Assembly (NCBI GenBank): GCA_018693105.1
Contig: JABHLN010000026.1
Coordinates: 1 to 40,536 of the forward strand
Origin: Desulfobacterales bacterium
GTDB taxonomy: Bacteria; Desulfobacterota; Desulfobacteria; Desulfobacterales; SURF-7
Direction of reading: 5' to 3'
DNA: 40,536 bases
This document shows, one piece after another, positions 1-40,536 of the stretch (position 1 is the first letter of the stretch; every line of letters starts with the position of its first letter). Both the position numbers and the translations under genes were made by a program. The notes beneath the pieces are model-generated. The model saw only the letters and a program-made list of their open reading frames with translations. It did no database searches and had not been told where the DNA came from.

Positions 1-434
1 GTTTAGCTCTCCATAGATTCTATAAAAATTTTGATATCAGAATTCCTGTCTTTATAGCATGGTTAACAACCTTCCTGTTTATAAATTGTTCATGGGTATT
101 CTTCAGAGCCAATTCATTAAATGATGCAATGAAAGTTCTGAAAGGCATGGCAGGTCTAACCGGAATAGTACTTAAAAGCGAATATTCCACTTCCTTGTCA
201 TTTCTTTCTGAATACGGTATTGAATTTGGGAATTGGGCTTCATATAATGCAAAAAGCGGTTATTTTATTACTATTCTTTTTATTGGGTTGATTTCAGTTT
301 TCGCAAAAAACTCAATTGACATGAAGACCGGATTTAAGCCTTCATTGAAATATATTTTCATTGCCGTAACATCCATAGTAATCTCAGTACTTCAATTTTC
401 AAAAACCAGTGATTTTATATATTTCAACTTTTAA
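1..434 (+). CDS. MBOAT family membrane O-acyltransferase, C-terminal part (5' end outside window)
   Basis: The reading frame is open from the first bases of the window, before the ATG listed at 129, so this is the 3' end of a longer gene. The upstream part reads LHRFYKNF...WVFFRANSLNDAM, the conserved stretch near the end of AlgI/DltB-like MBOAT proteins (WxFFRA, then an A/M-rich helix). Hydrophobic segments follow to the stop. MBOAT proteins are polytopic inner-membrane enzymes that pass acyl, usually acetyl, groups across the membrane onto extracellular polysaccharide. The catalytic His region lies outside the window. The next gene begins within a few bases of the stop and encodes an SGNH-type protein, the usual partner of such MBOATs. 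The family is fairly sure; the acceptor glycan cannot be told. Confidence 0.75.
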   Translation, partial: LALHRFYKNFDIRIPVFIAWLTTFLFINCSWVFFRANSLNDAMKVLKGMAGLTGIVLKSEYSTSLSFLSEYGIEFGNWASYNAKSGYFITILFIGLISVFAKNSIDMKTGFKPSLKYIFIAVTSIVISVLQFSKTSDFIYFNF

Positions 435-460
435 TAATGGTTTTTGTTACAAAGGTATCA

Positions 461-1534
461 ATGAATCCATATAAAAAATGGTCTTTCCTTTTTTTCAGTA
501 TCCTTGCTGTTGTTTTTAGTTTAATAGCATCATCTGTTTATATCATCGATCCACTGCAAATGTTCAGAAAGATGAAATATGAGCCATTTTATGATTTTAA
601 CGAACGGCATATAACACCCGGTATTATAAAACAATATGACTTTAATGCCGTTTTGCTTGGCACATCAATGATGCAAAATTCTAAACCGAGTCAAGTTGAT
701 AAATTATATAATGTAAAAGCAGTTAAACTGAGTTTCCCTGCAGCTACAATACTTGAGCAGGAATTTGTCTTCAAGCATGCAGCAGAAAAGCAACCGCTAA
801 AACTTGTTATTTTTAGTATAGATTCTATATCTTTCAGCAATGACAAAGAATCTTTAGGAGATGAATTTCCTCACCACCTTTATAATTTAAACCATACAAA
901 TATATATAAATATTTTTTTGATTTTTATCTTTTGAAAAAAATGAGAAAAATAAACTTCTTAAGTATATATAATGGCAGGAAGTATGAATATAATTTTGAT
1001 AAAGTTGGATACTGGGGCGATTCAAAAGTATACTCAAAAATTTCATTATTTGATAGTTACCATAGTCCTGTTTTCAAAAACCTTGAATTTAAGCCGGATT
1101 TAATTAAAAACGTTTCTAAAAATCTTGAATATATTTTTGAGCCTATGATCAAAAAGAACCCGAACACGGAATTTCTTGTATTTTTTCCGCCATACTCAAT
1201 ATTATACTGGGCCCGATATTCAAAGAGCGGCCATTTAAAAGATCAACTAACTTTTAAAGCCAACATATATAATTCATTAAAAAAATATAAAAATGTCAAA
1301 CTTTTTGATTTTCAAATAGAAAAATCAATAACACATAATTTTAACAATTATTGTGATATCATGCATTATTCACCAAAAATAAACGAGTATATTATTGAAA
1401 ATTTGAAAAACGAAAAATATTTAATCAACGAAGGTAATATTCAAAATCTTTTAAATGCTCTTAAGGACCAGGCCGTATCTTTCGAAAAACAACACCTGCC
1501 TTCAATTATAAGAAAGGAATATGAAGATGCCTGA
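461..1534 (+). CDS. SGNH-type membrane-anchored protein partnered with MBOAT (AlgJ/DltD-like role)
   Basis: Predicted periplasmic SGNH-like acyltransferase or esterase. The ORF track starts at 437, but the ATG at 461 has AAAGG 6 nt upstream while 437 has no ribosome site, so I use 461 (357 aa). A single N-terminal hydrophobic anchor is followed by FNAVLLGTSMM, where GTS supplies the nucleophile serine (about residue 69), and near the end CDIMHYS supplies the Asp-x-x-His pair (about 299 and 302). The SGNH triad therefore looks complete. In alginate-type systems such proteins take acetyl groups delivered by the MBOAT and place them on the polymer; that role here is inferred from adjacency. The gene is very AT-rich by eye and ends facing a convergent SGNH gene. 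Confidence 0.65.
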   Translation: MNPYKKWSFLFFSILAVVFSLIASSVYIIDPLQMFRKMKYEPFYDFNERHITPGIIKQYDFNAVLLGTSMMQNSKPSQVDKLYNVKAVKLSFPAATILEQEFVFKHAAEKQPLKLVIFSIDSISFSNDKESLGDEFPHHLYNLNHTNIYKYFFDFYLLKKMRKINFLSIYNGRKYEYNFDKVGYWGDSKVYSKISLFDSYHSPVFKNLEFKPDLIKNVSKNLEYIFEPMIKKNPNTEFLVFFPPYSILYWARYSKSGHLKDQLTFKANIYNSLKKYKNVKLFDFQIEKSITHNFNNYCDIMHYSPKINEYIIENLKNEKYLINEGNIQNLLNALKDQAVSFEKQHLPSIIRKEYEDA

Positions 1535-1568
1535 ATGAATTGGTTTTATTCGTCTAATTGTTATAGCT

Positions 1569-1594
1569 GGTTTGATTAGTTAACCAATCAAACC
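1569..1594. terminator. 9-bp perfect inverted repeat between convergent genes
   Basis: GGTTTGATT and AATCAAACC form a perfect 9-bp stem with an 8-nt loop midway between the convergent ends of the + strand SGNH gene and the - strand SGNH gene. The position suggests a shared transcription end point. No clean T-tract follows on either strand, so this is not a textbook intrinsic terminator. Confidence 0.4.
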
Positions 1595-1640
1595 GATAAA
1601 AACTAATGGAACCAATGTAACCGGTTCTTAACCGTTAAAC

Positions 1641-2747
1641 CTACCTTTTATAAACTTTATCTTCTACAACATCAGCTATAAATTTATTTCCCCTTTCACC
1701 CCAGTGAGGATTACAATCAAGTGTATAATCCCGAAACTCCAAACCATTTTCCTCCGAATGCTTTAGAAAATCATCAAGCAAATCCACATAATGCAAATTA
1801 GTATACATAGCGGAAAATGATTTTAGCTCTTTAACAAGTTTAAAGTTATATCCGTTTCTTTTTGCCGCATTAAAATCCTGCTCAACAGGTATTGTAAACA
1901 GGTAAACCTGACGTGTTCCTGCAATATTAAGAATTTGCCTGTATGTATAAAGTAAAAGTTCAAGGTCATTTTTATTGAAACTATCATAAATTGAAGAATT
2001 ATTATCTGAAATATTTTTGTATTTATTTCCGTATCTTATCTTAAACTCACGAACAGACCAGCGAAGGAAGTTGGCAATATAAACATTATTGTCAATAATA
2101 TTCTTTATTGTTTCCGATTTACCTCTAAAAGCATTTCTTCTTTTATCAAAATCAACCGTATAATATACCTTGTACTCACCATCAATCTTATTCAAATATG
2201 GTCTGTAACGTTCTTTTGGAAAATTCGCAGGATTATTATCTGAAAAGTCACTTCGGGGAAGCATGAAAATGAATATGTCGCTATGGTCATATTTTGAAGC
2301 AAGATTTTCATAAAGAAGCCATTCCTGAATTGAACCAAAACCTCCTCCGGCTCCAAAGTTAAGGTGTTCAATTCCTGTCTTTTTTTCAAGAACATCAGTC
2401 ATTCTTTTTTCAGTTTCAATACCGAACCCTTCAATAAATGAGTCCCCGAGAACAACGACCCGTTTTACAGCACTCGAATGCCGTTCTCGTTCAATGTCCC
2501 TTGCCCCATAGGAGTTTGTACTATAGGTAACATCAAAGCACGGCTCATTATGTCTGAGTACAGCATTGTTGTATCGCCACGCACCTACAACAGGATCCAC
2601 ATCGTCCCAGTAGACCGGATGAAAACTTGCGGGGTGATGCTGATAAGGGAAAATATCTGCAGCGGCAAGATAACGAAGTACAAATTCCAGAATAACTAAG
2701 AAAGATATGAGTAAAACAGAATATATCTTTTTTTTATTTGTGTTCAA
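1641..2747 (-). CDS. Membrane-anchored SGNH/GDSL hydrolase
   Basis: A 368-aa protein with an N-terminal membrane segment (about residues 8-29) and a periplasmic SGNH domain. RVVVLGDSFIEGFG (about 97-109) is the GDS block with the nucleophile Ser, FGAGGGFG follows as block II, and DCNPHWGERGN near the C-terminus carries the catalytic His. The start is TTG; a GAGAG stretch lies upstream but the spacing is long, so the exact start is uncertain. It is the last gene of the - strand glycan operon, 45 bp after the FkbM methyltransferase. Such proteins usually act as esterases or acetyltransferases on exported glycans. It is distinct in sequence from the SGNH protein that converges on it. Confidence 0.65.
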   Translation of the reverse strand: MNTNKKKIYSVLLISFLVILEFVLRYLAAADIFPYQHHPASFHPVYWDDVDPVVGAWRYNNAVLRHNEPCFDVTYSTNSYGARDIERERHSSAVKRVVVLGDSFIEGFGIETEKRMTDVLEKKTGIEHLNFGAGGGFGSIQEWLLYENLASKYDHSDIFIFMLPRSDFSDNNPANFPKERYRPYLNKIDGEYKVYYTVDFDKRRNAFRGKSETIKNIIDNNVYIANFLRWSVREFKIRYGNKYKNISDNNSSIYDSFNKNDLELLLYTYRQILNIAGTRQVYLFTIPVEQDFNAAKRNGYNFKLVKELKSFSAMYTNLHYVDLLDDFLKHSEENGLEFRDYTLDCNPHWGERGNKFIADVVEDKVYKR

Positions 2748-2792
2748 TAGACCATTCTCTCATTGTTGTAGAATTTAGAGCCAGTGTATTTA

Positions 2793-3539
2793 TTAACGCC
2801 ATGCCCAAAGCATATTATCCATGCATTTAGTGTTGAATTCACACGATTTTAGATATTCTTCCAAAGACTTAATATTATGTTGTTCTTCTTTTCCCTCATG
2901 GACCTCAACAACCATCTGGGTAACCAGATTAAGATATTCAGATGAGCAGTTATACAAAAGATCATATTCCGCACCTTCACAATCAATTTTTAACAGATCA
3001 CAATGCTCAATATCATTATTTCTGAATATTTCAGGTAAAGTGACACATTGCACCTTAATTTTATCACCCTGATTTTCCCCATTGGTTATACTTGCTGAAG
3101 TAGTAAAGCTGTCGCTGGAATCAAAATGCAATTCAATTTCACCTGACGAGCCAGATACTGCCTGCTGGTAACATATAATTCTGCTTTCCTTATTTATATC
3201 CTGATTCCGTTTAAGCTGGATAAAATTTACAGGTATGGGCTCATAGGAAAAGATCCTGGCACCAGGAAATTTTGATGCTGCAAATAATGAAAATAAACCA
3301 ATATTTGCTCCGATATCAATAATAACCGGTTGGTCCGGAACCTCAACTGTAATTCCTTTTGAATAACATCTTTCCATAAATATCTCTTTAAATTCATGGC
3401 GAAGTCTTATTGGTACTTCTATTATAATATTATTGCGGGCCTTGAATATCAGGGGATCACTAAAAGAAAAACCCATTTTAACAGCAAAATGCAGCCACCA
3501 GTTTGAAATATTTCTAACAAGAGATATATATCTCATCAT
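2793..3539 (-). CDS. FkbM family SAM-dependent methyltransferase
   Basis: A soluble 248-aa protein of the FkbM class. SAM-binding motif I reads VIIDIGANIGLFS (about residues 72-84), followed by YEPIP at about 99-103 with the acidic residue that binds the ribose of SAM, and LLKIDCEGAEYDLL, the FkbM hallmark (xKIDxEGxE). FkbM proteins O-methylate hydroxyls of polyketides and, very often in this setting, sugars of surface polysaccharides. It lies in the same-strand glycosyltransferase operon, so sugar methylation is the likely role. Two ATGs in tandem (3539 and 3536) could start it. Confidence 0.85.
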   Translation of the reverse strand: MMRYISLVRNISNWWLHFAVKMGFSFSDPLIFKARNNIIIEVPIRLRHEFKEIFMERCYSKGITVEVPDQPVIIDIGANIGLFSLFAASKFPGARIFSYEPIPVNFIQLKRNQDINKESRIICYQQAVSGSSGEIELHFDSSDSFTTSASITNGENQGDKIKVQCVTLPEIFRNNDIEHCDLLKIDCEGAEYDLLYNCSSEYLNLVTQMVVEVHEGKEEQHNIKSLEEYLKSCEFNTKCMDNMLWAWR

Positions 3540-3745
3540 ATTTTATTTTTCCCATTAACATTGTATTTTTAAATTTATGCACACCCATTAACGTCAAAGA
3601 GTGATATAATTATCAGGTATTGAATCTATACGTCAATTGTAAAGGTCTTCACATGTTATAAGCACCGAATACAAGAAATTTCAATATACATACTTTTTTC
3701 TTATGAAAGTATCTATCCAAATAAAACAACTATCAAGGATGTTAT
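3540..3745. other. Intergenic spacer with AT-rich hairpin
   Basis: A 206-bp gap between two same-strand genes, unusually long for this operon. It contains ATACTTT/AAAGTAT (3690-3696 and 3706-3712), a 7-bp stem with a 9-nt loop. No T-tract follows on the - strand, so I do not call it a terminator. It may hold an internal promoter for the FkbM gene, but no convincing -35/-10 pair was seen. Confidence 0.3.
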
Positions 3746-4321
3746 TTATATACTTTCAGCAAATTCAATAAAACCACTTAAATCATGGCTACATAATAAG
3801 GGAACACTTTGTCTTATCTTCTCAAAAGGCCAGTCCCACCACTTAATTTTTAAAAGCTTTTCTATTGTATCATCATCAAATCTTTTCTTTATCACTGTGG
3901 CAGGATTTCCCACAACGATACCATAAGAGGGTACATTTTCGCTGACAACAGCTTTAGCACCTATTACTGCACCATCACCTATAGTAACACCGGAGAGAAT
4001 CATTGCTCCCTGTCCAATCCATACATCACTGCCTATAACAACATCCCCTTTTGTACCGGGATGCCCTTTTATTTTTAAATGTTCTGGCCATCTTACCATG
4101 CTGGGAAAAGGAAAGGTTGTTACCCAGTCAATTCTATGGTTCCCTCCAAGGAATATCTGAACTTCACCCGCTATTGAGCAGAATTTCCCGATTTTCAGTT
4201 TTGTTATATTATCAAAATGAAAAACCTCGGGTTTACCGTAAGTAAAATCACCAATTTCAAAGATATCACCTAAAAGGATATCTTTAGTGTATCGGGTTTT
4301 CTTTTTTGGCCATAATCTCAT
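3746..4321 (-). CDS. CatB/VatD-like hexapeptide-repeat O-acetyltransferase
   Basis: A 191-aa left-handed beta-helix acetyltransferase. Hexapeptide repeats run through IGKFCSIAG...[35 protein letters not shown], and [10 protein letters not shown] (about residues 57-65) holds the conserved catalytic His. The C-terminal part, ending in [35 protein letters not shown], is typical of the xenobiotic/streptogramin acetyltransferase-like group. Members in polysaccharide loci acetylate nucleotide sugars or glycan hydroxyls with acetyl-CoA in the cytoplasm. Despite the similarity to antibiotic acetyltransferases, the operon (glycosyltransferases, FkbM) points to sugar acetylation. Confidence 0.8.
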
Positions 4322-4342
4322 ATTTAGCCCTTAATTGGTATT

Positions 4343-4354
4343 GACCCATGGGTC
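4343..4354. promoter_or_regulatory. 12-bp perfect palindrome upstream of the acetyltransferase
   Basis: GACCCATGGGTC is a perfect 12-bp palindrome 21 bp upstream of the - strand acetyltransferase start. It could be an operator, but palindromes of this length arise by chance often enough that confidence is low. The rest of the 179-bp gap (4322-4500) has only a GTTTCA/TGAAAC weak stem at 4430-4450. Confidence 0.25.
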
Positions 4355-4500
4355 TGTTTTACTTGAAAGAATCGCAACATGCTTTTTTTATCAAAAGGCT
4401 GCTCTTTTATTACGCTATATTATATTCAAGTTTCATTATCACGCTGAAACAGAAATAATAAATACGCATTACGCGAGCATTCTGATCCCATTGATTTTTT

Positions 4501-5655
4501 TTATGCCTTATCAAATATCCTCAGCATTTCACGATGGTTCCATTCTGTTGTATATTTCCCACCAGTATTTTGAGCATTGACAGACATCTTTTCTCTTTTT
4601 TCATAATTTAACAACAACTTCATTTTTTCTGCAAGTTCTTCGGCTTTCGGAGGATGAGATATTACAAATCCATCCTTTCCATCATTTATAATGCCTGATG
4701 CCCCATTATAAATAGTTGTAATTGACGGGAGGCCGCTTGCCATAGCCTCTATGACGACAAGAGAGCAGGCATCATAATATGTAGGAAGAACAAGTACGTC
4801 ACTATTCGCATAATATTCCTCTATAGAGCGACTTCTTCCTGCAAAAATAATATTACTCTCCACTCCAAGCATTCTAACTTTTTTCAACAGTGACGGGTAC
4901 GGTTCCCCGCCAAGAATAACAACTTTGAAACACTTACCATGTGAATCTTTTAACAATGACGAAGCCTCAACAAGGGGTTCTATTCCCTTTTTCTTGAGGT
5001 CATATGATACAAAAAGAAAAACAACATCATCATCCTGAATACCCATCTTTTCACGAAGAGGGCCGCGCAAACGGCCACGAAAACCGGTATTGTACTTTGA
5101 GGTATCAACCCCGTTATAAATTATCTCAATACGGTCGCGGCTTAACCCGAAATGCTTTTCAATATCATCACTGATCATATCAGAGATAGCGATAATATTC
5201 GGCTCAGGTCTCAGCCTGAAAGGCGCTGATTCTATCCAGTGTCTTACCCAGTATTTTAAGGACAAGGGTATAATAAGGCGTTTGATAAAACGACCGATTG
5301 CAAAATTTTCGGAATAAACCTTTCTTGCAGTAGAATATTTATGCACACCTCCATGGCTCTGGTACACATTCATATATATAGTATTTCCAAAACCCAAAAC
5401 TACATCAAAATCCTTACCTTGAACCATTTTTTTATGTTTCAGGGCAAAAAACAGGATTTTTGCCCATGAAGGAAGAAATCTGGGAACACTTATTTCATGA
5501 AAAACAGCTTCTTTAGGCTCACCGTCCCATTTTTCCCCATAAAAATGGACTTCCCACCCGTTTTCAACAAGTGTAGTTGCAAGCTCAACACCGTATGATT
5601 CCGCCCCGCCTGCATAACGGCTGAAATTTTCAATCGCCAGTACTATCTTTTTCAC
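4501..5655 (-). CDS. Glycosyltransferase family 4 (WaaG-like)
   Basis: A 384-aa GT-B fold retaining glycosyltransferase. The N-terminal domain opens with IVLAIENFSRYAGGAESYGVELATTL, the GT4 acceptor-side glycine-rich loop, and contains VVLGFGNTIYMNVYQSHGGVHKY, which resembles the WaaG lipopolysaccharide core glucosyltransferase. The C-terminal donor domain carries VVIEAMASGLPS, with the second Glu of the EX7E motif; the first acidic position is Asp (YYDACSLVVIE). The start is GTG, overlapping the upstream GT2 gene by 26 bp, which implies translational coupling. The likely role is transfer of a sugar onto LPS core or another lipid-linked surface glycan at the cytoplasmic face; donor and linkage are unknown. 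Confidence 0.85.
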   Translation of the reverse strand: MKKIVLAIENFSRYAGGAESYGVELATTLVENGWEVHFYGEKWDGEPKEAVFHEISVPRFLPSWAKILFFALKHKKMVQGKDFDVVLGFGNTIYMNVYQSHGGVHKYSTARKVYSENFAIGRFIKRLIIPLSLKYWVRHWIESAPFRLRPEPNIIAISDMISDDIEKHFGLSRDRIEIIYNGVDTSKYNTGFRGRLRGPLREKMGIQDDDVVFLFVSYDLKKKGIEPLVEASSLLKDSHGKCFKVVILGGEPYPSLLKKVRMLGVESNIIFAGRSRSIEEYYANSDVLVLPTYYDACSLVVIEAMASGLPSITTIYNGASGIINDGKDGFVISHPPKAEELAEKMKLLLNYEKREKMSVNAQNTGGKYTTEWNHREMLRIFDKA

Positions 5656-6403
5656 CAGAGGAAAGCTCCCACATTTTTGCGTGCTTTAAAAAAATATACC
5701 ATGCAGAATTCATTGCTATTACAGCCCCTGCGATACCATCCAACATACCGAGTTTCCAGAAATAACATTCAAGGAATTTACCTGCAGCATGTATGATACC
5801 GACAAAAACAAACCAGCCCTCTCTGGGACCTTTTTCAGCAGCATAAACATCGGAAAATTTATTTATGGTAACCACCTGGTCTGAAATCTCACGATAAACA
5901 TGATGAAAAAGCGGATTAGACAACGTCTCCACACCTCCTTCTACTAATAGTTGTTCATGGAGAGCATCTCCTTTCCACATCCCCTTTCCTTTCCGTACAA
6001 TACGCAATTTCCTGTCCGGATACCACCCGCCGTGTCTTATCCAGCGCCCGAGATATCTGGACAGCCTCGGCATGGAAAAACCGTGTATATCAGGATCTGC
6101 CTGTTTAACCTTTCTTCGTATCTCTTCTGCAAGATTTTCAGAGACCTCTTCATCTGCGTCAAGGTTCAGAATCCATTCCGATGATATACACTCCATTGCA
6201 GACTGTTTCTGGGCAGCATAGCCGTCCCATTCTCTATAAATAACCTTTGCACCGGCCTTTTTGCAAAGAGCCTGAGTACCGTCAGTACTTCCTGAGTCTA
6301 CAACAACAATCTCATCAGCAAATTTCACACTATCAAGAAGCCGTCCAATACGATCAGCCTCATTCATGGCTATTACAGCTACTCCTATTTTTGAAGTGCC
6401 CAT
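5630..6403 (-). CDS. Glycosyltransferase family 2 (WaaE/KdtX-like LPS core transferase)
   Basis: A 257-aa GT-A fold inverting glycosyltransferase. VAVIAMNEADRIGRLLDSV opens the domain, VVDSGSTDGT (about residues 34-43) binds the nucleotide, and NLDADEEV (about 80-87) gives the DxD-type metal site. The length, and the REWDGYAAQKQSAM and RHGGWYPDRKLRIVRKGKGMW stretches, fit the WaaE/KdtX group of lipopolysaccharide core glucosyltransferases. Its end overlaps the GT4 start, so the two probably act one after the other. The substrate is not determined by sequence alone. Confidence 0.85.
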   Translation of the reverse strand: MGTSKIGVAVIAMNEADRIGRLLDSVKFADEIVVVDSGSTDGTQALCKKAGAKVIYREWDGYAAQKQSAMECISSEWILNLDADEEVSENLAEEIRRKVKQADPDIHGFSMPRLSRYLGRWIRHGGWYPDRKLRIVRKGKGMWKGDALHEQLLVEGGVETLSNPLFHHVYREISDQVVTINKFSDVYAAEKGPREGWFVFVGIIHAAGKFLECYFWKLGMLDGIAGAVIAMNSAWYIFLKHAKMWELSSGEKDSTGD

Positions 6404-6494
6404 TTTTCTATCCTGCGGCTATTTCAGGAGTCATAGAGTTTTTCCTATAAACCTGAAGTAGGGAATGATTTGGAAAACTCCCCTTACTCCTGAA

Positions 6495-7457
6495 TTATTT
6501 AAAAAGCTTTGTATAATATTTTTTTGATTTGCCGAATTTCTTTTTCCAGTTTTTCTCCCTTGTCTTATCCCATTTCCTACCGTCAAAATTAGGTCCCTGG
6601 TGGGTTGAGCACCAGTTATGATGAACAACGCTTTTACCGCAAAACCCACTCTTCCATTTTTTATCATCAGGATATTTTTCCTCGGTAAGCCATGATGGCA
6701 AAAGAAGTCTTTCAATCCTTAAAAAATATTCGAGATCTTCAGCTATTCCAACAGGGGCATAATCTTCATCAAAAAACCCGATCTGTTCAACCATAGCAGG
6801 CCTGATCATAAAGCACACTGCAGACCTACCTTCTTTCTCATATGGTATAAATTGAGGAAGCCCTTTGTCCTTTATCATGCGGCAAAAAGCTTCATGGCCA
6901 GCCCATTTTTCATATATTTTATAAAGGCTGTCTATAATAATACCTGTAGTATATTGTTTATCCGGGGCAACGCGGAACTCCTTTGACAACATATGGGCCT
7001 CAATCAGCTCATCTATAACCTGCGACCCGTTCTCCATCGTGGAAACCCATCCGATTCTCTCATCATTTTCCATAGCTTCAACCATTGGCTGAAGCCAGTC
7101 TATACCGAAAAGGGCATCATTGTTGGAAATAAGATAGTAATCATAGTAAAATGACGGCCCGGGAACCGGTTCAGGTGAAAAACGCAATATCTGATTCCAT
7201 GCTATTGCAACACCCATATTCCTCGGATTTTTAAAGTAATATGTCGGAAATTTCGGTTCCTGGAACTCATTTCTCAAAAGACCGGCAATGTCGTCATTTG
7301 ATCCGTTATCAACTATAAGTACAGAAACGTCAAGATTCGCTCGATCGGTTTCAGTATTTTTATAAAGACACTGCAAACACGCCCTGGTTATCTCAATATT
7401 ATCCAGTACGGGTATACCAATCAATATATTAAGTTTTTTTTTCTCTTTCCTTATCAT
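6495..7457 (-). CDS. Glycosyltransferase family 2
   Basis: A 320-aa GT2 protein. ILIGIPVLDNIEITRACLQCL starts the GT-A domain, LIVDNGSNDD (about residues 47-56) is the nucleotide-binding segment, and YYLISNNDALF (about 107-117) corresponds to the DxD region, here with NND, as in rhamnosyltransferase-like GT2 enzymes. The C-terminal third is basic (KTREKNWKKKFGKSKKYYTKLFK) and may sit on the membrane. It is the first gene of the six-gene - strand glycan operon and lies across a divergent intergenic region from the + strand acetyltransferase. Confidence 0.8.
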   Translation of the reverse strand: MIRKEKKKLNILIGIPVLDNIEITRACLQCLYKNTETDRANLDVSVLIVDNGSNDDIAGLLRNEFQEPKFPTYYFKNPRNMGVAIAWNQILRFSPEPVPGPSFYYDYYLISNNDALFGIDWLQPMVEAMENDERIGWVSTMENGSQVIDELIEAHMLSKEFRVAPDKQYTTGIIIDSLYKIYEKWAGHEAFCRMIKDKGLPQFIPYEKEGRSAVCFMIRPAMVEQIGFFDEDYAPVGIAEDLEYFLRIERLLLPSWLTEEKYPDDKKWKSGFCGKSVVHHNWCSTHQGPNFDGRKWDKTREKNWKKKFGKSKKYYTKLFK

Positions 7458-7631
7458 ATGAAAACCAATTAAAATTTATTAGATACAAACAAAGACTTAA
7501 TCTTTTCTTTTGATAAATTAAAGAGAACCAATTACATAAATAGCTACTTATGTCAATAATGTAAAATATCAACAACTTCAATAAAGTATTAGGTACGCAC
7601 TAATTTATAATATATTTTATTAATTCTTTTC

Positions 7632-7660
7632 TTGACTCATATTTTGCTTTCGGACATATT
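7632..7660 (+). promoter_or_regulatory. Candidate sigma70 promoter for the + strand acetyltransferase
   Basis: TTGACT and CATATT are separated by 17 bp in the 279-bp divergent region between the GT2 gene (-) and the acetyltransferase (+). Transcription would start roughly 70 nt before the ATG at 7737. The -35 box is 5/6 to consensus and the -10 is weaker. The rest of 7458-7736 is very AT-rich, and no clear promoter for the - strand operon could be picked out. Confidence 0.45.
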
Positions 7661-7736
7661 TACAGCTTATGATATGTTCCAAATCTCTAAAATTATTATC
7701 TTGTAATATTCAAATATATACTTTCTAAAGGTTAAA

Positions 7737-8282
7737 ATGAGTCTTTTAAAAAGTTATTATAACCTTCTTTTTAGAATGAGATTTTATTCTTCAGTTGAAG
7801 TTGGTCCAGATTGCATAATTCATAAAGGTGTCTCAGTTATACCTTTTAAAAAAGGTCTTAAAATAATCTTTCGAGGACAGAATTCAATAGGAGCTTATTC
7901 TGTCTTCCAAGGATCGGCCCCTATTTATTTTGGACAAAAAACTTTCTGCGGACAATTTTGTGTTTTTGGATCCAACGAATCAATAACGATCGGCAACAAT
8001 GTGATGATAGCGCAATCAGTGTCAATTCGTGATACGGATCATGCCTTTTCAGATATATCAATACCCATGAATGCTCAAGGAATAGAAACAGATCCGGTTA
8101 TTATTGAAGATGATACCTGGATTGGACATGGCGCAGTTATCACCAAAGGTATTACAATAAGCCATGGTTCTATTGTAGGAGCAGGGGCGATTGTTACAAA
8201 AAATATTCCTGCATATTCAATCGTTGTAGGCTCTCCGGCACGTGTTATCGGATCACGTCTTGATAGGAACAAGTCAGGATAG
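7737..8282 (+). CDS. Hexapeptide-repeat O-acetyltransferase (WbbJ/maltose-acetyltransferase-like)
   Basis: A 181-aa protein whose C-terminal half is a left-handed beta-helix: ITIGNNVMIAQSVSIRDTDHAFSD, then VIIEDDTWIGHGAVITKGITISHGSIVGAGAIVTK and IVVGSPARVIG. The His in DTDHAF (about residue 102) is the expected catalytic base. The family transfers acetyl from acetyl-CoA to sugar hydroxyls. An AAAGG ribosome site precedes the ATG. It forms a two-gene + strand island with the sulfotransferase-like gene, between the glycan operon and lpxK, suggesting a separately regulated glycan modification. Confidence 0.8.
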   Translation: MSLLKSYYNLLFRMRFYSSVEVGPDCIIHKGVSVIPFKKGLKIIFRGQNSIGAYSVFQGSAPIYFGQKTFCGQFCVFGSNESITIGNNVMIAQSVSIRDTDHAFSDISIPMNAQGIETDPVIIEDDTWIGHGAVITKGITISHGSIVGAGAIVTKNIPAYSIVVGSPARVIGSRLDRNKSG

Positions 8283-8502
8283 CAAATCATCACCTAAATA
8301 CTTCAGGGGGTCTTGGTTTTTTTATACCTGCTTCAGGTTTGTGAGATAAACGCCCCTACCCATGAAATACCTACAATTTCTATGACTGTAGCATTCAATG
8401 GTTTAAATACTATTGACACCTATATTTTGGATAGATATACCATCCTTAAATAATATTCATTGTAGAAATATAAATTCTGATGATTATGGAGTTACAGCCA
8501 TT

Positions 8503-9132
8503 ATGACAAACCACGAAAGTAAAAATAAAAAACACAAGATAATAATTACAGGAACTGGCCGTACAGGTACAACATTTCTTGTACAACTATTAACTTCTTT
8601 GGGTTTAGATACTGGATTTACTAAAATAAATGAAAAAATGTATGACAATTGTAATGCCGGGATGGAATCAATTATCACTGATCCCGATGCTCCATATATT
8701 GTAAAGAATCCATTTCTATGCGATGAACTTGAAGACGTGATGGAAACTGGACAATATGTAATTGATCATGCTTTTATACCTGTTCGTAATTTAAATGATG
8801 CCGCAGCTAGCCGAATTGCAGTATCTAAAAAAAAAAGCCCACTATCAATACTGTTTGGTAATAAAAAACTCAGACAGGTTCCCGGTGGTTTAATACATAC
8901 AGAAAAACCATCTGAGTTGAAAAATGTTTTAACCCGGCAACTTTACAACCTTATTTATGTTATTACAGTCTATGGAATTCCCCATACATTCATGGAATTC
9001 CCGCGACTAGCAACTGATTCTTCTTATTTATACTTAAAAATATCTCCGGTCTTCAGCAACATTGATCATGTTGATTTTAAGAAAGCATTTAATGAAGTGT
9101 CAAACTCGAATATCATTAATAATTTTAAATAA
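8503..9132 (+). CDS. Sulfotransferase-like P-loop protein
   Basis: KIIITGTGRTGTTFLVQLLTSLG is the 5'-phosphosulfate-binding P-loop of the PAPS sulfotransferase superfamily. The ORF track begins at a TTG (8413); the ATG at 8503, with GGAG 10-12 nt upstream and the P-loop 16 residues in, looks more natural and gives about 209 aa. That is short for the family, and the 3'-phosphate-binding RxxxxxxxxS segment is not obvious, though HAFIPVRNLNDAAASRIAVS (RNLNDAAASR) may be it. The role would be sulfation of a surface sugar, consistent with the neighbouring acetyltransferase. It could instead be a nucleotide-binding protein with another acceptor. It converges on lpxK with a 39-bp gap. Confidence 0.6.
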   Translation: MTNHESKNKKHKIIITGTGRTGTTFLVQLLTSLGLDTGFTKINEKMYDNCNAGMESIITDPDAPYIVKNPFLCDELEDVMETGQYVIDHAFIPVRNLNDAAASRIAVSKKKSPLSILFGNKKLRQVPGGLIHTEKPSELKNVLTRQLYNLIYVITVYGIPHTFMEFPRLATDSSYLYLKISPVFSNIDHVDFKKAFNEVSNSNIINNFK

Positions 9133-9171
9133 TTTTTTCCCAAAACATCTGTTAAAACCTATAAAAACTTC

Positions 9172-10308
9172 TCAACTGACAATACCCAGCTTATTTCTAA
9201 TATAATTCAAAAATTCGTTTTCATTATCATCAAAAGAAATCTTTATTCCAATAATAACCAGATCAACGGGCCACCTGTAAAATCCAGAAGTTCTGCTATA
9301 GTCTTTTTCTGTTGTAATAATATAGTCAACATTTGCATCAATTGAAAGCTGCGAAATAGTATCAAACTCTTTATCACAATATTTATGATGGTCACTAAAA
9401 TTTAACCTTCCATTTATTTCACAATTAAAAGTTTCTACTGTTTTTTTAAAATCATTATTTCTGGATATACCAGAAAAAAGGAAAACCTTTTTCCCTTTCA
9501 GGAATTCGAAATTATCTTCATGGCACTTACCTTCATTGTCTGAAGATCCGGTCTTTTTGATTATTTTATAAATATATGGCTCATGGGAAGACATGAAAAA
9601 TGGTCTGACACCGGAAACCTTTATTATTCTTTCATGTGATTTCTCATGTTCTGAATCAGGTGCTTGATCAGACCTTGTAAATATTATTGTATCACAACGG
9701 GATATGGAAGAAACCGGTTCTCTTAAAGGCCCTCTTGGCAGCAGGTGAGTATTTCCTGTCGGACGACAATAATCCATAAGTAAAAGATCAAGATCTCGCT
9801 TTAGTTTTATATGCTGAAATGCATCGTCCAGAACAATTACATCAGGAGAAAATTCATTTACGACTTTCATACCTACCTTATACCTGTCCTGACCAACAGC
9901 AACAGGAACATTGAGTGCCGAAGCCATCATAAAAGGTTCATCCCCCGACATGTCAGGGCCAACAAGTATCTTCCGACCATCACATACTATACCACCCTCC
10001 TTTTCCAGCCCTCCTTTATACCCCCTGCTGAGCACTGCAACCTTGTAACCCATGCTTCTTATGAGTTCAACCAGCTTGATTGTCATGGGGGTTTTCCCTG
10101 CTCCACCGGCAGTCAGGTTACCGACAGATATTACAAAGCAAGGGAGTTGTCTGGATCTAAAAAAATTTATCTTGTACAAAAAAATTCTTGTTTTTACAGC
10201 AAATAAATAAACCACTGAAACAAAAAGCAGAAAAGATCCAAAAGAAAAAAGGGAACTCTTTTTGCTACCGTTTATAATATCTTCAATTTGTTTTTTAATT
10301 ATTCCCAT
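9172..10308 (-). CDS. lpxK: Tetraacyldisaccharide 4'-kinase
   Basis: Phosphorylates the 4'-position of the tetraacyl disaccharide to give lipid IVA, the sixth step of the Raetz pathway, at the inner membrane. A 378-aa protein with an N-terminal membrane helix (about residues 20-38) and SVGNLTAGGAGKTP (about 61-74), the LpxK-specific P-loop. VLSRGYKG, DEPFMMA, VLDDAFQHIKLKRDLDLLLMD (the DDGFQH-type motif) and LLPRGPLREP follow in the expected order. It starts 1 bp after the waaA stop, so the two are translationally linked, and it is the last gene of the lipid A supercluster. Confidence 0.97.
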   Translation of the reverse strand: MGIIKKQIEDIINGSKKSSLFSFGSFLLFVSVVYLFAVKTRIFLYKINFFRSRQLPCFVISVGNLTAGGAGKTPMTIKLVELIRSMGYKVAVLSRGYKGGLEKEGGIVCDGRKILVGPDMSGDEPFMMASALNVPVAVGQDRYKVGMKVVNEFSPDVIVLDDAFQHIKLKRDLDLLLMDYCRPTGNTHLLPRGPLREPVSSISRCDTIIFTRSDQAPDSEHEKSHERIIKVSGVRPFFMSSHEPYIYKIIKKTGSSDNEGKCHEDNFEFLKGKKVFLFSGISRNNDFKKTVETFNCEINGRLNFSDHHKYCDKEFDTISQLSIDANVDYIITTEKDYSRTSGFYRWPVDLVIIGIKISFDDNENEFLNYIRNKLGIVS

Positions 10309-10309
10309 T

Positions 10310-11602
10310 TCAATCTACTATAATATTTAATATCTCTTCAACAGCACCTTTGCATGAATTAAATAAATTAAAGGCATTCCTCCCCATTTCATCAGCTTTT
10401 ACCGAATCAACAAGCAGTATTGATACTTTTTCAAAAAGCTCTTTTCCATCATTCACTTTCATTGCGCCTCCTGAATCAAGAAGCATATTAGATATCTGGA
10501 CAAAATCACTCATAAAAGGGCCGAATAGCAGAGGTTTTGCATAAGCAGCCGGCTCCAGGGGATTATGCCCGCCAAAATTTTTAAGACTTCCGCCAATAAA
10601 TGCGATATCTGCAACAGCATATAACATTCCCAGGATTCCTATTCTGTCTATAATCAACACGTCAATATCATTCTTCGGGCCTTCATTTTCAAGATCATTC
10701 AGTGTAACAGCTGAATGACCGCATGATTTTGTCATATTTAATACATTCCCGGCACGCATGGGGTCTCTTGGAACAATAACAAAAAAAGAATCGGGAAACT
10801 CTTTTTTTATTTTTGAAAAAGCATCTATAAGTATGGCCTCTTCATCTTCATGCGTACTCCCTGCAACAATTATTTTCCGTGAAGACTCAAGGCCAAGATT
10901 TTTTTTTAAATCTACGGCCTCTGTTTCGGAAAACGGAATAACATCCTGATCAAATTTAATATTTCCGGTTACAATTATATTATTATCAGGGATTCCGAGC
11001 TGTCGGAATCGGCTTGCATCCTCATCGGTTTGAGCACATATTTTTTTAAAGGATAAAAATAATGGCTTCATTATACCGGATATTAGTTTATATCCTTTAA
11101 AAGATCTGTTCGAAAGCCTTGCATTCACTAGAAATACCGGTATATTCCTTTTTTTCATATTAAAAAGAAAATTCGGCCATATATCTGACTCCACAATAAT
11201 GACAAAGGCAGGATCAATTTCTCCGGCTATTCGCTTAATAGAAAAGTTAAAATCATATGGGAATAAAAAACATCCTTCTGAATATTTCGATAACAGTTTA
11301 TTGGCTATTTCAAAACCAGTAGCGGTTGATACTGAAAAAAGAATCTTTTTATCAACAAATCTATTCTTTAATTCCTTTACAAGTGGAACGGCAGAGATAG
11401 CCTCACCAACAGATAGTGCATGAATCCAAATCGGTTTGTTGTCATTCAGGCTGCATTTTTTTATATCTTCAGGTATTCCTGTTATTCCCAACCTGTGAAA
11501 AAATGTTTTCCTCCTTTTTTCAGAAAAAATGACAGCAAGACCAAGAAAAGGAGCACCTATAATAATCACAATAGTCAAGAGTATGTTATATAATAAAATC
11601 AT
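10310..11602 (-). CDS. waaA: 3-deoxy-D-manno-octulosonic acid (Kdo) transferase
   Basis: Adds Kdo from CMP-Kdo to lipid IVA at the cytoplasmic face of the inner membrane. A 430-aa GT30-family protein. The N-terminal membrane anchor (about residues 4-24) is followed by a basic patch, and PIWIHALSVGEAISAVPLV contains the catalytic Glu (about 67). FLVNARLSNRSFKGYKL, IVTGNIKFDQ, VAGSTHEDEE and GGSLKNFGGHNPLEPAAYAKPLLFGP are family hallmarks in order. Whether it adds one or two Kdo residues cannot be read from the sequence. It sits 92 bp after lptG and just before lpxK. Confidence 0.97.
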   Translation of the reverse strand: MILLYNILLTIVIIIGAPFLGLAVIFSEKRRKTFFHRLGITGIPEDIKKCSLNDNKPIWIHALSVGEAISAVPLVKELKNRFVDKKILFSVSTATGFEIANKLLSKYSEGCFLFPYDFNFSIKRIAGEIDPAFVIIVESDIWPNFLFNMKKRNIPVFLVNARLSNRSFKGYKLISGIMKPLFLSFKKICAQTDEDASRFRQLGIPDNNIIVTGNIKFDQDVIPFSETEAVDLKKNLGLESSRKIIVAGSTHEDEEAILIDAFSKIKKEFPDSFFVIVPRDPMRAGNVLNMTKSCGHSAVTLNDLENEGPKNDIDVLIIDRIGILGMLYAVADIAFIGGSLKNFGGHNPLEPAAYAKPLLFGPFMSDFVQISNMLLDSGGAMKVNDGKELFEKVSILLVDSVKADEMGRNAFNLFNSCKGAVEEILNIIVD

Positions 11603-11694
11603 GATTATGTGTTATGAAACGTTTTTAATTATTCATATATTTCTATTAAAGATGAGTTCGCCAAGAAGGATAAAATACTTTCCAGGCAGGCTTC

Positions 11695-12765
11695 TTATTC
11701 AGCATTTATTAATGTAATAACGCCAAAACATAAAAAGATAAAATTTGCTGTCCATGCAGCAAAAAAAGGCGGCAGCATCTGCCCATATCCAAGGACCAGG
11801 CAGAAACTGTAAAAAACCCTATGGAGAAAGACTGCTCCGATACCATATGCAAAGCAGACAGAAAGGCCTCCTTTTATCTCCCCTTGTACTGCAATGCCTA
11901 AACCAAGTATGCACCATATTAAACAAACCACCGGCACTGCACATTTTCCATATAGGTCAACCTTGTATGTAGTCGCATCATACCCTTCGGATTCTACTTT
12001 TTTTATATAATGGTTGAGCTCAATAAAACTCATTTCATCAGCTTTTTTTATTACCTTCTTAAAGTCTTCAGGAGAAAAGCCAAACTGCTGAACTAATTCA
12101 TTCGGGAAAGATTGAACATATCTGTTGATGGAGGAATCAAGTTTCTGCTCTACAATATCATGTAAATACCATTTACCTTCTTTATATAAGCCGTTTTTTG
12201 CATCGATTCTTCTTATCATTTTAAAATTTACATCAAAATATATAATTGTAATTCCGAAAATGGCATTTTCTGATGGATGGTAGTATTTTATATGAGATAT
12301 TGATCTTCTGGATTTTATCCAGATATCCTTTTCCTTGGATACAGTTACAGATTTATTTATTCCTTTTTTCAGCCATAATTTATTTGCTTCGCTTCTTGAA
12401 ACCGGCACCAGGACTTCAGACAAAAAAAACACAAAAACACTGAGTACAATTCCTATAACAAAAACAGGTTTTAACAGGTAATAAACGCTAACACCGCTGC
12501 TTTTCAAGGCAAGGATTTCATTGTTTTTGCTCATCATCCCGAATGTAACAAGAACTGCTAATAAAATGCATACCGGGATAAGTTGGGCTATAGGCATATC
12601 AAACATAAAAATAAGAAAAGCATTTGAAAAGCCTAGCCCTGCAGCAAGGAATTCGTCTATTTCGTCAAAAAAATCAACGGCAATATAGACACCAACTACC
12701 ATCGTCAGTATCAAACTGAAATATTTAAAAATCTCCTTTATCAGGTATTTATAGATTATTGTCAT
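11695..12765 (-). CDS. lptG: LPS export ABC permease LptG (YjgP/YjgQ family)
   Basis: A 356-aa inner-membrane permease. It has three N-terminal membrane segments (about residues 13-33, 50-80, 98-122), a central periplasmic beta-jellyroll region (about 135-250) and three C-terminal membrane segments. IYKYLIKEIFKYFSLILTMVVGVYIAVDFFDEIDEF is typical of the LptG start. With LptF it forms the transmembrane part of the LptB2FG extractor that hands LPS to LptC and LptA. lptB, lptC and lptA are not in this window. The assignment to G rather than F rests on N-terminal resemblance and order after lptF. Confidence 0.88.
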   Translation of the reverse strand: MTIIYKYLIKEIFKYFSLILTMVVGVYIAVDFFDEIDEFLAAGLGFSNAFLIFMFDMPIAQLIPVCILLAVLVTFGMMSKNNEILALKSSGVSVYYLLKPVFVIGIVLSVFVFFLSEVLVPVSRSEANKLWLKKGINKSVTVSKEKDIWIKSRRSISHIKYYHPSENAIFGITIIYFDVNFKMIRRIDAKNGLYKEGKWYLHDIVEQKLDSSINRYVQSFPNELVQQFGFSPEDFKKVIKKADEMSFIELNHYIKKVESEGYDATTYKVDLYGKCAVPVVCLIWCILGLGIAVQGEIKGGLSVCFAYGIGAVFLHRVFYSFCLVLGYGQMLPPFFAAWTANFIFLCFGVITLINAE

Positions 12766-12796
12766 TTTCTCTATACATACTTTCTAATATTTTATC

Positions 12797-13999
12797 CTAT
12801 CGTCTACCCGAAGTGTATTTATCAGTAATTGAGGATATAAATCGTTTTATGAAATAAAACAAAAGATCTGTCTTTACAAAGCGGTCATTTGCTGCTCGTA
12901 CAAGGAGATATAGTCCCACACCACCCATTACAATATTGGGAACCCACATGCCTATAATCGGCGGATAAACCCCTGCTTCTCCAAAAACAATACCTGCAGA
13001 CAACAGAATGTAATAAAGTAGAAAAAAAACAAGTCCTATGCTTAAACCGTATGATTTCTTTGATGACCTTGACTGCATACCGAGAGGTACCGCCAGGATT
13101 CCCAAAGCAAAGCATGCAAAAGGTATTGAAAATTTTTTATAAAATTCAAGCAAAACTGAATAATATTCAACATCTCTTGATTTGCTGCTGTTTATATAAT
13201 TTTTAAGCTCAGTCAGACTCATTTCCTTTTCATCAATTTGACCACTGAAACTATTATTAATATTTTCCTTCAAATCAAGGTGAACATCATATGTCCCAAA
13301 ACTTATTGAATGGACTGTCTTGTCTTCTATAGCTACATGGTTAATTGTTCCATTATATAATCTCAGAAGGTATTTGAGCTTGCCGGGTTCACTTATGAGT
13401 TCACCTTTTGGGGCAATTACTGTCCTGACCACACCCTTTGTCCTTTGGTCATCTATAAAAATATCTTTAAGTGTTTTTTCAACACTATTGATTTTACATA
13501 CATACAGCATAACTCCGTCAAAATCTTCAATAAACGTCCTTTCCTTCAAATCTTTCAGGCCAAGCTCAAAATTGGATGTAATGGCATGGTAGGCAAGTTC
13601 CCTTGAAGATACCCTGCCCCATGGCAATCCGTAGATAGACATAAGGCTTGTAAAGACAAACCCGATAAGACAAAAAAGTAATACTGGAGGCGTTAAACTG
13701 TATACACTAAACCCTCCCGCTTTCAATGCAATGATTTCGTTGTCACTTGAAAGCCTTAAGAAAGTAAGAAGTGTGGATATCATTATCGACATGGGGATAA
13801 CATATTGAAGAAAATAAGGAATCAGATAGAAAACCATCAGGAAGAAATACGAACCGCTTAACCTGTAATTTACTATCATATTTGTAATATCAAGAATTCT
13901 TGCAGTCAGGAATATGAATGTAAAGAATATAATAGATATTACAAATGGTGGTATTAACTCTTTAAAAATATATCTGTTTATAATAGAATTCGTTTTCAT
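12797..13999 (-). CDS. lptF: LPS export ABC permease LptF (YjgP/YjgQ family)
   Basis: Partner of LptG in LPS extraction from the inner membrane. About 400 aa, with three membrane segments, a periplasmic beta-jellyroll (DGVMLYVCKINSVEKTLKDIFIDDQRTKGVVRTVIAPKGEL) and three more membrane segments. The ORF track start is a GTG at 14017; the ATG at 13999 gives MKTNSIINRYIFKELIPPFVISIIFFTFIFL, the usual family N-terminus, so I prefer it, although neither start has a good ribosome site. It is preceded by msbA with a short gap, giving a flip-then-export gene order. Confidence 0.88.
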   Translation of the reverse strand: MKTNSIINRYIFKELIPPFVISIIFFTFIFLTARILDITNMIVNYRLSGSYFFLMVFYLIPYFLQYVIPMSIMISTLLTFLRLSSDNEIIALKAGGFSVYSLTPPVLLFCLIGFVFTSLMSIYGLPWGRVSSRELAYHAITSNFELGLKDLKERTFIEDFDGVMLYVCKINSVEKTLKDIFIDDQRTKGVVRTVIAPKGELISEPGKLKYLLRLYNGTINHVAIEDKTVHSISFGTYDVHLDLKENINNSFSGQIDEKEMSLTELKNYINSSKSRDVEYYSVLLEFYKKFSIPFACFALGILAVPLGMQSRSSKKSYGLSIGLVFFLLYYILLSAGIVFGEAGVYPPIIGMWVPNIVMGGVGLYLLVRAANDRFVKTDLLFYFIKRFISSITDKYTSGRR

Positions 14000-14037
14000 A
14001 CCGAAAATAATGTCCACTCCAAAGAAACTTTACACAT

Positions 14038-15804
14038 TTATTCTTGACCCGCCTGTTCCCCGTTCTCATACTGCATATTGTACAATTTATAATATTCTCC
14101 CTTAAGGGCAATAAGTTCATCATGCTTGCCCTCTTCAACAACCCTTCCTTTAACAATAACAACTATCCTGTCAGCATGCCCTATTGTTGAAAGTCTGTGA
14201 GCAATAATAAAGGTTGTGCGTCCGTTCATAAGGTTTGCCAGGGCTTTTTGTACAAGCATCTCAGATTCCGTATCCAATGCTGAAGTTGCCTCGTCTAGTA
14301 TTAGAATTGGAGCATCTTTTATCAAAGCTCTTGCAATACATATACGTTGTTTTTCTCCACCGGAAAGACGGGCACCCAGTTCACCGATTATAGTATCAAA
14401 CTTATCGGGAAAATTTTGAATAAAATCAAATGCAAATGCCGCCTTTGCAGCATTTTCTATCTCTTCATCTGTAGCATTCTGATTTCCGTATGCTATGTTA
14501 TCTTTAACAGATTCATTAAAAAGTATCGGTTCCTGAGTAACAATAGCAATTTGATCACGAACAGATGACAGCGAAGAATTTCTGATATCAATTTCATTAA
14601 TAAGAACAGCTCCGCCGCATACATCATAAAAACGGGGTATAAGATTAACAAATGATGTTTTACCACCGCCACTTGTTCCTACAAGGGCAATTACTTCACC
14701 AGGATTAGCTTTAAGATTAATATCTTTTAAAACAAGTTCCTTGTCATATTTGAAATCAACACCTCTGAAAGTTACACTGTGTGCCCCCCGGATTATTTCT
14801 ATGGGTTCTTCTATCTCCATAATGTCCGAACTACTGTCAATTATTTCATAAACCCTGTCGGCCGCTGCAAACCCTTGTTGAATCACAACATTCAAACCGC
14901 TGAGTTTCTTCGCAGGCCCGTAGAACCACATAACCGCAGCAATAAACGAAATAAAAGTACCGACAGTATATTTCCCTTCAATTACATCCGACCCCCCATA
15001 CCATATTATAAATGCGATACCGATACCTGTAAGGGTTTCCATTATCGGCGAAGAAAGAGATTTTACAATTACAGCTTTTACTTCCAGGCTGAATAGCCGG
15101 TGGGTTTTCTTATAAAAACGATTCTTTTCATATTCCTCCATCCCAAAGGCTTTTACAATTTTATTCCCGGTAAAGGTTTCATGTAAAGCAACATTAAGGT
15201 CTGCCATTGATTCCTGGGTTCCAGTGCTGATTTTTCTTGCTTTCCTCCCAAGTAAAACTATAGGAAAAAATGCAAGCGGTAAAACAACAAAAGCCGCTAT
15301 AGCAAGTTGCCATATTTGATAAATAATAAGCCCTGCAAGCCCTATAAGTAAAAAGAGATCCTTTATTGAAACCGTTACTGCAGTTGATACTGCTGCTTTG
15401 ATAATATTAACATCATTTGTTATCCTTGCCATTAACACACCGGTTTTTTTCTCATGAAAAAATGCAAGAGGAAAATCGGTAATTTTCTCATAAAGGTCAT
15501 CTCTAAGACGCTTTATAATGCTCTCTCCTACATAACTCATGAAATATTCCTGTCCATACATACCAATACCGGCTATCATGCATACAATTATTATATAAAA
15601 TGGAATCTGTGTCAGGGCTTCAACATTTTTGGAAACAAAGACATCATCAATTGCAGGTTTTATTAAATATGCGAGTGCTACCTGTGAAGCTGATACAATC
15701 GCCATGCAAAACATTGCAAAATAAAGTCTGAACCGATGTTCTTTCACAAGTAAAAGCAGGCGCCTGACCTTGCTGTTAAAAATTTTAGGGTTTTCTTTTT
15801 TCAT
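14038..15804 (-). CDS. msbA: Lipid A export ATP-binding/permease protein MsbA
   Basis: ABC half-transporter that flips Kdo-lipid A across the inner membrane as a homodimer. A 588-aa protein with six membrane helices (residues about 25-315) and one ATPase domain. Walker A is GTSGGGKTS (about 376-384), the Q-loop is in IVTQEPILFNESVKDNIAYG, the signature is LSGGEKQR (about 480-487), Walker B is ILILDEATSALD (about 500-511), and the H-loop is in FIIAHRLSTI. Length and organisation match MsbA. The position between the late acyltransferase and lptFG supports lipid A rather than multidrug export. Confidence 0.95.
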   Translation of the reverse strand: MKKENPKIFNSKVRRLLLLVKEHRFRLYFAMFCMAIVSASQVALAYLIKPAIDDVFVSKNVEALTQIPFYIIIVCMIAGIGMYGQEYFMSYVGESIIKRLRDDLYEKITDFPLAFFHEKKTGVLMARITNDVNIIKAAVSTAVTVSIKDLFLLIGLAGLIIYQIWQLAIAAFVVLPLAFFPIVLLGRKARKISTGTQESMADLNVALHETFTGNKIVKAFGMEEYEKNRFYKKTHRLFSLEVKAVIVKSLSSPIMETLTGIGIAFIIWYGGSDVIEGKYTVGTFISFIAAVMWFYGPAKKLSGLNVVIQQGFAAADRVYEIIDSSSDIMEIEEPIEIIRGAHSVTFRGVDFKYDKELVLKDINLKANPGEVIALVGTSGGGKTSFVNLIPRFYDVCGGAVLINEIDIRNSSLSSVRDQIAIVTQEPILFNESVKDNIAYGNQNATDEEIENAAKAAFAFDFIQNFPDKFDTIIGELGARLSGGEKQRICIARALIKDAPILILDEATSALDTESEMLVQKALANLMNGRTTFIIAHRLSTIGHADRIVVIVKGRVVEEGKHDELIALKGEYYKLYNMQYENGEQAGQE

Positions 15805-15880
15805 ACAAATATATAAGATTCCTTAGAAAGTAAAACTGATTACTCAGTAATCCTGCTGTAGAGGATTTCCAACGCAATCA

Positions 15881-16561
15881 CTAATTTATATCATGTTCAA
15901 AAAATTGATCGGCTTTGCGTGTAATATTGCAAAGTTCTTCTTCGAGTTGGACAAGACAATAACGTTCTTCTTCATCCCCTGCATCACCCGGGACATATAC
16001 AGGGTCACCATAAACAACCCTGCATTTTGTAAATGGTAAAGGCATAATAAACCGGTCCCAACTTCCAAATATCTTTATCCTTTTTCCGCTGTATGTAATA
16101 GGTATTATCGGGAAACCGGTTTTTTTTGCAAGCTTGATGACACCGGGCTGTACTTTAAACCTGGGACCCCTCGGCCCATCCGGTGTAACCAGACCGGGGA
16201 TTCCATTTTCCTTCATAAACCTTATCTGACCCATAAGAGCTCGAAGTCCTCTTTTAGAACTTGAACCCCTTATAACCTCATGACCGAACCTATGTAGAAT
16301 TCTTGAAATAATTTCACCATCTTTTGACTGACTTACAAGAATAGACGCCCTTCCCCATTTGTATAGATACATCAGAAGAAGAATTCTTGAATGCCACATT
16401 GCGAAAATAAATTTATCCGTGGCGATTACAGGCCTTACCTTTTCAAATCCAAGAGCATCGACTTTAACCGTGCCGCAGATAATATCTATCAGTATCTTTC
16501 CAATATTTCCGACAAGCTTCCATTTTATTCCAGTAAAACTGTCGTTTTTTAAATCGTTCAT
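15881..16561 (-). CDS. lpxJ: DUF374 lipid A late acyltransferase, LpxJ-type
   Basis: A 226-aa lysophospholipid-acyltransferase-like protein of the DUF374 family. FIFAMWHSRILLL (about residues 51-63) contains the catalytic His, SQSKDGEIISRIL and VIRGSSSKRG follow, and LVTPDGPRGPRFKVQPG is the family signature. DUF374 proteins from epsilonproteobacteria were shown to be LpxJ, a late acyltransferase functionally parallel to but not homologous in detail with LpxL. No LpxL/M-type gene is present here. Its ATG overlaps the lpxB stop by 4 bp, which supports a lipid A role. The exact acyl chain and position are not predictable. Confidence 0.8.
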   Translation of the reverse strand: MNDLKNDSFTGIKWKLVGNIGKILIDIICGTVKVDALGFEKVRPVIATDKFIFAMWHSRILLLMYLYKWGRASILVSQSKDGEIISRILHRFGHEVIRGSSSKRGLRALMGQIRFMKENGIPGLVTPDGPRGPRFKVQPGVIKLAKKTGFPIIPITYSGKRIKIFGSWDRFIMPLPFTKCRVVYGDPVYVPGDAGDEEERYCLVQLEEELCNITRKADQFFEHDIN

Positions 16562-17709
16562 GCATTATGCCTTAGCATATTTATGGCTATTTCAGCTGTT
16601 TTTCCGGAAGCTCCTGATCCACCAAGAAGTTCTCGTATTTTTAAAAGCCTTTGCCTTAATTCCTGAAGCTTTTGATTATCATTAATCATACTTAATACAT
16701 AATCAGCAATATTTTCAGGAGTTGCATCGTTCTGCAAAAGTTCAGGAACAATTTCCTCGTCGGCAATGAGGTTCACAAGACCAACATTTTTGATACTTAC
16801 TAAATATTTGCCAAGCCAATAGCTCACCGGAGACACTTTGTAAACTATTAACATGGGAGTACCGGAAATTGCAGCTTCAAGTGTTACTGTTCCCGATGCT
16901 GCTACAACAAAAGAACTCCTGTGAAAAACATTATCAACACCTTCTGTTTCATATTCAAAGTTCAACCCTTTAGAGGATCCGGAAACAATACGTTCAAACA
17001 ATTCTCTGTCAACAGATGGAGCAATTGAGACAAGAAATTTAATATTTCTGGATTGTTTTTGAATAATGTGGGCAGCTTTCATCAAAACCGGAAGGTGCCG
17101 TGTTATTTCCCTGTCTCTTGACCCCGGCAAAAGTCCTATAATAGTATCACCTGAATCATTTAAATCATTATTCGGGGTTTTAGGCGGGTGTTGATTATCA
17201 AGCAAAGGATGTCCTACAAATGTAACCGGTACATCATTTTCTTTATAAAAATCAGCTTCAAAAGGCAGGATGACTGCCATATGATCAACAAGTGCCTTTA
17301 TTTTTTTTATCCGCCCGGATCGCCATGCCCAGATCTGGGGGCTGATATAATAAAGGACAGGAACTCCAGCCTTCTTTGCTATTGAGGCTATATGAAGGTT
17401 AAAATCGGGAAAATCTATTAATATTAAAAGATCCGGTTTCAGGCTTTTAATAAGTTTTTTGGCAACAGCCATGCCATCAAGAAGGCTTGGGAGTTTGGAA
17501 AAAACCTCTGTTATACCTACAACAGACAATTTTGAAGCATTGACCAGTATCCTTACCTTTGAATCAGCAAGAGCATCTCCCCCAATTCCACAAAAAAAAA
17601 GATTATTGTCTTTCCTTTGCATCTCCTTTACAAGATTTGATCCGTGAAGGTCACCGGAGGCTTCTCCTGCAACGATCATTACACACTTTTGCTGCTGGGA
17701 TTCTCTCAT
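16558..17709 (-). CDS. lpxB: Lipid-A-disaccharide synthase
   Basis: Condenses lipid X with UDP-2,3-diacylglucosamine to form the beta-1,6 disaccharide of lipid A at the inner-membrane surface. A 383-aa GT19 family protein. VMIVAGEASGDLHGSNLV (about residues 10-27) opens it; LSVVGITEVFSKLP, DFPDFNLHIA, YYISPQIWAWRSGRIKKI, VTFVGHPLLD and LLPGSRDREI follow in the expected order, and VAASGTVTLEAAISGTPMLIVYK is near the C-terminus. It lies 6 bp after the Gfo/Idh gene and overlaps lpxJ by 4 bp. Confidence 0.97.
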   Translation of the reverse strand: MRESQQQKCVMIVAGEASGDLHGSNLVKEMQRKDNNLFFCGIGGDALADSKVRILVNASKLSVVGITEVFSKLPSLLDGMAVAKKLIKSLKPDLLILIDFPDFNLHIASIAKKAGVPVLYYISPQIWAWRSGRIKKIKALVDHMAVILPFEADFYKENDVPVTFVGHPLLDNQHPPKTPNNDLNDSGDTIIGLLPGSRDREITRHLPVLMKAAHIIQKQSRNIKFLVSIAPSVDRELFERIVSGSSKGLNFEYETEGVDNVFHRSSFVVAASGTVTLEAAISGTPMLIVYKVSPVSYWLGKYLVSIKNVGLVNLIADEEIVPELLQNDATPENIADYVLSMINDNQKLQELRQRLLKIRELLGGSGASGKTAEIAINMLRHNA

Positions 17710-17715
17710 AGAGGC

Positions 17716-18678
17716 CTAACCGACCTTTACCATGTTGCTTGTTGTGTTAATCTGATCCATAATACTTAATGCTATTTTCAGCGCTTCACGTCCAACTCTA
17801 CCGGAAACTTCGGGCACTTCACGTCTTTTAACATTTTTTACAAATGCCTTGAGTTCATCCTCCAGGGCATCACCATCGGTGAAACGAAGCAGATCAGATG
17901 TCATTCCCGGAATCAAGTTTGCATTACCGGAGTCATTACCTTTTTTTACTATATTTATTTCACGATTTGCAAAATCAACAGATATATATGCATCTTTCTG
18001 AAAAAGTCTGATTTTTCTTTCATTTTTTCCAGAAATCCTGCTGGCTGTTACATTTGCTACACATCCGTTTTTAAATTCTATGCGGGCATTTGCTATGTCA
18101 GGATATTGTGAAATCACAGAAATCCCTGCTGCATTAATGGCCTTCACCTCAGACCCGACATAATTTAAAATAATATCAATATCATGGATCATAAGATCCA
18201 GTACTACACTGACATCTGTTCCTCTTTCATTGTAAACACTCAACCGATGGGACTCAATAAACCTTGGTTTTTTTACAATATTCTTTAAAGGAACAACAGC
18301 CGGGTTATAACGCTCAAGATGACCGACCTGAATAATAAGCCCCCTTGATTCAGCAATATCTATCAATTCATCCGCTTCATTCAAAGACTCGGTCATGGGT
18401 TTTTCAAGAAGCATATCAACATCATTTTCCAGAAAATCCTTTCCTATTCTATAATGCAGCGGAGTCGGCACAACAATGCTTACAGCATCCACCTTGCCAA
18501 ATAATTTCCTGTAATCAGTATAGCCGGTTGTACCGACTTCTTTTGCAATTTTTTCAACCTGCTTCCTGTTAATGTCAGTAACGCCAACAAGGTCTACATC
18601 ATCCATAGCTGCATATTTTTCAGCATGAAATTTCCCTAAATATCCAACACCCACAACACCCACACGTAATTTTTTCAT
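17716..18678 (-). CDS. Gfo/Idh/MocA family NAD(P)-dependent oxidoreductase, GnnA-like
   Basis: A 320-aa dehydrogenase. Residues 7-18 (GVVGVGYLGKFH) are the Rossmann dinucleotide-binding loop, LLEKPMTES (about 90-98) holds the family's EKP motif, and VGHLERYNPAV (about 118-128) and MIHDIDIIL follow. Its place between lpxI and lpxB recalls GnnA, which oxidises the 3-OH of UDP-GlcNAc so that GnnB can aminate it and give amide-linked lipid A acyl chains. No GnnB aminotransferase is visible in the window, so I give no symbol. Alternative: a sugar dehydrogenase kept in the cluster for another purpose. It ends 6 bp before lpxB. Confidence 0.85.
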   Translation of the reverse strand: MKKLRVGVVGVGYLGKFHAEKYAAMDDVDLVGVTDINRKQVEKIAKEVGTTGYTDYRKLFGKVDAVSIVVPTPLHYRIGKDFLENDVDMLLEKPMTESLNEADELIDIAESRGLIIQVGHLERYNPAVVPLKNIVKKPRFIESHRLSVYNERGTDVSVVLDLMIHDIDIILNYVGSEVKAINAAGISVISQYPDIANARIEFKNGCVANVTASRISGKNERKIRLFQKDAYISVDFANREINIVKKGNDSGNANLIPGMTSDLLRFTDGDALEDELKAFVKNVKRREVPEVSGRVGREALKIALSIMDQINTTSNMVKVG

Positions 18679-18691
18679 AATCTTTTCACTC

Positions 18692-18743
18692 TTGATGGAG
18701 ACTTTTTACAACACCATCAAATATAGCTTTTATAAGTTCATCA
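18692..18743 (-). repeat. Dispersed short repeat, copy A (two tandem units after lpxI)
   Basis: Read on the - strand, TGATGAACTTATAAAAGC is followed by TTGATGGTGTTGTAAAAAGTC and CTCCATCAA, two units of the form TGATG-N3-TYGTAAAAAG. The first unit begins 15 bp after the lpxI stop. The distal part also folds: TTGATGG and CCATCAA form a 7-bp stem. The repeat fills most of the 80-bp gap between lpxI and the Gfo/Idh gene in an otherwise tightly packed operon. Copies B and C are near 30246-30396 and 40495-40536. Confidence 0.65.
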
Positions 18744-18758
18744 CTTTTGAAATGCCCC

Positions 18759-19568
18759 TTAGTTTTCATTTTCAAGGGCAATTATTGATATTCCATATCG
18801 GTCGGCACAATCAATCATTTCTTCTTTATCAAAAACAACAGCTTTTCCTGCCTCAAGAACCAATAGACCTGCTCCAGCTTCCTGCATTGTCATGATTGTT
18901 TCAACACCGACTGCAGGCACATCAAATCTTAAATCCTGGTTCGGTTTTGCAACCTTAACCACAACAGCACTATTATTTGCCAGGCTGCCGCCTCTTTTAA
19001 TTGTTGCATCGGTACCGTCTATTGCCTCAACGGCAAGAACAGACCCCTTACAAAGGACAATACATTGTCCGATATCTAGTTTTCCAATCTCCTTGGCAAT
19101 TTCCCATCCAAGTTTCATGTCCTCTTTTTCAGCCCTGCTCGGTTTACGCTTTGTCCAGCATCCTTCAGTTGCAAGGATGTCCGGGATCAGGAAAGTTGAA
19201 GACCGGACTTTGATTCCTTCCTTTTCAAGAGCCCCTGCTAAACCTCTTAATACGTTATCATCATGGGTATGTCTCATACCAGCAATTAATTTAAGTGCTT
19301 TTGTATCAGGCTTGAAATCGGAAAAAATCCTTGTTTTTTTTATTTTCCCCAGCATAGCAACTTCTGTGACTTTATTTTCTTTAAAAAAGTTCAATAATTT
19401 CTTTACCTGACCAAGATGAATCCACCTAATCATATCAACATGGTTCTCAAGTGCAGGGTCAGTTTCTTTTATATGAGCCACTGCAAAAACTTCATATCCC
19501 TTTGATTTTGCTATGTTAGAAAAAATTATGGGGAACTGCCCACCACCTGCAATTAAACCTATTTTCAT
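18759..19568 (-). CDS. lpxI: UDP-2,3-diacylglucosamine pyrophosphatase LpxI (DUF1009)
   Basis: Hydrolyses UDP-2,3-diacylglucosamine to lipid X, the step done by LpxH in enterobacteria; LpxI is the unrelated replacement found in alphaproteobacteria, deltaproteobacteria and others. A 269-aa soluble or peripheral protein. MKIGLIAGGGQFPIIFS begins the N-terminal domain, AMLGKIKKTRIF and HDDNVLRGLAGALEKEGI lie mid-protein, and the catalytic C-terminal domain includes VEAIDGTDATIKRGG and LRFDVPAVGVETI, whose Asp (about residue 216) aligns with the catalytic Asp of the family. It starts 40 bp after the lpxA stop. Confidence 0.96.
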   Translation of the reverse strand: MKIGLIAGGGQFPIIFSNIAKSKGYEVFAVAHIKETDPALENHVDMIRWIHLGQVKKLLNFFKENKVTEVAMLGKIKKTRIFSDFKPDTKALKLIAGMRHTHDDNVLRGLAGALEKEGIKVRSSTFLIPDILATEGCWTKRKPSRAEKEDMKLGWEIAKEIGKLDIGQCIVLCKGSVLAVEAIDGTDATIKRGGSLANNSAVVVKVAKPNQDLRFDVPAVGVETIMTMQEAGAGLLVLEAGKAVVFDKEEMIDCADRYGISIIALENEN

Positions 19569-19608
19569 AGTAAGTTAATTCTCTTAACAGTTTAAAGTCA
19601 TGGAAAAA

Positions 19609-20379
19609 TTATCTTGTGATACCACGCTGGGAAGACTTGATAAAATCAAGAAAATGAGTCACTTCCGGTATCTGATCGACCTCTGCATTAACTCTTTCAA
19701 TTGCTTCATTTAAAGTAAGGCCGATGCGAAAAATGATTCTGTATGTTTTCTTTAAGGCTGCTAATGTATCTTTTGAAAAACCGTATCGTTTTAAACCAAC
19801 AGTGTTTAATCCGTGTAGTTTTACTCTGTCACCTGCTGCAATTACATAAGGTGGGATATCCTTCACTACAGCAGATTTCCCGCCAACAAATGCATAATCA
19901 CCAATTCTTGTAAACTGATGAATTGCTACAAGTCCTCCGATTGTTGCATAGTCACCGATTGTGATATGCCCTGCCAGAGTTGCATTATTGGAAAACACTA
20001 CTCCCCGCCCTATCTTGCAGTCATGAGCTACATGAGAGTAAGCCATTAAAAAATTTTCATCACCTACTTCGGTAACACCGCCACCAAACTCAGTTCCTCT
20101 ATGTATCGTTACAAACTCCCTTATAATTGTACCGCGACCAATTTTCACATAGGTCACTTCACCTCCAAATTTCAACGACTGGGGTTGTGCTCCTATAGCC
20201 GCATATTGGAATATCCGGCAATCAGGGCCGATTTTAACATATGGCTCAATGACAACGTGGGACCCGATCTTTGTTCCTTCACCAATTTCTACATCACTGG
20301 AAATAACTGAATAAGGCCCGATCTCTACATCCTTGCCTATACTGGTTTTTGAGTCGATCACTACTGTTGGATGTATCAA
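19609..20379 (-). CDS. lpxA: Acyl-ACP--UDP-N-acetylglucosamine O-acyltransferase
   Basis: First step of lipid A synthesis: transfers a 3-hydroxyacyl chain from ACP to UDP-GlcNAc (or, in some bacteria, its 3-amino form). A 256-aa left-handed beta-helix trimer. The catalytic His is in YSHVAHDCKIG (H119, matching H125 of E. coli), and LAGH (H138) matches H144. FVGGKSA places Gly at the E. coli G173 acyl-length ruler, compatible with a long acyl chain. The start is TTG, supported by AGGAGG 7 nt upstream; it lies 2 bp past the fabZ stop, so translation is coupled. Confidence 0.96.
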   Translation of the reverse strand: MIHPTVVIDSKTSIGKDVEIGPYSVISSDVEIGEGTKIGSHVVIEPYVKIGPDCRIFQYAAIGAQPQSLKFGGEVTYVKIGRGTIIREFVTIHRGTEFGGGVTEVGDENFLMAYSHVAHDCKIGRGVVFSNNATLAGHITIGDYATIGGLVAIHQFTRIGDYAFVGGKSAVVKDIPPYVIAAGDRVKLHGLNTVGLKRYGFSKDTLAALKKTYRIIFRIGLTLNEAIERVNAEVDQIPEVTHFLDFIKSSQRGITR

Positions 20380-20381
20380 GG

Positions 20382-20819
20382 TTATCCTCCTATTGTTGCC
20401 ATGAATTCAGCTTCTGTAACTACTTTTCCATCAACAGATGCGGTTCCGCTCATCTTGATTATCTTTCTTTTCAATTTAAGAACCTTAGTCTCAAGAATTA
20501 ATTGATCTCCTGGAAAAACAGGCTGTCTGAATTTCACTTTGTCAATAGACATAAAATAAATTAACCCTCCAACATCTTCAGCTGCTGATTCAAATGCAAG
20601 CACACCTCCAACCTGTGCCATTGCCTCAATAATAAGGACACCGGGCATTATCGGACGTCCAGGGAAATGCCCCTGGAAATGAGGTTCGTTAATTGTTACA
20701 TTTTTCAACCCGACAACTTTCTCACCTTTTACGAGTTCTGTTATCCGGTCAACCAGCAAAAAAGGATATCTGTGGGGCAGTAAATCCATAATCGCCTGAA
20801 TATCATAATCTTTTTCCAT
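20382..20819 (-). CDS. fabZ: (3R)-hydroxyacyl-ACP dehydratase FabZ
   Basis: Dehydrates 3-hydroxyacyl-ACP in fatty-acid elongation and so competes with LpxA and LpxD for 3-hydroxyacyl-ACP. A 145-aa hot-dog fold protein. [16 protein letters not shown] opens it, [29 protein letters not shown] contains the catalytic His (H51) and Glu (E65), and the length matches the family. An AGGAG ribosome site precedes the ATG. It is placed between lpxD and lpxA, the classic order, which keeps the three enzymes in balance. Confidence 0.97.
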
Positions 20820-20912
20820 TTTTTTCTCCTAATAAGGCTTTTATCAGACAAATCATTGTTTTTCCAATAAAATGAGATAAGGGCACATCAATTAGTTTCA
20901 TTAGCAACTCGG

Positions 20913-21935
20913 TTATTTTTTCTCAAGTTCATTCAACCTTTTTTCCAGTTCTTTGATTTTTTTTCTCATCTCAGGAAGTTTTGGAATAATTCGCTGGGAC
21001 CTTAACCATAACTTATGAGGCATTTCAGGAATACCTGACACAACTTCACCGCTTGCTACTGAACGCAGGACAGCAGTCTTTGGACCGACTGTAACATTAT
21101 CACCGATCTCAAGATGTCCTGCAACACCAGCCTGCCCTGCCAAAACTACATTTTTTCCGATATTTACACTACCGGAAATCCCAGCCTGTCCCGCAAACAC
21201 GCTGTTATCACCTATTGAAACATTATGCGCCACATGAACAAGATTGTCAGTCTTTACCCCTTTTCCTATTTTAGTTTCTCCAAATGTGGCTCTATCTATT
21301 GCATTACATGCACCAATCTCTACATCATCGCCTATGGTAACAACACCGATATGAGGTATTTTATGATAAACTTCACCGTCAAAGGCAAAACCGAAACCGT
21401 CGCTTCCTATTACTGTACCGGCATTAATGATAACCCTGTTTCCGATCCTGCATCCTGAAAGGATTGCAGTATTGGGATAAATTGTGACATCATCACCGAT
21501 AATAACTGAATCTTCAATGGTCACATTTGGATGAATTGTAACCCGGTCACCAATCGTAACATTTTTGTAAATAACGACAGAAGGTCCTATAGATGGATTA
21601 GTGCCGTATTTAAAATCATCTGCTATACAGGCTGCCGAATTAATGCCCTCTTTCTGTTTTACCGGCTGATAAAATAGCTGTACAACTCTTGCAAATGCAA
21701 CATGGGGATTTTTTACAATTATTAAATTCCCGGATGCTTCAGGAAGGTCATGGGGGACCAGAATACATCCTGCACAGGCTTCATCTATCTTTTTTAGAAA
21801 ATTCTTACTCCCGGCAAATGTTATTTCTGCATTACCTGCAACTTCAAACGGTACCGCCCCGCTAATACTTTTTTCTGGATCCCCTTTTAGTTCACCATTT
21901 AATATTTCAGCAATTCTTGAAAGTGTTATTTCCAT
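20913..21935 (-). CDS. lpxD: UDP-3-O-(3-hydroxyacyl)glucosamine N-acyltransferase
   Basis: Third step of lipid A synthesis, adding the N-linked 3-hydroxyacyl chain. The ORF track starts at 22013, but the protein family starts at MEITLSRIAEILNGELKGDPEKSISG (ATG at 21935), giving 340 aa, the usual length. The N-terminal uridine-binding domain precedes a long hexapeptide beta-helix (IGPSVVIYKNVTIGDRVTIHPNVTI and on). NLVHVAHNVSIGDN carries the catalytic His (H237 with this start, matching H239 of E. coli). A coiled-coil C-terminus (MRKKIKELEKRLNELEKK) closes it. The 93-bp gap to fabZ and the long upstream gap suggest it may begin its own transcript. Confidence 0.96.
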   Translation of the reverse strand: MEITLSRIAEILNGELKGDPEKSISGAVPFEVAGNAEITFAGSKNFLKKIDEACAGCILVPHDLPEASGNLIIVKNPHVAFARVVQLFYQPVKQKEGINSAACIADDFKYGTNPSIGPSVVIYKNVTIGDRVTIHPNVTIEDSVIIGDDVTIYPNTAILSGCRIGNRVIINAGTVIGSDGFGFAFDGEVYHKIPHIGVVTIGDDVEIGACNAIDRATFGETKIGKGVKTDNLVHVAHNVSIGDNSVFAGQAGISGSVNIGKNVVLAGQAGVAGHLEIGDNVTVGPKTAVLRSVASGEVVSGIPEMPHKLWLRSQRIIPKLPEMRKKIKELEKRLNELEKK

Positions 21936-22632
21936 TTTAATATTCTCAGCTTTAAAGGATATGTTATTATGTTCTTGTTTTAATATGGATAAAAACAATC
22001 CCAGGGCCCGCATTCATAACTGAAACATGGAACTATAATTCAGAAGGAGGGTCAGGTAAAGATTCAACCCCAAAGGACATGTATGGTTACCCCATGGACG
22101 TAATTATTAAAATTACCTGAATTCAGGATAAAAAACCCCAAATTATGCAGCAAGTATGGCCGGAATAGATGCGTGTCAAAAGGCGCACAAAATTAAGACA
22201 TTTGAATAACGCCTTTTATATAAAATTTCTTTTCCAGGCTCAATCCCGCTATAGCGGGATCTCCTTTCCTGAACATAAACAAAATTTTCATTTTAATATG
22301 CAATCTTTATCAAAAACAGGAGACTATCCACGGGACAAAAAAATCAGTACTAATCTTTTATTAGAACCGTTAACCTTTTAGAACCCATAATCAATATACC
22401 TTTATATCTCTTGAATAAAGACCCCGGTATAAATCTCAGCCACTCCAATATTATAAAAATAAAAGGAATCACCAGACAATATCTCACCGGAACCGACGTA
22501 TCAATTTAGACTCATTAATTGAGATCCAAAAGAGTATCTCCGGTACTCAGCAAAAAACCGGAAAAGCAGCATATATAATTGTTAATTATAAAATAGATCC
22601 TGTGTATTGATAATAAGATTTTACCCGGAAAA
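21936..22632. other. Gene-free gap between skp and lpxD
   Basis: About 0.7 kb with no convincing gene. It holds an 18-bp palindrome (22243-22260), a GTAATT/AATTAC stem (22100-22116) directly followed by the 12-bp palindrome CCTGAATTCAGG (22116-22127), and a TCCGGT/ACCGGA stem (22539-22562). On the - strand a TTGACA occurs at 22177-22182 but with a poor -10. The ORF 22169-22381 (+) has no family resemblance. The gap may hold a promoter for lpxD, or be a degraded insertion. Confidence 0.5.
22243..22260. repeat. 18-bp perfect palindrome ATCCCGCTATAGCGGGAT
   Basis: ATCCCGCTATAGCGGGAT equals its own reverse complement and is GC-richer than its surroundings. It is the only copy in the window. It could be an operator or a REP-like palindrome. 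Neither strand has a T-tract after it, so a terminator is unlikely. Confidence 0.5.
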
Positions 22633-23154
22633 TTATTTCTTCTTCTTTTTATTAATCTCTTTAATTACCCGGTCAGTTAAATCTATCTGATTTGGTGCAT
22701 ATAATACTGCCATTCTATCAACGATAAGAAGGTATTGTTCCTTTTTCCCGATTTTTTCAACAACTTCGATTATTTCTTTATGTATACGACCCACATGTAC
22801 CTTTTCAAGTTCTTTTAATTCAGCCAGATTTTTTTTCTCAAGAATTTTGAAGTCATTTAATTTTATTCTGAATTCCCGCTGCTTTTCTTCACGTTTATCT
22901 TTGTTCATTACAAGGAGTTCCCGATCATATTTTTCCTTGAGTTCATTAATTTCAGCGCCTCTCTTCTCAAGATCCGACCTCATTTTTTTCCCTTCTTTGA
23001 TCATAACTGCCTGAGCGACCTTGCCGGAATCTGACTTTGTAAGAACTTTCTGCATATTAACAGTCGCAATTTTTGCAATATCAGCCGCATACAAAGGCAT
23101 AGCTATTAAAGAGACACAAATTGCTGCAGCAAAAAAAGTAATTATTTTCTTCAT
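22633..23154 (-). CDS. skp: Periplasmic chaperone Skp/OmpH
   Basis: Holds unfolded outer-membrane proteins in the periplasm on their way to BamA. A 173-aa protein with signal peptide MKKIITFFAAAICVSLIAMPLYA (cleavage near residue 23). The mature start IAKIATVNMQKVLTKSDSGK is the OmpH family opening, followed by a long charged coiled-coil arm (about residues 50-125) and a C-terminal strand region ending in a lysine run. A strong GGAGG ribosome site precedes the ATG. It lies just downstream of bamA but behind a terminator and a candidate promoter, so it is probably transcribed separately. Confidence 0.92.
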   Translation of the reverse strand: MKKIITFFAAAICVSLIAMPLYAADIAKIATVNMQKVLTKSDSGKVAQAVMIKEGKKMRSDLEKRGAEINELKEKYDRELLVMNKDKREEKQREFRIKLNDFKILEKKNLAELKELEKVHVGRIHKEIIEVVEKIGKKEQYLLIVDRMAVLYAPNQIDLTDRVIKEINKKKKK

Positions 23155-23171
23155 TATACTCCTCCTTCAAT

Positions 23172-23233
23172 AAACCTGTTAAGGTTTCTGTTACTGTTCG
23201 TTAGATTTTCTCTCCCAAATCATTAGTAACAGA
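23172..23233 (-). promoter_or_regulatory. Structured 5' leader of skp (two hairpins)
   Basis: TCTGTTACT and AGTAACAGA (23187-23195 and 23225-23233) form a perfect 9-bp stem around a 29-nt loop, and AAACCT/AGGTTT (23172-23177 and 23182-23187) forms a 6-bp stem with a 4-nt loop. The second ends a few nt before the AGGAGG ribosome site of skp. Such stems could affect translation or stability of the skp message; no known riboswitch class is recognised. Confidence 0.4.
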
Positions 23234-23326
23234 TTTGTATATTGATTTCATCTATATGATGATATGGGAAAGTTTTCTCTTCAGAACATAAAATTTATTT
23301 ACTATATAGAACTAAACAATTATTTT

Positions 23327-23353
23327 TTTATAACTTTTTACTTATTATGTCAA
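23327..23353 (-). promoter_or_regulatory. Candidate sigma70 promoter for skp
   Basis: On the - strand TTGACA (23353-23348) and TATAAA (23332-23327) are separated by 15 bp, a short but usable spacing. The -35 box is a perfect consensus and begins within the T-tract of the bamA terminator. A transcript from here would have a leader of about 165 nt before the skp ATG. Confidence 0.45.
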
Positions 23354-23400
23354 AAAAGAGAATATGGGCACCAAAAAGTACGTTGGTGCAAATTATTCTC
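23351..23400 (-). terminator. Intrinsic terminator after bamA
   Basis: On the - strand, GAGAATA...TTGCACCAA-loop-TTGGTGC...TATTCTC folds into a two-part hairpin (7-bp outer stem 23358-23364/23394-23400; 7-bp inner stem 23368-23374/23383-23389), followed at once by TTTTTT. It lies 20 bp after the bamA stop, so it is well placed to end the lysS-lolCD-bamA transcript. Confidence 0.75.
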
Positions 23401-23419
23401 CTTGGTGACCGTGAGTACT

Positions 23420-26125
23420 TTAAAATGTTCCTCCAAGAGAAAATTCCCACTTACCGGTACTTGCTTCTCCTCCCTTAGGATCAAGGATATAACCATTCTC
23501 AAGCCTGATAGGACCAATTGGGGAGAACCATCTGAAACCGTATCCGGCACTTTCCCTTAATGCCCCGAAACTCATGTTTTCATTATCGTCAAACACATTG
23601 CCGGTATCGAAAAAAACAACTCCGACAATACCTGATTTCTCTCCGAACAATGGCACAAGAATTTCAGCATTAAACTGAACAAACTTATTGCCTCCTTTTT
23701 CTATATAATACTGAGTATCATCTCCGTCTATATCACCATCACCATCAGTATCTATAATAGAACTATAATAAGATCTGTTTATGTCACGATGGCCAAACCC
23801 CCGCATTGAATGGATACCGCCAAGATAAAACCGCTCATAATCAGGAAGTTTTCCGTCTGAATTTTGACTAACATAACCTGTTTTCGCATGAACAAAAAAA
23901 ACATTGTTCAGGAATGTCGGCATATACCATCCTGTTTCCGCCAGGTATTTTGTATACCCTACATCACCTCCAAGCATACCGCCGGCATAGATAAAATTAG
24001 CACTGTGATAAGATCCTTCTCTGGGATTCATACGATTAGGAAACCTTGAATCATAGTTTATACCTGTAGATATGCTTATAGTATCATTCTGACCACTCAT
24101 TTCATGTATGGACAATGGAGCATTAAGATAAATATTTAATATATCACTTTGCTTGTATGAAAGAGAAAGACTTGCACGTGTCAGGTCAAAAACAGGATAG
24201 CTGAAACGGAATCCACCCCCAATAGAATCCACATCATATGTATCATATCGAACCTTCAGATTGTATAAATTCACACCTGCAGATAATGGCATATCAAAAA
24301 GCCAGGGCTCGGTGAAAGATAAATTATACTGGTTTGATTCCCTCCCCAGATCCGCTTTTACCTGCAGTATCTGTCCAAGGCCGAAAAGATTATTCTGGGA
24401 GACACTAAATGTAGTAAACGGTCCTGTTCCACTGCTATATCCTGCACCAAAAGTAAACGCACCTGTTGGTTTTTCAGTTACATCAACTTTCAGCGTCATC
24501 GTGTCACCCGAGTCGCCCTTTATCGGATTCACCTTTATATCTTCAAAGAAATCAAGGCGATGCAGGTTACGAATCCCCTCTTTCATCCTACGGCCGCTGT
24601 AAAGTTCCTGCTCATATATCTTAAGTTCACGTCGGATAACCTTGTCCCTTGTTTTGGTGTTTCCACTGATAATAATTTGATCAAAATAAACAAGTTTGCC
24701 TTTACCAACAACAAAGGTAATATCGGCTGTTTTTTTATCAATATCCTTGTCAACTCTTGGAAAGATATCAGCGTAGTAATAGCCATTATCAGAATATATA
24801 TCTGTCAATAAGAGAACATCATTTCTTAGTATTTCCTGGTTAAGGACCTCCTCATTTCTAATTTTCAACCCCTCAAGAAGCTCATCTTTAGTTTTTAACA
24901 AATCACCGATTATATTAATTTCACCGACATTGAACTGTAACCCTTCTTGAATTTTTATTTTGATATAGATCCATTCATCCTCATATTTTATATCCGGCTC
25001 ACCAACTTTAGACTGAATAAAACCGTTATTACGATAAAAAACAGTAAGCTTTGATATATCGTGGTTAAGCTGCTCAATATTAAGCTCTCCTGATGAAGTC
25101 AGCCAGGATAAAAAACCTTTTTCTTTTGTTTTAAACATTTTCTTAAGCTTTTTATCAGAATATGAACTATTACCTTCAAAATCTATACTTTTAATTCTTA
25201 TAGTCACACCTTCTTCTATAACAAATTCCAGATCCGACTGGTTGTTCTCAAGAGGCTTGATATTATGTTTAACAATAGAATGATGTACATTCTTTTCAAT
25301 ATACAAATTCTCAATAGCCTTTATACTTTTGGCAATCACACTGTTATTAAGAATTGACCCGGTCTTGATATCCAGGGCACTTTTTATATCCTCATCACTT
25401 ATTCCAATATTTCCTTTCACAAGAATCTTTCTTAAAGTAGGTTTTTCCTTTACTTTAAAAATAATTATCCTACCCTTAGGGCCTTCTTCAAACTCAATTC
25501 TTATATCCTCGAAATAACCTTCTCCCATTGAATATACTAACTTCAAATCCTCTGAAAGATTTTCAGAACGATACACATTACCGGGCTTAGTTTTTATAAC
25601 TCTTAAAATAGCATCCTCTTCAATACGTTTGTTTCCTTCTACACGTATTTCCGCAATCTTTTCACGCTTAAAAATAATATTACCAAGGTTATCCGATAGA
25701 TTTTTTATGTTTTCATTAATATTGCTGACTCCTTCACCTTCGGAAAATAAAGGAATAGGCATGGTTTTATAAGCAGTTTCGGCCAGCCTCGCATCTATAC
25801 TAAATTTTTCACCGATAAAGGTTATGCTACCCCAAATGACATAATCTACACCAAGCTCAACACCGGTCTGCTTTATTTCTTCAGCGCTTTTTGCATTCTT
25901 CAAAAAATCAGTCTCAAATAATATATCCTCAGCAAAAACCACTGCGCCTTCATTTTTCAGTTGTGTTGCAATTTGAGCCTGAACCTCAGTTTGAAGATGA
26001 GTAAGATTTTCTTGGGAATAAACTTCAAATGGCAGAACTGCCACTTTCACTGTTCTTTGTGAATAGGCAGTATTGACTAAACAAAAAGCCATTATAAATA
26101 AAAAGAAACACAAATATCTATACAT
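23420..26125 (-). CDS. bamA: Outer-membrane protein assembly factor BamA (Omp85) with extra N-terminal domain
   Basis: Inserts beta-barrel proteins into the outer membrane. 901 aa, about 90 longer than E. coli BamA. Signal peptide about 1-22. Residues about 24-152 form an extra periplasmic domain (VKVAVLPFEVY...GVDYVIWGSITFIGEKFSIDARL) resembling TolB-N/CsgG-like domains. Five POTRA domains follow (about 157-229, 230-307, 308-395, 396-476, 477-553), then the 16-strand-type barrel from TGAFTFGAGYSSG. The conserved loop-6 motif reads SMRGFGHRD (about 773-781) and is followed by an unusual acidic stretch DTDGDGDIDGDD. The C-terminus KWEFSLGGTF ends in Phe, as outer-membrane barrels do. A GAGGAG ribosome site precedes the ATG. 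Confidence 0.95.
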   Translation of the reverse strand: MYRYLCFFLFIMAFCLVNTAYSQRTVKVAVLPFEVYSQENLTHLQTEVQAQIATQLKNEGAVVFAEDILFETDFLKNAKSAEEIKQTGVELGVDYVIWGSITFIGEKFSIDARLAETAYKTMPIPLFSEGEGVSNINENIKNLSDNLGNIIFKREKIAEIRVEGNKRIEEDAILRVIKTKPGNVYRSENLSEDLKLVYSMGEGYFEDIRIEFEEGPKGRIIIFKVKEKPTLRKILVKGNIGISDEDIKSALDIKTGSILNNSVIAKSIKAIENLYIEKNVHHSIVKHNIKPLENNQSDLEFVIEEGVTIRIKSIDFEGNSSYSDKKLKKMFKTKEKGFLSWLTSSGELNIEQLNHDISKLTVFYRNNGFIQSKVGEPDIKYEDEWIYIKIKIQEGLQFNVGEINIIGDLLKTKDELLEGLKIRNEEVLNQEILRNDVLLLTDIYSDNGYYYADIFPRVDKDIDKKTADITFVVGKGKLVYFDQIIISGNTKTRDKVIRRELKIYEQELYSGRRMKEGIRNLHRLDFFEDIKVNPIKGDSGDTMTLKVDVTEKPTGAFTFGAGYSSGTGPFTTFSVSQNNLFGLGQILQVKADLGRESNQYNLSFTEPWLFDMPLSAGVNLYNLKVRYDTYDVDSIGGGFRFSYPVFDLTRASLSLSYKQSDILNIYLNAPLSIHEMSGQNDTISISTGINYDSRFPNRMNPREGSYHSANFIYAGGMLGGDVGYTKYLAETGWYMPTFLNNVFFVHAKTGYVSQNSDGKLPDYERFYLGGIHSMRGFGHRDINRSYYSSIIDTDGDGDIDGDDTQYYIEKGGNKFVQFNAEILVPLFGEKSGIVGVVFFDTGNVFDDNENMSFGALRESAGYGFRWFSPIGPIRLENGYILDPKGGEASTGKWEFSLGGTF

Positions 26126-26140
26126 AAATAAGCTCCTCGA

Positions 26141-26893
26141 TCAAGTTTCTATCAGTTGACCATCAACAATTGTTATGCTTCGTGACATATAAGCTGCAAG
26201 GTCCATATTATGGGTAACTACAACCATTGTCATGGAAAGTTCACTGTTTAATTCCATAAGCAGTTCATGAACCTGTTCACTATTTTTTTTATCAAGATTA
26301 CCGGTTGGTTCATCAGCAAGAAGAACAGGCGGCCTGAGAATAATAGCCCTTGCCAAAGCAACTCTTTGCTGTTCTCCACCTGAAAGCTCACTGACTCTAT
26401 GTGAAAGTCTTTCCTTTAACCCGACCCTCACAAGAATAGATTCAGCCGACTCGCTTGCATCATGCCTTTTCTGCCCATTTATAAGTGCCGGCATCATTGT
26501 ATTCTCAATAGCACTGAACTCCGGAAGTAGATAATGAAACTGGAAAACAAAACCAATATTACTATTCCTGAAGCTGGCCAGACTTTCATCCTTAAGTTGA
26601 AAAACATTTTCCCCACTTATCATTAAAGTCCCCATGTCAGGCCTGTCAAGTGTACCTATTATCTGAAGAAAAGTTGACTTGCCTATGCCTGAAGCGCCCA
26701 CAACAGCAATGGTTTCCCCTAATTTAATGGAAAAATTCACCCCTTTTAATATCTCAATATCGGTTCCGTTGTTTCGATAACTTTTGAATATATTCTCTCC
26801 GGTTATCATATCTTCGGAAACACTACTTACGGATTTTAAACTGCTATCCGGTTTCTTGTCATCATTTTTTGTATCAGCTTTTTTGTCAACCAT
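26141..26893 (-). CDS. lolD: Lipoprotein-releasing ABC ATPase LolD
   Basis: Powers extraction of outer-membrane lipoproteins from the inner membrane. The track start is a TTG at 26908; the ATG at 26893 with GAGG 9 nt upstream is better, giving 250 aa and an 8-bp overlap with the end of lolC. An N-terminal extension of about 30 charged residues precedes the ABC domain. Walker A is GASGIGKST, the LolD-like FVFQFHYLLPEFSAIENTMMPALI segment follows, then LSGGEQQRVALARA and VLLADEPTGNLD. Its pairing with LolC identifies it as LolD rather than MacB- or FtsE-type ATPase. Confidence 0.93.
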   Translation of the reverse strand: MVDKKADTKNDDKKPDSSLKSVSSVSEDMITGENIFKSYRNNGTDIEILKGVNFSIKLGETIAVVGASGIGKSTFLQIIGTLDRPDMGTLMISGENVFQLKDESLASFRNSNIGFVFQFHYLLPEFSAIENTMMPALINGQKRHDASESAESILVRVGLKERLSHRVSELSGGEQQRVALARAIILRPPVLLADEPTGNLDKKNSEQVHELLMELNSELSMTMVVVTHNMDLAAYMSRSITIVDGQLIET

Positions 26894-28118
26894 TACGAAT
26901 TGCCTCAACAGGATCTATTTTGGAAGCCTGATGCGCAGGATACAATGTTGCAAAAAAGCATATTATCAGAGCAGATGATCCTATCATAAAAACATCAGAA
27001 AGCTGAAGGTTAACCGGAAGATTAATAAAATTATATACGTCCCCAGGCATTTTAATCTTGTAATTTTCCAACAATGAACAGAGAACATAGCCCATGCATC
27101 CGCCAAGAACTGTACCTATCGAACCGATAACCATACCTTTGAAAATGAAAATTTTACGTATACTTTTATTTTTTGCTCCCATTGCTTTTAATATTCCAAT
27201 GTCTCTCTTTTTTTCCATCACCATCATAATAAGTGAACTTGTAATATTAAAAGCTGCAACAAGTTCTATCAACACAAGAATAATAAACATAGCCTTTTTT
27301 TCCAGCTCAAGTGCGGAAAAAAAATTATGATTCATCTGCATCCAATCCCTTGCCCAAAAAGGAGAACCAAGGTTTCCTACTATCTTTTCAGCAATACTTT
27401 TGGCATTTTCTACATCAGTCACCCTTATTTCTATACCGGTAACTGTACTGTCCATATGGAGAATCTTCTGAGCGTCATCAAGATGTATATATGAAAAATT
27501 TCCATCATATTCATACATACCTGACTCAAAAATCCCTGTCACTTTGAATCGTTTCATTGAAGGTGCAGGCTTTATTCCAAATGGTGAAATCAAAACACTC
27601 AATGATATCACGTGAAGCTCATCACCTTTCATAACACCGAGGTTCTTAGCAAGTTCCTTCCCCAGAATTATACCAGGAGTTATACTGTTTTCTGCTTTAT
27701 CCTTCCCTAACTGATCAGGCAACAAATTCCCGTCAAGAACCTTTATTACTTTGCTTGCTGAAAAAGGATCAACTCCTCTAAGTACAGCTCCTGACACCCC
27801 AAATGATGACCGAAGCATAACCTGAGTGTTTATGAAAGGTGTAGCTGCTTCAACACCTTCATTCTTTTCAATGTCAGCAAGAACTCCCGGGTAGTCAGCA
27901 AGCCTGCCCCCGTGTTGCATTAAAACCACATGAGACTCTACGCCAAGAATACAGGATTTGAAATAGGATTCAGCCCCGGCCATAACTGCAATAACAGTAA
28001 TCAGAGCCATAACCCCAACCGTAACACCTGCAATTGAAAGTATTGTGATCAGAGAGATGAATACCTGTTTCTGTTTGCTTCTCAGATACCTGCGCCCGAT
28101 GAAAAGTTCAAAAGCCAT
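26886..28118 (-). CDS. lolC: Lipoprotein-releasing ABC permease LolC/LolE family
   Basis: A 410-aa inner-membrane permease with one N-terminal membrane helix (about residues 21-48), a large periplasmic MacB-like domain (about 50-265) and three C-terminal helices. FELFIGRRYLRSKQKQVFISLITILSIAGVTVGVMALI and the C-terminal YPAHQASKIDPVEAIRNG are LolC/E signatures. Only one permease gene is present beside one lolD, so the complex may be a homodimer (LolF-type) or a second permease may be elsewhere. It lies 239 bp after lysS. Confidence 0.92.
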   Translation of the reverse strand: MAFELFIGRRYLRSKQKQVFISLITILSIAGVTVGVMALITVIAVMAGAESYFKSCILGVESHVVLMQHGGRLADYPGVLADIEKNEGVEAATPFINTQVMLRSSFGVSGAVLRGVDPFSASKVIKVLDGNLLPDQLGKDKAENSITPGIILGKELAKNLGVMKGDELHVISLSVLISPFGIKPAPSMKRFKVTGIFESGMYEYDGNFSYIHLDDAQKILHMDSTVTGIEIRVTDVENAKSIAEKIVGNLGSPFWARDWMQMNHNFFSALELEKKAMFIILVLIELVAAFNITSSLIMMVMEKKRDIGILKAMGAKNKSIRKIFIFKGMVIGSIGTVLGGCMGYVLCSLLENYKIKMPGDVYNFINLPVNLQLSDVFMIGSSALIICFFATLYPAHQASKIDPVEAIRNG

Positions 28119-28357
28119 ATATAACCGGTATTTGTTACGGGTAGATAATAAAAGAAGACCAAGGCTGTGATTGAAATATAATACCCTTACAAAATTCTAT
28201 TTCAATATTATCAATTAAAACAATTACACACACAAATTATAGCATGATCTCACAATACAAAAAAAACTATTTATTCCGATATATCCTGTCATTAAAAAAT
28301 GTTATATGGGATATGTTTTTTGTCTCATATGATTTTTTTTTAATTTAAACCCCGCTA

Positions 28358-29857
28358 CTACCTTTTCCCAGAAGGTTTCATATGTGGAAAAAGAATAACC
28401 TCCCGGATGGAAGCAGAATCAGTCAGAAGCATAGCAAGCCGGTCAATTCCAATTCCTTCACCCGCAGTTGGGGGCATTCCGTATTCAAGTGCCTCAATAT
28501 AATCTTCATCCATAAAATGAGCCTCTTCATCACCTGATTCTCTATCCGCAACCTGTTGCAGGAAACGGTCTTTCTGGTCAACAGGATCATTGAGCTCGGA
28601 AAAACCATTGGCTATTTCGCGCCCTGCAATAAAAAGCTCGAAACGTTCTGTAAGTGTCGGTTCCTTATCACTCCTTCTTGAAAGTGGAGACACTTCTACT
28701 GGATATCCAGTAATAAAAGTGGGTTGTAAAAGCATTGGTTCGACAAGTACATCGAACAGTTTTGTAATTATTTTACCATGACTTTCAGGACCGGAACCGT
28801 CCTTTTTTGTCACACGAATCCCCTTTGAAGAAGCAAACTCGAGAAGTTCTTCCCTGTCATTAAGAATATTCTCAGCCACACCTCCAATTTCAGTGAGAGA
28901 TGTCAACAATGGAATGCGATTCCATTTACCTGCAAATTTGATTTCTTCATCTTGATAAATTACTGAGGTTGAACCTGTAACTTCAAGGGCTACATCACGG
29001 AACATCTCCTCAGTCAAATCCATTAGGTCTTCAAAAGTAGCATATGCCTGATAAAATTCAAGCATTGTAAACTCAGGATTATGTCTTGTTGAAATACCCT
29101 CGTTCCTGAAATTCCTGTTTATTTCAAAAACTCTTTCAAATCCACCAACTACAAGCCGTTTTAAATATAGTTCAGGAGCGATACGCAGAAAAAGGTCTAT
29201 TCCAAGTGCTTTATGATGTGTAACAAAGGGGGTTGCCTCAGCTCCTCCGGGAATTGGATGCATCATTGGAGTTTCCACTTCAAGGTAATCCCGTTTAAGA
29301 AGAAATGTTCTTATAGCCTGAATTATTTTACTCCTTTTTATAAATAATTCACGTACTTCCTCATTCATAAGCAGATCAAGATAACGTTTCCTATAACGTT
29401 TTTCAGGGTCTTTTAAACCATGAAACTTTTCAGGGAGAGGTCTTATAGACTTACATAGAAGTGTCATTTCATCTGCAAGTAGGGTCCACTCCCCTGTCTT
29501 GGTTTTAAAAATTCCTCCTGAAAGTCCAACAAAATCTCCTACATCAAGCTGTTTAAATAGATTGTATGCTTCATCGCCTACCTTATCCTTCCTGATATAT
29601 GCCTGCATTTGCCCGGTTCTATCTCTAAGCCTTATAAAAGATGACTTACCGAATTTGTTTATAGCCATCATTCGACCGGCAATTGTAAATACCGTTTCAT
29701 TTTCCGAAATAGAATCTGATAGTCCCTCAATCATTCTTTTAATATCTTTTATAGTATTTGTGACTATAAAATCATTAGAAAAAAGGTTAACATTTGAACT
29801 TGCCAGCTCATTCAGCTTATCTCTTCTTTTTTGTAAAACATCACTCGTTTTTTCCAT
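28358..29857 (-). CDS. lysS: Lysyl-tRNA synthetase, class II
   Basis: Charges tRNA-Lys. A 499-aa protein with an N-terminal OB-fold anticodon domain (about residues 57-140, FTIAGRMMAINKFGKSSFIRLRDRTGQMQAYI) and a class II catalytic core. Motif 2 reads VFEINRNFRNEGISTRHNPEFTMLE and motif 3 reads GEGIGIDRLAMLLTDS; EKRYRKRYLDLL is the linker typical of LysRS. Length matches bacterial LysS. In this region it heads the lolC-lolD-bamA set on the - strand. No T-box or other leader motif was seen upstream. Confidence 0.97.
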   Translation of the reverse strand: MEKTSDVLQKRRDKLNELASSNVNLFSNDFIVTNTIKDIKRMIEGLSDSISENETVFTIAGRMMAINKFGKSSFIRLRDRTGQMQAYIRKDKVGDEAYNLFKQLDVGDFVGLSGGIFKTKTGEWTLLADEMTLLCKSIRPLPEKFHGLKDPEKRYRKRYLDLLMNEEVRELFIKRSKIIQAIRTFLLKRDYLEVETPMMHPIPGGAEATPFVTHHKALGIDLFLRIAPELYLKRLVVGGFERVFEINRNFRNEGISTRHNPEFTMLEFYQAYATFEDLMDLTEEMFRDVALEVTGSTSVIYQDEEIKFAGKWNRIPLLTSLTEIGGVAENILNDREELLEFASSKGIRVTKKDGSGPESHGKIITKLFDVLVEPMLLQPTFITGYPVEVSPLSRRSDKEPTLTERFELFIAGREIANGFSELNDPVDQKDRFLQQVADRESGDEEAHFMDEDYIEALEYGMPPTAGEGIGIDRLAMLLTDSASIREVILFPHMKPSGKR

Positions 29858-30383
29858 AATTCAAAAATACCTGTATGATTTATATAGCCCCCAAATCTAA
29901 AATAGATCCAAAACAAAAACTCTTGTTAAAAAATCAGGAGACCACTACATTATTGTTTTAAAAGTTGGTCAGGTTTAGCTATCCCATTTGCCGATATGTG
30001 TCAAGACCAAGTTAATAAACAACATGACTTATATTCATTATTAAATCGTATATAAATTCCTGCAGTTATGTTAGTAAAGTGGTATAAAATAACCGGTATT
30101 GTTTTGCCTCACAGCATGTTTAAGAAATTTAATACCTCAAACTATATATGCTTATTTACATGCATTTAAAAAACCTGTTTTACCGGAATTAAAAGCAAAA
30201 ACAGGCTTTAAAAAAAATATAAAATCAATTTACCATACTAATTGCTGATGAACTCGTAAAAAGCATATTTGATGGATAAGAAAAATCTTCATATATGAGG
30301 AATAGAGTTTAGCCAGGCTGAAAGCATACATTTAGCATATCTAAGGTCTGGTCAAATGCTATAACACTTTAGATGGAGACTAT
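29858..30383. other. Intergenic region between lysS and the sensor kinase
   Basis: About 0.5 kb without a gene. It holds a candidate terminator of the sensor kinase transcript (30166-30205) and a pair of inverted copies of the dispersed repeat (30246-30396). The part nearest lysS (29858-30160) is AT-rich and presumably carries the lysS promoter, but no clear -35/-10 pair was found. Confidence 0.5.
30166..30205 (-). terminator. Candidate intrinsic terminator after the PilS-like kinase
   Basis: On the - strand CCTGTTTT and AAAACAGG form a perfect 8-bp stem around a 16-nt loop (30174-30181/30198-30205), followed immediately by TTTTTT. It lies about 180 bp after the kinase stop codon. The stem is only moderately GC-rich. 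Confidence 0.55.
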
Positions 30384-30396
30384 TTACGACACCACC
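30246..30396. repeat. Dispersed short repeat, copy B (inverted pair, about 150 bp)
   Basis: The left end on the + strand reads TGATGAACTCGTAAAAAGC followed by ATATTTGATGG, nearly the same as copy A. The right end on the - strand reads TGGTGGTGTCGTAAATAGTC followed by TCCATC, the partner unit. The two ends are thus inverted and enclose about 90 bp, like a small MITE or paired REP element. The right end contains the stop codon of the sensor kinase gene. Confidence 0.6.
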
Positions 30397-31685
30397 ACCT
30401 GTTTGAAATTCAAAGAAATTGTTGTCCCCACACCCGGCTCACTTTCAACATCAAGACGGGTATTATAAGATTCCATAATTCTGTGTACTATAGAAAGGCC
30501 AAGGCCGTTTCCATGGGTTTTAGTTGTAAAAAAAGGTACAAATATAGTTTTAATTGTTTCTGAAGTCATACCACAGCCATTGTCGGTTATTCTGATGAAG
30601 GCATTTTGGTTTGGTCCTGAATATAATTTTATATTAATTTCACCTTCATGTTCAATTGATTCAGCAGCATTCAAAAGAAGATTCCATAGAATTTGACGGA
30701 GATGCCCAGGGTCTATTTCTATCATTATCCTGGAATCAAATTCCTTTGAAAAAGTAATCCGTCCACTATGAATGTCATCCTTTTCGAACAGGCAGACAAT
30801 TTCTTCAAGAACTATATCCAGACTTACTACTTCAACATTTCCGTGCTGGGGTTTTGCAAATAAAAGAAAGTTATTCACCAAATCGCTCAAACGGTCTGCT
30901 TCACGCAAAATTATCTGCATTAGCTTGTCATTATCTACTACATCAGACTGTCCATCTTCTCTGAGCAATTGTATCGAACCTGAAAGAGAGGCCAGAGGAT
31001 TCTTGATCTCATGTGCAAGTCCTGCTGCCATTTCACCAATAGCAGCCATCTTTTCGACTCGTTGCACATGATCTTCAAGAGTAATCAACTCTTTTTTCGC
31101 TTTTCTCTCCTGCTCCGCTAAAAACCCGCTAAGAAATGCTACACCAAAACAGGCAATCATTGTTGTCAAGACCTTATAGCAGACGAAGCTCCATTCATAA
31201 TCTGCATATACAAGACTGTCCTGAATATTAAGCGGCTTGAGAATATCAAGATATTCAAGGTCAACCATAATTCCATACTGAACGCTGCATAACATAGCCG
31301 TAATCATGCTGCCTCTCCTGAAAAGAAGCATACTTGCACAGATAATTACAAGAAGATAAAGAAATGTAAAAACACTTGAAAAACTCCCGGTTACAAAAAT
31401 TATCAGGGTAATAATAAAGGTATCAATTCCAAGCTGAACATACACAAAGGAAATATATTGCTTAACGTACTGAAATATAATAAGATATATTAATGAGAGC
31501 GTCAGTATCCCGCAGATCAGGCCATAAAGAAATAACAGTGGGAAGGCGGTGGGTGAAGTATTTTCACTAAGCCGGAAAGCAATTGTAGAACCTAAAAGCA
31601 GGGTACCAAACAATACCCTGAAAAACATAAGCCATTTAAGCTTTCCATAGTAGTCGTTTTCAGGTATTTCGGGGGTATTCTTCAT
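30384..31685 (-). CDS. PilS-like membrane sensor histidine kinase
   Basis: A 433-aa kinase. Six membrane segments lie in residues about 20-190, as in PilS of Pseudomonas, followed by a short coiled-coil linker without an obvious PAS domain. MAAIGEMAAGLAHEIKNPLASLSGSIQLL is the NtrB/PilS-type H-box (phospho-acceptor H225). The N-box is ILWNLLLNAAES, followed by ITDNGCGM and GNGLGLSIVHRIMES. It probably controls type IV pilus genes through a sigma54-dependent partner such as PilR, but no response regulator gene is in the window. The C-terminal residues VVVS and the stop codon fall inside a dispersed repeat. It follows pilC on the same strand. Confidence 0.82.
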   Translation of the reverse strand: MKNTPEIPENDYYGKLKWLMFFRVLFGTLLLGSTIAFRLSENTSPTAFPLLFLYGLICGILTLSLIYLIIFQYVKQYISFVYVQLGIDTFIITLIIFVTGSFSSVFTFLYLLVIICASMLLFRRGSMITAMLCSVQYGIMVDLEYLDILKPLNIQDSLVYADYEWSFVCYKVLTTMIACFGVAFLSGFLAEQERKAKKELITLEDHVQRVEKMAAIGEMAAGLAHEIKNPLASLSGSIQLLREDGQSDVVDNDKLMQIILREADRLSDLVNNFLLFAKPQHGNVEVVSLDIVLEEIVCLFEKDDIHSGRITFSKEFDSRIMIEIDPGHLRQILWNLLLNAAESIEHEGEINIKLYSGPNQNAFIRITDNGCGMTSETIKTIFVPFFTTKTHGNGLGLSIVHRIMESYNTRLDVESEPGVGTTISLNFKQVVVS

Positions 31686-31876
31686 GAACGCTTAAATAAG
31701 TATAAGAAGGGTAAGGATTATGAATATTGAGTTTTTTGCAAAAAGCCCCAATCTGTTCAAAAAGCACTATCGATTCTACCTTTCGGTATAAAATAATGTA
31801 CTGCGTTTATAAGTTAGCCTTAAAGTCAGTTATATTGGATTTGAACAAGAATCTTACATTTTTCAAAGGTCACATA

Positions 31877-31904
31877 TATAAAATAAAACCCGCGCCGGTC
31901 GGGG
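31877..31904 (-). terminator. Candidate intrinsic terminator after pilC
   Basis: On the - strand CCCG-ACCGGCG-CGGG is a short GC-rich hairpin followed by TTTTATTTTA, 50 bp after the pilC stop. The stem is only 4 bp, but the GC content stands out in this AT-rich region. If active, the sensor kinase downstream needs its own promoter in the remaining gap (31686-31876), where I saw no clear one. Confidence 0.5.
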
Positions 31905-31953
31905 ATGAACTTACAAAAAAATACATGTATCCGTATAACAATACCCTGTTTTA

Positions 31954-33162
31954 TCAGCCGATTGCTCCTGCCATCTTAAATATTGGAAGGTACATGGAAA
32001 CAACAAGGCCACCAATTACAACACCAAGAAATACCATCATCATAGGCTCAATAGCTGCTGTAAGACCTTCAACAGCAGAATCAACTTCATCATCATAAAA
32101 ATCTGCAATTTTTCCAAGCATGGTATCAAGAGCCCCTGTTGATTCACCAACTGCGATCATCGAACAGACCATGTTAGGGAAGACACCGGTTTCCAAAAGA
32201 GGATCAGACATGGTACGGCCTTCAGAAATTCCAGCCCTGACACCATAAATGGCCTTTTCAATAGTTTTATTTCCAGCAGTTTTTGCGACTATATCAAGAG
32301 ATTCAAGAATTGACACGCCACTCGACATCATTGTACTCATTGTACGTGTAAATTTTGACACTGCAACTTTTCTTAACAGATTTCCGAATACCGGTAATTT
32401 CAGGAAAAGATCATCCATTAATTCCTCCCCTTTAGGAGTACTATAAAACCTTTTGTAGGCAAAAATAAAAAGCCCCAAACCACCGAGCATATAAACGATA
32501 TTACCTTTAACAAAATTACTTAAATTAACAACTATTTGCGTTGGAATCGGCAGATTTTTTCCAAGACCTGCAAACATATCCTGGAAAACCGGTATAACAA
32601 AAACAAGTATAACACAAACAACAATAACAGCAATTACGATAGTTATCATCGGATACATCATGGCGCTTTTTACCTGTGCTTTAAGTTTCGCAGCTTTCTC
32701 AAGATATGCCGCAAGTCTCTGAAGAATTACATCAAGTATACCACCAGCTTCACCGGCAGCAATCATATTTACAAAAAGGTTATCAAACAGATCTGGAAAT
32801 CTCCCAAGAGCATCGGCAAGAGTCTGACCTCCTTCAACATCCTCTTTTATTTTTTTAAGTATTTTTTTAAATGCGGGATTTTCCTGCTGGGTGAAAAGAA
32901 TGTCAAGACATTGAATAATTGGAAGTCCAGCGTCAATCATGGTGGAAAACTGCCTTGCAAAAACAATAATATCTTCCCCGGTAATCTTGGGCTGAAACAT
33001 TGCAATATTTTCAAATAAGTCTTTCGGTTTTTCCTTGATCTTGGAAGGTATTATTTTCTGTCTTATAAGTTTGGTTCGAACAGCATCCTCATTAGGTGCT
33101 TCCTCTTCACCCTTTACTTTTTTATTACTACTGTCGTTACCAACCCATAGATATACCGGCAT
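31954..33162 (-). CDS. pilC: Type IV pilus inner-membrane platform protein PilC (GspF family)
   Basis: A 402-aa polytopic protein that links the pilus motor ATPases to the pilin-assembly machinery. Two GspF domains are visible: about residues 66-190 (FARQFSTMIDAGLPIIQCLDIL...MIAAGEAGGILDVIL) and about 270-390 (FTRTMSTMMSSGVSILESLDIV...MIAVGESTGALDTML), each followed by a membrane segment. The N-terminus YLWVGNDSSNKKVKGEEEAPNEDAVRTKLIRQKIIPSKIKEK is the usual PilC opening. A strong GGGGGG ribosome site precedes the ATG. No pilB or pilT is nearby in the window; a sensor kinase gene follows. Confidence 0.93.
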   Translation of the reverse strand: MPVYLWVGNDSSNKKVKGEEEAPNEDAVRTKLIRQKIIPSKIKEKPKDLFENIAMFQPKITGEDIIVFARQFSTMIDAGLPIIQCLDILFTQQENPAFKKILKKIKEDVEGGQTLADALGRFPDLFDNLFVNMIAAGEAGGILDVILQRLAAYLEKAAKLKAQVKSAMMYPMITIVIAVIVVCVILVFVIPVFQDMFAGLGKNLPIPTQIVVNLSNFVKGNIVYMLGGLGLFIFAYKRFYSTPKGEELMDDLFLKLPVFGNLLRKVAVSKFTRTMSTMMSSGVSILESLDIVAKTAGNKTIEKAIYGVRAGISEGRTMSDPLLETGVFPNMVCSMIAVGESTGALDTMLGKIADFYDDEVDSAVEGLTAAIEPMMMVFLGVVIGGLVVSMYLPIFKMAGAIG

Positions 33163-33440
33163 AATCCCCCCTTTTTAAATATGGAGAAAAAAATAATTTG
33201 TATCACCTTGAAAATATAATTACAAACAATTATTACAAATAATTATTGATCAAATAGCTAAACACATAATAGCTTGCCAAGTGATCTTCCTTGACAAAGC
33301 AAAGTAATTGACCTGGCACAATACAAACAAATTATGTCGAACCTATGCCAAGCATTAAAACAAAGTACTAACCGGATTTACTATGATGATGATTACTCCA
33401 AATCCAGTTATCAACATTATATTTACTAAAAAAATATAAT

Positions 33441-34376
33441 TTACGACTTTATAGCAATATAAAAAAGCCCTCTTTGCATTTTTTTCTTCTTAATCTCACC
33501 TCTTTCAACGAGAGAATCAAGGTGATTTTGTACTTTTTCCAGGTCAAATCCTAATATTTGAGAAACGTCTTCAGCTGTGCATGGTCTTCGTTTTATTGTG
33601 GTGAGAATTTGTTTATTATTATTACCTGCAATGATTTTATTATTATACTTGGAGTCGAATAAGTCAATAATTTCTGCATTATACAAGGAGCTGCTAATAA
33701 ATGCCAATACTTTTTTATCCGCCGGCTTCACCCAGTGCTCAGTTCCCGGCCTGTCAATTGTATTCAATTGTATCTTGTCAGGTTTTATACGGCTTATTAG
33801 TTGGCGAATTTCGCTTAACTCTGAATCATTATCATTTATATCCGGTATTACAAAGAATTCAACCCAAAAATCATTTTTAAACTCCTTTCTGAAACTTATC
33901 AGCCCATCAATAACTTTTGAGAGTTTCAGTTCACTATGGGGACGATTTATAGCATTGAATACAGCTTCAGTAGCTGCATCAAGAGAAGCTACCACTAAAT
34001 CTACTGTAAGAATACTTTGCCTGACTTTATCCTGATATAATTGCGTACCGTTTGTAAGTAAAGCAATCTTGTATTCGGGATATTCATATTTCAGAAAGTT
34101 TATAATGTTCCCGATACATTTATTTAGTGTTGGCTCTCCCGAGCCGGAAAAAGTTATATAATCCAGCTCCGGCTTACTCTTTAATATTTTGTTAAGTTCT
34201 TCACAGATTAATGTTTCAGAGATATAATCTTTTCTATCAAGAGTCAAATTAGTAGTTTTCCCGCACTCACAATAAATACAATCAAGAGTGCATGTCTTAT
34301 GGGGCATAATATCCACACCAAGAGACATTCCCAAACGCCTTGACGGAACAGGGCCGAAAACATACTTATATTTCAT
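33441..34376 (-). CDS. Radical SAM protein (COG0731-like) with C-terminal winged helix
   Basis: A 311-aa protein. FGPVPSRRLGMSLGVDIMPHKTCTLDCIYCECG is the opening of a radical SAM family often annotated as wyosine-base-formation-like; the cluster-binding Cys are C29, C33 and C36. TFSGSGEPTLN is the SAM-binding glycine motif and LLTNGTQL follows. Residues about 250-311 (KQILTTIKRRPCTAEDVSQILGF...LVERGEIKKKKMQRGLFY) form a winged-helix-like domain. The substrate is unknown: tRNA modification by TYW1 is archaeal and eukaryotic, so a direct role in wyosine is unlikely here. It is divergent from the nucleotidyltransferase fusion. Confidence 0.85.
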   Translation of the reverse strand: MKYKYVFGPVPSRRLGMSLGVDIMPHKTCTLDCIYCECGKTTNLTLDRKDYISETLICEELNKILKSKPELDYITFSGSGEPTLNKCIGNIINFLKYEYPEYKIALLTNGTQLYQDKVRQSILTVDLVVASLDAATEAVFNAINRPHSELKLSKVIDGLISFRKEFKNDFWVEFFVIPDINDNDSELSEIRQLISRIKPDKIQLNTIDRPGTEHWVKPADKKVLAFISSSLYNAEIIDLFDSKYNNKIIAGNNNKQILTTIKRRPCTAEDVSQILGFDLEKVQNHLDSLVERGEIKKKKMQRGLFYIAIKS

Positions 34377-34621
34377 ATACTATTTACTACCTGATTTCAC
34401 AAAAATTAATAATCTGAAACGGATATTTACTCAATAATTAATATAAATTACTATCATAATCAAAATTAAACAACAACTGCTTTATATCTTTTATATATCT
34501 TGATCTTGAAAAACTATTATATATATGTGTATCTATGTGAAGGAATCGTAATAAGGAAATATTTGTGATTATTTGTGTAACTTTTTCAGGTATAAGCTTA
34601 ACTTACTGAGCAGGTTAAACA

Positions 34622-37288
34622 GTGACGAACAATAAAAAAAAAGATGGTCTTACAATCATTACAACTCATATCAATGCAGATTTTGATGCATTAGCATCCA
34701 TGCTTGCCGCCCAGAAACTTTACCCTGAATCAATTGTTGTCTTTCCCGGATCAAATGAAAAAAACTTAAGGGATTTATATGTAAATTCAATGTCTTATAA
34801 GTGCAATGCGGCAGATATTAAAGATATAAATTTTCAGGAAATTAAAAAACTTGTCCTTGTTGATACAAGGCGAAGGAACAGAATAGGGGCGTTTTCGACA
34901 CTTGCTGATAAACAGGATATTGAAATTCATATATATGATCATCACCCCAGAAGGGCTGATGATATTGTTTCTCATTACGACGTTTATGAACCTACAGGTG
35001 CTAATGTTACAATTTTGACCCAGATAATACAGGAAAAAGAAATTAATATCTCTCCTGAAGAAGCAACAACTATGTGTATAGGTATTTATGAGGATACCGG
35101 TTCATTCACCTTTTCTTCAACTACTGAAAAAGACCTGAATGCTGCAGCTTTTCTTTTGTCAAAAGGTGCAAATATAAACACTGTTTCAGATATGATATCA
35201 AGAGAAATTGATCATCAACAGATCAACCTATTGAACGATATGATAAATTCAGCAGCGAATCATAAAATAAACGGTGTAGATATTGTAATAACAACTGTTT
35301 CAATAGATACCTACATGCAGGATTTTGCTTTTTTAGTTCATAAAATGCAGAAAATGGAAAGTATAAATGCAATTTTTGCGATTGTACGCATGGATAATAA
35401 GATATATATTGTGGCACGAAGTAGAATAACTGAAGTTGATGCGGGAGGTATTCTTATACCATTGGGTGGAGGGGGGCACCCTTATGCAGGATCTGCTACA
35501 ATTAAAGATAAAACCCTTGCCCAGACAGAATACCAGCTCATTAAAATTCTAAATGAAAAGATCAAACCTTCAAGGCGTGCAAAGGACATTATGTCCTCTC
35601 CGCCAATTACCATAAAACCGGATATTTCAATTAAAGAAGCAGGCCACATACTTACCCGGTATAATATAAATGCTCTGCTAGTTACGGAATCAACCAACAA
35701 AAATGATAAACTCCTGGGTTTTATCTCACGCCAGATTATCGAAAAAGCTATGTTTCATAAGCTGTATAATATTCCTGTGCAGGAATATATGACAACTGAA
35801 ATTGCTTCTGTGAAACCTGATACAGACCTCCTTGAAATTCAGGATAAAATCATTGATCACAATCAGAGAATTCTCCCGGTAATAGAAAAAAATAAAATCA
35901 TGGGTGTGATCACTCGCACAAATCTTCTTAACATTCTGATACACCAATATCAAAATAAATCAAAAAAAGCTCTTGCACCTTTAAAAGGGGTGACACATGC
36001 AAGAACTAGAAATGTCCTTAAGTTTATGAGAGAGCGGCTTTCCCACCATACTATGGAAATCCTGAAATCCATTGGAGAAGTTGCAAATGACTTAGGGTTT
36101 AATGCATATGTTGTAGGAGGATTTGTCCGAGATCTCTTTTTATACAGGGAAAACGAAGATATTGATATTGTTATTGAAGGTGATGGTATATCATTTGCAA
36201 AAAAATATTCAAACATAGTGAAAGGCCGCGTTCATTGCCATGAAAAGTTTGGTACTGCAGTTATTATCTTCCCGGATGGTTTTAAAATCGATATAGCATC
36301 CGCCAGGATGGAATACTACAAGTTTCCTGCAGCCCTTCCTGTCGTTGAAATGAGTTCAATAAAACTTGATCTTTTCCGAAGAGATTTTACTATTAACACT
36401 TTATCAATTCAGCTTGCACCTGAAAATTTTGGAACATTAATTGATTTCTTCTCGGCCCTTAGAGACATTAAAGACAAAGCTATTAGAATTCTTCATAATT
36501 TAAGCTTCGTTGAGGATCCTACACGCGTATTTCGCGCAATACGATTTGAACAGCGATTCGGTTTCACAATCGGAAAACTTACATCCGGTCTAATAGAAAA
36601 TGCAGTAAAAATGGATTTCTTTAAAAAACTTAGCGGGAAAAGAGTATTTGCAGAGCTACGTCAGATTTTTAAAGAAGAGAACCCGACTCCGGCAATCATA
36701 AGGCTTAACAATTATGACCTCCTAAAATTCATTCATCCTTCACTAAAACTTGACAAAAAAGTTATTGAAATACTTAACTCTGTTAAAAAAGTACTTACAT
36801 GGCATGATTTGCTTTTCCTGGAAGAATCATATATGAAATGGGCCGTTTATTTCCTCGCACTTATCAGCCATTGTGATAAGAAAACTTCGGAAGAAATTTG
36901 TATTAATCTCAAACTTGCACAACGATATAAACTGCTTTTTTGCGAAAATCGTTTTGAAGCAGATAAGTCTCTCTCATGGATAGAACAAAACATGCCTCTG
37001 GAAAACAGCACTCTATACAAAAAACTATCCGGTATTAAAACCGAACTGATTTTATATATGATGGGTTCGACAAAAAAAGAACAATTAAAGCGATTAATAT
37101 CACTATACTTCACCCAACTTAGGCAAACAAAAATTTTGATAAAAGGTAATGACCTTATCAAGTTAGGTGTAGAACCCGGACCTGTTTTCAGTAAAATTAT
37201 GGGAGAAGTTTTGAATGCCAGGTTAAATGGCCGGTTAAAAACAAAAAAAGATGAAATTGATTATGCAATAGAACTTATTTCAACCTGA
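34622..37288 (+). CDS. DHH phosphoesterase - CBS pair - tRNA nucleotidyltransferase (A-/CCA-adding type) fusion
   Basis: An 888-aa three-part protein. Residues about 10-310 are a DHH-DHHA1 phosphoesterase with all metal-binding motifs visible: HINADFDALAS, VDTRR, YDHHPRR, EDTGSFTF, and GGGGHPYAGSA. Residues about 318-440 are two CBS domains, which bind adenine nucleotides. Residues about 475-888 are a class II nucleotidyltransferase with YVVGGFVRDLF, the catalytic DID in ENEDIDIVIEGDG (D513, D515), RRDFTINTLSI and DPTRVFRAIRFEQRF. The related large Aquifex protein is an A-adding enzyme, so tRNA 3'-end A or CCA addition is likely. The start is GTG with AGG upstream. Confidence 0.9.
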   Translation: MTNNKKKDGLTIITTHINADFDALASMLAAQKLYPESIVVFPGSNEKNLRDLYVNSMSYKCNAADIKDINFQEIKKLVLVDTRRRNRIGAFSTLADKQDIEIHIYDHHPRRADDIVSHYDVYEPTGANVTILTQIIQEKEINISPEEATTMCIGIYEDTGSFTFSSTTEKDLNAAAFLLSKGANINTVSDMISREIDHQQINLLNDMINSAANHKINGVDIVITTVSIDTYMQDFAFLVHKMQKMESINAIFAIVRMDNKIYIVARSRITEVDAGGILIPLGGGGHPYAGSATIKDKTLAQTEYQLIKILNEKIKPSRRAKDIMSSPPITIKPDISIKEAGHILTRYNINALLVTESTNKNDKLLGFISRQIIEKAMFHKLYNIPVQEYMTTEIASVKPDTDLLEIQDKIIDHNQRILPVIEKNKIMGVITRTNLLNILIHQYQNKSKKALAPLKGVTHARTRNVLKFMRERLSHHTMEILKSIGEVANDLGFNAYVVGGFVRDLFLYRENEDIDIVIEGDGISFAKKYSNIVKGRVHCHEKFGTAVIIFPDGFKIDIASARMEYYKFPAALPVVEMSSIKLDLFRRDFTINTLSIQLAPENFGTLIDFFSALRDIKDKAIRILHNLSFVEDPTRVFRAIRFEQRFGFTIGKLTSGLIENAVKMDFFKKLSGKRVFAELRQIFKEENPTPAIIRLNNYDLLKFIHPSLKLDKKVIEILNSVKKVLTWHDLLFLEESYMKWAVYFLALISHCDKKTSEEICINLKLAQRYKLLFCENRFEADKSLSWIEQNMPLENSTLYKKLSGIKTELILYMMGSTKKEQLKRLISLYFTQLRQTKILIKGNDLIKLGVEPGPVFSKIMGEVLNARLNGRLKTKKDEIDYAIELIST

Positions 37289-37580
37289 AAAATTTATTAT
37301 TCAAAAGATGAATGTTTGCAAAATATTTACAAAACACATATTGAAAAGTTATTTTTTTAAATTTAAAATTGACCTTAGCTTAGGAGAAACACACTTATTA
37401 TCTAAAGGGATCATAACACTGATGCAGAATTAAACTCCGTAATTACGAAATGTACTATCTTTACGCAAAAGTTTTATCTAAGATTATCCCCGGTTAAGCC
37501 CTTAAATCAATATCATAAATAATCATTTTATTTTTGAAAGTAAGTACGGAGTTGTAATTTAAAAAAACAGGAGCAACTAA
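37289..37580. promoter_or_regulatory. trpS upstream region with long-range inverted repeat
   Basis: AACTCCGTA (37433-37441) and TACGGAGTT (37545-37553) are perfect 9-bp complements 103 nt apart; the second arm lies shortly before the AGGAG ribosome site of trpS. Folding would bring them together in a trpS leader. No T-box hallmark sequence was found. A TTGACC at about 37369-37374 has no convincing -10 partner. Confidence 0.35.
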
Positions 37581-38567
37581 ATGACAGGAAAGAAAAGAAT
37601 ATTAAGCGGGATGCGCCCCACAGGCCCCCTTCACCTTGGGAACCTCCACGGTGCACTCGCAAACTGGATAAAACAGCAGGACAACTATGATTGTTTTTTC
37701 TTCATCGCTGACTGGCATGCATTAACAAGTGATTATGAAGATACAGGTTCCATCCCTGATAATATAAGAGATATGATGGTTGACTGGCTAAGCACAGGAC
37801 TGTCTCCTGAAAAAAGCACACTTTTTGTTCAATCACAGGTTAAGGAGCATGCTGAGCTTTTTCTATTACTTTCAATGATAACACCTGTACCCTGGCTTGA
37901 AAGGAACCCTACATATAAAGACCAGATACTTCAGCTTTCGAACAAGGACCTTTCAACATTTGGCTTTTTGGGATATCCGGTACTACAGGCTTCAGATATT
38001 ATAATTTATAAAGCGGATTGTGTCCCGGTAGGTATTGATCAGGTCCCGCATGTGGAAATTACTCGTGAAATTGCCAGGCGTTTCAACAATTTTTATGGTG
38101 AAGTCTTTCCGGAACCAAAAGCATTATTGACTAAAACCCCAAAGATACTCGGCCTTGACCGCCGAAAAATGAGTAAAAGTTATAATAATGCAATATACCT
38201 GTCCGACAACAATGAAACTATCGCCTCAAAAACGGCAAAGATGATAACCGATCCTCAACGTGCAAAAAAAAGTGATCCCGGTAACCCTGAGATCTGCAAT
38301 GTGTTTGATTTTCATAAAATGTATTCAAACATTGATACTATATCAGAGGTCAATGAAAATTGCCGTAAAGCAAAAATTGGCTGTGTTGAATGTAAAAAAA
38401 ATATGACTGTAAACCTAATAAAAGCCCTCGAGCCAATATGCGAGAAAAGAGCATATTATGTATCTAAACCTGATCTTGTTGATGACATTTTTAAAACAGG
38501 TACCAATAAGGCAAGAAGTGTTGCTCAAAAAACCATGGAAGAGGTAAGGTCGGTTGTAAGGATATAA
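37581..38567 (+). CDS. trpS: Tryptophanyl-tRNA synthetase
   Basis: Charges tRNA-Trp. A 328-aa class I enzyme. SGMRPTGPLHLGNLHGAL contains the HIGH-type signature HLGN (residues 18-21); FFIADWHALTSDY, VPVGIDQVPHVEITREIARRFN and RRKMSKSYNN (KMSKS, 196-200) follow, as expected for TrpRS. A GCVECKK cysteine pair sits in the C-terminal domain, as in several bacterial TrpRS. An AGGAG ribosome site precedes the ATG. It heads the trpS-scpA-scpB-fmdB block with short gaps, likely one operon. Confidence 0.97.
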   Translation: MTGKKRILSGMRPTGPLHLGNLHGALANWIKQQDNYDCFFFIADWHALTSDYEDTGSIPDNIRDMMVDWLSTGLSPEKSTLFVQSQVKEHAELFLLLSMITPVPWLERNPTYKDQILQLSNKDLSTFGFLGYPVLQASDIIIYKADCVPVGIDQVPHVEITREIARRFNNFYGEVFPEPKALLTKTPKILGLDRRKMSKSYNNAIYLSDNNETIASKTAKMITDPQRAKKSDPGNPEICNVFDFHKMYSNIDTISEVNENCRKAKIGCVECKKNMTVNLIKALEPICEKRAYYVSKPDLVDDIFKTGTNKARSVAQKTMEEVRSVVRI

Positions 38568-38606
38568 AAGAATGCTGATGGAAAACTATTATTTCGGATA
38601 ATTTAT

Positions 38607-39314
38607 ATGTCGAACGAGATTTATAAAATAAAAATGGATGTTTTTGAGGGTCCTATGGACCTGCTAATTCATTTGATCAGAAAAGCAGAGGTAGACATTT
38701 ATGATATCCCAATAGCTTTAATAACAAGCAAGTTCCTTTCATATATTGACTGGATGAAAAAAATGAACATAGATTTCGCAGGTGATTTTCTTGTTATGGC
38801 CGCCACATTAACTCAAATAAAATCAAAAATGCTTCTCCCGGTTCATGAAGGTGACGAAGATGAAGACCCCCGCATGGAAATTATCAGGCCGCTTGATGAA
38901 TACCTCCATATGAAATCTGTTGCTGAACAATTATACCAGCGAAACCTCCTGGGACAGGATACTTTTATCAGGAAATCCGACAATAAAGACTTTTTGCCTC
39001 ATGATGGTGATGAGATAATACAGGTAGGTCTGTTTGACCTTATAGATGCATTCCAGAAAATTCTTGATAAAATCCCTGCTGAACATAAAATAGATCTTAC
39101 TTCTGACAGAATATCAGTACAGGACAGGATCTCTGAAATTGTAAATATTCTTGAGGAACAGGGATCGGTGATTTTTACAGAAATTTTTTCTGACAACTGC
39201 ACTAAAAATGAAATAATTGTTACTTTCCTTGCTATCCTTGAAATGATAAAACTTAGTCTTATTCAGGCAGTTCAACATATTCAAACTGGAATTATAAGGA
39301 TATTTTATTTATAA
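38607..39314 (+). CDS. scpA: Segregation and condensation protein A
   Basis: Kleisin subunit of the SMC-ScpAB condensin, which organises and separates chromosomes. A 235-aa protein. The N-terminal YKIKMDVFEGPMDLLIHLIRKAEVDIYDIPIALIT is the ScpA hallmark that binds the SMC neck, and MAATLTQIKSKMLLP follows. The C-terminal winged helix (VTFLAILEMIKLSLIQAVQ) binds the SMC head. It follows trpS by 39 bp and precedes scpB by 46 bp. The smc gene itself is not in the window. Confidence 0.95.
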   Translation: MSNEIYKIKMDVFEGPMDLLIHLIRKAEVDIYDIPIALITSKFLSYIDWMKKMNIDFAGDFLVMAATLTQIKSKMLLPVHEGDEDEDPRMEIIRPLDEYLHMKSVAEQLYQRNLLGQDTFIRKSDNKDFLPHDGDEIIQVGLFDLIDAFQKILDKIPAEHKIDLTSDRISVQDRISEIVNILEEQGSVIFTEIFSDNCTKNEIIVTFLAILEMIKLSLIQAVQHIQTGIIRIFYL

Positions 39315-39360
39315 TGAAAAGCATTAAGAATAACACATTAAAACACTGTGAATAAACATT

Positions 39361-39909
39361 ATGGATAATATTAAAAATATAATTGAAAGCCTGCTTTTTG
39401 TTTCAGATAAACCACTTAAAATCGAACAGATCAAAATTGTGCTTGAGGAGGCAGAAACAAAAGAGATTCGTAATGCTTTGTCGGAAATGATGGAAGAATA
39501 TGATACTCGCAAAAGCAGTTTTTACCTCAGTGAGGTTGCCAATGGATTTCAGCTTCGTACAAGGCCCGAATACAAAAAATGGATATCTCGCCTTATACAG
39601 CCGAGTCCTTTCCGTATGAGTAGTGCGGCTATGGAAACGCTTGCAATTATTGCGTACAGACAACCAATAATAAGGGCTGACATTGAGCATATTCGAGGAG
39701 TTGACTCAGGAGGTATAATTCGTAACCTTATGGAAAAAAAACTGGTAAGAGTTCTAGGGCGAAAAGATATCCCCGGACGTCCTCTTATATATTCAACCAC
39801 AAAACATTTCCTGGAATTATTTAACTTAAAAAATTTAAAAGATCTGCCGTCTGTTAAAGAAATTGCAGAACTTAAAGACCTTGCGAACATTGAGGACCCT
39901 ACAGAGTAA
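39361..39909 (+). CDS. scpB: Segregation and condensation protein B
   Basis: Dimeric winged-helix subunit of SMC-ScpAB that binds the middle of ScpA. A 182-aa protein. IKNIIESLLFVSDKPLKIEQIKIVL opens the first winged helix, and MSSAAMETLAIIAYRQPIIRADIEHIRGVDSGGIIRNLMEKKLVRVLGRKDIPGRPLIYSTTKHFLELF is the strongly conserved second winged helix. It is directly after scpA on the same strand. Confidence 0.96.
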   Translation: MDNIKNIIESLLFVSDKPLKIEQIKIVLEEAETKEIRNALSEMMEEYDTRKSSFYLSEVANGFQLRTRPEYKKWISRLIQPSPFRMSSAAMETLAIIAYRQPIIRADIEHIRGVDSGGIIRNLMEKKLVRVLGRKDIPGRPLIYSTTKHFLELFNLKNLKDLPSVKEIAELKDLANIEDPTE

Positions 39910-39996
39910 ATATAACTGATTAATAATTGATCATCTGATTATTTTATTTTCCTTATAAACAATATAAAATATGTTATTTAATAACTGGGATCAAAA

Positions 39997-40491
39997 ATGC
40001 CGATATATGAATTTTATTGTAAAAACTGCAATACCATCTTTAATTTTTTCTCACAAAGAATAAATACAACTAAAAAACCCAAATGCCCTGAATGTAAAAC
40101 TAAAATCCTTTCGAGACAAATGTCTGTTTTTGCATATACTGGAAGCGCAAAAGAAAACAGTGAAATTGAGGGTCTTCCTTTTGATGAAAACAAAATGGAA
40201 AAAGCAATGCATCTGCTGGAAAGAGAGGCAGAAAATATCAATGAAGATGATCCTCGGCAGGCTGCAGACCTAATGCGTAAGCTAACTGACATGACCGGCC
40301 TTGAACTTGGAGATGGTATCAATGAAGCATTAAGCAGAATGGAACAAGGAGAGGATCCCGATGTAATCGAAGCTGAAATGGGCGATATTCTTGATGGGCA
40401 GGATCCTTTTCTCCTATCCGGGAAAAAAGGAAAAAAAAGGAAATCAAAACTATCAGAGCCTTTTAGAGATAACAAATTATACGATCTTTAG
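39997..40491 (+). CDS. FmdB-type zinc-ribbon protein with acidic tail
   Basis: A 164-aa protein. MPIYEFYCKNCNTIFNFFSQR...PKCPECKT is a FmdB/CxxC zinc ribbon with C8, C11, C30 and C33. The remainder is an acidic, helical region (MEKAMHLLEREAENINEDDPRQAADLMRKL and EDPDVIEAEMGDIL), ending in a basic KKGKKRKSK stretch. The function of this family is largely unknown; it may act as a small regulatory or assembly protein. A GGGA ribosome site precedes the ATG. It ends 3 bp before copy C of the dispersed repeat. Confidence 0.8.
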   Translation: MPIYEFYCKNCNTIFNFFSQRINTTKKPKCPECKTKILSRQMSVFAYTGSAKENSEIEGLPFDENKMEKAMHLLEREAENINEDDPRQAADLMRKLTDMTGLELGDGINEALSRMEQGEDPDVIEAEMGDILDGQDPFLLSGKKGKKRKSKLSEPFRDNKLYDL

Positions 40492-40494
40492 CTC

Positions 40495-40536
40495 TTGAGG
40501 AACTCGTAAAAAGTATAACCGATGGCTAAGTAAAAA
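40495..40536 (+). repeat. Dispersed short repeat, copy C (cut by window end)
   Basis: TGAGGAACTCGTAAAAAGTATAACCGATGGCTAAG matches copy B (30246) at roughly 80 percent over about 43 nt, counted by eye. It begins 4-5 bp after the fmdB stop, in the sense orientation of that gene, and runs off the window, so the second unit is not visible. Confidence 0.6.

Follow-up and report, generated by a model that had tools for sequence, protein, structure and literature searches.

A TolB-N-like domain ahead of the POTRA arm of BamA in Desulfobacterota

At the core of an essential machine stands BamA, a protein whose periplasmic arm is commonly described in terms of POTRA domains alone. The N-terminal domain of TolB (PF04052), which precedes the TolB propeller, belongs to a fold class that also includes GNA1162, PelC, LpoB, CsgG and FlgO, proteins that are mostly lipoproteins or ring-formers and are not known to be fused to an Omp85 barrel. 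Non-POTRA periplasmic domains on such barrels do occur: the sections of an Omp85 survey considered here describe WD40-Omp85 and other subfamilies with non-POTRA N-terminal domains, that of the WD40 type resembling the TolB propeller (PMC4104836). With regard to the partners of BamA, Anwari et al. (2012, PMC3359395) state that there is no evidence for BamB, BamC or BamE as components of BAM in delta-proteobacteria.

In the window, a stretch of 40,536 nucleotides from a Desulfobacterales genome, the bamA gene (23420..26125, minus strand) encodes a protein of 901 aa with a signal peptide, a TolB-N-like domain, POTRA1-5 and an Omp85 barrel. It has the five POTRAs, the barrel and the gene order lolC-lolD-bamA-skp-lpxD-fabZ-lpxA in common with the known BamA (YaeT), but differs from it by the extra domain before POTRA1. 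This domain is fused to BamA and not to a TolB propeller and, unlike GNA1162, PelC, LpoB, CsgG and FlgO, it sits on an Omp85 barrel. It also differs from the WD40-Omp85 types, which in the same sections of the survey appear as separate subfamilies with other N-terminal domains, whereas in the present case a complete BamA has received the additional domain; it is not among the BamA architectures covered there. An open-access literature search returned no description of a TolB-N-like domain on BamA, and the arrangement is apparently undescribed, the sequences themselves being public.

The assignment as BamA follows from the curated NCBIfam model OM_YaeT, which matches aa 156-901 over its cut-off (E 5e-183), and from Pfam, which finds POTRA in five stretches as well as the Omp85 barrel (aa 579-901; 23423..24391, minus strand); the five POTRA domains lie at about aa 156-553 (24467..25660, minus strand), and the first two of them are also seen in a structural model and by Foldseek. 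It is the only full-length BamA match in this genome, and the gene lies in a minus-strand run of envelope-biogenesis genes (19609-29857) composed of lysS-like, lolC, lolD, bamA, skp/ompH, lpxD, fabZ and lpxA. Between lpxD and skp, about 620 bases (22014-22632) hold no ORF of at least 80 aa. A plasmid search with the bamA gene gave no match.

The extra domain comprises aa 24-152 (25670..26056, minus strand), which lie outside the NCBIfam BamA, Pfam POTRA and Omp85 matches; the first-pass annotation had placed an additional domain at exactly this position ahead of five POTRAs, and it is confirmed here. The same annotation had considered that a true start further downstream might exclude this part from the protein. 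This is ruled out by a Shine-Dalgarno sequence (GAGGAG, 26133-26138, minus strand) 7 nt upstream of the ATG at 26125, by a Sec signal peptide directly ahead of the domain (aa 1-23, MYRYLCFFLFIMAFCLVNTAYSQ; 26057..26125, minus strand), in which no lipobox is seen by eye, and by the BamA homologues, in which the signal peptide is likewise followed by the domain and then by POTRA1, and which thereby also speak against a mis-called start. In the domain-less BamAs of L091, L095 and L126, POTRA1 follows directly after the signal peptide.

By its predicted structure and profile matches, this region is a domain of the TolB-N/FlgO/LpoB/CsgG type. Searched as a single sequence against Pfam, NCBIfam and the PDB, the window domain gave nothing significant, and it has no TolB_N match over the PF04052 gathering cut-off, although some homologues do match; the fold is assigned from profiles and structure, single-sequence searches being insufficient. 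An AlphaFold2 model obtained from a 75-member alignment of the domain, drawn from related BamAs, has a mean pLDDT of 88, a pTM of 0.84 and the element order beta-beta-alpha-beta-alpha-alpha-beta-beta-beta-alpha. Compared with solved structures in Foldseek, it matches GNA1162 (E 2.5e-7) and also TolB, PelC, LpoB and CsgG, with E values for the non-TolB members of up to about 1e-3; it superimposes on TolB with TM-scores of 0.73 (2w8b) and 0.75 (9a2l) and an rmsd of 2.7-2.9 Å over about 130 columns. Among the 75 aligned members, Pfam finds TolB_N in 19 (best 2.4e-8), weak matches to FlgO in 23 (best 2e-3), DUF3280 in 13 and LpoB in 3, and hhalign pairs the domain with TolB-N at 82% (E 1e-5). The fold suggested in the first-pass annotation is thus borne out, and the predicted fold agrees with the solved members of the TolB-N/CsgG/LpoB group.

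A sixth POTRA, the alternative named in the first-pass annotation, is ruled out by the same analyses: the model does not show the beta-alpha-alpha-beta-beta fold, there is no POTRA among the 50 best Foldseek matches listed, and hhalign comparisons with four POTRA profiles stay under 0.5% each, POTRA1 against POTRA5 reaching 98% as a positive control. In a second model, covering aa 23-310, a linker of about four residues connects the extra domain to two POTRAs, with high confidence at the junction, the pTM of 0.65 leaving the relative domain orientation uncertain. These two domains align with POTRA1-2 of E. coli BamA in Foldseek, so the extra domain is an addition and not a remodelled POTRA.

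The most conserved part of the domain is a hairpin at aa 95-111 (25793..25843, minus strand; Y95 ... G99-S100 ... S109-x-D111), in which G99 is invariant and S100, S109 and D111 are 84-92% conserved. S100, T102, S109, D111 and K/R113 are polar, highly conserved and alternate with hydrophobic residues on two neighbouring strands; this set may belong to a contact surface or to a network of internal hydrogen bonds. Overall, the domain changes more rapidly than the remainder of BamA, its mean column identity being 34%, compared with 60% over the full protein; the two values come from different sequence sets.

The domain is widespread in related bacteria. Used as the sole query against 40 genomes (about 29 families), it recovers homologues of BamA in most of them, with E values of 1e-16 to 1e-28, which excludes chance by far. 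An assembly or annotation quirk of a single genome is ruled out as well. Nearly all BamAs of the window's own order have it, and named carriers include Desulfobacter, Desulfobacula, Desulfospira, Desulfoluna, Desulfarculus, Desulfacinum and Desulfofervidaceae; the titles of the best 80 matches of a genome scan refer to Desulfobacterota-type lineages or to unspecified Delta-/Proteobacteria MAGs. For the survey of Desulfobacterota architectures proposed in the first-pass annotation, we sampled 148 genomes of the phylum with a completeness of at least 90%, of which 144 have a BamA at E<=1e-40. Eighty BamAs from about 65 families were classified together with the window's; the domain is present in 41 of these 81 and absent in 40, three of the carriers (G064, G126, G151) having very diverged copies that were recognized by eye only.

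On a POTRA-plus-barrel tree of the 81 BamAs, this distribution needs five gain or loss changes, compared with 27 in shuffles, a pattern consistent with ancient acquisition, vertical inheritance and a small number of losses. The main carrier clade holds three nested losses (G156 with L091, L095 and L126; G104 and G154; G068), the BamAs of L091, L095 and L126 standing near the window's, and a second small carrier clade (G052, G118, G089, G142) is separated from it by weakly supported branches. A tree of the domain itself sets the BamA copies apart from true TolB (branch 100), and the AU test (p 0.90, about 130 columns) does not reject that they form a single clade. The domain was gained between the signal peptide and POTRA1 once or very few times, long ago; most simply, it was acquired a single time in the distant past, inherited vertically and lost several times, two separate gains being conceivable as well.

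The window's genome contains one other clear copy of the domain, at the N-terminus of a 559-aa FG-GAP-repeat protein (L002/L150:315-1991). True TolB is encoded in addition, as a protein of its own. FG-GAP repeats form beta-propellers. The N-terminal domains of the BamA and FG-GAP families are paralogous, with an hhalign match of 100% (E 1.3e-39), and the FG-GAP protein carries a signal peptide in which no lipobox is obvious by eye. Its gene does not lie next to bamA, and across 20 loci no known envelope-machine gene recurs near it; a gene with a weak match to Alginate_exp, an outer-membrane barrel, is found close by in 9 of the 20 (including L150:2369-3658 and L152:6532-7866). Genomes of the order have one to several copies of the FG-GAP protein (for example, L160 and L162 have two each, and L163 has three N-domain matches), and L186, L191 and L192 have proteins of 363-390 aa in which a proline-rich tail replaces the FG-GAP repeats behind the same N-domain.

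The BamA domain and the FG-GAP protein tend to occur together. Searched with a full-length FG-GAP profile (A4), 35 of 50 domain-bearing but only 4 of 43 domain-less BamA rows have a strong match (Fisher 1e-9), a value inflated by shared ancestry and based on a threshold chosen after the data had been seen; with a looser threshold, the counts are 38 of 50 and 15 of 43 (p 1e-4). The same profile matched all nine domain-bearing comparison genomes, of which eight were scored as having the protein and one, that of L136, as lacking a clear one. Where the domain has been lost, no FG-GAP match is found in G156, G068, G104 and G154 at E<=1e-15, nor in the genomes of L091, L095 and L126 at E<=1e-6. In independent pairs, an average of 3.4 out of 4 agree and none disagree (median p 0.25), the test falling short of significance because there are only about four independent changes. 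Exceptions exist in both directions, namely 15 domain-bearing rows without a strong FG-GAP match and the domain-less G059, G080, G046 and G114 with one, so the two proteins are not obligate partners. We therefore regard this association, which is strong but comprises few independent events, as a lead and not as proof.

A role in recruiting partners to BamA is plausible. Lying about four residues ahead of POTRA1, the domain caps the periplasm-facing end of the POTRA arm, where it could hold a periplasmic partner beside the substrate- and chaperone-receiving POTRA1; alternatively, it might orient BamA toward the peptidoglycan or the inner membrane. The leading candidate partner, for which we see moderate support, is the FG-GAP-repeat protein, soluble and about 560 aa long, whose paralogous N-terminal domain could pair with that of BamA and so bring a likely beta-propeller to it. 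On balance, we think that the extra domain, at the tip of BamA that faces the periplasm, probably serves for docking, with the FG-GAP protein as its foremost candidate partner.

LpoB is the activator of a PBP, and TolB connects TolA with Pal. Given the fold class that the BamA domain has in common with LpoB and the TolB N-domain, and its place at the outermost point of the POTRA arm, it might analogously couple BamA to peptidoglycan synthesis or to Tol-Pal. We consider this unlikely, as true TolB is encoded in the same genome and the TolBs of the order have a stretch before the first strand (for example YDYIDITNPFLKK), at the position of the TolA-binding box of E. coli TolB, that the BamA domain does not have. 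Judged by sequence, the latter starts almost at its first strand and is devoid of an N-terminal TolA-binding box, so a TolA link through that peptide is improbable.

The rapid evolution of the domain relative to the POTRAs and barrel, its several secondary losses and the very diverged copies in G064, G126 and G151 would also suit a passive spacer or a fold-stabilizing cap without any partner. Yet the domain has been retained for long, its losses coincide with the absence of the FG-GAP protein, and the hairpin residues G99, S100, S109 and D111 are conserved, though possibly for structural reasons; in our view, a mere spacer is thus rather improbable.

The remaining Bam subunits are distributed as the work on delta-proteobacteria would suggest. 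BamD is found in 147 of the 148 sampled genomes, and BamE-like matches in 26 (19 over the cut-off). No genome has a BamB match over the cut-off, and 35 have weaker ones; a widespread BamD together with rare BamB and BamE is consistent with PMC3359395. Presence of the domain shows no clear association with either BamB (Fisher p 0.40 with a limit of E<=2e-24 and 0.06 with E<=1e-5) or BamE (p 0.76). The proposal of the first-pass annotation that the domain stands in for a missing Bam lipoprotein, considered here for BamB and BamE, fits the window's genome, where BamD is found and neither of the two is matched, but is very improbable, since both are mostly absent with or without the domain, domain-less BamAs of the phylum included, and the domain-bearing clade of G052, G118, G089 and G142 even has BamB-like proteins.

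If the docking reading holds, it may have consequences beyond this locus. Of the Bam subunits, only BamA and BamD were seen to be widespread in the phylum, and we can tentatively imagine that much of it uses its own form of BAM, made of BamA, BamD and an FG-GAP propeller that would be held by domain-domain pairing and not by a lipid anchor, a possibility to which we give limited credence. An inherited, phylum-scale domain on BamA, in bacteria where BamB, BamC and BamE are missing or rare, marks a place to seek BAM partners outside the well-studied Proteobacteria, and the FG-GAP protein with its paralogous domain is one candidate partner that is directly testable.
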